Source: Sphingomicrobium nitratireducens | Lineage (GTDB): Bacteria; Pseudomonadota; Alphaproteobacteria; Sphingomonadales; Sphingomonadaceae | DNA length: 64,000 nt | NCBI RefSeq assembly: GCF_026157035.1 | Contig: NZ_JANJZA010000001.1 | Location: 227,001-291,000 of the forward strand | Reading direction: 5' to 3' | Shown: positions 1-64,000 of the stretch, in pieces | How positions within the stretch are numbered: the first letter of the stretch is position 1 | Layout of the letters: each line of letters opens with the position of its first letter | Position numbers and translations under genes: made by a program | Notes under the pieces: generated by a model | Told to the model about the DNA's origin: nothing | Database searches by the model: none | Seen by the model: only the letters and a program-made list of their open reading frames with translations

Positions 1-3000
1 GCGCGGCCGATCGACGTTGCTCGTCTCCCTTGTCACCCGACGCCGCCAGCCCCGCGATCGCCGCCAACTGGTCGAGCAGCGCCGCTTGGTCGATCGGTTT
101 GGTCAGAAAGGCGCTGAGGCCCGCACCGTCGTAGAAACGCCGCCGCTCCGGGCTAGCGTCGGCCGTGAGCGCAAGGATCGGGATCGCGGCGCACGGCCCG
201 TCGGAGGCGCGGATCAGCCGCGTCGCGGCAAGTCCGTCCAGTTCGGGCATCTGCATGTCCATGATGATCGCGTCGTAGCGCTCCGCCCGGGCCGCCTCGA
301 CCGCGAGCCGCCCGTTCTCGACGCAAGTCACCCGGTGCCCGGCCGCGCGCAGCATCGCGCCGATCAGCATCTGGTTGACCGGATTGTCCTCGGCCACGAG
401 GATCGACAGGACGCGTGGCGAGCGGATCGCGCCTGCGTCGGGTCCTTGCGCCTCGGCGCGCGCCGGGTCGCCCTTTTCCAGCCCGAGGTCGATGCGAAAG
501 GTCGATCCTCGACCGAGCGCGCTGTCGAAGCCGATCGTCCCGCCCATCGCGCCGACCAGTCGGTTGCAAATCGCCAGGCCGAGCCCCGTCCCGCCGAAGC
601 GCCTCGATGTCGTCGCGTCGGCCTGGCTGAACGGTTGAAACAGGCGCTCGGCCGCCGCGGGGTCGATCCCGATCCCGGTGTCGGCGACCCGAAGCGACAG
701 GTGCAACCCGTCCGCCTCCCGGCGCGATCGTGCGGTCACAGTGACCGACCCGGCAGGCGTGAACTTGATCGCGTTGGAGACGAGGTTGCCGAGCAGCTGG
801 CGCAGGCGAACCGGGTCTCCCTTCACGAACGGGTCGCCCTCGATCCGGTTCTCGAAGACAAGGTCGATCCCCTTTTCGCTGGCCGACGGCTCGTACAGCG
901 CAACGGCGTCGGCAAGCATCGGGGACAACGCGAAATCGCGCCGCTCGATCTTCACCTTGCCGCTCTCCAGACGCGAGAAATCGAGAATGTCGTCGAGCAC
1001 CGCCATCAGCAAGTCGGCGGACGTCTTGAGCATGCCGAGATAGCGTTCGCGGTCGGCCTGCCCAGGTTTGGCGAGCAATAGGTCGATCATTCCGAGCACA
1101 CCCGTCATCGGCGTGCGGATCTCGTGGCTCATCGTTGCGAGAAACTGCGACTTGGCCTCGGCCGCCGACCGCGCCCGGTCGCGCGATGCGGCCAATTCGC
1201 GGTGTGCATTGCGCTGGACCGTGACGTCCCGAACGACGCCGACATATCCCTGAACCTCGCCCGCCTCATCGCGATCGGCCTGCAGCACCACCCTGAGATG
1301 CCTGACTTCGCCTTGCGCCGTCGCCAGATCGACGCTGCATTCGCATGCCCGCTCCGCGCGGCGCGCGCGCGCCAGCGTCGAGAGCAGGGTGCCGCGATCC
1401 GCGGGAACGAGGCAGCGCAACGCACGCCGCGCCGAGATCGCGTCGTCGCGTTCGATTTGCGTGATCGCATTGACCTGATGCGAATAGTCGAAGCTGCGCG
1501 TCCTCAGGTCGAGCCGCCAGTGCCCCACCCCCGCAAGGTCCTCGGCGAGGCTGAGGACGCGGTTGCTTTCGCGCAGCTTGGCTGCGGATTCGGTCGCGAT
1601 CCTCTCCGCTTCGAAGCGGCGGTTGATGTCGCGCACGGTCGCGACCAGCTCGCGCGGATCCCCGGTTGCAGGGTCGTGAACCAGGCGAAAGCCCGCCTCG
1701 ACCCAAAGGTAACGCCCGTCGCGATGGCGCTGGCGATAGCGCATCTGCGGCGTCCCGCTTCCGACGAGCAGGTCGCTAAGGGCATGGACGAGCATTTCCT
1801 GATCGGACGGGTGAACGTAATCGGAGAGGCGGTGGCCGACCATTTCCTCGGGCGCGAGTCCGAGGACACGTTGGGACGCACTGGACACGTAATGTTGCAT
1901 CCCGTCGAGCCCGAGGCGGATCACGATGTCGCCGGCATTCTCGGTGACCAGTCGATAGAGTCCCTCGGATTCCACGAGCCGCTCTTCGGCGCGGCGACGC
2001 TGGGTGATGTCCGCGAGCCGCGCGACGAAGCCGCCGTGGTCCCCCTCGCGATCGGTTTCCGGATGGATCGACAGGTCCACCCAGGTCCGCGCTTGCGAGA
2101 AGTCGGTCGTGCGCGCGCCCCGCGGCTGGCCCGACACACCCCGTTCGATGCGCAGCGCGGCGAACTCTTCGCGGACGGGCTCCAGCGTCGCGCGTGCCCG
2201 GGCCCACAGTGACTGGGCCTTGCCTCGGTCCTCCGGTGCGATCGCGTCGAGCCAGCTGCCCTCGAGCAGGTCGGCGCGGGTCTGGCCGGTCAGGCGGAGC
2301 CAGCAATTGTTGACCCAGGTCGCCCGCCCCGCGGGATCGAGATGGAGGATGCCTGCCGGAGACGCCTCAGCGATCCGCAGGAACTTGCGCTCGCTTCGCT
2401 CGAAGGCGTCGCCCAGCCGGTCGCGTTCGCTGATGACCGCCCGCACCGGCAGCACGAGGAATACGAGTGTTGCGACGAACGTCTCGAGCGCCGTGATACG
2501 GATCGAGCGGTCGCTCGAAATCTCGGCAAGCGGCCCGAGTTCGAGGGCGGTCGCCCCGATCGCGATCGCGGAGCAACAGAAGATCGCCAGCGTCGCGGCC
2601 GGCAGGTTGAGGCGGAAAGCCGCCAGCACGAAGAGCGGGGCGAGCAGGAAGAGCAATGGCGGCTGGCCCTGGGTGAAGGCCGCCGCGCACAGCACCAGCA
2701 GCGCCGAGAACAAGGCAATGCCTTCCGCGGCGTCGCGCGGGCGCAAGGTCTTGCGAGCGCGCCACCAACTCCTCAAGCGGGGCGGGAGCGAGAGGAGCAA
2801 CGGAGCGACGATCATCAGTCCCAGCGCATCCGAAACCGCCCAGCTCAAGTAACTCGGTACGAAGGGAGCGCCCTCGATGCCCACGAGCCAGGCCGACGCG
2901 ATTGCGGCCGACAGGAGCGGCGCAAGGATCGAAGCAAGAAGGAGGCGCGCGATGGCTCGGCCCTGATCGAAACTTTGCGACGGGGCGAGCGCCGGCGCGA

Positions 3001-3334
3001 CCATCGTCACGACAAGCGCGACCTCGGCAAGATTGGCAGTGCCCAGGGCGAGTGCCCGGGCAAGCGGGTCGTGATGTGCGAGATTCGCCGCGAGAAGGCC
3101 GACGAACGCCGCGACGGCAAGGCCGAGATGATGGCGTGGCGCCGCGCGCAACATGACGGCCACGGTTACCGCGTTGGACAACCAGACGACCGCGATCCGC
3201 CCGGACTCGCGCGTCAGCGTGATTCCGGCGAAGGCGATCGCGAACACCGAAAGCGCGAGGGCGAGCGCGACCAGCACAGGCAGGCCCGGTACGAGCCGGC
3301 GGATGACGGCGCTGGCGGGAAGGCGCAGTTGCAC
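1..3334 (-). CDS. MASE1-PAS hybrid sensor histidine kinase with receiver domain (3' end outside window)
   Basis: Membrane sensor kinase. The frame is open for 1111 codons from a GTG at 3334, preceded by a good SD (GGAGAA, 8 bp away), to the window edge; no stop is seen. Residues 1-300 are a hydrophobic multi-span region with MASE1-like features (WLSNAV, LAANLAHHDP). Three PAS/PAC units follow at about 320-445, 453-568 and 582-706. The HisKA box SHEIRTP carries the likely phospho-acceptor His737. The ATPase domain has DTGIGI and GGTGLGLAI. A C-terminal receiver has its phospho-acceptor Asp1026 in MDMQMPE and the conserved Lys in FLTKPI. It is thus a hybrid kinase that should pass phosphate onward. 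No partner regulator or Hpt protein is visible in the window. The input signal is unknown. Confidence 0.9.
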   Translation of the reverse strand, partial: MQLRLPASAVIRRLVPGLPVLVALALALSVFAIAFAGITLTRESGRIAVVWLSNAVTVAVMLRAAPRHHLGLAVAAFVGLLAANLAHHDPLARALALGTANLAEVALVVTMVAPALAPSQSFDQGRAIARLLLASILAPLLSAAIASAWLVGIEGAPFVPSYLSWAVSDALGLMIVAPLLLSLPPRLRSWWRARKTLRPRDAAEGIALFSALLVLCAAAFTQGQPPLLFLLAPLFVLAAFRLNLPAATLAIFCCSAIAIGATALELGPLAEISSDRSIRITALETFVATLVFLVLPVRAVISERDRLGDAFERSERKFLRIAEASPAGILHLDPAGRATWVNNCWLRLTGQTRADLLEGSWLDAIAPEDRGKAQSLWARARATLEPVREEFAALRIERGVSGQPRGARTTDFSQARTWVDLSIHPETDREGDHGGFVARLADITQRRRAEERLVESEGLYRLVTENAGDIVIRLGLDGMQHYVSSASQRVLGLAPEEMVGHRLSDYVHPSDQEMLVHALSDLLVGSGTPQMRYRQRHRDGRYLWVEAGFRLVHDPATGDPRELVATVRDINRRFEAERIATESAAKLRESNRVLSLAEDLAGVGHWRLDLRTRSFDYSHQVNAITQIERDDAISARRALRCLVPADRGTLLSTLARARRAERACECSVDLATAQGEVRHLRVVLQADRDEAGEVQGYVGVVRDVTVQRNAHRELAASRDRARSAAEAKSQFLATMSHEIRTPMTGVLGMIDLLLAKPGQADRERYLGMLKTSADLLMAVLDDILDFSRLESGKVKIERRDFALSPMLADAVALYEPSASEKGIDLVFENRIEGDPFVKGDPVRLRQLLGNLVSNAIKFTPAGSVTVTARSRREADGLHLSLRVADTGIGIDPAAAERLFQPFSQADATTSRRFGGTGLGLAICNRLVGAMGGTIGFDSALGRGSTFRIDLGLEKGDPARAEAQGPDAGAIRSPRVLSILVAEDNPVNQMLIGAMLRAAGHRVTCVENGRLAVEAARAERYDAIIMDMQMPELDGLAATRLIRASDGPCAAIPILALTADASPERRRFYDGAGLSAFLTKPIDQAALLDQLAAIAGLAASGDKGDEQRRSAA

Positions 3335-3419
3335 GTCCGTTCTCCTTCCATTCCCTTTTTGGGCTACGGAAATGCAAGCGAGAAGACGAGCAGCGTCCGA
3401 TCCGTTCCGGACCAAAGAA

Positions 3420-3454
3420 GAGGGCGCCCCCCTTTTATGCGGGGAGGCGCCCTC
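3420..3454 (-). terminator. Hairpin terminator after the FAS1 gene
   Basis: A 9-bp perfect inverted repeat (GAGGGCGCC / GGCGCCCTC) flanks a shorter GGGG/CCCC pairing. It lies 23 bp downstream of the FAS1 stop and before the kinase gene on the same strand. The T-tract on the minus strand is weak, so termination efficiency is uncertain. Confidence 0.55.
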
Positions 3455-3477
3455 GATTACCGCAACCGTTGGAAGCG

Positions 3478-4011
3478 TCAGCTCGGCATGAGCACGCCGT
3501 CGACGCGGTGGACGACCCCGTTCGAGCCTTCCACGTCGCTTTCGGTAATGCGCACCTCGCCGCCCGCACCGTCGGTCAGCACGATCGCCTCGCCGTCGCG
3601 TTTGGCGGTCAACGTGTCGGGACCGAGCGTGGGAAGCGTGGCGCTACCACCCCCGGCATCGATCGCCTTCCCGATATCCTCGGCGAGAATGGTGCCGGGC
3701 ATGATGTGGTAGCTGAGCACCTGGCCGAGCTGCTCTCGCGCATCCTCGGCCATCAGCGCATCGAACGCCCCGGCGGGGAGCGCATCGAACGCCGCGTCGG
3801 ACGGGGCGAGCACGGTGTAGGGGCCGACGCCCGAGAGCACGTCGCCGAGACCGGCCGCCTCGATCGCCTCGCCGAACTTGCCGTCCTTGCCCACCAGGTC
3901 TGACAGATCGGCGTCCGCCTCGACAGAGGTCGGCGCTTCTTGTGCCGGCGTCTGGTCCGAGCAGGCGCCAAGCGCCAGGGCCGCGCTTGCGGCCATGATC
4001 ATGAAACGCAT
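3478..4011 (-). CDS. Fasciclin (FAS1) domain lipoprotein
   Basis: 177 aa. Residues 1-17 form a lipoprotein signal with lipobox LGAC and the modified Cys17. A single FAS1 domain fills residues 36-175, with family-typical stretches (YTVLAPSDAAFDALP, LSYHIMPG, VHRVDGVLMP). FAS1 domains mediate adhesion or protein contacts at cell surfaces; the bacterial role is usually undefined. The start has an AAGGAAG-type SD and lies 14 bp downstream of the repeat-protein gene, so the two are probably co-transcribed. Membrane anchoring and the periplasmic or surface location are inferred from the lipobox. Confidence 0.88.
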   Translation of the reverse strand: MRFMIMAASAALALGACSDQTPAQEAPTSVEADADLSDLVGKDGKFGEAIEAAGLGDVLSGVGPYTVLAPSDAAFDALPAGAFDALMAEDAREQLGQVLSYHIMPGTILAEDIGKAIDAGGGSATLPTLGPDTLTAKRDGEAIVLTDGAGGEVRITESDVEGSNGVVHRVDGVLMPS

Positions 4012-4025
4012 GGAGACTTCCTTCC

Positions 4026-5000
4026 TCAGATGATCGCCTTGACCAGCTCGGTCACGAGCATGGTGGTCGGATCGACGCGATAGATGTAGCCGTCATTGTA
4101 ACGATACCAGTTGTCCGGCGTGTCATAATAGGTCGACCGGTAGGTCAGCGGGACGTTGTAGACCGAATAGGCATTCGGCATCGGCTGGCCTACCGCAAGA
4201 TCGCCCGCAAGCAGCGCGACCACCGAACGGATCAGCTGTGTTTCCGGGTCGACCCGGTAGATCGCCCCGTCGCCGTAGCGGTAATACGGATCCGAATAAT
4301 AGGTCCGGTACTGCATCGGCACGTTGTAGAAGTCGTAGGCCTGCGGATAGCGGGTCCCGACCGGATAATAATAGCCCGGGCGGTCGTAGAGCGGGATCAG
4401 GCCGCGCACGATCCCGTCCGAAGCGATGCGATAGATATAGTCGTCGCCCATCCGGTAGCGGAACCCGTCGTCATCCTCGTCGAACCAGGCGGCATAGGGC
4501 CCGACCAGCCGGCGGTCGGCATAGCTTTGCGGGATCTGCTGCCCCCACATCTTCTTTGCCTGCCCGGGCGGCATGCAGCCGTAGCTCATCGGCACGAGGC
4601 CCGGGGGACAGCTGGCAGCCGTTCCCAGCCCCGACGCGCCGTAACGCCACTTTGCCGAGGGATGGCGGTCGACCCTGACGTCGGCCTTGACCCGGCGCGC
4701 CGACACGGACGGCGCCTGACGGCGGCCGGGCTTGTCGACGACGAAGACTCGATCGCCGCGCTCGGCGCGGGCGTAGGAGCGCCCCCGTTCCTTCTCGACC
4801 TTTGCGCGCCCGCGCGACTCGGAGTCGTGGGAGACACGCACCCGATCGGCCTTCTTGGCCTTGTGTGACTTTTCCTTGCCGTGGCCGCCGCGATCCTGAT
4901 GGCCGCCGCGGTCCTTGTCCTTGTTTCCGTGCCCCTGTGCAGCCAGTGGCGCGGTCACGGCGAGCGCCGCAGCGCCCGCGATCAAACTGAGATAACGCAT
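4026..5000 (-). CDS. Exported Tyr-rich protein with three YRY-x-DGxIYRVDP-type repeats
   Basis: 324 aa of unrecognised function. A signal peptide (cleavage near AAQ, residue 22) leads into a very basic, Gly/His/Lys-rich segment (residues 23-110). Residues 165-324 hold three divergent copies of a unit shaped YRYxDGxIYRVDPxT, separated by YNVP-Y-R-YY stretches. The first copy is weakest (YRMGDDYIYRIASD). The N-terminal composition recalls RcnB-like periplasmic proteins, but the repeat part does not match a family I can name. The SD is GAGAGGAG. It lies directly upstream of the FAS1 lipoprotein gene, which suggests a shared envelope role. Confidence 0.75.
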   Translation of the reverse strand: MRYLSLIAGAAALAVTAPLAAQGHGNKDKDRGGHQDRGGHGKEKSHKAKKADRVRVSHDSESRGRAKVEKERGRSYARAERGDRVFVVDKPGRRQAPSVSARRVKADVRVDRHPSAKWRYGASGLGTAASCPPGLVPMSYGCMPPGQAKKMWGQQIPQSYADRRLVGPYAAWFDEDDDGFRYRMGDDYIYRIASDGIVRGLIPLYDRPGYYYPVGTRYPQAYDFYNVPMQYRTYYSDPYYRYGDGAIYRVDPETQLIRSVVALLAGDLAVGQPMPNAYSVYNVPLTYRSTYYDTPDNWYRYNDGYIYRVDPTTMLVTELVKAII

Positions 5001-5054
5001 GGATTCACTCCTCTCGGAGGCTCCAAACGGGCAAGTCGGGGGTCGCGTTCCCTC

Positions 5055-6311
5055 TCAGCGCTCGACGACGTCCCGATCCAGTCGACGCGAGGCGAGCCAC
5101 ATCAGGAATGCGGCGGCCGCGTAGACCGACGTGGCCAGCATCGCCGAGTAGCGGAGCGCCTCGTCACCGTAGACCGGGGTCAGCGCGTCGGAAATCTCGC
5201 CGATCAGCGGCGATCCGAGCCCCAGGCCGAGCAGGTTGTTGATAAACAGGAACAGTGCCGATGCCGTGGCGCGCATGCGCGCGGGAACCAGCTTGGTGAT
5301 GGCGGTCACCACCGGGCCCAGCCACATGAGCGACAGCGCGGTCGGGACGAGAAACAGGAAGAAGCTGGCGGCCAGGTTGGTGCTCGAAAAGGCGAGCAGG
5401 TAGGCGGGCAGCGTCACCGCAAAGGCAATCGCGACCAGCTTCGCATAACCCCCGACGCGCGCCGCGCCGAGCCGGTCGCCCAGCACGCCCCCCGCATAAA
5501 TACCGACCGCGCCGCCGACCCCGAACATGCCCGCCATGAGCCAGCTGCGATCGACCAGCGACAGTTCGAAACTGCGTGCGAGGAAGCTTGGGATCCAGAA
5601 GGCGAAACCATAGCCTGCCATGCTGGCGAGGCCAGCGCCGAACCCGAGCATCCAGAAGCTCGGCTTGGCGGCAACGGTGCGGAACACGGTGCCGACCGAG
5701 GGTGCCGCCTCCGACACGCCGTCGGCTGCATGGCCGTGGCCGGGATCGCGCACGAAGAATTTGAAGATGGGCGCGAAGACCAGTCCGGCCAGTCCGACCG
5801 CGATGAAGGCGGCGCGCCAGTCGACCGTGGCGGCGAGGAGGCCGCCGAACAGCACACCCAGCGCCGAGCCGAGCGGGATGCCGAGCGAGAAGATGGCGAG
5901 CGCCCGCGCACGTGCCTCGGCGGGATAGAGGTCGCTGATCAGCGAGTAGGCCGGTGCGGCCCCGGCCGCCTCGCCCACGCCCACGCTCATGCGCGCGAGG
6001 AACAATTGCCAGAAATTCATCGCCATGCCGCACAGCGCGGTCGCCCCGCTCCATAAGGCGAGCCCAATGGTGATGATCCAGCTGCGGTTCTTGCGGTCGG
6101 CGAGCAGCGCCACCGGGATGGCGAGCGCGGTGTAGAAGAGCGCGAAGGCCGTCCCGCCCATCCAGCCGAGCTGGCCGTCGGACAGCTTGAGGTCGAGCTT
6201 GATCGGTTCGGCGAGGATCCCGATGATCTGACGATCGATGAAGTTGAGCGTGTAGGCGATGACGAGCATCGCCATCATCACGGTGCGGTTGGATTGCGCG
6301 GCGCGGGTCAC
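5055..6311 (-). CDS. MFS transporter, Spinster-like
   Basis: 418 aa with about 12 hydrophobic segments. It has the MFS loop 2-3 motif (LADRKNR) and an N-terminus (NFIDRQIIGILAEPIK) typical of Spinster-like bacterial carriers. The GTG start overlaps the stop of the kynureninase-like gene (GTGA), so it is the last gene of a tdo-kynU-like-transporter operon. That placement suggests transport of tryptophan, kynurenine or a product such as anthranilate; the direction and substrate are inference only. Confidence 0.87.
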   Translation of the reverse strand: MTRAAQSNRTVMMAMLVIAYTLNFIDRQIIGILAEPIKLDLKLSDGQLGWMGGTAFALFYTALAIPVALLADRKNRSWIITIGLALWSGATALCGMAMNFWQLFLARMSVGVGEAAGAAPAYSLISDLYPAEARARALAIFSLGIPLGSALGVLFGGLLAATVDWRAAFIAVGLAGLVFAPIFKFFVRDPGHGHAADGVSEAAPSVGTVFRTVAAKPSFWMLGFGAGLASMAGYGFAFWIPSFLARSFELSLVDRSWLMAGMFGVGGAVGIYAGGVLGDRLGAARVGGYAKLVAIAFAVTLPAYLLAFSSTNLAASFFLFLVPTALSLMWLGPVVTAITKLVPARMRATASALFLFINNLLGLGLGSPLIGEISDALTPVYGDEALRYSAMLATSVYAAAAFLMWLASRRLDRDVVER

Positions 6312-7477
6312 GCGAGGCCCTTCGCCATCGCGACGAACCGATCGATGTCAGCCTCGTCGTGATAGAGGCCGAGCCCGACCCGCAGCACGTCGCCGCGCAC
6401 GTCGGTGATGCAGTCTTTCGCCTTGAGTTCATCGCACCAGCGCGCCGCGTCTGCGTGACGATAGGCGAGAAACCGCGCATGCGGATGACCGTCGAGCGGG
6501 TTGAGCAAGTCGGCCCCGGCAAACACGGTCTCGCCCAGCCCGTCGACAAGTTTCTCGTGGAGCTCCGCGACATGCGCATTGGTGTCGGCGACATCGATTG
6601 CTTCCGCGATCAGCATCCCGCGGATCGCATTCCAGCGGTAGAGGGCGGACGGATCGAACGTCGCGCCCATGAAACGCATCGCGTCCTCGGCATAGCCGAC
6701 CATGCCGGGCGGCAGGGTGAGGTCCTCGAACTCGGCAAACCAGCCGGTGATCGGCGGACGCGGCCCGAAGCCCGGCGGGCAGGTCATGAACCCCATCCCC
6801 TCGCCCGCCATCGCATATTTGTAGCCGCCACCGAGATAGAAGGCCTTGTCCGCGTTGGCGCGCGAGAAGGGGTGTTCGAGCGCCATGAAGGCGTGATAGC
6901 CATCGACCGCGACCCACGGTCCCTCGGGACGCGCAAGCTCGCAGATAGGATCGACGGGATCGACGATCCGCCCGCTCCCGAACAGCACGTGGCTGACGAA
7001 GATCATGTCATGCGCGCCCGACGAAGCCGCTTCCAGGAAGCGCTCGGCAAAGTTGTCGAACGGTTCGACGGGGACCGTCTCGACCGCGATCTCACCCGCC
7101 TCGAGCCAGCGCGCGAACTGGCGCCGCGCGCTGTGGAATTCGCCGTCGGTGGTGAGGATGCGCAGCGCGCCGCCTGCACCGCGCGGACAGGCCGCGACCA
7201 GCCGCACGATGAGATCGTGCGTGTTGGCGGCGAACACGACCTGTCGCCAGGCCGCGGTGCCGAGACCGAGCTCGGCGGAGACGCCGGCGGCCGCCTCGGG
7301 CCACACCTCGCCCATCACCGTGTCCCACTTGGTGTCGGCCAGCGCGGCGGCATCGTCCCAGCAGCGCAACTGGCCCACGCGGCTCGCGTCGGGCCACAGG
7401 TGGTGACTGTGCGCGGCCATGTGGAGCCGCCCCGGGGCGGCGCTCAGGCTCGCCGAAAACAGGCGCTTGAAGCTCAT
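6308..7477 (-). CDS. Kynureninase-like PLP-dependent enzyme (aminotransferase class V fold)
   Basis: 389 aa. Starting at the ATG that overlaps the dioxygenase stop (ATGA at 7474-7477) removes an open but noncoding N-terminal extension. Asp192 in VAVDGYHA and Lys220 in GGGYKYAMAGEG fit the PLP-binding Asp and Schiff-base Lys of kynureninase (compare GYKYLNGGPG). Being co-encoded with tryptophan 2,3-dioxygenase supports cleavage of kynurenine to anthranilate and alanine. It is shorter than classical kynureninases (about 416 aa), so a related specificity is possible. No formamidase gene (kynB) is nearby, so that pathway step must be encoded elsewhere or be dispensable. Confidence 0.8.
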   Translation of the reverse strand: MSFKRLFSASLSAAPGRLHMAAHSHHLWPDASRVGQLRCWDDAAALADTKWDTVMGEVWPEAAAGVSAELGLGTAAWRQVVFAANTHDLIVRLVAACPRGAGGALRILTTDGEFHSARRQFARWLEAGEIAVETVPVEPFDNFAERFLEAASSGAHDMIFVSHVLFGSGRIVDPVDPICELARPEGPWVAVDGYHAFMALEHPFSRANADKAFYLGGGYKYAMAGEGMGFMTCPPGFGPRPPITGWFAEFEDLTLPPGMVGYAEDAMRFMGATFDPSALYRWNAIRGMLIAEAIDVADTNAHVAELHEKLVDGLGETVFAGADLLNPLDGHPHARFLAYRHADAARWCDELKAKDCITDVRGDVLRVGLGLYHDEADIDRFVAMAKGLA

Positions 7478-8235
7478 ATCTCGGTGCGCAGGTCCCACAG
7501 CAGCGGGAACGCCCGCTTGGTCAGCGTCGAGCGCAAGTAAGGCGCGCCGGCCGAGCCTCCGGTGCCGCGCTTCATGCCGATCACCCGCTCGACCATCAGC
7601 ACGTGCCGGTGGCGCCAGGCGGCGAGCGCCTCGTCGATGTCGACCAGTTTCTCGGCCAGCCCGTAAAGCCCGACATGGGCATCGGCGTTGCGGTAGATGT
7701 CCAGCCACGAAGCGCGGATCGCGTCGTCGTCCGAGACATCGAACCCGCCGCGCCCGAGCGCCGCGACCGCCTCGTCCCACAGGCTCGGGTCCTCGAGCGC
7801 CTTCTCGAGCTTCCGGCGTGCCTCGCTGCCGCCCTCGTTGATTTCGAGATAGGCAGGATCCTTGATCCCGAGCCGATATTCGAGTTCGCGGAACTGCGCC
7901 GACTGGAAGCCCGATCCGGTTCCGAGCACGTGGCGGAACTTCATGTAATCGACCGGAGTCAGCGTGGTCAGCACGTCCCACGACAAGGTCATCACCGTCT
8001 GGATGCGACTGACCCTGGACAGCGTCTTGTGGACAAGCCCGAACTGGTCGTCGCGCAGCAGATCGATCGCGTAGGCGACCTCGTGAAGCAGCTGCTTGAG
8101 CCACAGCTCCTTGTTCTGGTGGATGATGATGAACAGCATCTCGTCGTGCATTTCCGACTGGGGATGCTGCGCCCCGAGCACGCGCTCGAGGTCGAGGAAT
8201 TGGGCATAGGTCATGCCGGCGGGCTGGACGGTCAT
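7474..8235 (-). CDS. kynA: Tryptophan 2,3-dioxygenase
   Basis: 253 aa, near the usual bacterial length. This haem enzyme opens the indole ring of L-tryptophan to give N-formylkynurenine. Family features are visible: HDEMLFIIIHQNKELWLKQ near the N-terminus, RHRHVLMVERVIG containing the expected haem-ligand His, and the GTGGSAGAPYL loop near the C-terminus. It is the first gene of a three-gene operon with a kynureninase-like enzyme and an MFS carrier, each overlapping the next by 4 bp. Cytosolic. Confidence 0.93.
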   Translation of the reverse strand: MTVQPAGMTYAQFLDLERVLGAQHPQSEMHDEMLFIIIHQNKELWLKQLLHEVAYAIDLLRDDQFGLVHKTLSRVSRIQTVMTLSWDVLTTLTPVDYMKFRHVLGTGSGFQSAQFRELEYRLGIKDPAYLEINEGGSEARRKLEKALEDPSLWDEAVAALGRGGFDVSDDDAIRASWLDIYRNADAHVGLYGLAEKLVDIDEALAAWRHRHVLMVERVIGMKRGTGGSAGAPYLRSTLTKRAFPLLWDLRTEI

Positions 8236-8299
8236 GCCGCTGGCTTACGCGCGCGAGCGCCCCCCGGCAAGGTGCCGTCCAGCGCCCGCGCGGGAAGGA

Positions 8300-8761
8300 C
8301 TATTGGGTCTGTTCGGGGGCGAGCATGCCGGCCTGGCCGACGGAGCCGATATTGCCGAACAGTTCCTCGAAGAAGCTCTTCTCGCGGCCCAGCGTCGGGG
8401 TCTTGCCGCCGGCGGGGTCGATGTTGACCGCCAGTTCGGGGCCGCCGCGGTCGACCACGGCGACATTGCCGGCGTCGTCGAACTGGACGTGAATGATCGA
8501 GGCGTCAGTGAGCTTGGGCTTGCGGAACGCGAACTGCGAGGTCTGGCGCGTCACGTAATACCAGTTCTTGTCGTCGAACTGCCCGGTGAAGGTCGGGCGG
8601 CCAAGCGTGCGTTCGACCGAGGCCTTGTTGTCGATCCCGACTTCGACCGCGTCCACCAGCTCGGGCATCGCGATGTAGCCGCTCGAATCCCGGACGCCCG
8701 CACACGCCGCGAGCGAGACGCAGAGCGCCGCGGGAAGGAGGATACGCTTGAAGTCGACCAT
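8300..8761 (-). CDS. bamE: Outer membrane protein assembly factor BamE
   Basis: 153 aa lipoprotein. The signal ends at lipobox LAAC (Cys20). A SmpA/OmlA-type core follows, with VGIDNKASVERTLGRPTF, then NWYYVTRQTSQFAFRKP and DAGNVAVVD. BamE is an accessory lipoprotein of the BAM complex that inserts beta-barrels into the outer membrane. The start at 8761 is chosen because it places the lipobox correctly and follows a GAGG SD; longer readings are possible but lack a signal. It is transcribed divergently from the ubiquinol-cytochrome c chaperone gene. Confidence 0.88.
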   Translation of the reverse strand: MVDFKRILLPAALCVSLAACAGVRDSSGYIAMPELVDAVEVGIDNKASVERTLGRPTFTGQFDDKNWYYVTRQTSQFAFRKPKLTDASIIHVQFDDAGNVAVVDRGGPELAVNIDPAGGKTPTLGREKSFFEELFGNIGSVGQAGMLAPEQTQ

Positions 8762-8866
8762 GTTGTGCCTCGCAAAAGAATCGTCGCGCCCTTGCGGCGC
8801 GCGTTTCGGCTCAATATGCGGGCCACGGCGGCTGGCGCAAGGGCGCCGTCGAAATAGGAGGGCACG

Positions 8867-9382
8867 ATGCCTCGTCTCGCGACCCTGTTCAGGCGTAACG
8901 ACACCAAGTGGCCCCGCGACGCCTACGCGGCGCTCGTTGCCGAAGCGCGCCAGCCCGACTGGTATCTCGGCGGCAAGGTGCCGGACACGATGGACGGACG
9001 CTTCGGTCTGCTCTCGACCCTCGTCGCGCTGGCGATCCTGCGGCTCGAGGACGGCGGCGAGGAGGCGGTCCATGCTTCGGTGCACCTGACCGAGCTCTTT
9101 ATCGAGGACATGGACGCTCAGATGCGCCAGGCAGGGTTCGGGGATCCGTCGCTCGGCAAGCAGGTCCGCAGCCTCGTCGGGGCGCTGGCCGCGCGGGTCG
9201 AGCGCTGGCGGCCTGCCATCGCCGGCGGCGAAGGCTGGATCGAAGCCGTCCGCTGGAGCGTCTATCGCGACGCCGAGGCCGAAGAGAGCGCGCTGACGAT
9301 GTCGAGCGAAAAACTGCGCCGCTTCCAGGAACGACTGGCCGGTGCGGACGATAGCGAGATCATCAGGGGACGCTGGCCGTGA
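8867..9382 (+). CDS. Ubiquinol-cytochrome c chaperone (CBP3-like) family protein
   Basis: 171 aa. It matches the bacterial relatives of mitochondrial Cbp3, with YAALVAEARQPDWYL, a VPDTMDGRF segment and VHLTELFIEDMDAQMRQAG. Members assist assembly of the cytochrome bc1 complex. Its stop overlaps the GTG start of the YceD gene (GTGA), a pairing common in alphaproteobacteria. Cytosolic; no membrane segment is visible. Confidence 0.85.
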   Translation: MPRLATLFRRNDTKWPRDAYAALVAEARQPDWYLGGKVPDTMDGRFGLLSTLVALAILRLEDGGEEAVHASVHLTELFIEDMDAQMRQAGFGDPSLGKQVRSLVGALAARVERWRPAIAGGEGWIEAVRWSVYRDAEAEESALTMSSEKLRRFQERLAGADDSEIIRGRWP

Positions 9383-9903
9383 GCGATTTCTTCGACCCCG
9401 TCCGGATCAACGCGATCCGCGACGGCGACCATCTTCATCTCGTCGCCGACGAGGAGGACCGCGCGGCGATCGCGAAGCGCCTGCGCCTCCTTTCGCTCGA
9501 CCGTCTCGAGGCGCAGCTCACGCTGACGCTCGACGGCGCGACGATCACCGCGCGGGGCCGGGTGATGGCGGAAGCCGACCAGGCCTGCATCGCGACCGGC
9601 GACCCGGTGGCCGCGAGCATCGACGAGCCGTTCGACCTTCGCTTCGTGCCGAGCCCAAGCGGCGGCGATGCGGACGAGGAAGTGGAGCTTGGCGGCGAAG
9701 ATCTCGACACGGTCTTCCACGATGGCGCGACCCTTGCCCTGGGCGATGCGATCGCCGACACGCTCAGCCTCGCGCTCGATCCCTATCCGCGCAGCGCGGG
9801 CGCCGATGCCGCATTGAAAGAGGCCGGCGTCCTCACCGAAGAGGAAGCCGGCCCGTTCTCCGCGCTCGCGGCGCTGAAGGAAAAGATGCAGAAGCCCGAC
9901 TAG
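9379..9903 (+). CDS. YceD family protein (DUF177)
   Basis: 174 aa with a GTG start overlapping the preceding stop. The central part shows the YceD layout: beta-rich N-terminal half (LEAQLTLTLDGATITARGRV), a former zinc-site region reduced to ACIATGDPV, then DLRFVPS and a C-terminal LALDPYPR. In other bacteria yceD precedes rpmF and plsX and is linked to 23S rRNA accumulation. Here it is followed by convergent ssb instead. The exact function is not established from sequence. Confidence 0.82.
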   Translation: MSDFFDPVRINAIRDGDHLHLVADEEDRAAIAKRLRLLSLDRLEAQLTLTLDGATITARGRVMAEADQACIATGDPVAASIDEPFDLRFVPSPSGGDADEEVELGGEDLDTVFHDGATLALGDAIADTLSLALDPYPRSAGADAALKEAGVLTEEEAGPFSALAALKEKMQKPD

Positions 9904-9915
9904 GCGGCGTGAGCC

Positions 9916-10407
9916 CTAGAAGGGCACGTCGTCGTCGAGGTCGCTGTCGAACGCCGCGGGCTGCGGGCGCTGCTGCTGCTGGCCGCCACCGCCGCCATAG
10001 CCGCCGCCACCGAAGCCGCCGCCCTCGTTGCCGTATCCGCTGCCTCCGCCGCCGCCTTCTCCGCGCGCGTCGAGCAGCACGAGTTCGCCGCGGAAGCGCT
10101 GCAGCACGATCTCGGTCGTGTACCGGTCGTTGCCCGACTGGTCCTGCCACTTGCGCGTCTGCAGCTGGCCCTCGAGATAGACCTTCGAGCCCTTCTTCAG
10201 ATAGTTCTTCGCGACCCGGCCGAGATTTTCGTTGAAGATCGCGACCGAGTGCCACTCGGTGCGTTCCTGGCGGTTGCCGTCGCGGTCCTTCCACGTCTCC
10301 GAGGTCGCGACGCGCAGGTTCACCACCTCCCCGCCGTTGTTGAGGCTCCGCGCCTCGGGATCCGCCCCGAGATTGCCGACCAGGATGACCTTGTTGACGC
10401 CCGCCAT
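9916..10407 (-). CDS. ssb: Single-stranded DNA-binding protein
   Basis: 163 aa. The N-terminal OB fold (residues 1-110) starts [18 protein letters not shown] and contains [10 protein letters not shown] and [18 protein letters not shown] Gly/Gln-rich linker follows, and the conserved acidic tip DDDVPF, which recruits replication and repair proteins, ends the chain. The start at 10407 follows a GAAGGA-type SD and matches the family N-terminus; an upstream in-frame extension is rejected. Confidence 0.96.
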
Positions 10408-10669
10408 ATTCTCGTTTCCTTCGCTAGAATTTCGAGGATCAGGGATAGGCAGGCGCCGCCTCGAAGTCACGCGTCTTTTGGTCCGGACCGCGCGGCATCC
10501 GTTCGTCGCTGGTCGACGCCAACGCCCGTTGGACAAGTCCACTCGCCCGTTCATCGAACGGGCCCTTCAGGTTCATATGCCATTCAGCGCCTGAGCGCCT
10601 CCAGCAGTGTTGCGCGTCGGTGCCTCTCCCCAAAAGGCCGGCACGCTCAACAGGGCCAAGGAGAGCAGG

Positions 10670-12787
10670 ATGCGAGCGACATCCATCACGACGATGACGA
10701 AATTCATGCTGGGCGCGAGCCTTGCCGCGATGACGCTGGCGAGCCCGGCATTTGCGTCGGGCGACACGCCCAGCGAGACGGGAGAGGAGGCGTTCGACCC
10801 GGCGACCAGCGAAGTCGTCGGCAGCCAGCTGGCGCTCGCCAACCGCGTCTTCACCTACGATGACCTCGCACAATACGCGCCCAAGAGCGCGCTCGACATG
10901 GTGCGCCAGATCCCGGGCTTCTCGATCAGTGGCACCGACCAGGGGCAGCGTGGCCTAGGCCAGGCCAGCCAGAACGTGCTGCTCAACGGGCAGCGCATGT
11001 CAGGCAAGTCGAACGACGCTGCCTCGGCGCTGTCGCGCATCGACGCCAAGGACGTCATCCGCATCGAAATCCTCGACGGCGCGACGCTCGACATTCCGGG
11101 TCTTGCCGGATCGGTCGCCAACATCGTCTATCGCGCCAGCTCGATCGGCGGAAACTTCTCGTACAGCGCGCAGCTGCGCAAGAATCTTCCCGACACGCTC
11201 TATGATGCCGAGGTCAGTCTCAACGGGCGAAGCGGCGCTACCGAATGGAGCGCGAGCCTGTCGAACGAGAGCCCGCGCCAGGGGCACTGGGGCCCCGAAT
11301 ATGTCTACGCCCCCGACGGCACGCTGCTGCTCAGCCGCGACGAATTCGGCCGCTACTACGGCGACCAGCCGCGCCTGCGCGCCTCGCTGTCGCGCACGGC
11401 GCTCAACGGCAACATCCTCAATTTCAACGCAACCGGCGCGCTCGAGCATCGACGCAACAGCATCGCGGGCGACATCTTCGACCCCGACGGGAACGCCCTC
11501 GGCGAGGAGCTCTTCCGGTCGAGCACGCGGGCGTGGGAGATGGAGGTCGGCGGCGATTACGAATTCGCGCTCGGCAGCGGCAGGCTCAAGACGATCGGCC
11601 TGCAGAGCTTCGAGCATTCGCCCACCATCAACCGCTTCGTCGCGATGAACGGCAATCGCGATCGCTTCGAGCAGACTCTCGACAGTTCGGAGAGCATCCT
11701 GCGTTCCGAATATCGCTGGAAGGGCGGGCCCGCCGACTGGCAGGTCAGCCTCGAGGGCGCCTACAACAAGCTCGACAGCGAGGCCTACCTGTTCCTCGAA
11801 CCCGCCGGAATGGACGAGTTCGAGATCCCGCTCCCCGGCGCCAACGCGACCATCACCGAGAAACGCGCCGAGGCGATCGTCAGCTACGGGCGCCCGATCG
11901 CCGAAGGGCTGACAATGCAGCTCAACCTCGGCGCTGAATTCAGTCGCCTCGCGGTCTCCGGACAGGCGGGCGAGGGCTCGGGCGAATATGTACGTCCCAA
12001 GGGATCGCTGTCGCTCGCATGGCGCGCTTCGCCGACCCTGTCGGTCAATGCCGAGATCGAACGCCGCGTTGACCAGCTCAGCTTCTTCGACTTCCTCGCC
12101 GCGGTCGACCTCGCCGACGACGTCGATCGCGGGACCAATATCGGCCTCGTCCCCTCGCAGCGCTGGCGCATGCGCGTCGAGGCGTTGAAGCGCGTACCCG
12201 GCTGGGGTGCGATCAAGCCGTTCGTCGAATATGCGCGCATCGAGGACCTCATCGAGACGATCCCCATCTCCGACACGCAGGAAGCGCTCGGCAACGTGCC
12301 GCTCGCCACCGCGCTCTACATCGGGGGCGAAGGCACGCTGCAGCTCGACAAGCTCGGCTGGCGCGGCGCCAAGATCGACTTCAACGGGGGCTGGCAGGAC
12401 ACGCGGATCGAGGATCCGCTGCTCGGCACGACGCGCGAGATTTCCGCGCGCCTGCGGCACAACTACAACGTCAACCTGCGCCACGACGTGCCCGGGTCGA
12501 ACTGGGCCTGGGGCGCGGGCATCTCGCAATTCCGCCAGAGCCCCTTCTATCGGCTCGAGCAGGTCTCGCGCAGCTGGAACAAGACCCCCAACGCCAACCT
12601 GTTCGTCGAGCACAAGGATGTCGCCGGGATGACCGTGCGGGCGAGCGTCTACAACCTTCTCGACAGTACCGACAATTACTGGCGCGAGGCGTATGTCGAC
12701 CGGCGCGATGGCCCGCTCGCCTTCCGCGAGAGCCGCGCGCGCGAATATGGCCGCATCTTCGCCTTCTCGGTGTCGGGAAAAATCTAG
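10670..12787 (+). CDS. TonB-dependent outer membrane receptor
   Basis: 705 aa. A signal peptide ends near AFAS (residue 27). A plug domain follows (FTYDDLAQYAPKSALDMVRQIPGFSI, NVLLNGQRMSGKS, DVIRIEILDG), then a long beta-rich barrel to a C-terminal aromatic-rich strand. No clear TonB box was found. The start is set by AAGGAGA just upstream. The substrate is unknown; the convergent feoB gene and the tonB gene further on do not define it. Its stop shares the CTAG at 12784-12787 with the stop of feoB. Confidence 0.87.
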   Translation: MRATSITTMTKFMLGASLAAMTLASPAFASGDTPSETGEEAFDPATSEVVGSQLALANRVFTYDDLAQYAPKSALDMVRQIPGFSISGTDQGQRGLGQASQNVLLNGQRMSGKSNDAASALSRIDAKDVIRIEILDGATLDIPGLAGSVANIVYRASSIGGNFSYSAQLRKNLPDTLYDAEVSLNGRSGATEWSASLSNESPRQGHWGPEYVYAPDGTLLLSRDEFGRYYGDQPRLRASLSRTALNGNILNFNATGALEHRRNSIAGDIFDPDGNALGEELFRSSTRAWEMEVGGDYEFALGSGRLKTIGLQSFEHSPTINRFVAMNGNRDRFEQTLDSSESILRSEYRWKGGPADWQVSLEGAYNKLDSEAYLFLEPAGMDEFEIPLPGANATITEKRAEAIVSYGRPIAEGLTMQLNLGAEFSRLAVSGQAGEGSGEYVRPKGSLSLAWRASPTLSVNAEIERRVDQLSFFDFLAAVDLADDVDRGTNIGLVPSQRWRMRVEALKRVPGWGAIKPFVEYARIEDLIETIPISDTQEALGNVPLATALYIGGEGTLQLDKLGWRGAKIDFNGGWQDTRIEDPLLGTTREISARLRHNYNVNLRHDVPGSNWAWGAGISQFRQSPFYRLEQVSRSWNKTPNANLFVEHKDVAGMTVRASVYNLLDSTDNYWREAYVDRRDGPLAFRESRAREYGRIFAFSVSGKI

Positions 12788-14634
12788 CCGAGCCCGAAGG
12801 CGACCGCGGTCCAGTAGGTGATCCCGGCCGCCGCGTAGGCGATGGCGAACAGGTAGCCGGTCATGAAGAGCGGCCACTTCCAGCCATTCGTCTCGCGGCG
12901 GGTCACCGCGATGGTCGAGATGCACTGCGGCGCGAACACGAACCAGGCGAGGAAGGCGAGCGCGGTGGCAAGGCTCCAGCGACCCGCCAGCCGCTCCTCG
13001 AGCGTTTGCAGGCCCTCTTCTTCCTCGGCATCGAGCGCGTAGACCGTGCCGATCGCCGCGACTGCGACTTCGCGCGCGGCCATGGCGGGAAGCAATGCGA
13101 GGCTGATGTCGCGGTTGAAGCCGATCGGTGCGACCACGACCTCGATCCCTCCCGCGATCTTGCCCGCGATCGACGCCTCGACCTGGCTTTCGCCGGGGCC
13201 CGCTTTCGGGAAGCTGGCGAGCGCCCACAGGATGACCGTGGTCGCAAGGATGATCGTGCCCGCACGGCGCAGGAAGATGCGCGCGCGCTGCCACAGGCCG
13301 ATGAGGACGTCGGCCAGTTGGGGCATCTGGTACTTGGGCAACTCCATCATGAAGCCCGAGCCCCCGCCCTTCACGACCGTACGGCGCAGCACCGTCGCGA
13401 CGACGAGCGCGCCGACGATGCCCGCCAGGTAGAGCCCGAACAGGACGAGTCCCTGCAACCCGATGCCCGGTCCCACCGGCCGGTCGGGAATGAAGGCGGC
13501 GATGATCAGCGTGTAGACCGGCAGCCGCGCCGAGCAGGTCATCAGCGGGGCGATCAGGATCGTGGTCAGCCGGTCCTTGGGATCGTCGATGGTGCGCGTC
13601 GCCATGATGCCGGGCACCGCGCAGGCGAAGCTCGACAATAGCGGGATGAAGGCGCGCCCGTTCAAGCCCGCATGGCTCATGATGCGGTCCATCAGGAAGG
13701 CGGCGCGGACCATGTAGCCGGTGCTCTCGAGCACCAGGATGAACAGGAACAGGATCAGGATCTGCGGCAGGAAGACGACCACTGCGCCCACGCCCGCGAA
13801 CAGGCCGTCGACGATCATCGACTTGAAGAGACCGTCGGGCAGCGTGCGCGCGACCCAGTCGCCCATCGCGATCACCAGCCCCTCGAGCCAGTCGGCGGGC
13901 GGCGCGGCCCAGGCGAACACCGCCTGGAAGATGGTGAACAGGACGACCGCGAGGATGGCCAGCCCCCACACCGGATGGAGGAAGATGCTGTCGAGGCGGT
14001 GGGTCCAGCGGCGCACCGGCGTCTCCGACACGATCGCGGCGAGCGCGATGCGGCGCGCATGACGCTGGAGCGCGAGCGGGTCTTCCTCGGGCCCCTCGCC
14101 GGCGCGAATCTCGCGCGGCGATGCGAGCGCCTCGTCGAGCCTGGCCTTGAGATCGTCGAGCCCGCGGCGGCGCACCGCGACCGTCTCGACCACCGGCACG
14201 CCGAGTTCCTCGGACAGCCTGGCCGAATCCAGTTCGAGCCCGTCGCGCTTGGCGAGGTCCATCATGTTGAGCGCCACCACCGTCGGCAGGCCCAGCCCGA
14301 TCAGCTGCAGCGCGAAGCGCAGGTGGTTGTCGAGGTTGGAGGCGTCGAGCACGATCACGATCGCGTCGGGCAGCCGCTCATATTCGCCCTCGCCGAGCAG
14401 CACCGAGCGGGTGACTTCCTCGTCGGGACTGTGCGCCTCGAGCGCGTAGGCGCCCGGCAGGTCGACGATGTCGGCCTCGCCCGCACCGGGCAGGCCAAGC
14501 TTGCCGACGTGGCGCTCGACCGTGACGCCGGGATAATTGCCGACCTTCTGGCGCGCGCCGGTCAGCGCGTTGAACAGTGCGCTCTTGCCGGCATTGGGGT
14601 TGCCGGCGACGGCGATCAGCGGGCGGGAGGTCAC
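12784..14634 (-). CDS. feoB: Ferrous iron transporter FeoB
   Basis: 616 aa inner-membrane Fe(II) transporter. The G domain shows G1 GNPNAGKS (11-18), G3 DLPG (58-61) and G4 NMMD (about 120). It is followed by a membrane region with two Gate-type segments (SFACAVPGIMATRTI and the second half). The GTG start overlaps the feoA stop (GTGA). No feoC follows; the gene instead converges on the TonB receptor gene. Length is at the short end for FeoB, but no expected domain appears missing. Confidence 0.94.
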   Translation of the reverse strand: MTSRPLIAVAGNPNAGKSALFNALTGARQKVGNYPGVTVERHVGKLGLPGAGEADIVDLPGAYALEAHSPDEEVTRSVLLGEGEYERLPDAIVIVLDASNLDNHLRFALQLIGLGLPTVVALNMMDLAKRDGLELDSARLSEELGVPVVETVAVRRRGLDDLKARLDEALASPREIRAGEGPEEDPLALQRHARRIALAAIVSETPVRRWTHRLDSIFLHPVWGLAILAVVLFTIFQAVFAWAAPPADWLEGLVIAMGDWVARTLPDGLFKSMIVDGLFAGVGAVVVFLPQILILFLFILVLESTGYMVRAAFLMDRIMSHAGLNGRAFIPLLSSFACAVPGIMATRTIDDPKDRLTTILIAPLMTCSARLPVYTLIIAAFIPDRPVGPGIGLQGLVLFGLYLAGIVGALVVATVLRRTVVKGGGSGFMMELPKYQMPQLADVLIGLWQRARIFLRRAGTIILATTVILWALASFPKAGPGESQVEASIAGKIAGGIEVVVAPIGFNRDISLALLPAMAAREVAVAAIGTVYALDAEEEEGLQTLEERLAGRWSLATALAFLAWFVFAPQCISTIAVTRRETNGWKWPLFMTGYLFAIAYAAAGITYWTAVAFGLG

Positions 14635-14900
14635 GCGGCGCGGGGAATGACGCGAACCGCGGCGGCATGCGCGCGGCGGATGGCAACGGTCATGCGGCCG
14701 ACACGCACCGCGAGCGGATCACGCCCGAACGGGCCCGAATGCAGCGCGGTCACGGCCACGCCCTCGTCGAACCCGAAATGCTTGAGGCGATTGGCATCGC
14801 CTTCGGCCAGCAACGACCAGTCGATCGAAGAAATCTCGGCCGACGTGCCGATCGCAAGCTGGTCGAGCGCCAGCGAATCCGAGGGGTGCGCCTTCGTCAT
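14631..14900 (-). CDS. feoA: FeoA family protein
   Basis: 89 aa SH3-like cytosolic partner of FeoB, with the family pattern LxxLxxGxxAxIxxI, RLxxFGFxEGxxV and DPLAVRVGRMTVAIRRAHA. The ATG at 14900 has no SD upstream. A GATAAT hexamer lies at -14 to -9 from the ATG and a Fur-like box covers it, suggesting a leaderless, iron-repressed transcript. It overlaps feoB by 4 bp. Confidence 0.9.
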   Translation of the reverse strand: MTKAHPSDSLALDQLAIGTSAEISSIDWSLLAEGDANRLKHFGFDEGVAVTALHSGPFGRDPLAVRVGRMTVAIRRAHAAAVRVIPRAA

Positions 14901-14901
14901 T

Positions 14902-14920
14902 GCGACTGATTATCAATAAC
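14902..14920 (-). promoter_or_regulatory. Fur-like box overlapping the -10 of feoA
   Basis: Read on the minus strand, the 19-mer GTTATTGATAATCAGTCGC matches the classical Fur box GATAATGATAATCATTATC at 14 of 19 positions, including an unbroken TGATAATCA core. It sits in the 38-bp gap upstream of feoA and contains a GATAAT -10-like hexamer. Binding is inferred from similarity and from the iron-uptake target. Confidence 0.55.
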
Positions 14921-14938
14921 GAAGGCGCGAAGCCAGAC

Positions 14939-15280
14939 TCAATCGTCGTCGTCGAGATAGTCGCGGCAGGCCGAGGGCAGGGTCATGCCATATTCCTTGC
15001 GGAAGCCGCCGACGGTCAGCCCGAAATAGGGATCGCCGCCATTATAGACGAACGGTCCGGGCGATGCGGACGGCAGGATCTGCCCTCCCTTGGTGCCCGG
15101 TTCCATCTCGGCAGGCCCGGTGTTCGTGTCGCTCGGAATACCGACGGGATTGGGTTCGTTCCCGTAGAACATGTCGGAAATGCAGTTGCCGACCGTCGGT
15201 CCGCTGTTGGCATTGCCGCCGGCCATCGCAGGCGTTGCCAGCAGGATCATCGATGCGGCGAAAATCGTCTTGGTACGCAT
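14939..15280 (-). CDS. Small exported protein of unknown function
   Basis: 113 aa. A clear signal peptide (cleavage after AMA, residue 20) precedes a 93-residue mature part with two cysteines (GNCISDMF, SACRDYL), a Gly/Pro-rich middle and an acidic DDDD end. No family is recognised. A pair of cysteines in an exported protein suggests one disulfide. It lies just upstream of feoA on the same strand, but feoA appears to have its own promoter, so a link to iron is not implied. Confidence 0.65.
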   Translation of the reverse strand: MRTKTIFAASMILLATPAMAGGNANSGPTVGNCISDMFYGNEPNPVGIPSDTNTGPAEMEPGTKGGQILPSASPGPFVYNGGDPYFGLTVGGFRKEYGMTLPSACRDYLDDDD

Positions 15281-15365
15281 AAGCTTACCCCCTTGTTACA
15301 GACTCGGCACCGCACGAGGCGGCGCCGTCGGGAAGCATGCGGTTAATCTGTATTTACTTCAAGGG

Positions 15366-16028
15366 TCAGCGCGGCGGGTAGCGCAGCCTTCCAAGGAACC
15401 GCACCAGACTGGGACGCTGTTCGGCACGACCGCGCCACTCTGCCTTGAACTTCTCGAACTTCATCACGTCGGCGAGCCGCCTGTCGAGGAATGCAGCGGT
15501 CTCGCTCCACCCCTCGCTTTCGTCGTCGAGCCAGGCGAGCAGCGTCGCGCCGTAGACCCCCGAAAGGATGGTGCGCTTGGAATAGTGGTTGAAGTCGGTC
15601 GCCCTGTCGCCCGCCAGCCGCCACATCACGTCGGCGCTGTGCCAAGCGGTCGACAGGCCGAGCGGGATATTCTTCGGCATCGAGAGGATCGACAGGCCCT
15701 GCCGCACCGCCTCGCGCGCTTCGCCCGCGATTTCGAGCCGGGTCCAGATCAATGCGCGGATGCGGTCGCGGATCTTCATCGCGGCCAGCTTCTCGGGCGG
15801 CAACCGCCGCGCCATCTCGGCATCGACCGCCTCGATCCACGCGGCGACCATCGCCGCGGGCTCCTTGGGGAAGGCCAGCTTAGCTTTCGCCGGATCGACC
15901 TCCATCTGCGCCGCAGTCGCCTCGACCGCCTTCGCGGTCCAGCCGTCGAACACCGCATTTTCGGCGACCTTGAGCGCCATGTCGGCGCGCAACTGCTCGA
16001 GCGGGGTCGGGGCGGTCCGGGTCTCCAT
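15366..16028 (-). CDS. COQ9 family protein (ubiquinone biosynthesis)
   Basis: 220 aa. It shows the COQ9 layout: a helix-rich N-terminal TetR-like region, then WTRLEIAGEAREAVRQGLSILSMP, TAWHSADVMWRLAGD, DFNHYSKRTILSGVYGATLLAWL and a C-terminal basic tail. COQ9 proteins bind lipids and support a hydroxylation step of ubiquinone synthesis. The start at 16028 follows the EamA gene by 5 bp, so the two are probably co-transcribed. Present in alphaproteobacteria and mitochondria, it supports the lineage call. Confidence 0.88.
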   Translation of the reverse strand: METRTAPTPLEQLRADMALKVAENAVFDGWTAKAVEATAAQMEVDPAKAKLAFPKEPAAMVAAWIEAVDAEMARRLPPEKLAAMKIRDRIRALIWTRLEIAGEAREAVRQGLSILSMPKNIPLGLSTAWHSADVMWRLAGDRATDFNHYSKRTILSGVYGATLLAWLDDESEGWSETAAFLDRRLADVMKFEKFKAEWRGRAEQRPSLVRFLGRLRYPPR

Positions 16029-16033
16029 GCCCC

Positions 16034-16909
16034 TTAAGTGGTGGCAATCGGGCGCGGGCGCAAGCGGATGAGCACCAGCGCGACCCCGATCGCGATCGCC
16101 CCGACCCAGTCGAGCGGCGCGAACGCCTCGCCGTAGACGAGCCAGCCGACCGCCGCGGCGATTGCGACCTGGGTGAGAAGACCGATGCCCACCACCAGCG
16201 GCGGCAGGCGCCCGATCGCATAGACCAGCAGCCCCTGCCCGACGAGCTGGCTCGAGAAAGCGAGCAAGGCGACATGGCTCCATTCCTCGGGGATCATCCG
16301 GTCGCCCGACAGGATCGCCATCGGCAGGATCCATACCGCGCCCGCCAGGCTCGCCCAGAAGATGATCGGCAGCGCGTCGATGGTCTTGCGCACGCGGTCG
16401 ATCGAAATGAGGTAGCCGGTGTAGAGCAGCCCCGCGAGCAGCGCGAGAAGATCGCCGCGCAGGTTCGCAAGGCTGATCTCGAGGCTTCCCGAGAGGAGTA
16501 GCACCGCGCCGAACGCTGCCAGGAACAGCGCGAGACCCTGCGCGCGCGTCGGGAGCGTGCGCAGCAGCACCAGTCCGTAGACCGCGAACAGGAAGCTGCC
16601 GAAATTGCCGAACAGCGTCGCGTTGCCGAGCTTGGTGAGGTGGATGCCGATGTGCCAGCTGGCGAGGTCGGCGGCGAAAAAGAAGGAACCGACCGCGACC
16701 AGCAGCATCGCCTTTTTCGGCGGCGCCTTGAGCGACTGGCCGAGCGCGAGCGCGACGAGGGCGAGCATCGGCACGGCCAGCGCCAGTCGCCAGAAGCCCG
16801 CCGCGACCGGCCCCACGCCCGCGATCCGAACCAGCCACGGTCCGAGCGCGAGCGCCGCCGACCCGATCATCAGGGCCATGAAGGCCAGTGTGGTCTCGCG
16901 TGTCCGCAT
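16034..16909 (-). CDS. EamA/DMT-type transporter
   Basis: 291 aa with ten predicted membrane segments in two EamA halves (about 8-135 and 155-285). The second half ends with GWLVYGEAFAPLDWVGAIAIGVALVLI, a typical DMT closing motif. Such carriers export metabolites or amino acids; the substrate cannot be told. The ATG at 16909 begins a hydrophobic first helix; the frame stays open upstream but that extension lacks membrane character. Divergent from the old yellow enzyme gene. Confidence 0.87.
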   Translation of the reverse strand: MRTRETTLAFMALMIGSAALALGPWLVRIAGVGPVAAGFWRLALAVPMLALVALALGQSLKAPPKKAMLLVAVGSFFFAADLASWHIGIHLTKLGNATLFGNFGSFLFAVYGLVLLRTLPTRAQGLALFLAAFGAVLLLSGSLEISLANLRGDLLALLAGLLYTGYLISIDRVRKTIDALPIIFWASLAGAVWILPMAILSGDRMIPEEWSHVALLAFSSQLVGQGLLVYAIGRLPPLVVGIGLLTQVAIAAAVGWLVYGEAFAPLDWVGAIAIGVALVLIRLRPRPIATT

Positions 16910-16993
16910 GGACCGCCCGTGCGTCAATTTCCGGATGGATACAAGCGCGCGCCTCGCGCATTTTGCGCAATGCAGCATGAGCGGAAGGACCCG

Positions 16994-18073
16994 ATGCCCA
17001 GCCTCTTCGACCCCATCAGCCTCGGCGCGATCGAGTGCCCCAACCGTGTCGTCATGGCTCCGCTCACCCGCGGCCGCGCCGACGCGCGCGGGGTCCATGG
17101 CCCGCTCGCGGTCGACTATTATCGTCAGCGCGCGTCCGCAGGTCTGATCATCTCCGAGGGCACCGGCATCAGCCGCGAAGGGCTGGGCTGGCCCTATGCG
17201 CCCGGCCTGTGGAGCGAAGAACAGGTCGAGGGCTGGAAACCGGTCACCGAGGCGGTCCACGAGGCTGGCGGGCGCATCGTCGCGCAACTGTGGCACATGG
17301 GTCGCCTCGTCCACCCCGATCTGGGGGACGGCCAGCCCGTGTCGGCAAGCGCGACCGCGGGTCCGCACCGCCTCCACACCTATGAGGGCAAGAAGGACCC
17401 GGTCGAGGCCAAGGCGCTGTCGAAAGACGAGATCGCGCGCGTCGTCGGCGACTACGCCCATGCCGCTGCCAACGCCATCCGTGCAGGGTTCGACGGCGTG
17501 CAGGTCCACGGCGCCAATGGCTATCTCGTCGACCAGTTCCTACGCGCCAACCAGCGCGACGACGAGTACGGAGGCAGCGCCGAGAACCGCGCCCGCTTCG
17601 TGCGCGAAGTGCTCGAGGGCGTTGCCGCCGCGGTCGGCACGGCGCGCACCGCGATCCGCTTTTCCCCCATCGGCGAGGTCAACGGCTGCGACGATCCCGA
17701 TCCCGAGGGACTGTTCACTGCCGTCGCGCGTGTCCTCGAAGACCTTTCGATCCCGTGGATCGAGATGCGCGAGCCGGGCGAGGAATCGACTTTCGTCGGC
17801 ACTGACGAGGACCGCGTCAGCCCCGCGATGCGCAAGGTCTATTCGGGCATGATCGGTCTCAACTCGGACCTGCGCTGCGACAGCGGGCAGGCGCTGCTCG
17901 ACGAGGGCATTTGCGATTTCATCGCCTACGGACGCCCGTTCATTTCCAATCCCGATCTCGTGCGCCGCTTCCGCGACGGCGCGCCGCTTGCCGACTGGAA
18001 CCCCAAGACCTTCTATTCGCGAGGTCCCGAAGGCTATAACGATTATCCCACGCTCGAGGAGGCGAAGGCCTGA
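16994..18073 (+). CDS. Old yellow enzyme family NADH:flavin oxidoreductase
   Basis: 359 aa FMN-dependent TIM-barrel reductase. Visible features are NRVVMAPLTRGRA (FMN-binding N-terminal strand), AQLWHMGRLVHPD, the substrate-anion His-Asn pair in HGANGYLVDQFL, the family signature DEYGGSAENRARF, and ICDFIAYGRPFISNPDLV near the phosphate site. These enzymes reduce activated alkenes such as enones; N-ethylmaleimide reductase is the closest type. The start follows GGAAGGA. It overlaps the SOUL gene by 1 bp (TGATG), so the two are translated together. Confidence 0.92.
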   Translation: MPSLFDPISLGAIECPNRVVMAPLTRGRADARGVHGPLAVDYYRQRASAGLIISEGTGISREGLGWPYAPGLWSEEQVEGWKPVTEAVHEAGGRIVAQLWHMGRLVHPDLGDGQPVSASATAGPHRLHTYEGKKDPVEAKALSKDEIARVVGDYAHAAANAIRAGFDGVQVHGANGYLVDQFLRANQRDDEYGGSAENRARFVREVLEGVAAAVGTARTAIRFSPIGEVNGCDDPDPEGLFTAVARVLEDLSIPWIEMREPGEESTFVGTDEDRVSPAMRKVYSGMIGLNSDLRCDSGQALLDEGICDFIAYGRPFISNPDLVRRFRDGAPLADWNPKTFYSRGPEGYNDYPTLEEAKA

Positions 18074-18678
18074 TGGACCCCAAGTGGAAGAAATGGGCGA
18101 TCGGCGGCGGCCTACTGGCCGGCCTCGCGCTCGTCGGCGGCGCGCGCTACCTGATCCGCGAACGCGCCACCCCCGAACCCCCGTTCGCGCCGGTCGAGGA
18201 GGATGGACCGTTTGCGCTGCGGGACTATGGCTCGATGTGGGTCGCGCAGACCAGCGTCGCGGGCGAGCGCCGCCCCGCCATCCGCGCCGGCTTCAAGACG
18301 CTCGCCGACTATATCTTCGCGCGCAGCCATGACGGGGACGAGGTGCCGATGACGGTGCCAGTCATGCAGGAGGAAGGCGAGGCGTCGACCTGGACGGTCC
18401 GGTTCGTGATGCCCGAGGACTATGCGCGCGCCGACCTGCCCGACCCGCCCGCGGGCGTCACGCTCGAACAGCTCCCCCCGCGCCGCGTCGCGGTGATCGA
18501 GTTCGACGGGCGCCCCGAGGACGTCGATTTCGACGTCGAGGAAGCGCACCTGACGGAATGGATCGCTGCGAAGGGGTTCAAGCCCACCGGCGCGCCGATG
18601 GTTCACGCCTTCTACAACTCGCCTGCCATGCCCGGCCCGCTGCGCCGCAACGAGCTGTGGATCGAGGTCGAGCGCTAG
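18073..18678 (+). CDS. SOUL haem-binding family protein, membrane-anchored
   Basis: 201 aa. Residues 9-28 form a hydrophobic anchor or uncleaved signal. The rest is a SOUL/HBP fold with [21 protein letters not shown], the [13 protein letters not shown] strand and a C-terminal [16 protein letters not shown] proteins bind haem or tetrapyrroles. It is coupled to the OYE gene upstream by a 1-bp overlap. Its stop shares the CTAG at 18675-18678 with ribH. Confidence 0.86.
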
Positions 18679-19097
18679 GCCGAGAATTTCTGCCTGAGGT
18701 CGAGGAGCGCAAGCGCCGCCCTGGCCGCTTCGCCGCCCTTGTCCTTGCGTTCGGGATCGGCGCGCACCTCGGCCTGGTCGCGGTTCTCGACGGTCAGGAT
18801 GGCGTTGCCGAGCGCGACCCCGTCCATGGTCAGCGCCATCAGCCCGCGCGCGCTTTCACCGGCCACGATCTCGAAATGGTAGGTCTCGCCGCGAATGACG
18901 ATCCCGACCGCCACGAACGCGTCGTAGCGCCCGCTTTCGGCGGCCATCGCCACCGCGCCCGGCAGCTCGAGCGCGCCGGGAACGGTGATCGTTTCGTGGC
19001 TGTGCCCCTCGGCGTCGAGCGCGCGGCGCACACCCGCGATCAGCATGTCGTTGAGGTCGCCGTAGAAGCGCGCTTCGACGATAAGGATGTGGGCCAT
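18675..19097 (-). CDS. ribH: 6,7-dimethyl-8-ribityllumazine synthase
   Basis: 140 aa, penultimate enzyme of riboflavin synthesis. Family features are [20 protein letters not shown] near the N-terminus, [38 protein letters not shown], and [16 protein letters not shown]. The start overlaps the ribBX stop by 1 bp (TGATG). It is the last gene of the rib cluster; nusB, which often follows ribH, is absent. Forms icosahedral or pentameric shells in relatives. Confidence 0.94.
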
Positions 19098-20377
19098 CAG
19101 GCGTCTCCCGTTTCGATCGCGCGCTCTTCGACGATCTTCAAACCATAGCCGTCGAGCGCGACCGGCGAATGGCGCGTGTTCGACAGCAGGATCATGTCGT
19201 GGATGCCGAGCGCGGCGAGGATCTGCGCGCCGATGCCGTAGCTGCGCAGCGCGTCACCCGTCGGCGCGGGCTTGCCCGAGCGCAGGTCGGTCGCGCGGCT
19301 GAGCGATCCCGGCGACGCAGCGTGGAGCGCGACGATCACTCCGTCGCCCTGCTTCTCGATCATCCGCATCGCGCCCTTCAACAGCCCTGCGCGCTCACCT
19401 TGCTCACCGAGCACGTCGGAGAAGAGGTCGAGGCTGTGCATGCGCACCAAGGTCGGCGTGTCGGGATCGATGCTGCCGTGGACCAGCGCCATCTGTTCGG
19501 CGCCGGTCGCCTTGTCGCGGAACACGCGCGCGTGCCAGCCCGCGCCGCTTTCGGAAGTGAAGCGCGTGCCCGACACCTCGACCACCATGTGATCCTTCTT
19601 GAGGCGATAGGCGATGAGGTCGCGGATGGTGCCGATCTTCATGCCGTGCTGCGCGGCGAAATCGATCAGGTCGTCGAGACGCGCCATCGTCCCGTCCTCG
19701 CGCATGATCTCGCAGATCACGCCCGACGGGTTGAGGCCGGCCAGCCGCGATACGTCGACTGCCGCTTCGGTATGGCCTGCGCGCACCAGCACCCCGCCCG
19801 GCTGCGCGGTAAGCGGAAAGACATGGCCCGGCGTGACGATGTCGTCGGGACCCTTGGTGCCGTCGATCGCGACCGACACGGTGCGCGCGCGGTCGGCCGC
19901 CGAAATGCCGGTGGTGACCCCCTCCTTCGCCTCGATCGAGACGGTGAAGGCGGTCTGCATGCTCTCGCGGTTGACGCTCGCCATCGGCGGCAGGCCGAGC
20001 TGGTCGACCCGTTCCTTGGTCAGCGACAGGCAAATCAGCCCGCGCCCGTGGCGCGCCATGAAGTTGATCGCCTCGGGGGTCGCCATTTGCGCGGGGATGA
20101 CGAGGTCGCCCTCATTCTCGCGGTCGTCGTCGTCGACAAGGATGAACATGCGCCCGTTGCGCGCTTCGTCGATGATTTCCTCGGCGCCGACCAGCACGTC
20201 GGCCTTGCCGATCAGCTTCTCCAGCCGGCCGAGCGTGTCGGCGGTCGGGTTCCAATCGGACTGGCCGAGCTTGCGCAGGCTGTTGGGATGGAGGCCGGCG
20301 GCGCGGGCCAAACCCGCACGGCTCATCTCGCCGGTCTCGACGAGGGCGGTGACTTTTTCAATCAGCTTGGTGGACAT
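19097..20377 (-). CDS. ribB: 3,4-dihydroxy-2-butanone 4-phosphate synthase with N-terminal HTH and degenerate GTP cyclohydrolase II half (RibBX type)
   Basis: 426 aa in three parts. Residues 1-57 look like an XRE-type helix-turn-helix (recognition region [19 protein letters not shown], 18-36). Residues 60-265 are RibB, with the metal/substrate motif [11 protein letters not shown] (82-92), TGISAADRA and HTEAAVDV. The C-terminal half resembles GTP cyclohydrolase II but lacks all three zinc cysteines: the HSECLTGD...RCDC region reads HSLDLFSD...GEQGERA. It therefore should not have cyclohydrolase II activity, as known for RibBX-type proteins of Proteobacteria; a separate ribA is expected elsewhere. 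A perfect palindrome lies 11 bp upstream of the start and may be an autoregulatory operator. Confidence 0.9.
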
Positions 20378-20388
20378 GAGCGGCGCAC

Positions 20389-20408
20389 TATCACACTGAA
20401 ATGTGATA
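20389..20408 (-). promoter_or_regulatory. Perfect 7-6-7 palindrome upstream of ribBX, candidate operator
   Basis: TATCACA and TGTGATA flank a 6-bp spacer in the 45-bp gap between ribE and ribBX. A partial half-site (AATCACA) occurs at 20420-20426. On the minus strand the site includes TGTGATAGT, which resembles an extended -10 element. The neighbouring protein carries an N-terminal helix-turn-helix; binding of that domain here is inference. Confidence 0.5.
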
Positions 20409-20422
20409 TACCATCCGAAAAA

Positions 20423-21025
20423 TCACATGCGGCTGGCGAGCATGCGCTCCAGATAGCGGGCCAGAACGTCGATTTCGACGTTGAGATGCCGTCCGGCTGT
20501 GATCGCGTCGAAGGTGGTGTGCGCGGCGGTGTGGGGCACGAGGTTGACGGTGAAGCGCGCGGCCGCGGCGCTGTCCTCGACCGTGTTGACGGTCAGCGAC
20601 ACGCCGTCGAGCGAGATCGATCCCTTGGCCGCGATCGCGCCTGCCAGCGCGCGCGGTGCGTCGATGGTCACCTTGAGCGAGCCGCCCACTTCCTCGACCG
20701 CGACGACTTCGGCGATCCCGTCGACGTGGCCCGTGACGATGTGCCCGCCCAGCTCGTCGCCGACCTTGAGCGCGCGTTCGAGATTCAACCGCCCGCCTTC
20801 GACCCACAGGCCCGGCGCGGTCTTGGACACGCTTTCCTGGCTAAGGTCGACCGCGAACCAGTCCTCGCCCTTGTCGACCACGGTCAGGCACGCGCCCGAA
20901 CAGGCGATCGAGGCGCCCATGTCGACCCCGTCCATGTCGTAGCCGCAGCCGATCGTGAGGCGCAGGTCCTCGCGCGGTTCGACCGCGCGGATGGTGCCGA
21001 TGTCGGTAATGATGCCGGTGAAGAT
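20423..21025 (-). CDS. ribE: Riboflavin synthase, alpha subunit, with apparent ATC start codon
   Basis: 200 aa if translation begins at the ATC at 21025. The family N-terminus MFTGIITDIG is encoded here as ATC-TTC-ACC-GGC-ATC-ATT, preceded by GAGGAGAGG with good spacing. No in-frame ATG, GTG or TTG lies upstream; the first ATG is codon 31. Truncation there would remove the first strands of the N-terminal barrel. The two tandem lumazine-binding halves are seen (CSGACLTVV and LDGVSLTVN). The enzyme dismutates two lumazines to riboflavin. It follows ribD by 14 bp, which contains the SD. Confidence 0.88.
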   Translation of the reverse strand: MFTGIITDIGTIRAVEPREDLRLTIGCGYDMDGVDMGASIACSGACLTVVDKGEDWFAVDLSQESVSKTAPGLWVEGGRLNLERALKVGDELGGHIVTGHVDGIAEVVAVEEVGGSLKVTIDAPRALAGAIAAKGSISLDGVSLTVNTVEDSAAAARFTVNLVPHTAAHTTFDAITAGRHLNVEIDVLARYLERMLASRM

Positions 21026-21039
21026 CGCGCCTCTCCTCG

Positions 21040-22026
21040 TCAGGTCCGAACGCGCTCGTAGACTTCGAGCCGGTCGATGCCAAGCATCGTCCCGTCGCCC
21101 ACCCGCCAGCGGCCATGCGCATCCGCGATCCGGTCGAGCCCGATATAGCCGACCGAGGACTTGCCCTCGCCGATCAGGATCGGGGCGCGGTAGATAAGGA
21201 TACGGTCGACGAGATCGGCCTTGAGGAAGGCGCTTGCCGCCCCCGACCCGCCCTCGACGAGAAGGTCGTTGACGTCCTCGAGACGGAAGATGTCTTCGGG
21301 GTCATTGAGGATTTCCCAGCCCGCCGCATCGGCCCCGTTGCCGCGCGTCAGCAGGGCGCGACGCGGCGAGCGTTCCTCGAGCCCCGGCAGGCGCACGTCG
21401 AGGCCGGGTCGGTCGGCGACGAACGTGCCGCGCCCGACGAGGATCATGTCGGCATGGGCGCGCTCCAGATGGACGTGCGCGCGCGCATCCTCGCCCGTGA
21501 TCCATTTCGATTCGCCCGAGGGAAGCGCGATCTTGCCGTCGATCGACAGCGCCAGCTTGAGCGTCACGTAAGGCCGACCCTCGACGATCCGCATCAGGAA
21601 TCCCGCCATCGCCTCGCGGGCTTCGAGAGCGCCAATTCCCTCGATCACCTCGACGCCGGCGTCGCGCAGGCAGTCGAGACCGCTGCCCGCGGTGCGCGGG
21701 TCGGGATCTTCGATCGCGGAGACGACCGTGACGATGCCTGCTTCGGGAATCAGCCGCGAACAGGTCGGCCCGCGATGGCTGTCGTGCGCGCAGGGTTCGA
21801 GCGTGGTGTAGAGCGTCGCACCTTTCGCCTTGTCGCCCGCTTGCTCGATGGCGACCGCCTCGGCATGCGGGCGTCCTCCCGGACCGGTCGCGCCCTCGCC
21901 GACGATGGCGCCGTCTTTGACGATGACGCAGCCGACATTGGGATTGGGCGCAGTCGTGCCGCGCGCCTCGCGAGACAGCTCGAGCGCGCGCGCCATCCAG
22001 CGTTCGTGCGCCGCGCTGTCCGTCAC
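21040..22026 (-). CDS. ribD: Bifunctional diaminohydroxyphosphoribosylaminopyrimidine deaminase / 5-amino-6-(5-phosphoribosylamino)uracil reductase
   Basis: 328 aa. The N-terminal cytidine-deaminase-like domain has the zinc motifs HAE and PCAHDSHRGPTC. The C-terminal reductase starts at PYVTLKLALSIDGKIAL and contains ILVGRGTF and LLVEGGSGAASAF. It performs the second and third steps of riboflavin synthesis. The GTG start overlaps the stop of the small membrane protein gene (GTGA), and ribE follows 14 bp later. Confidence 0.94.
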   Translation of the reverse strand: MTDSAAHERWMARALELSREARGTTAPNPNVGCVIVKDGAIVGEGATGPGGRPHAEAVAIEQAGDKAKGATLYTTLEPCAHDSHRGPTCSRLIPEAGIVTVVSAIEDPDPRTAGSGLDCLRDAGVEVIEGIGALEAREAMAGFLMRIVEGRPYVTLKLALSIDGKIALPSGESKWITGEDARAHVHLERAHADMILVGRGTFVADRPGLDVRLPGLEERSPRRALLTRGNGADAAGWEILNDPEDIFRLEDVNDLLVEGGSGAASAFLKADLVDRILIYRAPILIGEGKSSVGYIGLDRIADAHGRWRVGDGTMLGIDRLEVYERVRT

Positions 22027-22355
22027 TCCAGCCCGATCGAATTGTTGAGCTTCTCGAGGTCCTCGAACGCCTGCCGCCGCGCCTCGATCGCCGCTTCCTT
22101 CTCGGCCTGGCGCTTCTCGTTGTCGGCGACGATCTCCTCGTCGGTCCGGTTCGCGTTCCAGCTTTCGACATAGGTAATCGTCGGCTCGGGCGCGGTGTTC
22201 ACCTTCGAGTCGATCATGAACAGGAGCACGATCAGCGTCGTCGACAACACGGCGAGGACCGCGCCGAGACGCTGTTCTCGGCTGCGCCCGCGCAGGAAGG
22301 CGCGCAGGTCCTTGAAGGCGGCGCGCGGGCCGACGAAGGGGGGCATGATGGCCAT
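22023..22355 (-). CDS. Small single-span membrane protein with coiled coil, first gene of the rib run
   Basis: 110 aa of unknown function. One membrane helix lies at about residues 31-48 (LGAVLAVLSTTLIVLLFMI), after a basic cytosolic N-terminus. The C-terminal half (72-105) is charged and heptad-like (DEEIVADNEKRQAEKEAAIEARRQ), likely a periplasmic coiled coil. An alternative ATG three codons in (22346) is possible. It overlaps ribD by 4 bp, so it is probably co-transcribed; a functional link to riboflavin is not shown. Confidence 0.7.
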   Translation of the reverse strand: MAIMPPFVGPRAAFKDLRAFLRGRSREQRLGAVLAVLSTTLIVLLFMIDSKVNTAPEPTITYVESWNANRTDEEIVADNEKRQAEKEAAIEARRQAFEDLEKLNNSIGLE

Positions 22356-22424
22356 CGGCCCTCCATAGGGCGAGCGGGCCGCGTCTGCCAGAGGCTCGAC
22401 GCGCCCCGGTCTTTCAGGGATCGG

Positions 22425-23078
22425 TCAGTCGATCATCTCGAAGCGGATCGAGACGACCATCTGGCTCGCGACCGCGCGCCCGTCTTCCTTTGCCGGGGCG
22501 TAGCGCCAGTTGCGGCGGATATGCTTCTCGGCGGCGCGGAAGAAGGCGGGGTCGGCATCCGCGGCGGGCTCGACCGCGGTCACGCGGCCCTTGGCATCGA
22601 TGTGCAGGCGAAGCTGGATCGTCGCCTCCTCTCCGCTGCGAATCTTGGATGCGGGGTAGGGAGGGCGGACAAGATCGGCCGGAGTCTTCGGCCGCGCTGC
22701 CTCGAACACGGTCGGAACCGAAAGCTCGCCTGACCCGTCCTCGACCAGCGGCCCGTCGGCGACGACCATGTCGCCGAGGGGAATGTCCTCGATCACCGGC
22801 GCGAAATCGATGGTCGGCCCCGCGATCGGCAACTGCACCGCGGGCGTCGGAACACGCGGCTGCGACGGCGCGCTCTTCGGCACGGCCTCGACCGGATCGA
22901 GCGGCTCGGGCGGGACGACGGGCACGTCGTAGATCTCGGTGCGGGTTGGGGCTTCCGGAAAGACGAAGTCGGGGCGCGAGGTCACAAGCAGTGCAAGCGC
23001 GACGCCGTGCAGACCGATGACGAGGGCCAGCGAGGACGGAGAAGGAGTGGGGCGCGAACGGGGAGCATAAGCGAGCAT
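22425..23078 (-). CDS. tonB: TonB family energy transducer
   Basis: 217 aa. An N-terminal membrane anchor (about 13-34, SLALVIGLHGVALALLVTS) is followed by a Pro-rich spacer and a C-terminal TonB domain (VRPPYPASKIRSGEEATIQLRLHIDAKGRVTAVEPA, HIRRNWRYAPA). It should couple ExbBD energy to outer membrane receptors; exbBD are not in the window. The start at 23078 is set by a perfect AAGGAGG SD; a further in-frame ATG lies upstream but without an SD. A Zur-like site lies 26 bp upstream. Confidence 0.85.
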   Translation of the reverse strand: MLAYAPRSRPTPSPSSLALVIGLHGVALALLVTSRPDFVFPEAPTRTEIYDVPVVPPEPLDPVEAVPKSAPSQPRVPTPAVQLPIAGPTIDFAPVIEDIPLGDMVVADGPLVEDGSGELSVPTVFEAARPKTPADLVRPPYPASKIRSGEEATIQLRLHIDAKGRVTAVEPAADADPAFFRAAEKHIRRNWRYAPAKEDGRAVASQMVVSIRFEMID

Positions 23079-23104
23079 GACAGGCCTCCTTTCGAGACAA
23101 GTCA

Positions 23105-23119
23105 TGTTATAATGTTACA
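23105..23119 (-). promoter_or_regulatory. Zur-like box / AT-rich element upstream of tonB
   Basis: TGTTATAATGTTACA matches the core of the Zur box TGTTATAATATAACA at 13 of 15 positions. It stands out as the only AT-rich patch between gltX and tonB, so it may instead simply be a -10 region. Position fits repression of tonB. Confidence 0.35.
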
Positions 23120-23149
23120 ATGAACCGCAGATGACTGGAGCCGCCCGTG

Positions 23150-24454
23150 TCAGGCGCGGAGCCGTTTCAAGGCGCGGTCCTTGCCGATCAGCGGCAACAG
23201 GACGGCCATTTCGGGTCCGCTGTCGCGCCCCGTCAGGGCGCGGCGCAGCGGGTGGAAGAGCGCCCGGCCCTTGCGACCCGTCTCCGCCTTGAGTTCGTCC
23301 GTCAGCGTCTTCCACGCGTCGCCGTCCCACTCGATTCCCTCGGCCGTCTCCGCCGCTCGCGCGAGAAACTCGCGGTCTTCCTCGTTCGCCCCGACCTCGA
23401 TCTCGCCGCGCAGGACGGGCAGCCAGTCCGCGACCTCGCCGAGGTGGGCGACGTTGCCGCGCAACGCATTCCACACCGCCTCGTCCGCGCCCTCGGGCAA
23501 TCGGTCGGCGACCTCGTGATGGTCCATCGCGTGGAGCAGTTTGGCGTTGAGCTGCTCGACCTCCCCCCAGTCGAACCGCGCCGGGGCGCGCCCGAAATGA
23601 TCGAACGAGAAACCTTCCGCCAGTGCGTCGAGCGAGGCGACGGGTTCGACCGGCTGCGAGGTCCCGATCCGCGCGAGCAGCGACAGCAGCGCCATCGGCT
23701 CGAGGCCGCGCGCCTGCATTTCCTCGACCCCCGCCGAGCCCAGTCGCTTGGACAATTTGCCTTCAGCCGCGACCAGCAATGCCTCGTGCGCCAGCTGCGG
23801 CCGCGCCGCGCCGAGCGCGTCGAACATCTGCATCTGGATCGCCGAGTTGGTGACGTGATCCTCGCCGCGAACGATGTGGGTGACGCCGAGGTCGATATCG
23901 TCGATCACGCTCGGCAGCATGTAGAGCCAGCTGCCGTCTTCGCGTCGCACGACCGGGTCGCTGATCAGTCCGGGATCGAATTTCTGGTGGCCGCGGATCG
24001 CGTCGTCCCATTCGATCGGCGCGTCGTGATCGAGCCGGAAGCGCCAATGAGGACTGCGCCCCTCGGGTACCGGCGCGCCGTCGGGCCGACGCTCGTAGAC
24101 GGGCGGAAGACCACGTCCGAGCAACACCTTGCGCCTCAGGTCGAGCTCTTCGGGCGTTTCGTAGCAGGCGTAGATCCGCCCGGCCGCGCGCAACCGCTCG
24201 AACGCCGTCTCGTAGACGTCGAACCGGTCCGACTGGCGCACGCGCGCGTCGGGCGCGAGCCCGAGCCAGTCGAGATCCTCCCCGATCAGCCGCGCATAGT
24301 CGGCGGTCGAGCGCGCCGCATCGGTATCGTCCAGCCGCAGCAGGAAGCGCCCGCCGGTCGCGCGCGCGAACAGGAAGTTGTGGAGCGCGGTACGGATATT
24401 GCCGACATGGAGGCGGCCCGTGGGCGAAGGCGCGAAGCGGGTGGTGACACTCAT
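23150..24454 (-). CDS. gltX: Glutamate--tRNA ligase
   Basis: 434 aa class I synthetase. The HIGH motif appears as PSPTGRLHVGN (residues 9-19) and KMSKS as GKLSKRLGS. The catalytic half contains DDTDAARS and VTHIVRGEDHVTNSA. It is shorter than the usual 460-480 aa. Alphaproteobacteria often carry two copies, one charging tRNA-Gln for the amidotransferase route; this may be that second type, but sequence alone does not settle it. Last gene of a possible nadE-lipoprotein-lipoprotein-gltX unit. Confidence 0.92.
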   Translation of the reverse strand: MSVTTRFAPSPTGRLHVGNIRTALHNFLFARATGGRFLLRLDDTDAARSTADYARLIGEDLDWLGLAPDARVRQSDRFDVYETAFERLRAAGRIYACYETPEELDLRRKVLLGRGLPPVYERRPDGAPVPEGRSPHWRFRLDHDAPIEWDDAIRGHQKFDPGLISDPVVRREDGSWLYMLPSVIDDIDLGVTHIVRGEDHVTNSAIQMQMFDALGAARPQLAHEALLVAAEGKLSKRLGSAGVEEMQARGLEPMALLSLLARIGTSQPVEPVASLDALAEGFSFDHFGRAPARFDWGEVEQLNAKLLHAMDHHEVADRLPEGADEAVWNALRGNVAHLGEVADWLPVLRGEIEVGANEEDREFLARAAETAEGIEWDGDAWKTLTDELKAETGRKGRALFHPLRRALTGRDSGPEMAVLLPLIGKDRALKRLRA

Positions 24455-24478
24455 GGCCGTGCGCCTAGCGCGTCGTGC

Positions 24479-24973
24479 CTATTGGGTGAAGAGGGTGAGA
24501 CTGCCCCCCTCCCCGTCGAGCACCAGCGAGTTGTCGGGAAGGCGATAGGTGAGGGTCGCGCCTTGCAGCGCCTTGGACACCGCCTGTTCCTCCGGCAAGG
24601 GCATCCGCGCGCAGACCGGCGCAGGCGGTTCGATCCGCCCGGTGGCGGGCGGGACGTCGGGCATGCCCAGCGTCATTCCCTCGCGCGTGTAGCTGCGCGA
24701 AAAGGTCATGCATTGGGAGACGATCGTGATCGCGTCGGCATCGATCGAGGCGGTCATTGCCCAGCCGATGTCGATCTCCTGTCGGTCGACCCCGGCGACG
24801 CGCCATTCGCCTTCGAACATCGGCGGCGTGGTCGCGCCGACCGGAAGGACGATCGTCTCTTCGCGCGCTTCCGGCAATGCGTCCTCGACCGGCATCGATG
24901 GCGCGGCCTCCTCCTGATTGCAGCCGGAGACGGCAAGCGCGCCGGCCAGGAACAGAAGGAAGCCGCGGCGCAT
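24479..24973 (-). CDS. Lipoprotein, META/HslJ-like
   Basis: 164 aa. A lipoprotein signal ends at VSGC (Cys18). The mature part has the layout of META-domain proteins: FEGEWRVAGVDRQEIDIG, an ITIVSQCMTFSRSYT strand with a Cys, and a C-terminal NSLVLDGEGGSLTLFTQ. Function unknown; META proteins are linked to envelope stress or resistance. Two starts are possible, GTG at 24976 or ATG at 24973; either overlaps the stop of the preceding, similarly built lipoprotein gene. Confidence 0.72.
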   Translation of the reverse strand: MRRGFLLFLAGALAVSGCNQEEAAPSMPVEDALPEAREETIVLPVGATTPPMFEGEWRVAGVDRQEIDIGWAMTASIDADAITIVSQCMTFSRSYTREGMTLGMPDVPPATGRIEPPAPVCARMPLPEEQAVSKALQGATLTYRLPDNSLVLDGEGGSLTLFTQ

Positions 24974-25428
24974 CACTTCATCGCCAGCGTGACGGACCCG
25001 CCCGGGCCCGACAGCATCACTTCGCCTTCGTTGAACATGGCGATGTTGGCCTGGTTCATCGCCTTGGCGACGGCATATTCGTAAGTCGTGCGGTCGGCGA
25101 CGCAGCCACCCGAGACGCCCGAGCCCTCGCCCATGGTGATGAGATTGCCGTTGAGTTCGAACGGCCAGCTCATGTTGGCGCAGTGCGATTTCAGGCTGAT
25201 CTTGCCGCCCGACGCGCTGCCCGAGACTTGGACCGTATCGGGCACCGGCTGGCCGCCCATCGCGGTCAGCGTGAGATTGCCCTCGATGCTGCCCGCGGGT
25301 TCGGCAGGTGCAGCCTCGGCCGCTTCCTCGACGACCTCGTTGGTGGTCGCTTCTTCGACGGGCGCGTCGGCCTCGCCGCAGGCGGCCAGCACCAGCGTGG
25401 CGGCGGCTGTCAGGATCAGTTTCTTCAT
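24973..25428 (-). CDS. Lipoprotein, META-like, acidic linker
   Basis: 151 aa. Signal with lipobox LAAC (Cys17), then an acidic Glu/Ala-rich linker (18-45), then a compact beta-rich domain with SLKSHCANMSWPFELNGNLI and a C-terminal EGEVMLSGPGGSVTLAMK. The C-terminal GGSLTL / GGSVTL ends of this and the downstream lipoprotein are alike, suggesting tandem paralogues that diverged far. SD GGGGAG. It follows nadE by 38 bp. Confidence 0.72.
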   Translation of the reverse strand: MKKLILTAAATLVLAACGEADAPVEEATTNEVVEEAAEAAPAEPAGSIEGNLTLTAMGGQPVPDTVQVSGSASGGKISLKSHCANMSWPFELNGNLITMGEGSGVSGGCVADRTTYEYAVAKAMNQANIAMFNEGEVMLSGPGGSVTLAMK

Positions 25429-25466
25429 GCTTCTCCCCTTCGATCGATGATGGATCCGCATCGGTC

Positions 25467-27110
25467 CTAGCGTCCGGTGCGGAAGAAATTGGTGATCGGG
25501 TAGCGGCGGTCGCGCCCGAAGTTGCGCCGCCCGATCTTGACCCCCGGCGGGGCCTGGCGGCGCTTATATTCGGCCAGCAGCAGCTTGCGCTCGATCTCGC
25601 GCACTGTCGCCTCGTCGACCCCGGTGATGCGCGCGGCCTCGGCTACAGAAACCTCGTCCTCGACCAGCGCCTCGAGCATTCGGTCGAGCTTGGCATAAGG
25701 CGGCAAGCTGTCCTCGTCCTTCTGGTCGGGGCGCAGTTCGGCGCTCGGCGGCTTTTCGATGATACGCACCGGCATGACCGGTCCGTCGGGCCCCATCGCG
25801 CGGCGCGGCTTCACGGAATTGCGCCACCGCGACAGCTCGAACACGGTCGTCTTGTAGGCGTCCTTCAAGGGATTGTAGCCGCCCGACATGTCGCCGTAGA
25901 GCGTCGCATAGCCCACGCTCATCTCGCTCTTGTTACCGGTCGTCACCAGCATGTGCCCGTGTGCGTTGGACAGCGCCATCAGCGTCACCATGCGCAGCCG
26001 CGACTGGATATTCTCCGCCGCAAGCCCGCTTGCCCCGCCGAGCATCTCGTCCATCGCCTCGACGCCCGGTTTGATCGGGATGATGTCGTACTTGCACCCC
26101 AGCATCTCGGCGCAGGCCTTGGCGTCCTCGAGGCTTTCGCTGCTGGTGTAGTCGGACGGCATCATCACGCACCAGACCCGATCGGCCCCTAGTGCGTCGA
26201 CCGCGATCGCGGCGGAAAGCGCGCTGTCGATTCCGCCCGACAGGCCGAGAATCACGCCGGGAAAGCCATTGCGGTTCACATAGTCGCCCAGCCCGACCAT
26301 CATCGCGTGGTAGACGTCCTCGGGATAGGGATCGAGCGGCTCGAGGCTGCGCGTGGTGCAGGTCCAGCCGCCCTCGCCCTGCTCCCAGTCGGTGACCACC
26401 ATCGCCTCGTCCCAGTCGCGCATCTGGACGACGATCTCGCCGCCGCGATTGACCACGAAACTCGACCCGTCGAAGGCCAGTTCGTCCTGTCCGCCGACGC
26501 GGTTGACGTAAGCGAGCGGCAGGCCGGTCTCGGTCACCCGGTCGCGCACCAGCGCCTGGCGGATCTCGTCTTTGCCCAGCTCGTAGGGGCTGCCGTTGGG
26601 GACCAGCAGCAGTTCCGCTCCGGCCGCCTTGAGGTGATGACAGACGGGTTCGAGCCAGATGTCCTCGCAGATCGGGAGGCCCAGCTTGACGCCGCGCCAC
26701 TCGATCGGCTCGGGCAGCGGGCCCGGCGCGAACACGCGCAGCTCGTCGAACGTGCCGTAATTGGGAAGCTCGTGCTTGAGGCGCCGCGCGACGACCTTGC
26801 CGTCCTCGGCCAGCACCATCGCGTTATAATTCGCCCCGCCCTCCGCATGAATCGTCCCGAAGAGGATCGCGGGCCCCTCGTGAGCGGTCGCATCGGCCAG
26901 CCGCTCGGCCGCCTCCATCGTGCGGCGAATGAAGTCGGGCTTGAGTACCAGGTCTTCGGGCGGATAGCCGGTCAGCTGGAGCTCGGGGAACAGGACGAGG
27001 TCGGCGCCTTGCGCCTTCGCTTTGGCGCGCCATTCGAGCATCGCGGCGGCGTTGCCGTCGAGGTCACCGACGCGCTGGTCGAGCTGGGCGAGGGCGATGC
27101 GGATCGTCAT
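25467..27110 (-). CDS. nadE: Glutamine-dependent NAD+ synthetase
   Basis: 547 aa two-domain enzyme making NAD from deamido-NAD. The N-terminal nitrilase-type glutaminase shows the Glu-Lys-Cys triad ([31 protein letters not shown]). The C-terminal ATP-pyrophosphatase has the P-loop [14 protein letters not shown] and [12 protein letters not shown]. Start taken as ATG at 27110; a TTG two codons upstream is possible. Divergent from prs over a 105-bp gap. Confidence 0.95.
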
Positions 27111-27215
27111 GGCCAAAGCGCTAGCCGCGTCACACGCGCGTCACAAGCTTGCCCTTTGCCCTCGCCCCCCGCTAAGGACGCCGCACTGACGCGCGCCAAC
27201 AGGGGAAATTGTTCG

Positions 27216-28148
27216 ATGAAGCTGCTCGCCGGAAACTCCAATCCTCCCCTCGCCAAGGCGATTGCCGACTATCTCGAGAGCCCGCTGATCAAGGCCAGCG
27301 TCAAGCGCTTCGCCGACGAGGAAATCTTCGTCGAGGTGCACGAGAATGTGCGCGGGCAGGACATGTTCGTGATCCAGTCGACCAGCTACCCGGCCAACGA
27401 CAACATGATGGAACTGCTCATCATGATCGACACGCTGCGCCGCGCCTCGGCCAAGCGGATCACCGCGGTGCTGCCCTATTTCGGCTATGCCCGGCAGGAC
27501 CGCAAACCCGGGCCGCGCACGCCGATCTCGGCCAAGCTCGTCGCCAACCTCATCACCGAGGCGGGCGCCGACCGCGTGCTGACGATGGATCTCCACGCCG
27601 GCCAGATCCAGGGCTTTTTCGACATCCCGACCGACAACCTGTGGGCAGCGCCCGTCATGGCCGCCGATATCCAGGCGCGCTACGGCTCGAAGGACCTCAC
27701 CATCGTCTCGCCCGACGTGGGCGGCGTGGTGCGCGCGCGCAGCCTCGCCAAGCGACTCGACAACGCGCCGCTGGCGATCGTCGACAAGCGCCGCGAGCGC
27801 GCGGGCGAATCCGAGGTGATGAACATCATCGGCGACGTCGAGGGCCAGGTCTGCATCCTCGTCGACGACATCGTCGATTCGGGCGGCACGCTGTGCAACG
27901 CGGCCGCCGCGATGAAAGAGCAGGGCGCCAAGGAAGTGCTCGCTTACTGTTCGCACGGCGTCCTGTCGGGCGCTGCCGAAGCGCGCGTCTCCAAGTCTGA
28001 ACTGACCGAGCTGGTCGTCACCGATTCGATCCACCACGAGGGAATGATCGACAGCGACAAGATCCGCAAACTCACCATCGCCCCGCTCTTTGGCGAAGCG
28101 ATCAGCCGGATCGCGGACGAAAGCAGCGTGTCGAGCCTCTTCGACTAG
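27216..28148 (+). CDS. prs: Ribose-phosphate pyrophosphokinase
   Basis: 310 aa. Makes PRPP from ribose 5-phosphate and ATP for nucleotide, histidine, tryptophan and NAD synthesis. Family features are [23 protein letters not shown], the flexible-loop region [31 protein letters not shown], and the PRPP motif [14 protein letters not shown]. The ATG follows AGGGGA. Pairing with divergent nadE puts two PRPP/NAD-related genes side by side. Confidence 0.96.
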
Positions 28149-28156
28149 GCTTGCAG

Positions 28157-28190
28157 AATCGGCGGCGCCTCTCTAAGAGCGCCCCCGATT
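28157..28190 (+). terminator. Imperfect hairpin after prs
   Basis: A 14-bp stem with one mismatch and one bulge (AATCGG...CCGATT, GGCGC...GCGCC) begins 8 bp after the prs stop. There is no proper T-tract, so it could be a weak terminator or part of the rpmI leader. Confidence 0.35.
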
Positions 28191-28291
28191 GTCCAAATCA
28201 TTGGAAATCCGACCGGTCCGGCCATCAAGGCTGCCGAGGCAGGTTGAAATCGTCGTCCATCGCGCGAGCGAGGGGCCACAAGGAGACGAAA

Positions 28292-28495
28292 ATGCCGAAA
28301 CTGAAGACCAAGAGCGGCGTCAAGAAGCGCTTCAAGATGACCGCTACCGGCAAGATCAAGCACGGCGTCGCTGGCAAGCGTCACCGCCTGATCAGCCACA
28401 ACGCCAAGTATATCCGTACCAACCGCGGCACGACCGTGCTGGACGCCTGCGAGACGAAGACGATCAAGCAGTGGGCGCCCTACGGGCTGAAGTAA
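28292..28495 (+). CDS. rpmI: 50S ribosomal protein L35
   Basis: 67 aa, usual length. N-terminus [22 protein letters not shown] and the basic [15 protein letters not shown] core are diagnostic. SD AAGGAG. Paired with rplT 12 bp downstream, as in most bacteria; infC is not upstream here, which is common in this lineage. Confidence 0.97.
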
Positions 28496-28507
28496 GGAGA
28501 CGGATCG

Positions 28508-28864
28508 ATGGCACGAGTTAAACGCGGCGTCACCACGCGCGCCAAGCACAAGCGGATCCTGAAGTCGGCGAAGGGCTATTATGGCCGTCGCAAGAACACC
28601 ATCCGCATCGCGCGCCAGGCGGTCGAAAAGGCCGGCCAGTACGCCTATCGCGACCGCAAGGCCAAGAAGCGCAGCTTCCGCGCCCTGTGGATCCAGCGCA
28701 TCAACGCGGCCGTGCGCGCCGAAGGCATGACCTACGGCACCTTCATGCACGCGCTGAAGGTCGGCGGCATCGACCTCGATCGCAAGGTCCTCGCGGACAT
28801 CGCGATGCACGAGCCGGAAGCGTTTAAGGGGATCGTCGAGCAGGCCAAGAAGGCCGTCGCCTGA
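28508..28864 (+). CDS. rplT: 50S ribosomal protein L20
   Basis: 118 aa, full length. [28 protein letters not shown] at the N-terminus and [12 protein letters not shown] in the globular part are diagnostic. It binds 23S rRNA early in assembly and in other bacteria represses its own operon. A strong terminator follows before pheS. Confidence 0.98.
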
Positions 28865-28893
28865 ACCGATCCGCTTGAATAGCGAACAATTGG

Positions 28894-28930
28894 AAGGGCG
28901 CGGAAGGCTTGGCATTCCGCGCCCTTTCTC
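28894..28930 (+). terminator. Rho-independent terminator between rplT and pheS
   Basis: A 12-bp perfect stem (AAGGGCGCGGAA / TTCCGCGCCCTT) with a 9-base loop runs into TTTCTC, ending 15 bp before the pheS ATG. It separates the ribosomal protein genes from pheST. The position would also suit attenuation, but no Phe-rich leader peptide is visible. Confidence 0.75.
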
Positions 28931-28944
28931 TATGGAAAGCCCCC

Positions 28945-30015
28945 ATGATCGATCGTGAAGAAATCCTCGCCCGGATCGGGGCGGCCGACGACGCCGCGTC
29001 GCTCGAGGCGCTGCGCGTCGAAAATCTCGGCAAGCAGGGCAAGGTCACCCAGCTGCTCAAGACGCTGGGCAAGATGAGCCCCGACGAGCGCAAGACCGAA
29101 GGCCCCAAGATCCACGCGCTGCGCGAAGCGGTGCAGGGCGCGCTCGATGCGCGCAAGGCCGAGCTCGACCGCGCCGAACTCGAAGCGCGGCTGAAGACCG
29201 AGACGCTCGACCTGTCGCTGCCCACCCCGGCCGCGCCGCAGGGATCGATCCACCCGGTCAGCCAGGTCATGGACGAGCTTGCCGAAATCTTCGCGGACCT
29301 GGGCTTCGCGGTCGCCGAAGGCCCCGAGATCGAGGACGACTGGCACAATTTCGGGGCGCTCAACATTCCCGAGGCGCACCCCGCGCGCGCCATGCAGGAC
29401 ACGTTTTACATTGCGCAGGGCGACAACGAGGAGGGGGCGCCGCAGGTGCTGCGCACGCACACCTCGCCCGTCCAGATCCGCACCATGATGCGTGACAAGC
29501 CCCCGCTGCGCATCATCGCGCCGGGCCGCGTCTACCGCTCGGACAGCGACGCCACCCACACGCCGATGTTCCACCAGGTCGAAGGCCTCGTCATCGACCG
29601 CAACATCCATCTCGGCCACCTCAAGTGGACGCTCGAAACCTTCCTCAAGGCCTTTTTCGAGCGTGACGATGTCGAACTGCGGCTGCGCCCCTCCTATTTC
29701 CCGTTCACCGAGCCGAGCGCCGAAGTCGACGTCGGCTACTCGATCGAGAACGGCCGACCGGTCATCGGCGGTCGCGAGAACTGGATGGAAGTTCTGGGGA
29801 GCGGCATGGTCCACCCCAAGGTCATCGCCAATTGCGGGCTCGATCCCGACGAGTGGCAGGGCTTCGCCTTCGGCTGCGGCATCGACCGCCTCGCCATGCT
29901 CAAATACGGGATGGACGACTTGCGCGCCTTCTTCGACGCGGACCTGCGCTGGCTCCGCCACTACGGGTTCAGCTTCCTCGACACGCCCACCCTCTCGGCA
30001 GGAGTGGGCGCATGA
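28945..30015 (+). CDS. pheS: Phenylalanine--tRNA ligase, alpha subunit
   Basis: 356 aa class II synthetase subunit. N-terminal coiled coil (1-85), then the catalytic core with [34 protein letters not shown], motif 2 [21 protein letters not shown], and motif 3 [22 protein letters not shown]. The start at 28945 matches the family N-terminus (MIDREEI). Its stop overlaps the pheT start (ATGA). Confidence 0.97.
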
Positions 30016-32363
30016 AGTTCTCGCTCGAATGGCTCAAGCAATTCCTCGACACCGACGCCTCGGTGAGCGATCTCGCCGACGCGATGACCGCGATCGGGCT
30101 CGAGATCGAGGGTGTCGAGGACCCGGCCGACAGGCTCGAAGGATTCTCGGTCGCCAAGGTGCTGACCGCCGCGCCGCATCCCGATGCGGACAAGTTGCAG
30201 GTGCTGACCGTCGACACCGGTGACGGCAAGCCGCTCCAGGTCGTGTGCGGCGCGCCCAACGCGCGTGCCGGCATGAAGGGCGTGCTCGGCCAGCCCGGCG
30301 CGACCGTGCCCGCCAACGGCATGGTGCTGAAGAAGGCCGCGATCCGCGGCGTCGAATCGAACGGCATGATGTGTTCGACGCGCGAGCTCGAACTGGGCGA
30401 CGATCACGACGGCATCATCGAACTGCCCGAGGACGCGCCCGTCGGCGCCAGCTTCGCCGACTATTCGGGTGCCTCGCCCGTGTTCGACGTGTTCATCACC
30501 CCCGACCGTGCCGATTGCATGGGCGTGATGGGCATCGCGCGCGACCTCGCCGCCGCAGGCCTTGGCACCTTCAAGCCCGTCGAGGTCCCGACCATCGAGA
30601 CCGACGGCTCCTGCCCGGTCGAGATCCGCACCGACGACAGCGAAGGCTGCCCGGCTTTTTACGCGCGCGTCATCACTGGCGTGAAGAACGGTGCCTCGCC
30701 CGAGTGGATGCAGCGCCGCCTGATCGCGGCAGGCCAGCGCCCCATCTCCGCGCTCGTCGACTGCACCAACTATCTGATGCTCTCGACCGGCCGCCCGGCG
30801 CACGTCTACGACCTCAATAAGCTCTCGGGCCCCGTCGTCGCGCGCCGCGCCAAGGCGGGCGAAAAGGTCCTCGCGCTCAACGAGAAGGAATATGAGCTCG
30901 ACGAGAGCATGACCGTGATCGCCGACGACAAGGGCGCGCACGATATCGGCGGCATCATGGGCGGCGAGCATTCGGGTGCCGACGAAGCCTCCACCGACGT
31001 CCTTCTAGAGATCGCCTATTTCGATCCCGACCGGATCGCCAAGACCGGCCAGAAGCTGATGCTGTCGAGCGATGCGCGTACCCGCTTCGAACGCGGCGTC
31101 GATCCCGCCTTCATGGACGACGGGCTTGCGCTCCTCACCGACCTCATCGTGAAGACCTGCGGCGGCACGCCGAGCGAGGTGACCCGCGCGGGCACCCCGC
31201 CGATGGAGCGGCCGACGATCACGTTCGACTGGAACCGCACCGCCGCGCTCGGCGGCATCGAGGTGCCGCGCGAACGGCAGGTCGAGATTCTCGAAAGCCT
31301 CGGCTTCACGGTCGAGGGCGACGACGTCACCGCGCCGACCTGGCGTCACGACATCGAAGGCCCCGCCGACCTCGTCGAGGAAGTCGCGCGCATCGTCGGC
31401 TTCGACCAGGTCCCCTCGACCCCGCTTCCGCGCCCCGATGGTGTCGCGCACCCGACCGCGACCCGCAGCCAGGTGGTCGAGCGCCGCCTGCGCCGCGCGG
31501 CGGCCGCGCGCGGGTTCAACGAGGCGATCACGTGGAGCTTCATCCCGACGAGCCAAGCCGACCTGTTCGGCGGTGCGCCCAACCTCGTCGCCAACCCGAT
31601 CAGCGAGGACATGAAGGCGATGCGCCCGTCGTTGCTACCGGGCCTCGCCGCCGCCGCACGCCGCAATCTCGACCGCGGCGCGTCGAGCGTGCGCCTGTTC
31701 GAGGTCGGCCGCCGCTACCTTGCCGAGGGCGAGAAGCCGACCGCCGCCCTGCTGATGGCCGGCGAGCGCAGCGCGCGCGACTGGGACGTGGGCAAGGCGA
31801 CCGGCTTCACCGCGTTCGACGCCAAGGCCGAAGCGCTCGCCTTGCTCGAGGCAGCCGGCGCGCCGACCGACAATCTCCAGCTGTTCATGGATGCTGGCGA
31901 GACCTGGCACCCGGGCCGCTCGGCCAAGCTCGGCCTCGGTCCCAAGAAGATCCTCGCCGCGTTCGGCGAACCGCATCCCGAGCTCGCCAGGGCGCTCGAC
32001 CTGCCCAAGGGCACGGTGGTCGCGGAGATCTTCCTCGACCAGATCCCGCAGCCCAAGAAGACCGAACGCGCCCGCACGCCCTACGCGCCCCCCGCGCTGC
32101 AGGCGGTCAGCCGCGACTTCGCCTTCATCGTCCCCAACGACCTTCCCGCCGACCAGCTGGTCCGCGCGATCCGCGGGGCCGACAAGAAGGCGATCGTCGA
32201 TGCGCGCATCTTCGATCGCTACGAAGGCAATGACGCGCTCAGCCTCGCGGTGGAGGTCACGCTCCAGCCCGAGGCGAAGAGCTTCACCGAGGAAGAGCTA
32301 AGCGCGATCTCGAAGAAGATCGTCGAGGCGGCGGTAAAGAAGGGCGCGACGCTGCGCGGCTAG
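30012..32363 (+). CDS. pheT: Phenylalanine--tRNA ligase, beta subunit
   Basis: 783 aa. [17 protein letters not shown] starts the chain; an OB-fold tRNA-binding domain follows (39-150), then B3/B4 editing, B5, the pseudo-catalytic core and a C-terminal FDX-ACB anticodon domain ([17 protein letters not shown]). It forms the alpha2-beta2 enzyme with PheS. The stop shares CTAG (32360-32363) with the convergent thioesterase gene. Confidence 0.97.
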
Positions 32364-32800
32364 TCGTCGAGACCGAAGATCAGGCAGGTCGACGTGGCGG
32401 TGGCGATCAGGCGCCCGTGCCCGTCGACCAGCTCGGCTTCGGCAAACGCCGCCTTGCCGCCCATCTTGGTCACCTTGCCGGTCGCAATCACGACGCTGCC
32501 GTCGCATTGGAGCGGGCGCAGGAAGCTCGTCTTGATCTCGAGCGACGTGTAGCCCTGACCGGGCGCGAGCGCGCTATGCACGGCGCAGCCACAGGCGCTG
32601 TCGAGAAGGGTCGCGGCATAGCCGCCGTGGACATAACCCATCGGGTTGGCGACCTGCGGTCCGACGCGTCCCTGGAAGACCGCGCTGCCCTCGGCCACGT
32701 CGATGAGCTTGAAGTCGAGCGACTTGGCCATCGGCACATGGATGTCTTTTTCGATTAGGGAACGAAGCTGCTCGAGCCCCGACCTGCTGCTATCGAACAT
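32360..32800 (-). CDS. PaaI-type hotdog thioesterase
   Basis: 146 aa single hotdog domain. The family region GYVHGGYAATLLDSACGCAVHSALAPGQGYTSLEIKTSFLRP is clear. Such enzymes hydrolyse acyl- or aryl-CoA esters. It is the last gene of a run ftsE-ftsX-ydcF-plsC-thioesterase and lies 11 bp after plsC. The link to acyl-chain handling with plsC is plausible but unproven. Confidence 0.86.
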   Translation of the reverse strand: MFDSSRSGLEQLRSLIEKDIHVPMAKSLDFKLIDVAEGSAVFQGRVGPQVANPMGYVHGGYAATLLDSACGCAVHSALAPGQGYTSLEIKTSFLRPLQCDGSVVIATGKVTKMGGKAAFAEAELVDGHGRLIATATSTCLIFGLDD

Positions 32801-32811
32801 CGCTCACCCCC

Positions 32812-33495
32812 TCAGTCGTTCAGCGCGTTGATCGCCTCGTGCACCCGCCGCTCGACTTCCTCGCGCGGCAGGCCCGGCGGGATCGTCTCGCCGACCTTGA
32901 ACCGGATCACGCCCGAACGCTTTACGAACCCCTTGGGCCAGATCCGCCCACTGTCCTGCGCCACGGGGACCACCGGCAGCCCCAGCATCTTGTACAACCC
33001 CGCAAAGCCGGGGCGCAATGGCGGTTTTTCGCCGTGCGGAATCCGCGTCCCTTCCGGGAAGATCACCACGGGACGCCCCGCCGCCTTGGCCTTCTTGGCC
33101 GCTTTCATCATCGAGCGCAGCGCCGCCGCGCCCGCTTCGCGGTCGACCCCGATCACCCCGTAGGTGCGATTGACCTTGCCGAAAATGGGCAGCGTCGTCA
33201 GCTCGCGCTTCATCACCACCACCGGCGTGCGCGCGAAGCGCAGCGTGTCGACCGCCTCGACCATCGCTTCGTGCTTAACCGCGACGAGGTAGGGCCCGTC
33301 GGGAATCTCCCCGTCCCACTCGAACCGGATGGCGAGCACGTGGCGCACCAGCCAGCGATGATAGTCGGCCCAGAAATGCACGACCGCGCGCAGCGGTGCC
33401 TGACCGAACAGCGCGGCGACCAGCGCCGCCGACGAGATGATCAGCGTGCCCGGATAGAAGAGCAGGACGAAGAGGATCGAACGAAGCAGTGCCAT
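32812..33495 (-). CDS. plsC: 1-acyl-sn-glycerol-3-phosphate acyltransferase (PlsC family)
   Basis: 227 aa, inner membrane. An N-terminal membrane segment precedes the acyltransferase motifs: HX4E (KHEAMVEAV, with Glu in place of the classical Asp, a common alphaproteobacterial form), and FPEGTRIPHGE as motif III. It acylates lysophosphatidate or a related lysolipid. The start overlaps the ydcF stop by 1 bp (TGATG). Confidence 0.9.
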   Translation of the reverse strand: MALLRSILFVLLFYPGTLIISSAALVAALFGQAPLRAVVHFWADYHRWLVRHVLAIRFEWDGEIPDGPYLVAVKHEAMVEAVDTLRFARTPVVVMKRELTTLPIFGKVNRTYGVIGVDREAGAAALRSMMKAAKKAKAAGRPVVIFPEGTRIPHGEKPPLRPGFAGLYKMLGLPVVPVAQDSGRIWPKGFVKRSGVIRFKVGETIPPGLPREEVERRVHEAINALND

Positions 33496-34031
33496 CAGAT
33501 TCCCAGGAGCAGCCCGAGCCGCCGCAATACGTACTTGTTATATTCGAGAAACAGCGTTGCCAGCCCGGGTTCGGTCTTGACCGCGTCGTAGACGATATAG
33601 GTGTCCTCGGGGAGCGCACGGCGGAACTCGAACGCGGCGCGGCGCATGTGCCAGTCGCTGGTCACTAGCCGCACCTCGTCGAATTCGTTGGCTTCGAGCC
33701 AGGCGCGCGCTTCCTCGGCGTTGGAGCGGGTGTCGACCGATTCCGAGCCCAGCGTCACGCAGCACTCGATCAGTTCCTCGCGCCCGCCCAGCCGCTCGGC
33801 GATGTCCGCCTCGGTGACGAGCGGGTCGGTCCCCGCGATCAGGAGCTGCTTGGCCTTGCCCGCTTCGAGCCGGTCGACCGCCTGCTCGATGCGACCCGAG
33901 CCGCCGGTGATCACGACGATCGCCTGCGTCTCGCGGCTGTCGGCCGGCGCCGGCTCGCCGAGCGACACCGCGAACAGCGCGAAACCCAATGCGTACAGCA
34001 TGGCGACAAAGGACAGGAGGCGGAAGATCAT
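33495..34031 (-). CDS. YdcF family protein (DUF218)
   Basis: 178 aa. An N-terminal hydrophobic segment (2-22) anchors the protein; the DUF218 core shows VVITGGSGRIEQAVDRL, LLIAGTDP, DTRSNAEEARAWL and VTSDWHMRRAAFEF. Family members are linked to envelope and polysaccharide processes; activity is not defined. The start at 34031 overlaps the ftsX stop (ATGA). Confidence 0.88.
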   Translation of the reverse strand: MIFRLLSFVAMLYALGFALFAVSLGEPAPADSRETQAIVVITGGSGRIEQAVDRLEAGKAKQLLIAGTDPLVTEADIAERLGGREELIECCVTLGSESVDTRSNAEEARAWLEANEFDEVRLVTSDWHMRRAAFEFRRALPEDTYIVYDAVKTEPGLATLFLEYNKYVLRRLGLLLGI

Positions 34032-34897
34032 GGCGTGCGGCGCAATGTCGCAATCACGGCGCCGCGTGCAACCGTCATTGCGATGAGGGTCGCGGCGAAC
34101 GGCAGCAAAGCGAGGACGAACAGCGCGCCCGGGCCGATCGGTGCGCCACCCCCGAGCCAGCGCTCGCTGACCTGCCCGGCGCCGAACAGCAGGAGGAGCA
34201 GTCCGCCGGCGGCTGCCGCCCCGACCAGCGCGCCCGCCAGCGCGTCGAGCGCCATGCGCCGCTGGAATAGTGCCGCGACCTGTGCGTCGGTCGCTCCGAC
34301 GCCGTGCATGACTGCGATGGTCGAGCGATTGGCGGCGAGCGCCGCGCGCGTCGCGAGCACGACGGCCGCGCCTGCCGCCAGCCCGATAAGCAGCACCAGC
34401 CCGAGCGACACCCATCCGAGCGCGCGCAGCGAGCGCACCAGCGGTGCCAGGGTCGACCGGCTCGAACTCAACTGTGCGGTCGGAAACTTCGTGCGGGCCG
34501 CTTTCTCGACGACCGCCGCGTCGGCACCCGGTGTCAGTGTCACTTCCGCCAGCGCGGGAATCGGAAGGTCGGCGCCCTCGCTCGCCGCGCCGAGCCAGCG
34601 TTCGAGACTGTCGACGACCGCTTCGCGCGGCACCGCCTCGACGCTTCGCACCTGCGGCAGCCCGCGGATCGAAGCGGCCAGCGCCTCTTCCTTACCCGCA
34701 CCGCCCGGCAATTGGAGCGTGTAGCGGCTCGCGCTCGCGTCCTCGAGCGTCGCCGCCCCGTGCGAGACGGTCAGTCCCGCTGCCGCCACGAGCATCATCA
34801 CGAAGGTCATGATCGCGATCAGCCACGGGGTCGCTCCGCTCAGCCGGCCGCCCGGCAGCAGGCGCCGCTCGGCCGCGCTCATCCTCAGCACGCTCAC
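34028..34897 (-). CDS. ftsX: Cell division protein FtsX-like permease
   Basis: 289 aa with four membrane segments: one at about 25-48 before a periplasmic domain, and three near the C-terminus (170-285). It has the FtsX arrangement and directly follows ftsE (ATGA overlap at 34894-34897). With FtsE it forms an ABC-type complex that controls peptidoglycan hydrolases at the septum. Sequence is divergent, as usual for FtsX. Confidence 0.87.
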   Translation of the reverse strand: MSVLRMSAAERRLLPGGRLSGATPWLIAIMTFVMMLVAAAGLTVSHGAATLEDASASRYTLQLPGGAGKEEALAASIRGLPQVRSVEAVPREAVVDSLERWLGAASEGADLPIPALAEVTLTPGADAAVVEKAARTKFPTAQLSSSRSTLAPLVRSLRALGWVSLGLVLLIGLAAGAAVVLATRAALAANRSTIAVMHGVGATDAQVAALFQRRMALDALAGALVGAAAAGGLLLLLFGAGQVSERWLGGGAPIGPGALFVLALLPFAATLIAMTVARGAVIATLRRTP

Positions 34898-35604
34898 GCC
34901 CCGGCCTCCTCGCGTCGTTGCGGCGGGTGGCGCAGTGCGCCGGTGGGATCGGACAACTTGCCGCCCTCAAGCCGCACCAGCTGCGCGCCAGGCACCTGCT
35001 TGACCAGCGACAAGTCGTGCGTCGCCAGCACCACGGTCGTGCCGAGCTGGTTCAGTCCCGAAAACAGCCCGACCAGACGCTGCGCCATCTCGGCATCGAC
35101 GTTGCCCGTCGGCTCGTCGGCGATCAGCAGTTCGGGTCGCGCGATCACCGCCCGCGCGATCGCCACGCGCTGCTGCTCGCCCCCCGACAGAGTCGGCGGC
35201 TTGGCGCGCGCGCGGTCGGACAGGCCGACCCAGGCGAGCATTTCGCGCACCGGCTGTTCGAGATCGGCATCGCTCATCCCCGCGATGCGCAGCGGCAGCG
35301 CGACATTGTCGAACGCCGACAAGTGCTCGATCAGCCGGAAGTCCTGGTAGACGATCCCGATCCGGCGGCGCAGCGGCGGCAGGGCCTCGCGCGGCAGGTC
35401 AGTCACTTCCTGGTCGAACATCGTGATGCGCCCGCGCGTTGGGCGCTGGGCGAGATACAGAAGTTTCAGCAGCGATGTCTTGCCCGCCCCCGATGGGCCG
35501 GTGAGGACGTAGAAGCCGCGCTTGTCGAGGGTGAAGTCGAGATCACGCAGCACCTCGGCCTCGGTGCCGTAGCGCAAGCCCACTCCTTCGAACGAAACCA
35601 TCAT
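34894..35604 (-). CDS. ftsE: Cell division ATP-binding protein FtsE
   Basis: 236 aa ABC ATPase. Walker [16 protein letters not shown]-loop YQDFRLI, signature [14 protein letters not shown], Walker [13 protein letters not shown] and the switch His in ATHDLSLV are all present. FtsE-typical ...[18 protein letters not shown]. Start at the first of two adjacent ATGs (35604/35601); an upstream extension is rejected as it lacks family similarity. Confidence 0.94.
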
Positions 35605-35710
35605 GAAGTCGAACGCCCCCGGATCATCGTCTCGTCTTCTCGCACGCCCCCTTCGACTTGCCAATCCGTTGCAAGTCATGTTTACCGCCAGAAAGCGAGA
35701 CGGGAACATA

Positions 35711-36562
35711 ATGATCTTAACCTGCCCAGCATGCGAAACGCGCTACGTGGTCAAGGACGGGGCTATCCCGCCCCAGGGACGCAAGGTGCGCTGCGCCAGT
35801 TGCGGCAACAGTTGGCATCAGGATCCCGATGCGGATGACGGCGAGTTCGTGCCGCCGCCCGTCGAGACGCCACCGCCGCCCGTGACGGAGGATTTTGCGC
35901 CCCCGCCACCCGAGCCCGCCTACGAGGCGCCCGAACAGGCACCGCCGCCGATCCCTGAGCCGCCCGTGACGCTCGACGACGAACCGGTCGCCCCGGAAGT
36001 CGCCGCGGCCGTGGAGGAGCAGGCCGCGATGCAGGAGGCGGCGATCGCGCAGGAAGCGCTGCCGCACACGTCGCTCGATCCCGTCGAACCCGCCGACGAC
36101 ATGCATTTCGCGGACCCCGACGACGATGGTTGGGGCGAGCCCCGGCGTGGGCGCGGGCGCACGATCCTGCTCGTCCTCCTATTGCTGGTCGCCGTGGCCG
36201 CCGCAGCGTTCGTTTTCCTCGCTCCCGACGCGCTCAAGGAGCGGTTCGGGATGGCGGGCGCAAAGCCTGCTTCACCGCTGCAGGTGGTGCTGACCTCCTC
36301 GGACCGCCAGGCGGTGCCGAGCGGCAACGAGCTGTTCACGGTTGCCGGACGCGTCGTCAATCCGACCGAAACCGAACAGCGCGTGCCCCCGCTGCACGCG
36401 GTGCTGCGCGATGCCCAGGGCCGCGTCGTCTACAGCTGGACGATCGCTCCGCCCGCGCCGACGCTCGCACCCGGCGAGGCGGCGAGCTTCAACAGCGCGG
36501 AAGTCGACGTGCCGGCGGGCGCGGAAAAGCTGACCCTGTCGCTCGCCGATCCCGGAGCCTGA
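35711..36562 (+). CDS. Zinc-ribbon (MJ0042-type) single-span membrane protein
   Basis: 283 aa. The N-terminal zinc ribbon uses Cys5, Cys8, Cys28 and Cys31 ([27 protein letters not shown]). A Pro/Glu-rich linker (45-140) leads to one membrane helix (about 151-172) and a periplasmic C-terminal domain with [33 protein letters not shown]. This matches the alphaproteobacterial MJ0042/DUF3426-like class next to ftsEX. The job is unknown; the zinc ribbon may sense or scaffold. Divergent from ftsE. Confidence 0.84.
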
Positions 36563-36565
36563 TTT

Positions 36566-36814
36566 CTATTCGAAGATGACGATCCGTGCCTGACGGGCGA
36601 TCCCGTCGGCATCGGTCAGTCGCGCCATGCGTCGCTGCGCCCCTGCGGGCAGCATCCCCGTCTCGGCATTTTCGGCGGTAAGGCGGAACGGTCGCTCGAT
36701 CCTCACGCTGGCACGGCCGCTCGCCTGCAGCGCGCTCGCACCCATCGGCGCCGCGCTGTGCGGCCCTTCGGCTGGCAGCGTCATCGCTGCAAGGAGGAGT
36801 GTCGCTCCGACCAT
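36566..36814 (-). CDS. Small exported protein of unknown function
   Basis: 82 aa. A signal-like N-terminus (MVGATLLLAAMTLPAEG) is followed by about 60 residues with ASVRIERPFRLTAEN and QARIVIFE. No family recognised. It converges on the zinc-ribbon gene with a 3-bp gap. No strong SD is seen, so translation is plausible rather than certain. Confidence 0.5.
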   Translation of the reverse strand: MVGATLLLAAMTLPAEGPHSAAPMGASALQASGRASVRIERPFRLTAENAETGMLPAGAQRRMARLTDADGIARQARIVIFE

Positions 36815-36970
36815 CTGCCGGACTTAACGCGAATCGAAGCGGGATGGTTACCGTGACCCTAACGAGCGTCCCGATGCGGGACGCGCAAATCGGGCGTTGC
36901 ATGGGGCAGGACGCTTTGCTAGAGGCGCCGCCAGCCAGTCGAGCCTTCTGAAGGCTCCTCCATGAAATGT

Positions 36971-37057
36971 GCGGTCGTGGCGGAACTGGTAGACGCGCAA
37001 CGTTGAGGTCGTTGTGGCCGAAAGGCCGTGGAAGTTCGAGTCTTCTCGACCGCACCA
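36971..37057 (+). tRNA. tRNA-Leu (anticodon GAG)
   Basis: 87 nt including an encoded CCA. Acceptor GCGGTCG pairs with CGACCGC; anticodon stem CAACG/CGTTG holds loop TTGAGGT with GAG at 37005-37007; a long class II variable arm (TGGCCGAAAGGCCGT) and the T arm GGAAG-TTCGAGT-CTTCT follow. It reads CUC and CUU codons. Confidence 0.97.
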
Positions 37058-37076
37058 TTTCTCCCTGAAAATCTGG

Positions 37077-37098
37077 AAAAACCGCCCCTTTCGGGGGC
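37077..37098 (-). terminator. Rho-independent terminator after the usher gene
   Basis: On the minus strand GCCCC-CGAAA-GGGGC is followed by GG and five T. It starts 2 bp past the usher stop, so it ends the chaperone-usher transcript before the oppositely oriented tRNA gene. Confidence 0.7.
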
Positions 37099-37099
37099 C

Positions 37100-39856
37100 C
37101 TATTCGCCTCCGCCCAGCGCGGGCGCGAGCGAGGCAGTGGCGACAGGCGGCGGTTGCGGCGGGTCGATCCCGTCGGGCAGCGTTGGGGTCGGCGCGGACT
37201 CGGCGATCCGCCCCGTCTCGGGCTTGAGCGCGATGGTGCCGACCCGCTGGTAGGGCGCGTCGGGAGTGACCAGCACGGGCGTGTCGAGCGACGCTTTGAC
37301 CTGGAGGAACGCGGCCGACGCCTTGGCGATGGCGAGGCGGTAATTGCCGTAGGGCACCTTTTCGATCAGGAAATAGCCGTCAAATTCGCTGCGCGCGCTC
37401 GCCACCTTGCGGCCCGTGCGATCAAGCAGCACGATTTCCACCCCTTCGGTCCCGCCGCCGCCGGCATTGACGAGGACGCCCTCGACCATGCCCGCACCGA
37501 CCAGCGGGATGTCGACCGAAGCGGTGACGCCCGGGCGCGGCACGACCACGCGCAGCGCCTCGGCCGGGGCGAGCGAAGGATCGATGGTGGCAAGGTCGAC
37601 TCCGACCGCCACCGGCGTGTGCGTGGCGAGCCCCGCCATCACCACTTCGCCGCGATCGTCGGTGACCGCGTCGCTCGCACGCATCCCTGCGGTGATCCCC
37701 GCGCCAGCCTGATAAGGCTCGTCGGCATCGCGAATCCCATTGCCGTTGTCGTCGCGGAACAATCGCGCCTTGATCGATCCGTTGCGCGCCAGCGTCCTGG
37801 AGGTCGGTCGCCAGCGACCGTTCGGAGCATCGATCGAGAAAGCGAGGTTGATCCCCGCCGCGACCGATCCGTCGGTGGCAGCCTCTGCAGTCAAGGCGAG
37901 CGAGGCAATGTCCAGCTTTCGAATATGGCTGACCCGCGCGCGCAGTCGCCCAGCATCAGGCTGCCAGCCGATCCCCGCGTCCCAGTCGACCCGTTCGCCG
38001 GCCGACCAGTAGGCGCTCAGTTCGGCGGTTCGCAGCCGTCCCTTGTCGAGGTCGAAGTCGGTGACTCCCTGGAGCCGGACCTTGCCGACACGGCCTGACC
38101 CGATCAGTCGCGCCCCGATCGCGTCGGAGGGCGTTCGGTAAGCGTGGCCGATGCCGCTGCGGGTCCAGTCGAATTCGGTGCCGAGATTGAACCGGCCGAG
38201 GGCGACGTTGAACCGTGTCGCTGCCTCGAGCGCCTTCGAACCGTCGGCATTGTCGGTCAATCGCAATCGCGCGGTCACCGGTACGGTGCGCTTGCCGAGC
38301 TTGATCGGCACGCTTGCGCCCGCGACATATTCCGCGCGGACCGGATTTTCGCGACTGTCGATGGTCAGCCCGCGATTGAGTCGGCTCGAGAGCGACAGCG
38401 CGACCTTGCCAAGCTGTGCGATGGCGCGGCTGCGCAACTGGAAGCCGCCTTTCTCGTTGGCGCTCGCCGACACTTCGACGAACGCACGCCCGAGAGTCCG
38501 GCGTACCGCACCCTCGACATAGGAGACGCGCTGGTCGTCTTCGAGCAGCGTCTGCGCGAGGAGGCCGACCGATGTCTTGCGGTCGAGCCCGTGGTCGAGC
38601 GCGACGGTTGCCTGGAGGTCGTATTGCGGCTTGTTGCCCCCGCCCAGCTCGACCAGCTGACGGCCCGGTTGGCTGACCGACGCAAAATACCAGGTCTGCC
38701 CGGGCGGAATCTGCTGTTCGCCGACCGTCACCGATTCGAGGCGGCGGCGGATCTGGCCCTGCGGTCCATAGAGGACGATCTCGACTTCGTTGTCGCCGTA
38801 GGTCAGCTCGATGTCCTCGAACAGATACTTGCCGTCGGGCGACGCCGTGGCGAAGGCCAGCAGCTGGCCGTTTCGGTAGAGTTCGGCGTCCCAGCCGGCA
38901 GGCAGTTCGCCTTCGAAGGTAACGCGATCGAAATTGGCGAGTCGGCGCAGCGGGCGGTTGGTGACGAGCGCGCCGCGCCCGCCGCCCGCAATCGACCCGA
39001 CGCCGTTGGCGCCGTGGACGAGATCGCCGATCTCGAGATGGGTTGCGTGGAGGAAACCGAGCAGGTCGGCGCCCGGGTCCGAGCGATAGGCGCGCAGACG
39101 CAGGCTGGTGCCGTTCAGCTGTTCGTTGGCCAGGCGCGCGTCGAACGACATTTTCGCGATCTCGCCCGAGGCGTAGACCGCCGCACTGCGGTCGATCTTG
39201 ACGCCGCTATGTGCGCTGTAGGCCGCGCCGCCGCTGACGATCACGTCGAGCGCAGGGGTGCGCCACATGCGATAGGGCAGCTTTACTTGCGGGAGTGCGG
39301 CCATGTCGAAGGTCGCACGCTCGAGGAGCGCCTCGGCGCGCTTGCGACGCTCGATGGCGAGTTCGACCGGCAACTTGGCTTCCGATTCGACACGCAACAG
39401 CGCGCCCGACATGTTCGCCTCGAGCCCCAGATCGAACCAGCGGGCGAGCGCGTCGCTGGCCACGCACCAGCCTTCGGGAACCTCGCGAATATCGCTTTTT
39501 GCAATTGCCTCGCGATTGCGGGCGGTAATCACTTCGCCAGCAGCGCGATCGATGTCGATGGTATTTTCCTCGGAAAACGCCCAACCGTGTGCTCGCTGTT
39601 CTTCGATATCGATTTTCAAAGGCACGTCGAGCGTCGACAGGAAATCGCCGAAGACGATGCACGCGCCCTCTGGCGTCGGGTAAGCACGCACGCCATCGCC
39701 GATGCGGTTCATCCGCAGACGGACGTCGAGCAGATACTGCTCCTCGGGATCGGCGACCCAACGCTCGGTAACCGGGCTCTCCGCAGGTGCGGAAACGCCG
39801 CCGGCCACGAGGGCCAGCAGCGTCAGCGCGTTCCTGAAGATGGACCGGAGCCGCAT
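37100..39856 (-). CDS. Divergent outer membrane usher-like protein
   Basis: 918 aa with a signal peptide (cleavage near residue 25). An N-terminal region (30-200) is unlike the classical usher domain. Residues 310-370 carry usher-type sequence: VTFEGELPAGWDAELYRNGQ and EIVLYGPQGQ. A long beta-rich barrel-like region follows. Near residue 700 is an SdrD-like loop (RDDNGNGIRDADE, possible calcium site), and residues 790-845 form a carboxypeptidase-regulatory-like beta sandwich. It lies downstream of a PapD-like chaperone and two DUF4402 subunits, so a role in subunit export across the outer membrane is inferred. A terminator follows. Confidence 0.75.
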   Translation of the reverse strand: MRLRSIFRNALTLLALVAGGVSAPAESPVTERWVADPEEQYLLDVRLRMNRIGDGVRAYPTPEGACIVFGDFLSTLDVPLKIDIEEQRAHGWAFSEENTIDIDRAAGEVITARNREAIAKSDIREVPEGWCVASDALARWFDLGLEANMSGALLRVESEAKLPVELAIERRKRAEALLERATFDMAALPQVKLPYRMWRTPALDVIVSGGAAYSAHSGVKIDRSAAVYASGEIAKMSFDARLANEQLNGTSLRLRAYRSDPGADLLGFLHATHLEIGDLVHGANGVGSIAGGGRGALVTNRPLRRLANFDRVTFEGELPAGWDAELYRNGQLLAFATASPDGKYLFEDIELTYGDNEVEIVLYGPQGQIRRRLESVTVGEQQIPPGQTWYFASVSQPGRQLVELGGGNKPQYDLQATVALDHGLDRKTSVGLLAQTLLEDDQRVSYVEGAVRRTLGRAFVEVSASANEKGGFQLRSRAIAQLGKVALSLSSRLNRGLTIDSRENPVRAEYVAGASVPIKLGKRTVPVTARLRLTDNADGSKALEAATRFNVALGRFNLGTEFDWTRSGIGHAYRTPSDAIGARLIGSGRVGKVRLQGVTDFDLDKGRLRTAELSAYWSAGERVDWDAGIGWQPDAGRLRARVSHIRKLDIASLALTAEAATDGSVAAGINLAFSIDAPNGRWRPTSRTLARNGSIKARLFRDDNGNGIRDADEPYQAGAGITAGMRASDAVTDDRGEVVMAGLATHTPVAVGVDLATIDPSLAPAEALRVVVPRPGVTASVDIPLVGAGMVEGVLVNAGGGGTEGVEIVLLDRTGRKVASARSEFDGYFLIEKVPYGNYRLAIAKASAAFLQVKASLDTPVLVTPDAPYQRVGTIALKPETGRIAESAPTPTLPDGIDPPQPPPVATASLAPALGGGE

Positions 39857-39885
39857 CGCTGGTTCTTCTTCCCCCCGGCGCCGCC

Positions 39886-40692
39886 CTAGGGGAGGACCGC
39901 GTCGTAGGCCGCGATCACCGCGCCGCCGTCATTGGGGTGCTCGCGGTAGGTGACCTTGACCGGTCCGCTGAGCGTGCCCTGGTAGTCGCCGCGTACCGGC
40001 ACCTTCACGGTGCGGTCGGCAATCTCCGTATAGAGCGCGATCCCGCGGATTTCCGCGATCGGCATCTCCTCGCCGTCCTTGGTGATCTCGATCGCGCCGT
40101 AGGTCGAGCGATCGCCTGCGCGCTTGAGGTCGACCTCGATCGCGCGCTCGTTCGTCGTGCGTACGTCGGTGATCGTGGTGTCGACTTCGAGCTGGCCGAA
40201 GCGGACGATCACCGGGATCGATACGCCGTAGACCGGGATCAGGCGGAAACTCATGCCACCGCCCACTTCGCGCTTTTCCACCGGGCGCGGCTTGGGAATC
40301 GCGCGAAACAGCAGGTGGACGCGATATTCGCCGTCGGCGAGGCCCTGCGGCGCGCGCGCGGCGATGCGGATCGCCTGCGGCTGGCCGGGCGGCAACGTCA
40401 CGCGGCGCGGGGCGAAATAGATCATTTCCTGCGCCAGGCGCTCGGCCTCGGTGGGATCCTCGACCTCGATCAACTGGCCGTCGGGCGTCATCCGGCGCAG
40501 TTCGGCCGACACGCGGTAGGTCGCCTCCTCTTCGCCGATATTGTTGAGCAGCACCTCGGTGCCGCGCCCGTTGGTCAGGACGATCCTGGTCGGGGCGACC
40601 AGGAGGTCGCCCACCCCGGCATTGGCGGAGACCGGCACCAGCGTCGCAGCGAGGGCGGCAACAGCGGTCATCAGGCGGTGGGAACGGGTCAT
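39886..40692 (-). CDS. PapD-like periplasmic chaperone
   Basis: 268 aa. Signal peptide ending SANA (near residue 25), then an Ig-like PapD domain: LLVAPTRIVLTNGRGTEVLLNNIGEEEATYRV, VTLPPGQPQAIRIAAR and GEYRVHLLFRAIP. A second domain (150-268) is less typical. The ATG at 40692 is preferred as it lies 10 nt from AGGAG; the ATG at 40701 is only 1 nt away from it. It precedes the usher by 29 bp and should hold unfolded subunits in the periplasm. Confidence 0.8.
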   Translation of the reverse strand: MTRSHRLMTAVAALAATLVPVSANAGVGDLLVAPTRIVLTNGRGTEVLLNNIGEEEATYRVSAELRRMTPDGQLIEVEDPTEAERLAQEMIYFAPRRVTLPPGQPQAIRIAARAPQGLADGEYRVHLLFRAIPKPRPVEKREVGGGMSFRLIPVYGVSIPVIVRFGQLEVDTTITDVRTTNERAIEVDLKRAGDRSTYGAIEITKDGEEMPIAEIRGIALYTEIADRTVKVPVRGDYQGTLSGPVKVTYREHPNDGGAVIAAYDAVLP

Positions 40693-40753
40693 CGGCGACA
40701 TACTCCTGGTCCTGCGGCGCAGCTCTTGCGCCGTTTCGGACCTATTCCTCGCC

Positions 40754-40769
40754 AAAATTGGTTAATTTT
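40754..40769. repeat. AT-rich inverted repeat upstream of the chaperone gene
   Basis: AAAATT-GGTT-AATTTT is a perfect 6-4-6 inverted repeat in a GC-rich background, about 60 bp upstream of the chaperone start. It could be part of a promoter or operator that serves the chaperone and usher genes after the upstream terminator. No convincing -35 was found. Confidence 0.35.
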
Positions 40770-40872
40770 ATGCCAACCCTGTTCGTTCTTTCGGGGCGCA
40801 AGAGCCCGGCGCTGCCCACGCGTCGGCGTCGTCGATTAACATTTCCGCCGGAGTAGGCTGCGTGCCGACCAC

Positions 40873-40902
40873 GAAAAAGGGCGCCGGCAAACGCCGACGC
40901 CC
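40873..40902 (-). terminator. Rho-independent terminator between the major DUF4402 gene and the chaperone gene
   Basis: On the minus strand GGGCGTCGGC-GTTT-GCCGGCGCCC (one G-U pair) is followed by TTTTTC. It lies 38 bp after the DUF4402 stop and before the chaperone, so it should limit read-through from the subunit gene into the assembly genes. Confidence 0.85.
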
Positions 40903-40940
40903 TCCTTCTTCAGGACCGGGAAGCCCCGGTCGTCAGTCGC

Positions 40941-41546
40941 TTACTCGTAGTCGGCGCTGACGGTGAAATCACCCCAATAGTCGCCGTCCGTCTGGTTGTC
41001 CGGGACGGTGATCGAGCCGCCGACGTTGAAGTCGAAGCTCGCGGCGCTGCCCGCGGCACCCGTGTTCGGGAGCGTCACGGTGTGCTCGTTGTCGGTCCCG
41101 GCAGCGGTCGCGGCACCGAGCACCGAGGCCTGGCCCGACAGGCTGACGTCGATGAACGGATTGGCGGTGTTGCCGTCGACATAGAGACGGGCCGACTGCG
41201 GGATCGTGACGACCACGTTGACGGCGCGCGTGCCCGAGAGCGAATAGGTTTCGTAGGTGCTGGTGTCGCCGGTGTTGAGCGAGCAGGTGAAGCCCGCGCA
41301 GCTGGCGGTGACCGAACCGTCCTCGGCGCTGACCGCGACGGTCGCGCTGGTGAGGCCCGTGCCGCCCGACGGCAGGACGATCGTGCCGAAGTCCAGCTCG
41401 CCGGTGTTGGTGATGTCGATCGGGCGAACGATCTTCACCTTGGCGCGGCCTTCGGTGTTCGGGTTGGCGGCATGTGCCGGCATCGCGGTGAGCGCGACGG
41501 CAGCGATCGAGGTGCCGAGAACGGCGAGACGCTTAAAATTGGTCAT
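40941..41546 (-). CDS. DUF4402 domain exported protein, candidate major pilus subunit
   Basis: 201 aa. Signal peptide ends at AHA (near residue 26). The DUF4402 pattern is clear: IVRPIDITNTGELDFGTIVLPSGG, a central disulfide pair (ASCAGFTCSL), and a closing GDYWGDFTVSADYE strand. Mature protein is small, Thr/Gly/Ala-rich and poor in Lys, as for fimbrial subunits. SD GGGGAA. A terminator right after it and a chaperone/usher pair downstream support the subunit role, which is inference. Confidence 0.82.
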   Translation of the reverse strand: MTNFKRLAVLGTSIAAVALTAMPAHAANPNTEGRAKVKIVRPIDITNTGELDFGTIVLPSGGTGLTSATVAVSAEDGSVTASCAGFTCSLNTGDTSTYETYSLSGTRAVNVVVTIPQSARLYVDGNTANPFIDVSLSGQASVLGAATAAGTDNEHTVTLPNTGAAGSAASFDFNVGGSITVPDNQTDGDYWGDFTVSADYE

Positions 41547-41660
41547 CTGGTTATTCCCCACTGGTCCATCAGAAGTGATTCGGCCTGCCAACTCGAAAAG
41601 CCGGCCGTCCGTGGTTTGGGGAATTAACCCTGATCGCTTACGGCTTTGCTCAGGGCCATG

Positions 41661-41696
41661 GTAAATTTGCCGTTTACGATTCCGCTAAAACGGAAT
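41661..41696. repeat. Two adjacent inverted repeats upstream of the major DUF4402 gene
   Basis: GTAAA-N7-TTTAC (41661-41677) is followed after 1 bp by ATTCCG-CTAAAA-CGGAAT (41679-41696). Both are perfect and AT-rich for this genome. They lie 115-150 bp upstream of the subunit start and just after the minor subunit stop. The second could end the minor transcript; the first could be an operator or promoter part. Confidence 0.4.
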
Positions 41697-41701
41697 GGAT
41701 T

Positions 41702-42235
41702 TCACAGATATTCCACCGAAATGGGGATATCTCCGCGAAAATCGCCCTCCAGCCCACCTTCGACGATCAGGCGCCCGCCGAAGTTGAACTGGAAACTTCC
41801 ATCGCCCCCGAGCGCGGGAAAGTCGGAAAAGTCGGCACTGATGTCCTCGAGCACGATTCGCCGGCCGTCGACCGAGTGAAGCTCGATTCGCGCGGGCATG
41901 TCGATCGACACGCGCCGTCCGGGCTCGCCGTGGATGGTGACGCTGCCCAGCATGGCGCGCGAGGAAATGGCAGTGACCGAGCCCGACACGCGCCGTTCGC
42001 CATCGGCGGCGAGCGTTGCGCTGCCCTCGCCCGAATCGAGGACGATCAGCTGCGCGAAGTCGAGTTGCGATTCGACCTGCAGTTCCACGAGTTGCTGCTC
42101 GCTTTCGGACTGGTTGGGCGTGGTGACCGGGCTCGAGCACAGGCGGCACTGGGCGTTCCCCGCGGCGGGCAGTGCCACGGAAGCCAGAATCGCGACCAGA
42201 GTCGCGCCAATCGGGGCAAGCCAGCCCTTGGTCAT
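41702..42235 (-). CDS. DUF4402 domain exported protein, candidate minor subunit
   Basis: 177 aa. Signal peptide ends near GNAQ (residue 28), followed at once by a CRLC pair. The core resembles the downstream DUF4402 protein: LDFAQLIVLDSGEGSATL, VSIDMPARIELHS and a final GDFRGDIPISVEYL. The extra N-terminal segment with two cysteines sets it apart from the major subunit. First gene of the inferred pilus locus; a tip or initiator role is a guess. Confidence 0.75.
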   Translation of the reverse strand: MTKGWLAPIGATLVAILASVALPAAGNAQCRLCSSPVTTPNQSESEQQLVELQVESQLDFAQLIVLDSGEGSATLAADGERRVSGSVTAISSRAMLGSVTIHGEPGRRVSIDMPARIELHSVDGRRIVLEDISADFSDFPALGGDGSFQFNFGGRLIVEGGLEGDFRGDIPISVEYL

Positions 42236-42314
42236 GCTCCCGGCCTATTGGGCGAGGATGAAAACAGGGTTAATGAACGGGCAACTTTTTGCCCCGCCGA
42301 CGCTTGGAGACGAC

Positions 42315-42719
42315 ATGACCGACAAGTCCCGCACCGATGCCGAATGGAAGGGGAGCCTTTCCGCCGAGCAATATCGGATCCTGCGCGAGGGCGGGACGGA
42401 GCCGCCTTTCTCGGGCGCGCTCAACGGCGAGAAGCGCAAGGGACGGTACCGCTGCGCGGGCTGCGGGACGCTCCTGTTCGCATCCGACGCGAAGTTCGAC
42501 AGCGGCTCGGGATGGCCCAGCTTCACCGCGCCCGCAGAACGCGACGCGATCGACGAGCGGTCCGACCAGAGCCACGGCATGACCCGCGTGGAAATCCGCT
42601 GTTCAGCTTGCGAGGGCCATCTTGGCCACGTCTTCCCCGACGGACCCGGCCCGACCGGCCTGCGCTACTGCGTCAACAGCGCATCGCTCGATTTCCGGCC
42701 CGACGAGGACGACGACTGA
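42315..42719 (+). CDS. msrB: Peptide-methionine (R)-S-oxide reductase
   Basis: 134 aa. Zinc-binding CxxC pairs (CAGCG and CSACEGHLGH) and the catalytic motif RYCVNSASLDF are present, together with FDSGSGWPSF. It repairs R-methionine sulfoxide in proteins. No signal peptide, so cytosolic. Followed by the PBP1A gene after 46 bp. Confidence 0.95.
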   Translation: MTDKSRTDAEWKGSLSAEQYRILREGGTEPPFSGALNGEKRKGRYRCAGCGTLLFASDAKFDSGSGWPSFTAPAERDAIDERSDQSHGMTRVEIRCSACEGHLGHVFPDGPGPTGLRYCVNSASLDFRPDEDDD

Positions 42720-42765
42720 TTTCCCGATTGTCGCGAACGGCGCGGCGGTCTAGCGACGAGACCGG

Positions 42766-44892
42766 ATGACCAACAAGACCAACGCCCGCCGCCTCTTCAT
42801 CGGTTTCGTCAAGTGGGGCGTGGCCCTGGCACTCGTCGGGCTGGTCGGCCTGGCGATCGCGGTGGGAATCGCGATGCAGTCGCTCCCCTCCTACCGCGAA
42901 CTCACCCGCCGCGACGATCTCGGCCAGACGGTGCGCATGCGCGCGGTCGACGGCACGGTCCTCGTCTCGATGGGCCCGAGCTTCGGGCGATGGCTGACCT
43001 ACGACGAGATCCCCGAGACGATGAAGGTCGCGATGGTCGCGGTCGAGGACCGTCGCTTCCGCAGCCACCCCGGTGTCGACCCGATCGGCATCGTGCGCGG
43101 CATCGCGGTCGCGGTCCGCGACGGTGGCCGCGTCCGCGCGGTGTCGACCATCTCGCAGCAGCTTGCGCGCAACATTTTCCTCCATCCGCGCCGCGAGATG
43201 GGTCGCAAGGTCAAGGAAGCGATCATCGCGCTCGCGCTCGAGCAGAAGTTCACCAAGGACCAGATCCTCGAGCTTTACCTCAACCGCGTCTATTTCGGCG
43301 GCGGCGCCTACGGCATCGACGCCGCCAGCCGTACTTTCTTCGGCCATTCGGCGACCGAGCTCGAACTGGGCGAGGCCGCGATCATCGCCGGGCTGGTCAA
43401 GGCGCCCTCGCGCTATTCGCCGACCGCCGACGTCGAAGCGGCGCGCAGCCGCGCCGGCGTCGTCCTCGACCTGATGGTCGACCATGGCGACCTCTCGCCT
43501 GCCGAGGCGCGCGGCGTCGATCCGGCCGAGATCAAGCTCGAGCGCCGCGCCAACGAGAACAGCGCGCGCTACTTCACCGATTGGGCGCTGCCCCAGCTCG
43601 ACACGCTGATCGACGAGACCGGCGAGCCGATCGACGTGTGGACAACGCTCGACGCGAAAATGCAGGACGCCGCCGACGCCGCGATCAATGCGCACGCGCC
43701 GAGCGGGGCACAGGGCGCGCTGGTGGCGATCGACCGCGACGGCGCGGTTCGCGCGATGGTCGGCGGCAAGGACTATGTCGAATCGATGTACAACCGCGCG
43801 ACCGTCGCCAAGCGCCAACCGGGAAGCGCGTTCAAGCTGTTCGTCTACCTGACCGCGCTCGAGAACGGGCTGCGTCCCGACGACATGGTCGTCGACGAGC
43901 CGATCGAGATCGACGGCTGGGCGCCGCGCAACTCCAACCGCCAGTTCCTCGGCGAGGTCAGCCTGCGCGAAGCCTTCGCCCGATCGATCAACACGGTCAG
44001 CGCCTCGATCGGCGCGGAGTTCGGCTTCTCGACCATCGCCGCGATGGCCAACCGGTTCGGCATTTCCGACAACGTGTCGACCTATCCCTCGATGGTGCTG
44101 GGGACGAGCGAAGTGCGCCTGCTCGACCTGACCCGCGCCTATGCCGCCGTCTCGAACGGCGGCGTGTCCGCCCCGCCCTATGCGATCAGCAAGGTCGTCA
44201 CGGCGGAAGGACGCCTGCTTTACCAGCACCAGCGCAGCGCGGACCGCGTGCTGGTCGCGCCGTGGGTTGCGGCGGAGATGACCGACCTGCTGCAATCCGC
44301 GGTCCAGTTCGGCACCGGCCGCGCGGCCCAGATCGGGCGGCCGGTCGCAGGCAAGACCGGCACCACCAACGACAATCGCGACGGCTGGTTCGTCGGTTTC
44401 TCCTCCGGCCTCACCACCGGCGTGTGGATGGGCCGCGACGACAACAAGCGCGTCGGCGGCCTGGCGGGCGGAACCGCGCCCGCGCAAGCGTTCCGCGACT
44501 TCATGGTCAAGGCGGTTGCCGGCCGCCCGGTCGAGGAATTCGACACAAACGGTCCGCTGCCCGAATGGGAACTCGAGCCGGACGAGGAAGCCTGGTTCGG
44601 CAACGAGCCGCTGATCGGGCCCGACGGCGAGATCATCGGCCTGCCCTACGATCCCGCGGATCCGCTGGCGCCGTCACCCGACGGTGGCGAAGTCGACCAG
44701 AGCTGGCTCGACGACGTGCTGCGCCGCGATCGCCAGCGCCAGCCTCAGGAGGTCCCGCCGCCCAGCCAGGACGGACCGGGCGCGGTTCGGGTCGTGCCCC
44801 AGCGCGTCGAGCCGCAGCGCGTACAGCCGCCCCAACCGCAGCAGCAGCCGTCAACCGACCCGCTGAAGCCGCTTCCCCCAGACTCGCAATAG
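42766..44892 (+). CDS. mrcA: Penicillin-binding protein 1A family (glycosyltransferase/transpeptidase)
   Basis: 708 aa bifunctional peptidoglycan synthase. One N-terminal membrane anchor (about 12-34). GT51 domain with EDRRFRSHPGVDPIGIVRG, STISQQLARN and LELYLNRVYFGGGAYG. Transpeptidase motifs SAFK, SIN and KTGTTN are all present. The C-terminal tail is Pro/Gln-rich and low-complexity. Its last 42 bp overlap, on the other strand, the end of the YgjP-type gene. Confidence 0.93.
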   Translation: MTNKTNARRLFIGFVKWGVALALVGLVGLAIAVGIAMQSLPSYRELTRRDDLGQTVRMRAVDGTVLVSMGPSFGRWLTYDEIPETMKVAMVAVEDRRFRSHPGVDPIGIVRGIAVAVRDGGRVRAVSTISQQLARNIFLHPRREMGRKVKEAIIALALEQKFTKDQILELYLNRVYFGGGAYGIDAASRTFFGHSATELELGEAAIIAGLVKAPSRYSPTADVEAARSRAGVVLDLMVDHGDLSPAEARGVDPAEIKLERRANENSARYFTDWALPQLDTLIDETGEPIDVWTTLDAKMQDAADAAINAHAPSGAQGALVAIDRDGAVRAMVGGKDYVESMYNRATVAKRQPGSAFKLFVYLTALENGLRPDDMVVDEPIEIDGWAPRNSNRQFLGEVSLREAFARSINTVSASIGAEFGFSTIAAMANRFGISDNVSTYPSMVLGTSEVRLLDLTRAYAAVSNGGVSAPPYAISKVVTAEGRLLYQHQRSADRVLVAPWVAAEMTDLLQSAVQFGTGRAAQIGRPVAGKTGTTNDNRDGWFVGFSSGLTTGVWMGRDDNKRVGGLAGGTAPAQAFRDFMVKAVAGRPVEEFDTNGPLPEWELEPDEEAWFGNEPLIGPDGEIIGLPYDPADPLAPSPDGGEVDQSWLDDVLRRDRQRQPQEVPPPSQDGPGAVRVVPQRVEPQRVQPPQPQQQPSTDPLKPLPPDSQ

Positions 44893-45558
44893 GCCCTTCG
44901 CTTCGCGGACCGATCCGCCGAAAAGCTTGGCCTCGAGCGCGTGGAATGCACGGCCATGGTCCATGTGGACGCGGTGCGCGACTTCGTGCGCGACGATGTA
45001 CCGCCGGACCTGCGGCGGCATCATCACAAGCCTCCAGCTGTAGCGCAGCCGCCCTGCCGACGAGCAGCTGCCCCAGCGGCTGCGCGCATCGCCGACCGAC
45101 ACGCCGGCGATCCTGACCCCGGCAGCGGCGGCCATCGCGGCGGTTTCCTCGCTGAGGATGGTGCGGGCCTGCTCCTTCAACCACCGCGAGACGCGGCCCG
45201 CGAACGCCTCCTCGGGGCCTCCGGTGACGATCGTATCGCCTTCGAGGCGAACGCGGCGAGAGGCGCTCTCCTCATGGACGAGAAGAAGCTCCCGCCCATC
45301 GAACGGGATCGTCGCACCCGGGACCAGCCGGATCTCCTCCGGACGCCCCTTTCGCTGTCGTTCGATCCAGTCGCCATGCTCGCCAGCCCAGCGCAACGCC
45401 ATGGCGAGACCGAGACGCGATGGGATGGTGAGCTTGAGCAGGTCCTCGCGCGGGTCGTAGCGCAGCGCCATGCGGCGCGCGCGCGGATGGCGGCGCACTT
45501 CCAGTGCAACCTCCTCCTCGCCGATGCGAAGTCGGTGCTCAGAGCGCGCGGTCGACAA
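44851..45558 (-). CDS. YgjP/SprT-like zinc metalloprotease (DUF45)
   Basis: 235 aa. The zinc motif [16 protein letters not shown] and the family lead [15 protein letters not shown] are clear; [19 protein letters not shown] is the DUF45 signature. The start is a TTG at 45558, overlapping the YcgN gene by 20 bp; an in-frame GTG near 45496 is an alternative but would cut into the conserved lead. Substrate unknown. The 3' end overlaps the PBP1A end by 42 bp. Confidence 0.85.
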
Positions 45559-45976
45559 GGTGATGCTCGATGTCGCCGGCTTCGTCCTCGTCGATCGTCC
45601 AGCCGCGCACGGACTCGCCCGCCTGATGGACGGTCTCGCGGCTGCCGGACACGAGGTAATGCCAGGCGGGCAGCGGCTTTCCCTCGTGGCGCAGGCGATA
45701 GGCGCAGCTTGCGGGGAGCCAGCCGATCGTGCCGACGCCTTCCCGCGTCAACTGGGTGCAATCGGGCACGTGGCGCTTGCGCGTCTCGTAGTCGCGGCAG
45801 CGGCCCGTCTCGCGGTCGAGCAGGCGGCACGCGATGTTGGTGGCGTAATAGTCGCCCGTGTCCTCGTCCTCGGCCTTATGCAGGCAACAGCGCCCGCACC
45901 CGTCGCACAGCGCTTCCCATTCGCCCGCGTCGAGGTCGGCCAAGGGCTTTTCCCAGAAAGGTTTTTTGCTATTCAT
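45539..45976 (-). CDS. YcgN family cysteine cluster protein
   Basis: 145 aa. [21 protein letters not shown] and GRCRDY give the cysteine cluster typical of YcgN/UPF0260, likely a metal site. [24 protein letters not shown] closes the domain. Start at 45976 matches the family N-terminus (FWEKPL). Overlaps the metalloprotease start by 20 bp, so translational coupling is likely. Function unknown. Confidence 0.9.
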
Positions 45977-46055
45977 GGCGTGAAGCGACCCTTGCGCGGG
46001 CAACTTGGCGGCTGCAAGGGCAAAATCCATCGATGGGGCAGGAGGATTCGACGAC

Positions 46056-46649
46056 GTGGGGAAGTGGTTCGTGACAATGGCGGGGCTAGCGATGCTGGCC
46101 GTGGTGCCGGCGCAGGGGCAATCGGGGCCCGAGGGCGAGAAATTCATCGCCGCGGTGCGCGAATTCAACGGCGCGGTCGCGGTCCCCATGCTCCAGGCGC
46201 CGGGCTCGCGCATTGCCAACTATAAGGGGCATGACGGCGAGACCGGACTTCACATCGCCACCCGCGCCAAGAAGGTGGCGTGGATCGAGGCGATGCTCAT
46301 CCACGATGCCGATCCCGACATTCTCGACAAGGACGGAGAGACCGCGCTCCACATCGCGATCCGCAACGATCATCTCGAAGCGGTCGACCGCCTGCTCGCC
46401 TTCGACGCCGATCCCAATCTCGGCAATCGCTGGGGCGAGACGCCGGCGATCCTCGCGGTCCAGCTGCGCCGTCCCGACATCCTCGAATCGCTGCTCGAGG
46501 AAGGTGCCGATCCCGACAAGGTCGACCATGCCGGCGGCATGTCGGCGCGCCAGTATGCGGCGCGCGACACGCGAAACCCCGAACTGCTCGCGATCATCGA
46601 GAAGACGCAGGCCCAGCCCAAGCTCGAGTTCGGGCCGATCCTGCGCTAA
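46056..46649 (+). CDS. Exported ankyrin-repeat protein
   Basis: 197 aa from a GTG at 46056, placed 10 nt after AGGAGG. A signal peptide ([16 protein letters not shown]) leads to about four ankyrin units ([61 protein letters not shown] and a degenerate last one). Ankyrin repeats bind proteins; a periplasmic partner is not evident. Earlier in-frame starts lack an SD and would bury the signal. Confidence 0.83.
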
Positions 46650-46652
46650 ACG

Positions 46653-47129
46653 TCAGCGTCCGTCGTCGAGACCCGGGTCGAGCTGCCCCGCCAATCGCCG
46701 CGCCGCGCGTCGTGCCAGTCGCAGCGTCTCGGCCTTGCGGCGTGCGGGGGCGAGCGCCTGCTCCGCCGCCTCGCGCGCCATCGCCGCATCGTAGCGATCG
46801 GCGACGATCAGCCCCGCGCGCTCGGGCAGATATTCCTCTCCCTCGCAGATCGCCGCGAGCCCGGGCGGCACCGCCCAGTAGAAGCGGTCGCAATAGTCGA
46901 GATAGTCGTGCCACTTGGCATCGCCTACGAGGTCGCTGCGCGCGACCTTGATCTCGACGATGACGAGCTTGCCCTTGCGGTCGAGTCCCATCAGGTCCGC
47001 GCGCCGTCCGTTGGGCAGCGGCACCTCGCAGATCGCGAAGATGTCGGCGCGCGCGAAAAGTCGCGTCACGCCGCGGGCGACATCGAGCGCGAGCGGCGGC
47101 GACTCGTCTAGACAGGGAAGATCGGCCAT
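46653..47129 (-). CDS. MmcB family DNA repair protein
   Basis: 158 aa nuclease-like fold. The PD-(D/E)xK-like region reads RRADLMGLDRKGKLVIVEIKVARSDLVGDAKWHDYLDYCDRFYWAV, with the Asp and ExK residues in place. MmcB is an alphaproteobacterial protein linked to DNA damage repair. Terminator upstream separates it from the cell wall hydrolase gene; the convergent ankyrin gene stops 3 bp away. Confidence 0.87.
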   Translation of the reverse strand: MADLPCLDESPPLALDVARGVTRLFARADIFAICEVPLPNGRRADLMGLDRKGKLVIVEIKVARSDLVGDAKWHDYLDYCDRFYWAVPPGLAAICEGEEYLPERAGLIVADRYDAAMAREAAEQALAPARRKAETLRLARRAARRLAGQLDPGLDDGR

Positions 47130-47145
47130 CCGTCCGACCTAGAAC

Positions 47146-47183
47146 AAAAGGGGGCCGCGAACCAGCGCTCGCAGCCCCTTTTT
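47146..47183 (-). terminator. Terminator after the cell wall hydrolase gene
   Basis: AAAAGGGG...CCCCCTTTT flanks an inner CTGCGA/TCGCGG stem. The minus strand ends in TTTTG; the plus strand has TTTTT too, so it may act in both directions. Confidence 0.65.
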
Positions 47184-47203
47184 CGAACCGGCGATGGACC
47201 GGA

Positions 47204-47881
47204 TCAGTTGTAGAAGACGTGGTTGCCGACCGTACCGACGCGGTTGAGGCGCCAGCCCGGGCTGACGCGGCGCGCATGGAAGAAGAGCGCGCCAGCGACC
47301 TGCGATTCGTGATGGGCGCCGTCGACGATGCGCGCGATTGCGACCGCCTTGCGCCACGCCGACGAACCGCGGTTCGGTTCGGGGATGCGCCCGCCCTTGA
47401 CGAAGCTGAACTGGCTGCGCTGCGTGACGACACCGCAATAGGTCGCCGGGAAACGGCGCGATTCGGCGCGGTTGGCGATGACTTCGCCGACGGCCAGCTG
47501 GCCGGCGAGCGATTCGCCGCGGGCTTCGAAATAGACCGCCTTGGCGAGGCATTCCATCTGCTCGTCGCGCGGTTCGCCACCGGCGAATTCGGCGACCAGG
47601 CCCGGCAGGTCCTGCGGCAGGACGGCTTGTTCGATCTCAGCTTCGGCCTCGACCGTGTCCGCGGCGTCGTCGAAAGCCTGCTCGGCGAGCAGGGCGACGG
47701 TATCGACCTCGATGAGGTCGGCTGCGACGGCTTCTTCCTCGGGAGCGAACGCGACCGTGCCGGGCAGGATCGCCGAGCCGTCGATCGCGAGATTCGCGGT
47801 ATCCGCCACTTGCGCGGGTGCGACCGACGATGCCGTCAGACTGGCCGCGATGAGAAGCGCCGTGCGCAAAGTCACCTTCAT
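47204..47881 (-). CDS. Cell wall hydrolase (SleB-type)
   Basis: 225 aa. A signal peptide (cleavage near APAQ, residue 24) and an acidic linker precede a C-terminal Hydrolase_2 domain (about 105-225): CLAKAVYFEARGESLAGQLAVGEVIANR with the catalytic Glu, then YCGVVTQRSQFSFV and GALFFHA. SleB-type enzymes cleave peptidoglycan glycan strands. Periplasmic. Confidence 0.9.
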   Translation of the reverse strand: MKVTLRTALLIAASLTASSVAPAQVADTANLAIDGSAILPGTVAFAPEEEAVAADLIEVDTVALLAEQAFDDAADTVEAEAEIEQAVLPQDLPGLVAEFAGGEPRDEQMECLAKAVYFEARGESLAGQLAVGEVIANRAESRRFPATYCGVVTQRSQFSFVKGGRIPEPNRGSSAWRKAVAIARIVDGAHHESQVAGALFFHARRVSPGWRLNRVGTVGNHVFYN

Positions 47882-48052
47882 AAGGTCCTGTCACTGTGCG
47901 GTGAACCTCGCGTCCGGAACCGGAAGCGGCCTAAACCGTTTTCCTGTCATCCCGGGGCGATGTCCCCCGACTGCGTGGCAACTCTTAGCCGTCTGGCTAG
48001 GGATGCCCCCCGCAATAGTTAGCGCGCCCATTTTCGCATGCGTGCGTCAGGA

Positions 48053-48394
48053 TCAAGGCAAATCGATCATTTCAGCGACGAACCGTTCGCCATCCGCGAC
48101 GTCCAGTTCGATTAACCATAAGTCCGGATCGTTAACGCGACGCCGTTCGGCGAAATCCTTGATTTTGGCCGATTCTGCATTTTCGTCCGGCCCCACGCAG
48201 CCCCATCTATAGTTGCCGTCGAGCTCCAGCCGACGCTCCAGAAACCCACGATGCGCGCCCTTTTCGAGCAGGTGAAGGAGGATCGACCCGCGCTCTTCGT
48301 CGCCCTTCGCCAGGATCGTTCCGAACCCGCCCTCGCCGCCCACACGGCGCAACAGCGCACGCGCTTCGACTCCGGCGGCGAGCCGCGGGCTCAT
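48053..48394 (-). CDS. DUF1491 family protein
   Basis: 113 aa. It shows the alphaproteobacterial DUF1491 layout: ARALLRRVGGEGGFGTILAKGDEERGSILLHLLEKG, then a C-terminal NDPDLWLIELDVADGERFVAEMI. No enzymatic motif. Overlaps the preceding thioesterase gene by 4 bp (ATGA), so it closes the ptsN-thioesterase-DUF1491 unit. Confidence 0.85.
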   Translation of the reverse strand: MSPRLAAGVEARALLRRVGGEGGFGTILAKGDEERGSILLHLLEKGAHRGFLERRLELDGNYRWGCVGPDENAESAKIKDFAERRRVNDPDLWLIELDVADGERFVAEMIDLP

Positions 48395-48858
48395 TCGGAC
48401 AGGCGGTAGCCGGGCAGCCCCGACAGCGCGATGTGCGAGCGCATGAACGTGCCGGTCCCGCGCGCTGTCTCCTCGCCGGAACTGTCGAGTATCCGCGCCT
48501 CGGCTACCAGCACGCGCCGTCGGCCCGACACCCAGCGCCCCTCCGCCACCGCCTCGCCCGCCTTCATCGGCCGGGTGAACAGCAGGTTGAACGCGGTCGT
48601 CAGCAGGAAACGGTCGGTCACCAGCCCATTGGCCGCGTAGAAGGCCGCGTCGTCGAGCATCTTGAAATAGACCGTCCCGTGCGCCGCGCCCGCAGCGTGG
48701 AAATGGCGTTCCTCGACCTGGAACCGGATCCGCGCCAGCCCCGGCTCGGGTAGCTCGATGCGGCTGTCGAAGCGCTCGTTGATGGGCGCGGAGGCATAGA
48801 GCGCTTCGAGCGCCCGGCAGTGCGCCTCGGCGCCGCTCGGACTGGCCTCAGGCGGCAT
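48391..48858 (-). CDS. PaaI-type thioesterase / hotdog protein
   Basis: 155 aa hotdog domain with AAGAAHGTVYFKMLDDAAFYAANGL and FLLTTAFNLLFTRPMKAGEAVAEGRW. Likely acyl-CoA thioesterase. The ATG at 48858 overlaps the ptsN end by 11 bp. A longer open frame upstream runs through ptsN in another frame and is not used. Confidence 0.83.
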   Translation of the reverse strand: MPPEASPSGAEAHCRALEALYASAPINERFDSRIELPEPGLARIRFQVEERHFHAAGAAHGTVYFKMLDDAAFYAANGLVTDRFLLTTAFNLLFTRPMKAGEAVAEGRWVSGRRRVLVAEARILDSSGEETARGTGTFMRSHIALSGLPGYRLSE

Positions 48859-49312
48859 GAAGCTCGTCGGCGCCGAGCAGCACGCTCGCCATCGCGTCCT
48901 TGCTGCGCGCGCCGCGGATCTGGTCGAGTGCGTCGCCGTGCCGGATGAGGCGGCTGACCGCGGCCAGCGCGCGCAAATGTTCCGCGCCCGCATCGGGCGG
49001 CGAGAGCAGCAGGAAGACGAGGTCGACCGGCATCTTGTCGATCGCCTGATAGTCGACCGGTTGGTCAAGCCGCGCGACGAGCCCGTACACATGGTCGAGC
49101 CCGCTGACTTTGCCGTGCGGAATCGCGACCCCGCCGCCGAACCCGGTCGAGCCGAGCTTTTCGCGCTCGACGATAGCGTCCGTGACCAGGCCGGGGTCGA
49201 GCCCCAGCTGCTGGCTCGCGACCTGCCCCAGCGTCTGGAGAAGCTGGCGCTTGTTGCGAGCGGACAGGTTCGCCCGGATGGACGAGGAGTCGATGAAACT
49301 ACTCAGATTCAT
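48848..49312 (-). CDS. ptsN: Nitrogen PTS EIIA component
   Basis: 154 aa EIIA-Ntr. The phospho-acceptor His is in GGGVAIPHGKVSGL; the family C-terminal HLRALAAVSRLIRH is present. It takes phosphate from NPr and regulates potassium, nitrogen and carbon functions. It lies 63 bp after hpf; this neighbour pair often sits downstream of rpoN, which is not in the window. Confidence 0.93.
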   Translation of the reverse strand: MNLSSFIDSSSIRANLSARNKRQLLQTLGQVASQQLGLDPGLVTDAIVEREKLGSTGFGGGVAIPHGKVSGLDHVYGLVARLDQPVDYQAIDKMPVDLVFLLLSPPDAGAEHLRALAAVSRLIRHGDALDQIRGARSKDAMASVLLGADELHAA

Positions 49313-49375
49313 AACGTACGTGCTGCACCCCGGATACTCGCTCGGGGCGCTCCCTACTCGAAACCCTACGGCTTG

Positions 49376-49939
49376 TCAGCCTTTTCGCGGTTCGACCCAG
49401 CCGATCGTGCCGTCGTCCCGCCGATACACCATGTTGAATTCGCCGGTTTTTCCGTTGGTGAACATCAGAGCGTTGGTGTTGCGAAGGTCGAGCATCATCA
49501 CCGCGTCGGACACGCTGGCGACCGGGATATCGGTCATCGTCTCGGCGACGACGGCGGGATGCTCGATCGGTGGTGCTTCCTCGGCCATCGGCGCGAAGAT
49601 CGTGTAGCCGGCCTCGTAGTCGCGACCCTTTTCGGGCTCGCCGCGCCGCTCGCGCAGCCGGTCGACGTAGCGCTTCAACTGCCGCTCGATCTTGTCGGCC
49701 GCTCCGTCGAACGCGACGTGCGCGTCGCCGGCGCGGTTGGAGGCCTTGAGCACGATGCCCTGGTTGACGGGCGCGACGATGTCGCACGTGAAATCGTCGT
49801 GCGGGCCGCGCCCGAACGTGACGTTGGCACCGACCGAGCGGTTAAAATACTTCTCCGCCATGTGGCCGATGCGGTCGCTGACATGGTTCTGGAGGGCCTC
49901 ACCGGTTTCCACCTGATGACCTGCGACACGGACGTCCAT
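49376..49939 (-). CDS. hpf: Ribosome hibernation-promoting factor, long form
   Basis: 187 aa. The N-terminal S30AE domain (1-105) begins MDVRVAGHQVETGEALQNHV; a linker and the C-terminal dimerisation domain follow (ASVSDAVMMLDLRNTNALMFTNGKTGEFNMVYRRDDGTIGWVEP). Long HPF joins two 70S ribosomes into 100S dimers in stationary phase. SD AAAGGAGG. Confidence 0.95.
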   Translation of the reverse strand: MDVRVAGHQVETGEALQNHVSDRIGHMAEKYFNRSVGANVTFGRGPHDDFTCDIVAPVNQGIVLKASNRAGDAHVAFDGAADKIERQLKRYVDRLRERRGEPEKGRDYEAGYTIFAPMAEEAPPIEHPAVVAETMTDIPVASVSDAVMMLDLRNTNALMFTNGKTGEFNMVYRRDDGTIGWVEPRKG

Positions 49940-50001
49940 GCGCCCCTCCTTTCCGTTGGTGCAGCCCTGGGGACGGGCAGCGTCTGTTCAACCGAGATGG
50001 G

Positions 50002-50700
50002 TTACGCGACCCGTTCCCACAAGGGGTCGTCCATCTTCGCAATAAACGCACGGTGACGCGACAGTTCCTCTTCGCTCGGCGCGTGCGGGCGCGGTTCGCG
50101 CCGCGGCCTCGTCGGTGTGGCGCCGGCGGCGGCGGCGATCGCCTGCGGCGAGGCCCCGGCCTGCTGTTCGGCCGCCAGCGAGAGGCCGATCTGGCGCCCG
50201 CCGGTAAGCTCGACATAAACCTGCGCGAGCAGCTGCGCATCGAGCAGCGCGCCATGCTTGACGCGCTGGCTGCGATCGACACCGAAGCGAGTGCACAATG
50301 CATCGAGGCTATGCTTGGCGCCCGGATGTCTCGAGCGCGCGAGCACCAGCGTGTCCACCATGCGCGTCATGCACACCTCGGTGCGCCCGCAGGTCCGCAG
50401 CTCGTAGTTGAGGAAGCCGAAGTCGAAGCTCGCATTGTGCGCGACCAGCGGCGAATCGCCGATGAACTCGAGCAATTCCTCGACCTTGTCGGCGAACAGC
50501 GCCTTGTCAGCGAGAAACGCGTCGGACAGGCCGTGAACGGCCTCCGCCTCGCTCGGCATCGCGCGCTGCGGGTTGAAATAGCAGTGGTAGGTGCGGCCCG
50601 TCTCGACCCGGCCGATCATCTCGACGCAGCCGATTTCCACCATCCGGTCGTTCCCAGGGGAAAGGCCGGTGGTTTCCGTGTCGAAAACAATTTCGCGCAT
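50002..50700 (-). CDS. dnaQ: DNA polymerase III epsilon subunit
   Basis: 232 aa proofreading 3'-5' exonuclease. DEDDh residues are visible: Exo [17 protein letters not shown], Exo [16 protein letters not shown], and Exo [18 protein letters not shown]. The C-terminal tail binds the alpha subunit. Start at 50700 matches [12 protein letters not shown]; it follows coaE by 7 bp. Confidence 0.95.
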
Positions 50701-50707
50701 GACGTCC

Positions 50708-51301
50708 TTATTGCGCCGGAGCGAGCCCAAGACAAGCGAGGATCCGGTCCACTTGGGCGCGGGTTTCCTCTATCGGGCCCGACGTGTCGACGACGAAGTC
50801 GGCGCGTTCGCGCTTCTGCTCGTCGGGCATCTGCCGTTCGAGGATCCGCTCGAACTTCTCCACTGTCATGCCCGGGCGCGACAATACGCGCTCGCGCTGC
50901 ATCCTCGGCGGTGCCGAGACGACGATGACATGATCGAAATTTTCCTCGCCATGCGTCTCGAACAACAAGGGGATGTCGAACAGCAGCGCGGCCGCATCGC
51001 CATTATCGAGAATGAAGCGGGTGCGCTCGTGGTGGACTGCCGGGTGGACCAGCGCTTCCAGGCGCGCAAGACGGTCGCGGTCGCCCAGCACCATCGCCGA
51101 CAAGGCGTCGCGATCGACCGCGCCGTCGCGCGTCGAACCAGGGAAGACATGCTCGATCTCGGGCACCAGCCTGCCGCCCTCGCCCTGCAAGGCGCGGACG
51201 GTCTTGTCGGCGTCGAAGACCGGGATGCCGGCATCGGCGAACATCTTGGCCACGGTCGACTTGCCCATGCCGATCGACCCGGTGAGCGCGAGCGTCTTCA
51301 T
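50708..51301 (-). CDS. coaE: Dephospho-CoA kinase
   Basis: 197 aa P-loop kinase completing CoA synthesis. Walker A is [38 protein letters not shown] and the LID region [27 protein letters not shown] fit the family. Overlaps aroE by 4 bp (ATGA). Confidence 0.95.
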
Positions 51302-52122
51302 CCGCGCAGCATAGCGAAAAGTTCGTCATCGTGCGCGCGCGGCGCTTCTGTCTCAAAAAACAGCGAAAAACTGGTCTCCGCCTGCTCGACCAGCATGTCG
51401 ATCCCGTCGACGGTCGCGAGCCCGCGCTCTTGCGCCGCTGCGATCAGCGGGGTGCGCGCGGGCGCCGACACCATGTCGAACACCCAGCCCTTGTCGGACA
51501 GCCGCGACGGATCGCACGGCAGGCAGTCGCGCCCGGCCATGCCCAGCGGGGTGCAGTTGACGATCCCGTCGCCGTCTGCCGGCGTGTCGAACGGCACCGG
51601 TGCCCTGCCAACCCCGAATTCAACCGCGAGCTTGACCCCCTTGGCCATGTCGCGCGCGTGGATGGTGAAGGCACCCGCGATATTGAGCGCGCGCGCCGCC
51701 ACCAGCACCGCACGCGCCGCGCCTCCCGTCCCGAACAGGGCGACCGCCTGCATCGCACGGCCCTGTTCATCGAGCCGGCGCAACAGGTCGATGACCGCGC
51801 CGACATCGCTGTTGGCGGCGTGCAGCTTTCCCTCGCGCGGCACCAGGAGGTTGGCCGCACCCGCCGCGACGGCGAGATCGCTCGCACTGTCGGCTGCCGC
51901 CAGCGCGTCGAGCTTCAAGGGCATGGTGACGTTGGTGCCGCGCCAGGCGCGATCCTTGCGGCGGCGGCTCAAATAGTCGGCGAGGTCGCTGCGCCCCACT
52001 TTCTTGCGGCGATAATCGGCCTCGATGCCAAGCTTGGACAGCCAGAAGCGATGGATGGTCGGCGACAGGCTCTGCCCGATCGGATCGCCAATCACTTCGG
52101 CATAAGGCACGCGTGCCGTCAT
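51298..52122 (-). CDS. aroE: Shikimate dehydrogenase
   Basis: 274 aa. The substrate site (GDPIGQSLSPTIHRFWL), catalytic Lys region (GTNVTMPLKLDAL) and Rossmann loop (ALFGTGGAARAVLVAARAL) are visible, with FDMVSAPARTPLIAAA near the end. NADP-dependent reduction of dehydroshikimate. Overlaps maf by 4 bp (ATGA). Confidence 0.94.
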   Translation of the reverse strand: MTARVPYAEVIGDPIGQSLSPTIHRFWLSKLGIEADYRRKKVGRSDLADYLSRRRKDRAWRGTNVTMPLKLDALAAADSASDLAVAAGAANLLVPREGKLHAANSDVGAVIDLLRRLDEQGRAMQAVALFGTGGAARAVLVAARALNIAGAFTIHARDMAKGVKLAVEFGVGRAPVPFDTPADGDGIVNCTPLGMAGRDCLPCDPSRLSDKGWVFDMVSAPARTPLIAAAQERGLATVDGIDMLVEQAETSFSLFFETEAPRAHDDELFAMLRG

Positions 52123-52700
52123 GACGGCATCGCGCCGTGCGCCCGCAGTGCGCCCAGCAAGGGCAAGAGCGGCATGCCGAGGATGGTGAAGTGGTTCCCG
52201 TCGACCTTCTCGAACAAGGTCACGCCAGGCCCTTCCATGCGGAACACGCCGACGCAGTAGGAAACTTCGGGCCAGTCGGCGTCGAGATAATGTTCGATGA
52301 AGTCATCGCTCAGCTCGCGCACGAACAGGTGTGCGGTGTCGACATGGTCGAACGAGACGTCGCCATTCGCCACTAGCGCCACCGCGCTGGAAAGATCCAT
52401 CCGCTTGCCCGAGAAGAGGCGAAGATGTGCCGCGGCCTCGTCGCGATCCGCGGGCTTGTCGAACAATCGTCCCTCGACCGACACCACGCTGTCGCTTCCG
52501 ATGACGAGATCATCCGCGCCCGCACGAACGCTCGACGCCTTCGCGCGCGCCAGTGCCAGCGCCAGCGAGGCCGCGTCGCCGTCGTGCCGATCCTTGACGG
52601 CATCCTCGTCGCAATCGGGCTTTTGCGCAATGAATTCGACCCCCGCCTGTGCGAGCATCTGGCGGCGAATGGGGCTGGTCGAGGCGAGGATCAGGGCCAT
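52119..52700 (-). CDS. maf: Maf family nucleotide pyrophosphatase
   Basis: 193 aa. The N-terminal LASTSPIRRQMLAQAGVEF, LVIGSDSVVSVEGRLFDKP and a C-terminal GVFRMEGPGVTLFEKVDGNHFTILGMPL are family signatures. It hydrolyses non-canonical or methylated NTPs. Start at 52700 fits the family; it lies at the left edge of oriC and heads a maf-aroE-coaE-dnaQ run. Confidence 0.92.
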   Translation of the reverse strand: MALILASTSPIRRQMLAQAGVEFIAQKPDCDEDAVKDRHDGDAASLALALARAKASSVRAGADDLVIGSDSVVSVEGRLFDKPADRDEAAAHLRLFSGKRMDLSSAVALVANGDVSFDHVDTAHLFVRELSDDFIEHYLDADWPEVSYCVGVFRMEGPGVTLFEKVDGNHFTILGMPLLPLLGALRAHGAMPS

Positions 52701-52996
52701 GGGCACAATCTTGTGGAAAAGTGGCGGGACAGGTTTAGCGCGCTCGTGTTGATGAACCAACCGCTCGATTCAACGCCCGCCCGTCCGCCTGAATCGAGTC
52801 ATTTTCTCCACAAATCGGGCATTCCGGGTCGAAAAATGTGGATAATGTGAATCATCGCGGGCGACTCGTTGAGTCTATTCGAGTCAAGTCGATTCACCGC
52901 CTGTTGGCAAAGGGCGCGCAGTTGGGCTAACCCCGCTGCCCACGCCCCAATATCAACCCCAATTCTTTTATTCTAAATATATAAGGAGAGTAGAGG
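52701..52996. other. oriC: Chromosomal replication origin (oriC)
   Basis: This 296-bp gap between leftward maf and rightward hemE contains one perfect DnaA box (52837-52845, minus) and two with one mismatch (52712-52720, minus; 52804-52812, plus). It also holds eight GANTC sites at 52767-52895 and an AT-rich stretch at 52948-52985 that could unwind. Gene strand flips here. Alphaproteobacterial origins are known to lie next to hemE. No CtrA-type TTAA-N7-TTAA box was seen. Confidence 0.88.
52767..52895. repeat. Cluster of eight GANTC methylation sites in oriC
   Basis: GANTC occurs at 52767, 52791, 52796, 52849, 52863, 52871, 52881 and 52891. The last three starts are exactly 10 bp apart. GANTC is the target of the cell-cycle methylase CcrM in Alphaproteobacteria. 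Confidence 0.85.
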
Positions 52997-54031
52997 GTGG
53001 ACCCGAACCGGCCCGACAAGGCCCTGCTTGCCGTCCTCAGGGGTGAACGTCGCGACCCTCCGCCTGTCTGGCTCATGCGCCAGGCCGGACGCTATCTTCC
53101 CGAGTATCGCGCGCTGCGAGCCGAGAAGGGTGGCTTTCTCGACATGGCCTACGATCCGACTGCCGCGGCCGAGATCACGCTGCAGCCGATCCGCCGTTTC
53201 GGCTTCGACGGGGCGATCCTGTTCTCGGATATCCTCATCGTGCCCCACGCGATCGGCCAGGAACTGACGTTCGTTGCGGGAGAAGGTCCCCGGCTCGCGC
53301 CCCCGCTCGCTGATCATGCGCTGGAAGGCCTCCAGCCCGTCATGGAGCGCCTCGAGCCGATCTACCGGACCGTGACCCTCGTGAAGTCCCAACTGTCGCC
53401 TGAGACGACTTTCCTGGGCTTCGCTGGGAGCCCGTGGACCGTCGCGACCTACATGGTCGCCGGCGAAGGCAGCCGCGACCAGGCGCCCGCGCGCCTGATG
53501 GCCTATACCGAACCCGACCGCTTCGCCTCGCTGATCGCGCGCATCGAGGAAGTCACCATCGACTATCTCGCCGGCCAGATCGAGGCGGGGGTCGATGCGG
53601 TTCAGCTGTTCGACAGCTGGGCCGGAAGCCTCGCCCCCGACGAATTCGCGCGTTGGGTGATCGAACCCAACCGGCGCATCACCGCGGCGATCAAGGCGCG
53701 CTATCCGGATACGCCCGTCATCGGCTTTCCCAAGGGCGCCGGTGCCAAGCTCGTCGATTATGCACGCCAGACCGGGGTCGATGCGGTCGGCCTCGACGAG
53801 ACGGTCGATCCGGCCTGGGCCAACGCCGCTTTGCCGCAAGGCATGCCCGTTCAGGGAAATCTCGATCCTCTCGCCCTCATCGCGGGCGGCGACCGGCTCG
53901 CGCGGGCGGTGGATGCCGTACGGGACGCGCTCAAGGACCGTCCCCACGTCTTCAATCTCGGTCATGGGATCGACAAGACGACCCCGATCGCGCATGTCGA
54001 GGCCCTGCTGGCGCAGCTGAGGGGAGCTTAG
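52997..54031 (+). CDS. hemE: Uroporphyrinogen decarboxylase
   Basis: 344 aa. GTG start 6 nt after AAGGAGAG. The signature WLMRQAGRYLPEYRALR, the catalytic DILIVPHAIG region, and GFAGSPWTVATYMVAGEGS are present; VQGNLDPLALIAGGDRL and NLGHGIDKTTPIAHV close it. Converts uroporphyrinogen III to coproporphyrinogen III. Next to the origin as in other alphaproteobacteria; hemJ follows by 4 bp. Confidence 0.97.
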   Translation: MDPNRPDKALLAVLRGERRDPPPVWLMRQAGRYLPEYRALRAEKGGFLDMAYDPTAAAEITLQPIRRFGFDGAILFSDILIVPHAIGQELTFVAGEGPRLAPPLADHALEGLQPVMERLEPIYRTVTLVKSQLSPETTFLGFAGSPWTVATYMVAGEGSRDQAPARLMAYTEPDRFASLIARIEEVTIDYLAGQIEAGVDAVQLFDSWAGSLAPDEFARWVIEPNRRITAAIKARYPDTPVIGFPKGAGAKLVDYARQTGVDAVGLDETVDPAWANAALPQGMPVQGNLDPLALIAGGDRLARAVDAVRDALKDRPHVFNLGHGIDKTTPIAHVEALLAQLRGA

Positions 54032-54035
54032 GGAC

Positions 54036-54488
54036 ATGGACGGCGCGATCGGCTTTCTCGGCCTGGCCTATCCGTGGGTGAAGGCGGCGCACGTCACCTT
54101 CGTCATCTTCTGGATCGCGGGCCTGTTCATCGTCCCGCGCTATTATGTCCACCACCATGCGACACCGCCAGGGTCGGCCGAAGACCGTGCTTGGACCGAA
54201 AGAGAGGAGCGCGCACGCAAGATCATCCTCACCCCCGCGATGCTGCTCAGCTGGCTGCTCGGCCTCTCGCTCGCCTTCCACCTCGGCGCGTTCGACCAGG
54301 GCTGGTTCCATGCCAAGCTGCTGCTCGTGATCGCGCTCACCGGCTACCAGGGCTGGGTCGGCGCCTATGGCAAGAGGCTCGCCGCGGGCAAGCGTCCGCT
54401 TGAGGGTCGGACGCTGCGAATGCTCAACGAATTGCCCGCGCTTGCCACGATCCTTATTGTCGTGATGGTCATCGTCCGCCCCTTCTGA
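54036..54488 (+). CDS. hemJ: Protoporphyrinogen oxidase HemJ
   Basis: 150 aa membrane protein with about four helices. The conserved His in WVKAAHVTFVIFWIAGLFIVPR and basic LNELPALATILIVVMVIVRPF end match HemJ. It oxidises protoporphyrinogen IX. Directly downstream of hemE, forming a short haem operon. Confidence 0.93.
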   Translation: MDGAIGFLGLAYPWVKAAHVTFVIFWIAGLFIVPRYYVHHHATPPGSAEDRAWTEREERARKIILTPAMLLSWLLGLSLAFHLGAFDQGWFHAKLLLVIALTGYQGWVGAYGKRLAAGKRPLEGRTLRMLNELPALATILIVVMVIVRPF

Positions 54489-54658
54489 GGCGACTTGATC
54501 GAGGTTGTGATTGACTAGGCCCGAGCCCCCGACTAGGGCGGGCGAAGCGGCTGCACCGGCCCGTATTCCCTTTTTGCCGATGCGTCCAAGGCCGCTTGTC
54601 CAGCGCCACGTATCCCCACGTTGCGCGCAAGGTTTCCCAGACCGACGAGAAAAGACGC

Positions 54659-55915
54659 ATGCATCTCAAGGACCTCAAGCTCAAAACCCCCGCCGAACTG
54701 GTCGCGATGGCCGAGGAACGCGGCGTCGAGGGCGCTTCCACCCTGCGAAAGCAGGACCTCATGTTCTCGATCCTCAAGGAAGAGGCCGAGAATGGCGAAC
54801 AGATCATGGGGATGGGGACGATCGAGGTCCTCAACGACGGCTTCGGCTTCCTGCGCAGCCCCGAGGCCAACTATCTCGCCGGTCCCGACGACATCTACGT
54901 CGCACCGCAGCTGGTCCGCAAGTTCGGGCTTCGCACCGGCGACACGGTGGAAGGCGAGATCCGCGCCCCCAAGGACGGTGAACGCTATTTCGCGCTGACC
55001 AAGGTCACGCAGGTCAATTTCGACGATCCCGAGGCGGTTCGCCATCGGGTCAATTTCGACAACCTCACCCCGCTCTATCCCGACGAGAAACTGACGCTCG
55101 ACAGTTCGGATCCGACCATCAAGGACAAGAGCGCGCGGGTGATCGACATTGTCGCCCCGCTCGGCAAGGGACAGCGCGCGCTGATCGTCGCGCCGCCGCG
55201 CACGGGTAAGACCGTCTTGCTCCAGAACATCGCCAAGGCGATCACCGACAACCACCCCGAGGTTTTCCTACTCGTCCTGCTCATCGACGAGCGTCCCGAG
55301 GAAGTCACCGACATGCAGCGCTCCGTGAAGGGCGAGGTCGTTTCCTCGACCTTCGACGAGCCCGCCTCGCGCCACGTCCAGGTCGCCGAAATGGTGATCG
55401 AGAAGGCCAAGCGCCTCGTCGAGCACAAGAAGGATGTCGTCATCCTCTTGGACTCGATCACCCGCCTCGGCCGCGCCTACAACACTGTTGTGCCCTCCTC
55501 GGGCAAGGTGCTGACCGGCGGCGTCGACGCAAACGCGCTGCAGCGTCCCAAACGCTTCTTCGGCGCCGCGCGCAATATCGAGGAAGGCGGCTCGCTCTCG
55601 ATCATCGCCACCGCGCTGATCGATACCGGTTCCAAGATGGACGAAGTCATCTTCGAGGAGTTCAAGGGTACCGGTAACAGCGAAATCGTCCTCGACCGCA
55701 AGGTCGCCGACAAGCGTATCTTCCCCTCGCTCGACGTCGGCAAGTCGGGCACGCGCAAGGAAGAATTGCTGGTCGACCAGGCAACGCTCTCCAAGATGTG
55801 GGTGCTGCGCCGCATCCTTATGCAGATGGGCACCATCGACGCGATGCAGTTCCTCCTCGACAAGATGAAGGACGCCAAGTCCAACGAGGACTTCTTCGCG
55901 AGCATGAACCAGTAG
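54659..55915 (+). CDS. rho: Transcription termination factor Rho
   Basis: 418 aa. N-terminal helical and CSD-like RNA-binding region ([35 protein letters not shown]), then the ATPase with Walker [29 protein letters not shown] and [23 protein letters not shown]. Start at 54659 ([10 protein letters not shown]). The 170-bp leader before it has room for Rho autoregulation. Confidence 0.96.
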
Positions 55916-55924
55916 AGCTGTTTC

Positions 55925-55950
55925 CGCGTATCAACTTTGCTTGATGCGCG
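55925..55950. repeat. Hairpin between rho and the terC-family gene
   Basis: CGCGTATCAA-CTTTGC-TTGATGCGCG forms a 10-bp stem with one G-U pair, starting 10 bp after the rho stop. No T-tract follows, so it may stabilise the 3' end or weakly terminate. Confidence 0.45.
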
Positions 55951-55993
55951 ACCTCAGCGTGGAACTCCGCACTCGAACCGAGGTTAGCCCCCC

Positions 55994-56734
55994 ATGACCG
56001 ACCTTCTCTCGTTTCTTCTCGCGGCTGCGCATAGCGCGCCCGAGTTGGGCGGCCTTGGCGAGATGTGGGGACACATACTCAACGATTTCAGCAATCTGGG
56101 CGAACCGGCTGCGTGGCAGGCCTTCCTCCAGGTGCTGGCAATCGATCTCGTGATGGCAGGCGACAACGCGATCGTCGTCGGTGCGCTCGCGGCGGGCCTT
56201 CCGCCCGAACAGCGCAAGAAGGTCATCCTGATCGGTATCGCCGCGGCATTGGTGCTGCGCATCGTGTTCGCGCTCGTAGTGGTCCAGTTGCTGCAGATCG
56301 TCGGCCTGATCTTCGCGGGCGGGCTGCTCCTCCTGTGGGTGTCGTGGAAGTTCTGGCGCGAACTGCACCCCGACAAGGGGCACGAACACAGCGCCGGTAG
56401 CCCCGAGATCGCGGGCGACGAGCATAGCGGCCTCGCGCCAGCCAAGAGCTTCGCCAGCGCTGCCTGGGCCGTCGCCGTCGCCGACGTCTCGATGAGCCTC
56501 GACAACGTGCTCGGCGTGGCCGGCGCGGCCAAGGATCACCCGGGCATCCTCATCATCGGCCTCCTGTTTGCGGTGGCGCTGATGGGGCTCGCGGCCAACT
56601 ACATCGCCAAGATCATCGATCGCCATCGCTGGGTCGGCTATCTCGGCCTTGCCGTGATCGTGTGGGTCGCGGGTAAGATGATCTACGAGGGCTACACCGA
56701 TCCCGTGTTGGGGGTCGGCCAGCTGTTCGGCTGA
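55994..56734 (+). CDS. TerC family membrane protein (YjbE-like)
   Basis: 246 aa with about seven helices. Two Asp-containing motifs mark the family: DLVMAGDNAIVVGALAAGLP and VADVSMSLDNVLGVAGAA. A His/Glu-rich loop between them (KGHEHSAGSPEIAGDEHSG) may bind metal. TerC proteins export or handle Mn2+. No yybP-ykoY-type riboswitch fits in the 78-bp leader. Overlaps mnmE by 1 bp. Confidence 0.88.
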   Translation: MTDLLSFLLAAAHSAPELGGLGEMWGHILNDFSNLGEPAAWQAFLQVLAIDLVMAGDNAIVVGALAAGLPPEQRKKVILIGIAAALVLRIVFALVVVQLLQIVGLIFAGGLLLLWVSWKFWRELHPDKGHEHSAGSPEIAGDEHSGLAPAKSFASAAWAVAVADVSMSLDNVLGVAGAAKDHPGILIIGLLFAVALMGLAANYIAKIIDRHRWVGYLGLAVIVWVAGKMIYEGYTDPVLGVGQLFG

Positions 56735-58017
56735 TGACCGCTCGCCCTCGCGACACGATCGTCGCGCTGTCGAGCGGACGCCTTCCGGCCGCCATTGCCG
56801 TCGTGCGCATGAGCGGGCCCGATGCCCCAGACATCGCCTGCCGGGTGGCTGGATCGCTGCCGTCGCCCCGCCATGCCAGCCTCAAGGTGCTGCGCGATCC
56901 CGCAGACGGGACCGCCATCGACGAAGCGGTTACGCTTTTCTTCCCGGCGCCGGACACTGCGACGGGCGAGAATATCGTCGAATTCCAATGCCATGGATCG
57001 AATGCCGTGGTGCGAAAGCTTCTCGACGTCTTGACGTCTTCCCAGGGATGCAGGGCGGCCGAGCCCGGCGAATTCACGCGCCGTGCGCTCGAGAACGGGC
57101 GCATAGACTTGACCGCCGCAGAAGGCCTGGCGGACCTCCTCGCGGCAGAAACGGAGGCGCAGCGTCGCTCGGCGCTCAGGATCGCGCGGGGAGGGCTCCA
57201 CGACCGCCTCGTGGCGCTCCGCGAGCGGCTGATCGACGCCTCAGCCCGGGCGGAAGCCGCCATCGATTATGTCGGCGACGACTTGGAAACGGGGGATGAG
57301 GCGGGGCGGTTGGGCGGATTGATCGCGCAATTGCAGACGGATGCCAGGAGGCTTGCCGCAGCACCCTGCATCGAAACCTTGCGGGAGGGTATTCGCGTCG
57401 TCGTCGCGGGTCCCACAAATGCTGGAAAGTCAAGCTTTATCAACTATTTGGCAGGTCATTCACGGGTTATCGTGAGTGATGTTCACGGCACGACCCGCGA
57501 CATTGTCGAAGTGCCGCTGTCGATCGGCGGAATTCCGTTCACGCTGATCGACACAGCCGGGCTGCGGGAGACCGACGACGTGGTGGAAAGGATCGGCATC
57601 GAGCGGACCGGAGGCGCTGTGGAGGATGCCGACATCCTGGTTTGGATGGGCGATCCCGAGAGCCCTCCCGATCATCCACGAACGATCCTCGTTTCCTCGA
57701 AAGCCGACCTTCGATCTATAAAAGTAGTTGGTTCTTTGCCGTTTTCTGCCAAGACGGGCGAGGGTTATGAAGGTGTGATCGACGCCATAATAGCACACGG
57801 TTCGTCCCTGATCCCGACTTCCGACCAGATCGGGTTGACCAATTGGCAGGCTGCCATCCTCGATGACGTGGCGCGAACGCTTGTCGTGCCAGACGACATC
57901 GTGCTGCAGGCCGAATCAATTCGTCATGCGCTGGCCTGTGTGGACGTCCTAATGGGCGGTGGCGACGTAGATACGGTGCTCGACCGTCTCTTTGGGCGCT
58001 TTTGCCTCGGTAAATAA
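56734..58017 (+). CDS. mnmE: tRNA modification GTPase MnmE
   Basis: 427 aa. N-terminal folate-binding domain ([42 protein letters not shown]), internal G domain ([36 protein letters not shown]) and the C-terminal catalytic Cys in FGRFCLGK. With MnmG it makes cmnm5 at the tRNA wobble U. A parS site starts 1 bp after its stop. Confidence 0.96.
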
Positions 58018-58033
58018 TGTTTCACGTGAAACA
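58018..58033. other. parS: parS centromere site (mnmE-mnmG gap)
   Basis: TGTTTCACGTGAAACA is a perfect 16-bp palindrome identical to the consensus ParB-binding parS. It begins right after the mnmE stop, 2.5-3.2 kb from parAB, and about 5.2 kb from oriC. Confidence 0.97.
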
Positions 58034-58078
58034 TCGTGATTTTGCTTTTTGTCTGTGAATGAGGCTAGAGGCCTAGGA

Positions 58079-59884
58079 ATGTACGATTGTCTGGTCATCG
58101 GTGGAGGTCATGCGGGCAGCGAAGCTGCAGCGGCTGCAGCGCGCATGGGCGTGTCGGTGGCTCTCGTTACCTATGGCGACGACAATGTCGGGCAAATGTC
58201 CTGCAATCCTTCCATAGGTGGTGTGGGGAAAGGGCATCTCGTTCGCGAGCTCGACGTCTTCGAGGGACTAATGGCGCCGGCGGCCGACGATGCTGCCATC
58301 CACTATCGCATGCTGAACGCTAGTAAGGGGCCCGCTGTGTGGGGACCTCGTATCCAGGCGGACAGGCGTCGTTACAGCGCGTCCGTGCAGGATCGCTTGT
58401 CATCTTATCCCGTAGCAAGAATCTCTGCGGAAGTTGTTGCCTTGTCGATCGTGTCTGGGCGGGTCGTCGGCGTGCGCTGTGCCGATGGTACCGAGATCCC
58501 TGCGAAAACCGTAGTAGTCGCAACCGGCACGTTCCTTGGTGGCCGTATCTTCCGAGGATCGGAACGTCACGATGGCGGTCGGTATGGCGAACGGGCGGCC
58601 AGCGAGTTGGGTCGGCAATTCGTTGATCTGGACCTAGTGCAGGGGCGACTGAAGACCGGGACCCCGCCCAGGCTGGATGGACGGACGATCGACTGGGCGA
58701 AGCTTGAACCACAACCTTCTGATCGTGCGAACTGGACGATGTCGATCGCCTCGGATGTCACGCGGCGACTTCCGCAGCTGGCTTGCGCCATCACGCGTAC
58801 CAATGAGCGAACCCATAAGATTATCGCTAGAAATGCGGAGAAATCTCCGCTTTATGCGGGTGACATTGGGGGCAGGGGACCGCGTTACTGTCCCTCGATC
58901 GAGGACAAGGTTCGTCGATTTGCCGATCGCGACAGCCACCAGCTCTTTCTCGAGCCGGAAGGCCTCGACGACCACCTTGTCTACCCGAACGGTATTTCGA
59001 CCTCGCTTCCGACCGATGTCCAACTGGAAATGATGCAGTCGATCGAGGGGCTCGAGAAGGTGGAGATCGCCCGCCCGGGCTATGCGGTCGAATATGCATT
59101 CTCCGACCCGAGGCGTCTTGATCGTCGGCTCGCCCATCGTGACATCGACGGGCTGTTCCTTGCCGGACAGATCAATGGAACGACCGGATACGAGGAAGCA
59201 GCAGCGCAGGGCCTCGTGGCAGGACTCAACGCCGCGGCAGACGTGAGGGGCGACGAGCCGTTCCTGTTCGAGCGGCACAACAGCTACATAGGTGTGATGG
59301 TCGACGATCTCGTTATTCACGGCGTGACCGAGCCCTATCGCATGATGACCGCGCGCGCGGAATTTAGACTTCATCTGCGTGCCGACAACGCCGCAACGCG
59401 TCTCGGGTCGATGGCGCGCCGGTCGGGGATAGGGCAGAAGCATCTCGCTCGGCTGTCTCACCGCGAGAAGATGCGTGCGCAGATGTTCGACCTGTTGGCG
59501 GAGAAGGTTTCTGGATCCGAGCTTGGCTTTGACGATACCAACTCGCGACCTCTGTCGGAATGGGTGAGCAGGCCGGGAGGCGAACAGGCTGTCGCGACAA
59601 GGCTTGGTCCTGGGCATGCCGCTCGGGAAGTCCTCTTCGATGCGCTCTATGCCCCGTATCTGGAACGCCAACGGAGGGAGTGGACGTCCCTGGAGGCCGC
59701 GCGTCAGCAGGTCATTCCCTCGGCCTTCGCGTTCGACACCGTTCATGGTCTTTCACATGAGATGGTAGAGCGGCTGAATGCGGCGCGTCCCGATACGCTC
59801 GACCAGGCGAGCCGGGTGAGGGGGGTGACCCCTGCAGCCTTGACCGCCATCCATCTTGCCTTGGCTCGGCGCCATGCTGCTTGA
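58079..59884 (+). CDS. mnmG: tRNA uridine-5-carboxymethylaminomethyl modification enzyme MnmG
   Basis: 601 aa FAD protein. Start MYDCLVIGGGHAGSEAAAAAARMG with the dinucleotide-binding GGGHAG. QMSCNPSIGGVGKGHLVRELDVFEG, NGTTGYEEAAAQGLVAGLNAA and EPYRMMTARAEFRLHLRADNA are signatures. In-frame TTG (58049) and GTG starts upstream are not preferred. The codon third positions look more AT-rich than in flanking genes. Confidence 0.96.
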   Translation: MYDCLVIGGGHAGSEAAAAAARMGVSVALVTYGDDNVGQMSCNPSIGGVGKGHLVRELDVFEGLMAPAADDAAIHYRMLNASKGPAVWGPRIQADRRRYSASVQDRLSSYPVARISAEVVALSIVSGRVVGVRCADGTEIPAKTVVVATGTFLGGRIFRGSERHDGGRYGERAASELGRQFVDLDLVQGRLKTGTPPRLDGRTIDWAKLEPQPSDRANWTMSIASDVTRRLPQLACAITRTNERTHKIIARNAEKSPLYAGDIGGRGPRYCPSIEDKVRRFADRDSHQLFLEPEGLDDHLVYPNGISTSLPTDVQLEMMQSIEGLEKVEIARPGYAVEYAFSDPRRLDRRLAHRDIDGLFLAGQINGTTGYEEAAAQGLVAGLNAAADVRGDEPFLFERHNSYIGVMVDDLVIHGVTEPYRMMTARAEFRLHLRADNAATRLGSMARRSGIGQKHLARLSHREKMRAQMFDLLAEKVSGSELGFDDTNSRPLSEWVSRPGGEQAVATRLGPGHAAREVLFDALYAPYLERQRREWTSLEAARQQVIPSAFAFDTVHGLSHEMVERLNAARPDTLDQASRVRGVTPAALTAIHLALARRHAA

Positions 59885-60497
59885 ACGGTTGCGGAAGGTC
59901 TCTGGTCGTGATGTTTCACGTGAAACAATCGAGAAGATCGAAGCGTACAAGTCTCGACTTCTGATCGAGTCCGAAAAGCAAAACCTCATCGCGAGGTCGA
60001 CGTACGACGAGATCGACGAGCGTCACATCGTAGATGGTGCGCAGTTGCTGGCTCATGATCCGAGGCCCGACGCGCATTGGGTCGATATCGGGAGCGGTGC
60101 GGGCCTTCCGGGTATCGTGATCGCTGCCATCCACCCGGGCCCCGTGACCCTCGTCGAACCGCGAAAACTGCGTGCGGATTTCCTAATCTATTGTGTCGAC
60201 CTCCTGTCCTTCGGAGACCGCGTCCGTGTCGTGCCATGCAGGTCCACGACATGGCAGGGGCATGGCGACGTCATCACCGGAAGGGCAGTGGCCCCGATCG
60301 ACAAGTTCTTTCGTGATACGATACACCTTGCGACCCGAAAGACGCAGTTCGTGCTTCCCAAGGGGCGCAAGGCTCAAGAAGAACTGGAAGCCGCCCGCAA
60401 GGTCTGGCAAGGTGATTTCGCGCTGGAGCCGAGTGCAACCGATGGGGAAGCTGCAATCGTGCTCGCGCGAAACGTTAGGCGGAGGGGGAAAGCATGA
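59874..60497 (+). CDS. rsmG: 16S rRNA (guanine527-N7)-methyltransferase RsmG
   Basis: 207 aa. The SAM site VDIGSGAGLPGIVIAAIHP and VTGRAVAPIDKFF region fit the family. The start at 59874 overlaps mnmG by 11 bp. A second perfect parS lies inside at 59912-59927 and is read as VSRET. It overlaps parA by 4 bp. Confidence 0.94.
   Translation: MLLERLRKVSGRDVSRETIEKIEAYKSRLLIESEKQNLIARSTYDEIDERHIVDGAQLLAHDPRPDAHWVDIGSGAGLPGIVIAAIHPGPVTLVEPRKLRADFLIYCVDLLSFGDRVRVVPCRSTTWQGHGDVITGRAVAPIDKFFRDTIHLATRKTQFVLPKGRKAQEELEAARKVWQGDFALEPSATDGEAAIVLARNVRRRGKA
59912..59927. other. parS: parS centromere site inside rsmG
   Basis: A second perfect TGTTTCACGTGAAACA, 1.9 kb from the first. Here the palindrome is coding (codons for V-S-R-E-T in RsmG), so protein and partition constraints share the same bases. 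Confidence 0.97.
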
Positions 60498-61276
60498 TCC
60501 GGATCGCGGTCGCCAACCAGAAGGGCGGGGTAGGCAAGACCACGACCGCCATCAATCTTGCGACAGCGCTGGCGGCGATCGGCTGGAAAGTCCTCCTCGT
60601 AGACCTTGACCCGCAGGGGAATGCCTCGACGGGCCTGGGCGTCTCCGCATCGCAGCGTGAGGCCTCCAGCTATGATGTCCTCACCGGGGAAAGTAGCGTT
60701 GTCGACGCCGCGGTCGCGACCAAGGTCCCGCGCCTCGACCTTCTTTCCGCGACAGTCGATCTGTCTGGAGCCGAAATCGAGCTCGTCGGCCTTGAGGATC
60801 GCACGCACCGCCTCGTCCAGGCTCTTGAGGAAATTCCGGTCGGCCGCTGGGACATCTGTCTGATCGATTGTCCGCCCTCGCTTGGGCTGCTGACTGTCAA
60901 TGCCTTGATCGCCGCCCGCCATCTGCTGGTGCCGCTCCAATGCGAGTTCTTCGCACTCGAGGGCCTTAGCCAGCTGCTCCAAACCGTCGAGCGGGTCCGT
61001 GTCGGCTACAATCCAGACCTCGCCATTCTCGGTGTCGCGCTGACCATGTTCGATCGGCGCAACAATCTTTCAGGGCAGGTTGCGGAAGACGTACGTGCCT
61101 GCCTCGGCACAACCGTATTCAACACGGTTGTTCCGCGGAACGTGCGCCTGTCCGAAGCGCCAAGCCATGGACTGCCGGCGCTCATCTACGACCTGAAATG
61201 TCCGGGCAGCGCGGCCTACCTGAAGCTCGCGCGCGAGATCATCGATCGCCTCCCGGCGCGTGCGGAGGCGGCCTGA
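60494..61276 (+). CDS. parA: Chromosome partitioning protein ParA
   Basis: 260 aa. Deviant Walker A ANQKGGVGKTTTAINLA at the N-terminus, VDLDPQGNASTGLG, and DICLIDCPPSLGLLTVNAL as Walker B. Segregates origins by a nucleoid-bound ATPase gradient with ParB. Overlaps rsmG by 4 bp (ATGA) and parB by 1 bp. Confidence 0.97.
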   Translation: MIRIAVANQKGGVGKTTTAINLATALAAIGWKVLLVDLDPQGNASTGLGVSASQREASSYDVLTGESSVVDAAVATKVPRLDLLSATVDLSGAEIELVGLEDRTHRLVQALEEIPVGRWDICLIDCPPSLGLLTVNALIAARHLLVPLQCEFFALEGLSQLLQTVERVRVGYNPDLAILGVALTMFDRRNNLSGQVAEDVRACLGTTVFNTVVPRNVRLSEAPSHGLPALIYDLKCPGSAAYLKLAREIIDRLPARAEAA

Positions 61277-62151
61277 TGAAGAAGTCGACCGGGCTCGGCA
61301 AGGGCCTTTCGGCCCTTCTCGACGACGCACAGGCGCGCCGGGCCGGGACTGCACAGGCGCCTCGCACCGGCGTCCAGTCGCTCGAAATCGCTGCCATCAG
61401 GCCCAATCCCAATCAGCCCCGCCGGCACTTCGACGAGGTAGCGCTGACCGAACTGGCCGAATCCATCAAGCGCCAGGGCATCTTGCAGCCGATCATCGTG
61501 CGCGAAGCAGCGGAAGGTGGCTACGAAATTATTGCGGGCGAACGACGCTGGCGCGCGTCGCAAAAGGCCCAACTTCACGAGATTCCCGCGCTCGTTCGGG
61601 ACAGTGATGAGGAAAGCTCGGCCGAACTCGCCGTCATCGAGAACGTCCAGCGCGAGGATCTGAACGCGATCGAGGAAGCCGCAGCCTACCGCGCCCTGAT
61701 GGAGCGCTACGGTCACGGCCAGCAAGCGATCGGCGACATCGTCGGCAAGTCCCGCAGTCACGTCGCGAACCTGCTCCGGCTCCTCGATCTGCCGAGTGAA
61801 GTACAGGAAATGCTCCTGCGAGGCGATATCAGCATGGGACATGCGCGGGCGGTTCTCGGATCGCCCGACCCTCTCGCGCTCGCCAGGGAAATTCACGCCC
61901 AAGGCCTTTCCGTCCGCGACGCGGAACGGAAAGCGAAAGCCCAGAAAACTCCTGAAAAGTCGAAGTCAGCGTCGGGCGTGGCGCGCCCAGTCGACGCCGA
62001 TCTCGCGGCGCTAGAGCGTCAGCTTGGGGACATGCTCGGGCTCAAGGTCAAGGTGGTCCATGGCGCGAGCGGCGGGCGCGTCGAACTCAACTATCGGACG
62101 CTCGACCAGCTCGACATGATCTGCCAGCGCCTCTCGGGCGAACCGATCTAG
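61276..62151 (+). CDS. parB: Chromosome partitioning protein ParB
   Basis: 291 aa CTPase clamp. N-terminal ParA-contact segment (GLGKGLSALL), CTP-binding domain with GERRWRA (88-94) and ENVQREDLNAIEEA, then the HTH (QAIGDIVGKSRSHVANLLRLL) that reads parS, and a C-terminal dimerisation domain. The stop shares CTAG (62148-62151) with holA. Confidence 0.97.
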   Translation: MKKSTGLGKGLSALLDDAQARRAGTAQAPRTGVQSLEIAAIRPNPNQPRRHFDEVALTELAESIKRQGILQPIIVREAAEGGYEIIAGERRWRASQKAQLHEIPALVRDSDEESSAELAVIENVQREDLNAIEEAAAYRALMERYGHGQQAIGDIVGKSRSHVANLLRLLDLPSEVQEMLLRGDISMGHARAVLGSPDPLALAREIHAQGLSVRDAERKAKAQKTPEKSKSASGVARPVDADLAALERQLGDMLGLKVKVVHGASGGRVELNYRTLDQLDMICQRLSGEPI

Positions 62152-63173
62152 CGCCGTGCCGATCGGGCCGTCCGCGCGACGGTCAGCAGCTCCTGGCCCA
62201 GCGCGGTGCGCGCCGGCCGACCCTCGAGCATCAGACCTTCCTCAAGGGCGATCACGCGCTCCGCCAGCCGTTCGAGACGGTCGCCCCGCCAGGCCATCAA
62301 CATCGCGGAAACGGCCGGTTTTTCGCGAAAAAAGATGGCATTACCCATCGACGCCATGACGCCGGAAGGCGCTTCACCCGCGTTGATGCGCGCCACCATC
62401 GGCGAGAGCATCACGATCCGTCGCTGCATCGCGCGCAGGATCGTAATCGCCTCGCTCCCGCCTACCGACAGCTGGTCGAGACCGACTTGCACCGCCCTGA
62501 TGTCCCCGACCATTGCGCGGTCTCCAAGTGCGAACAGTTCCAGTTCCTCGGAACCCGCGCCAAGGCGGTCAACCATGTCATGCGTGAGGGGACGACTAGA
62601 ATCGCCTGCGTGCGGCTCCGCATATAGCGCATATTTGGCGACTTCCTGTGCCGCCAGCGCGCGATTGGCATTGCACATGCCGGCAATGCGGGCGACGACC
62701 CCGGGCTCAGGCTCGAGTCCCTCGTCGCGCGCCATCCTTTCGACGAGTTCTTCGAATTGGCGTCCTTCGAGCGCATAGGACACATTGGACAGGGCGCGCG
62801 GGCTTGCCTCGGCGGCCTTGAGGAGCTTGCTGGTCTTGCGCAATGCCCCTGCGATCGCGACTACGGGATGCTCGCAGCCTGGCGCCTCGAACAGGGCTTC
62901 CACGCCGGGCAGAATCTCGTCTCCCGCAGGCTCGATCCACAGCAGGCGCCGCCCGCCGAACATCGATATGGCATTTGCCTCGTCGGCGAGCCTGGCGGGA
63001 TCGCTCCGTATCGTTGCGGCGTCGAGTACTTCCTTCTCGGCGCGCAGCCCCTCGAGCAGGGTCTCCGCATGGGCTCGCGAACTGGGCTCGTCGGCCCCGT
63101 GGAACAGGTAGAACCGCACCGCCGGATCGGGCGAGGCAAGCGCACGATCGAGGCCGCCACGCTGGATCTTCAT
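62148..63173 (-). CDS. holA: DNA polymerase III delta subunit
   Basis: 341 aa clamp-loader subunit. FYLFHGADEPSSRAHAETLLEGL and GGRRLLWIEPAGDEILP in the N-terminal AAA-like domain, then helical domain II and the collar domain (QVGLDQLSVGGSEAITILRAMQRR). Third gene of leuS-lptE-holA; overlaps lptE by 4 bp. Confidence 0.92.
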   Translation of the reverse strand: MKIQRGGLDRALASPDPAVRFYLFHGADEPSSRAHAETLLEGLRAEKEVLDAATIRSDPARLADEANAISMFGGRRLLWIEPAGDEILPGVEALFEAPGCEHPVVAIAGALRKTSKLLKAAEASPRALSNVSYALEGRQFEELVERMARDEGLEPEPGVVARIAGMCNANRALAAQEVAKYALYAEPHAGDSSRPLTHDMVDRLGAGSEELELFALGDRAMVGDIRAVQVGLDQLSVGGSEAITILRAMQRRIVMLSPMVARINAGEAPSGVMASMGNAIFFREKPAVSAMLMAWRGDRLERLAERVIALEEGLMLEGRPARTALGQELLTVARTARSARR

Positions 63174-63667
63174 GGCTCCGCCCGGGTGAAATAGAGCGCG
63201 AGGCGTCCGACGATGTCGTCGGCGACTTCCTTGGCGAGCCGTTCCGCCGCGGTCTGTTCGGCCGCGACGGTCGCATATTCGGAACTGGTGATATCGATGC
63301 CGGCATCCGACCCCGCCGTGGAATCGAGGACCGTCTCTCCGGTCGCGAGATCGACAAGTTGGAAACGTGCGCGCAGCGTGCGCCGTTCACGCGTCGCGGC
63401 TGCGTCGCCGCGGATGCCGAAGCGGGTGATGTCGTCGTCGATCTCGACGTCGAGCCGGTAGGCCGCCGCTGCGCCGCCCTGCTGGAGCCGGTCGACCAGC
63501 GCGTTGCGCAGCAGCCAGCCCGAACGCTCGTCGATCGGCCCGACCTCGACCTGCGACAGCCGCGACCCGGCCGCGCCCGATGGCCCGTCTGCATAGAGCG
63601 GCCGTAACCCGCATCCGCTCGCCATGCCGGCCGCAGCCATCAGCAGGAGGGCGGCCGCGCGCTTCAT
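63170..63667 (-). CDS. lptE: LPS assembly lipoprotein LptE
   Basis: 165 aa. Lipoprotein signal with ASGC (Cys19) followed by GLRPLYA, the usual LptE start. VEVGPIDERSGWLLRNALVDRLQ and a C-terminal VAAEQTAAERLAKEVADDIVGRLALYF fit the family. Plugs and supports the LptD barrel in the outer membrane. The start at 63667 overlaps leuS by 4 bp. Confidence 0.9.
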   Translation of the reverse strand: MKRAAALLLMAAAGMASGCGLRPLYADGPSGAAGSRLSQVEVGPIDERSGWLLRNALVDRLQQGGAAAAYRLDVEIDDDITRFGIRGDAAATRERRTLRARFQLVDLATGETVLDSTAGSDAGIDITSSEYATVAAEQTAAERLAKEVADDIVGRLALYFTRAEP

Positions 63668-64000
63668 GCGACGATGTTGACCAGCCGGTCGGGCACCACG
63701 ATCACCTTGCGCGGCGGACCGTCGAGAAGCTCGGAAATCTTTTCGCGCGAAAGTGCCATTTTCTCGGCGTCCTCGCGCGATGTCCCGCGCGGCACGACCA
63801 TCTTGTCGCGCAGCTTTCCGTTGACCTGGACGACCATCGTCACCTCGTCCTCGACGAGCATCGCCGGATCGTAGGACGGCCACTCGGCGTCGGCAACGAG
63901 ACCGTCGCCACCGCGCAGTGCGTGCGCTTCCTCGGCAAGGTGCGGCGCCATCGGGGCGATCAGACGAATCAGTGTCCCGATCGCCTCGTCGCGGTCTGAC
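63664..64000 (-). CDS. leuS: Leucine--tRNA ligase, C-terminal end (5' part outside window)
   Basis: About 111 residues of the C-terminus are visible. LIRLIAPMAPHLAEEAHALRGG and VTMVVQVNGKLRDKMVVPRGTSRE are the anticodon-domain end and C-terminal domain of LeuRS, and RKVIVVPDRLVNIVA is its usual close. Genome order leuS-lptE-holA is typical. Confidence 0.95.
   Translation of the reverse strand, partial: SDRDEAIGTLIRLIAPMAPHLAEEAHALRGGDGLVADAEWPSYDPAMLVEDEVTMVVQVNGKLRDKMVVPRGTSREDAEKMALSREKISELLDGPPRKVIVVPDRLVNIVA

Follow-up and report, generated by a model that had tools for sequence, protein, structure and literature searches.

A predicted chaperone-usher pilus locus with DUF4402 subunits in Sphingomicrobium nitratireducens, proposed as a further deep branch of these systems

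The window analysed here is a 64,000-nucleotide stretch of the Sphingomicrobium nitratireducens genome (contig NZ_JANJZA010000001.1, positions 227,001 to 291,000). Four consecutive genes lie on its minus strand, running from 42235 to 37100 in the order dufB, dufA, chaperone and usher, with all four reading frames intact and a signal-peptide-like N-terminal stretch in every product. The features of the locus and of the usher protein are as follows.

42268..42273, minus strand: TTAACC, similar to a CtrA half-site, upstream of dufB
41702..42235, minus strand: dufB, exported DUF4402 protein of 177 aa (PF14352, 69.5 bits)
40941..41591, minus strand: dufA, exported DUF4402 protein of 216 aa from a TTG start (PF14352, 53.8 bits)
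40872..40903, minus strand: intrinsic terminator between dufA and the chaperone gene, hairpin AGGGCGTCGGC-GTTT-GCCGGCGCCCT plus a T-run
40760..40765, minus strand: TTAACC upstream of the chaperone gene
39886..40701, minus strand: two-domain periplasmic chaperone of 271 aa, with a sigma chaperone profile match
37100..39856, minus strand: usher of 918 aa, with an AlphaFold2 model, FimD/PapC structural matches and a sigma usher profile match
Usher residues 30-160: N-domain (model)
Usher residues 163-180: helix (model)
Usher residues 198-299 and 388-676: barrel strands (model)
Usher residues 311-378: plug, between strands 6 and 7 (model)
Usher residues about 690-785 and 787-880: C-terminal domains (model)
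Usher from residue 702: calcium-type loop DDNGNGIRDADE

The initial annotation had described a consecutive four-gene set with two exported DUF4402 proteins and no classical adhesin. The open reading frames were indeed found in place, all on the minus strand; DufA and DufB both exceed the PF14352 (DUF4402) cut-off of 25.2 bits and have signal-peptide-like starts, and this cluster indeed lacks a classical adhesin; a related subtype does encode a two-domain adhesin-like DUF4402 protein. For dufA, an ATG at 41546 (201 aa) is a likelier start than the TTG. The chaperone ATG is preceded by AGGAG, and its listed open reading frame extends to 40755. A tRNA-Leu(gag) at window positions 36971-37057 (plus strand) is convergent with the usher gene, with 42 bp between the end of the tRNA and the usher stop codon.

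The 918-aa product had been called usher-like, with an unusual N-terminus and an SdrD-like calcium loop. No Pfam or NCBIfam usher family matches the window protein, and when the PDB was searched by sequence alone, the usher and the DUF4402 and chaperone proteins yielded SdrD-type matches, chance matches or none. PF00577 had no match in 19 members of the new usher group at E 0.1, nor is there a PF00577 usher in the organism's own genome (2.27 Mb); TcfC (PF16967) and CooC_C (PF15976) match neither the window usher nor the sampled members. The AlphaFold2 model (pLDDT 83.7; strands assigned by DSSP) has six barrel strands, a beta-sandwich plug, 18 more strands (24 in total) and two C-terminal domains. 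The PapC/FimD barrel likewise has 24 strands and a plug between strands 6 and 7, and every one of the 19 best PDB matches of the model in Foldseek is a FimD or PapC structure, at 10-13% identity and with E values reaching 8e-28; the Z is 20.4 against FimD/PapC and 14.7 against the best non-usher barrel. In known ushers the plug sits inside the barrel (PMC3960871). Profile comparison with 20 sigma ushers, one of which is in a wrong frame, gave 99.0% (E 2e-18, 638 columns), and removal of that row left 99.0% with 19 ushers (E 7e-18, 682 columns); the C-domain aligns with sigma ushers, including the motif 'TD..G...l..L..y.p..i.iD...L'. Single-sequence hhalign comparisons with FimD and EcpC gave matches too weak to be informative. 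As modelled, the 918-aa protein is an outer-membrane usher with the barrel, plug and C-domain plan, and the earlier usher-like reading thus came through the check for a barrel.

The N-domain of known ushers recruits chaperone-subunit pairs. Here, the corresponding region (residues 30-190) has no profile match to the N-domains of sigma or classical ushers (probability 1%), whereas those two match one another at 85%, which bears out the remark on the unusual N-terminus. The calcium loop was also recovered, PF17210 matching the SdrD/carboxypeptidase-like C-terminal domain with 29.7 bits. The calcium-type loop occurs in 105 of 106 ushers of type A, the subtype of the window, in 10 of 14 of type B, and in none of 20 sigma ushers.

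The window chaperone has no Pfam PapD match and goes unrecognised by NCBIfam too; since Pfam matches neither it nor the usher, a family database could not have supplied the labels "PapD-like" and "usher-like". Profile comparison matched the chaperone to sigma chaperones at 97.9% (E 3e-13) and to the FimC type at 85%. Its fold was taken from a homologue, the chaperone half of a natural DUF4402-chaperone read-through frame in locus L079, which matches CsuC, YadV, CfaA, Caf1M, FimC and PapD (E 3.8e-9; Z up to 13.8, tied), with the sigma protein CsuC ranked first by Foldseek. The gene product is a two-domain PapD-fold periplasmic pilus chaperone, as the sigma profile match and the CsuC/PapD-type fold of the homologue confirm. 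The D1 proline that all members of the superfamily share is found here as P96, conserved in 98% of 53 diverse chaperones. Classical chaperones have an anchor pair numbered Arg8/Lys112. In the profile alignment R37 (94%) falls on the classical anchor Arg of strand A1, the FimC 'ATR', and the Lys112 column is occupied in the new chaperones by Pro161 (100%), an alignment-dependent equivalence. The carboxylate anchor of sigma chaperones is Arg89-Tyr196-Arg174 (PMC4654587); by profile alignment alone, His127 stands in the Arg89 column and Arg125 lies two positions ahead of it, and Tyr222, conserved in D2, is aligned with the Tyr196 region. From these alignments, the anchor may be of a mixed classical/archaic type.

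The DUF4402 proteins carry the marks of pilins at both ends. DufA ends in GDYWGDFTVSADYE, with a penultimate Tyr and a Gly 12 residues before, and the terminal GDFRGDIPISVEYL of DufB bears the pilin signature as well. A Gly exactly 12 residues before the terminal aromatic is found in 168 of 172 DUF4402 proteins, 14 of 20 SCPU (sigma) pilins and all six E. coli pilins. The DUF4402 and SCPU profiles match at 94.6% over the last 33 C-terminal columns alone, and the C-terminal pattern AGDY..T..VT..(Y/F) is common to both; the SCPU model (PF05229) has no match in the window pilins and none over threshold in the own genome. In the 93 DUF4402 proteins with a recognisable N-terminal strand, even positions have a hydrophobic fraction of 0.62-1.00 and odd ones of 0.00-0.06, an alternation that fits a donor strand. 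DufB has CRLC near its mature N-terminus; since, among 29 multi-gene type A loci, 18 have this motif in the leading DUF4402 gene and none in the last, DufB would be a distinct subunit, perhaps a tip or minor one, with DufA as the probable main pilin. The pairing of chaperone and subunits, on which the initial annotation depended, was checked in part: the subunits have the pilin signatures and the chaperone has the PapD fold, but in the L079 read-through model the DUF4402 and chaperone domains are well modelled and their relative placement is not confident (pTM 0.51). The fold lists for L079 were filled by the chaperone and so do not bear on the DUF4402 fold. Three further DUF4402 genes, two in tandem and one alone, lie in the same genome at L075:5541-6699 and L076:7603-8112, with the pilin C-terminal signature and without an adjoining chaperone or usher; they may rely in trans on the usher of the window for assembly.

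An alignment-based scan of the genome collection found 266 relative loci, with Sphingomicrobium lutaoense among the named relatives; the scan with the single usher sequence as query recovered none. In the related loci, as read from their open reading frames, the chaperone adjoins the usher in 119 of 119 and a DUF4402 gene adjoins the chaperone in 114, the five exceptions being three loci at contig ends, one with divergent DUF4402 genes and one whose sole DUF4402 gene lies behind the usher. Because this order is kept so widely, the four genes form a real unit, beyond chance. Such counts describe features of a family whose proteins share descent, not separate events. Relatives of the usher are present in 56 of 149 sampled genomes of Sphingomonadaceae, and the locus extends to further families and classes within the phylum. 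Plasmids of Polaromonas (Betaproteobacteria) and Pseudoalteromonas (Gammaproteobacteria) carry the genes in the same order, and their ushers are named 'carboxypeptidase-like regulatory' or 'SdrD B-like domain-containing protein' at NCBI; 'carboxypeptidase regulatory-like' is the NCBI name for usher relatives.

In type A loci the chaperone gene is preceded by one to three DUF4402 genes, and 48 of the 77 type A loci having DUF4402 hold a single such gene without an adhesin; loci with one DUF4402 gene would build one-subunit fibres. Some type B loci (L057, L064-L067) have behind the usher an extra protein of about 340 aa, with DUF4402 at the C-terminus and an uncharacterised N-terminal half, the same layout as in two-domain tip adhesins. 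No such protein is found in the window. Some type B ushers (in L059 and L061-L063) reach 1200-1313 aa, with 300-400 extra residues, in loci of up to four DUF4402 genes.

The intergenic regions of the family carry signals of their own. The strong terminator between dufA and the chaperone gene has a z of -4.8 against shuffles (79-nt stretch), and a terminator-like site is present in 67 of 76 regions, with 22.8 expected from mononucleotide shuffles; it probably keeps the pilin in excess of chaperone and usher. Of 76 regions upstream of the leading DUF4402 gene, 58 contain TTAACC against an expectation of 6.8, and 31 contain the exact CtrA half-site TTAACCAT, as named in PMC3692519 and PMC6180460, where 0.8 would be expected. 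This half-site has a density there of 1.30 per kb versus 0.016 elsewhere in the same loci (about 80-fold); in type B it is present in 1 of 13. The window has TTAACC upstream of both dufB and the chaperone gene, and the exact 8-mer is absent. These CtrA-type sites suggest that the pilus may be under cell-cycle control in part of the Sphingomonadales. Type A chaperone genes are preceded in 42 of 76 regions by a separate conserved octamer, GCTAACCA/TGGTTAGC, for which 0.3 would be expected; an interpretation of the chaperone promoter as sigma54-like was not retained.

How the locus relates to the known systems was assessed part by part. With the archaic (sigma) systems, such as Csu of Acinetobacter baumannii, it shares the gene order (pilin, chaperone, usher), homology in all three parts at the profile level (usher 99.0%, chaperone 97.9%, SCPU pilin 94.6%), the terminal pilin motif with the same spacing, and the alignment of the D2 Tyr222 with the Tyr196 region. 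It differs in lacking PF00577 and SCPU matches, in an usher that stands on a separate branch with an N-domain unrelated by profile, and in having the calcium-type loop (0 of 20 in sigma) and the A1-strand Arg (R37), both missing from the archaic systems; the DUF4402 pilin also ends one residue past the aromatic, like classical and unlike archaic pilins. Membership of the archaic group alone was set aside: PF00577 and SCPU have no match, and the usher is outside the sigma clade in the tree. The classical systems (FimC-FimD-FimA, PapD-PapC) have the same usher plan and fold, the penultimate Tyr and the Gly 12 before it are common to both, and the A1-strand Arg aligns with that of FimC ('ATR'). 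However, the usher profile match to the classical group is 11%, the Lys112 column is an invariant Pro in the new chaperones, and genes for a tip fibrillum are absent from the window. With the alternative (alpha) systems (TcfC, CooC, EcpC) the new usher shares the carboxypeptidase-like C-terminal domain (C-domain profile 95%, 135 columns), yet the TcfC and CooC_C models, which match a second usher of the same genome, miss it, and the alternative ushers form a separate branch.

The usher tree was built from the barrel, the plug and the first C-domain of 48 new, 19 sigma, 6 alternative and 4 classical ushers, leaving out L216, L261 and L265 as wrong-frame ORFs. In this unrooted tree, from an alignment of about 17% identity and a sample that excludes beta, kappa and pi ushers, each group falls on its own side of a branch (new 100/100, sigma 100/99, alternative 100/99, classical 100/100), so that the group of the window usher lies outside the sigma clade. 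On these grounds we put forward, as a well-supported proposal, that the locus belongs to a fourth deep branch of chaperone-usher pili. The initial annotation had judged the system distinct from the common types and poorly described, and the usher tree, the absent Pfam and NCBIfam usher matches and the literature agree with it: in the openly accessible literature searched, we found no mention of 'DUF4402' and no description of an usher in alphaproteobacteria or sphingomonads or of a new usher clade.

From the gene set, the barrel-plug-C-domain plan, the chaperone fold and the pilin end signatures, all seen in sequence or models, we consider it highly probable that these genes together make up a complete pilus system of the chaperone-usher kind, one that belongs to a deep, undescribed branch and works by donor-strand polymerisation and extrusion. 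The earlier interpretation as a pilus or surface-fibre system is thereby supported, through the barrel fold, the pilin signatures and the tree. DufA, and probably DufB, would be exported by Sec; the chaperone would hold the DUF4402 subunits in the periplasm and deliver them to the usher, where the N-terminal strand of one subunit would complete the fold of the next to form a polymer. The plug would then move aside and the fibre, with subunits in an order that we infer to place DufB at the tip, would be extruded through the 24-strand pore and may be used for attachment to surfaces or cells. We lean slightly towards a broader reading, in which DUF4402 proteins serve as pilins in a fourth major chaperone-usher group, equal in age to the classical, alternative and archaic ones and spread across Alpha-, Beta- and Gammaproteobacteria, with a subunit-recruiting usher N-domain of its own, a mixed classical/archaic chaperone anchor and, in Sphingomonadales, a pilin promoter under CtrA cell-cycle control.

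The closest competitor holds that the locus is an ordinary, fast-evolving archaic member and not a branch of its own. The best profile relatives of all three parts are sigma proteins, DUF4402 and SCPU share the terminal pattern, and Foldseek puts CsuC first for the chaperone; still, the missing PF00577 and SCPU matches, the His127 in the sigma Arg89 column of the profile alignment and the split of the sigma ushers (100/99) from the 48 new ones (100/100), in a tree that is unrooted and drawn from a ~17% identity alignment, make this unlikely. Could the usher instead secrete DUF4402 proteins as soluble or coat-forming monomers that never polymerise into fibres? The many type A loci that lack an adhesin and encode one DUF4402 protein would suit such a function, as would the spore-coat proteins among the sigma relatives, from which Pfam names SCPU. 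However, the strict alternation in the N-terminal strand agrees with donor-strand exchange, a terminator placed after the pilin gene and before the chaperone gene agrees with a subunit required in larger amounts, and some type B loci encode a two-domain adhesin-like protein; we regard secretion of monomers as improbable. Decay or silencing of the locus in this strain seems to us more improbable again: a few relatives do have a stop codon within the matched stretch, but the window has four intact frames, a ribosome site and promoter-type motifs, and the usher is kept in 56 of 149 genomes of the family. A polymerised pilus remains our preferred reading.

A second chaperone-usher locus, of the alternative type, lies in the same genome at L252:3620-7866 (contig C1, about 1637.6-1641.9 kb). 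In it, the usher scores 47 bits with TcfC and 44 bits with CooC_C, and the other members are a TcfA-like chaperone and two pilin-like ORFs. The third-position GC of this stretch is about 0.57 versus 0.85 or more on one side, and because of this low value it was probably acquired. Alternative systems are said to be restricted to beta- and gammaproteobacteria (PMC9452303); TcfC matches were found here in 8 of 149 genomes of the alphaproteobacterial Sphingomonadaceae. One of the pilins (L252:4243-4758) scores 16.6 bits with SCPU and 16.3 bits with DUF4402, both below cut-off, and is a possible link between the two families.

The working principle is a known one, that of a chaperone-usher system and distant cousin of E. 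coli pili; what is new is the proposed branch, and the system is present in many environmental proteobacteria. Standard annotation misses it because its parts are so different in sequence, and pilus surveys based on PF00577 miss the branch as well, since among the same 149 genomes 56 have the new usher and 28 a PF00577 match. If the proposal is true, the DUF4402 family gains a function, and a whole pilus branch has gone unseen behind labels such as 'carboxypeptidase regulatory-like domain-containing protein'. The system would then provide a test case for the diversification of the usher N-domain and the chaperone anchor, and for the cell-cycle control of adhesion in sphingomonads.
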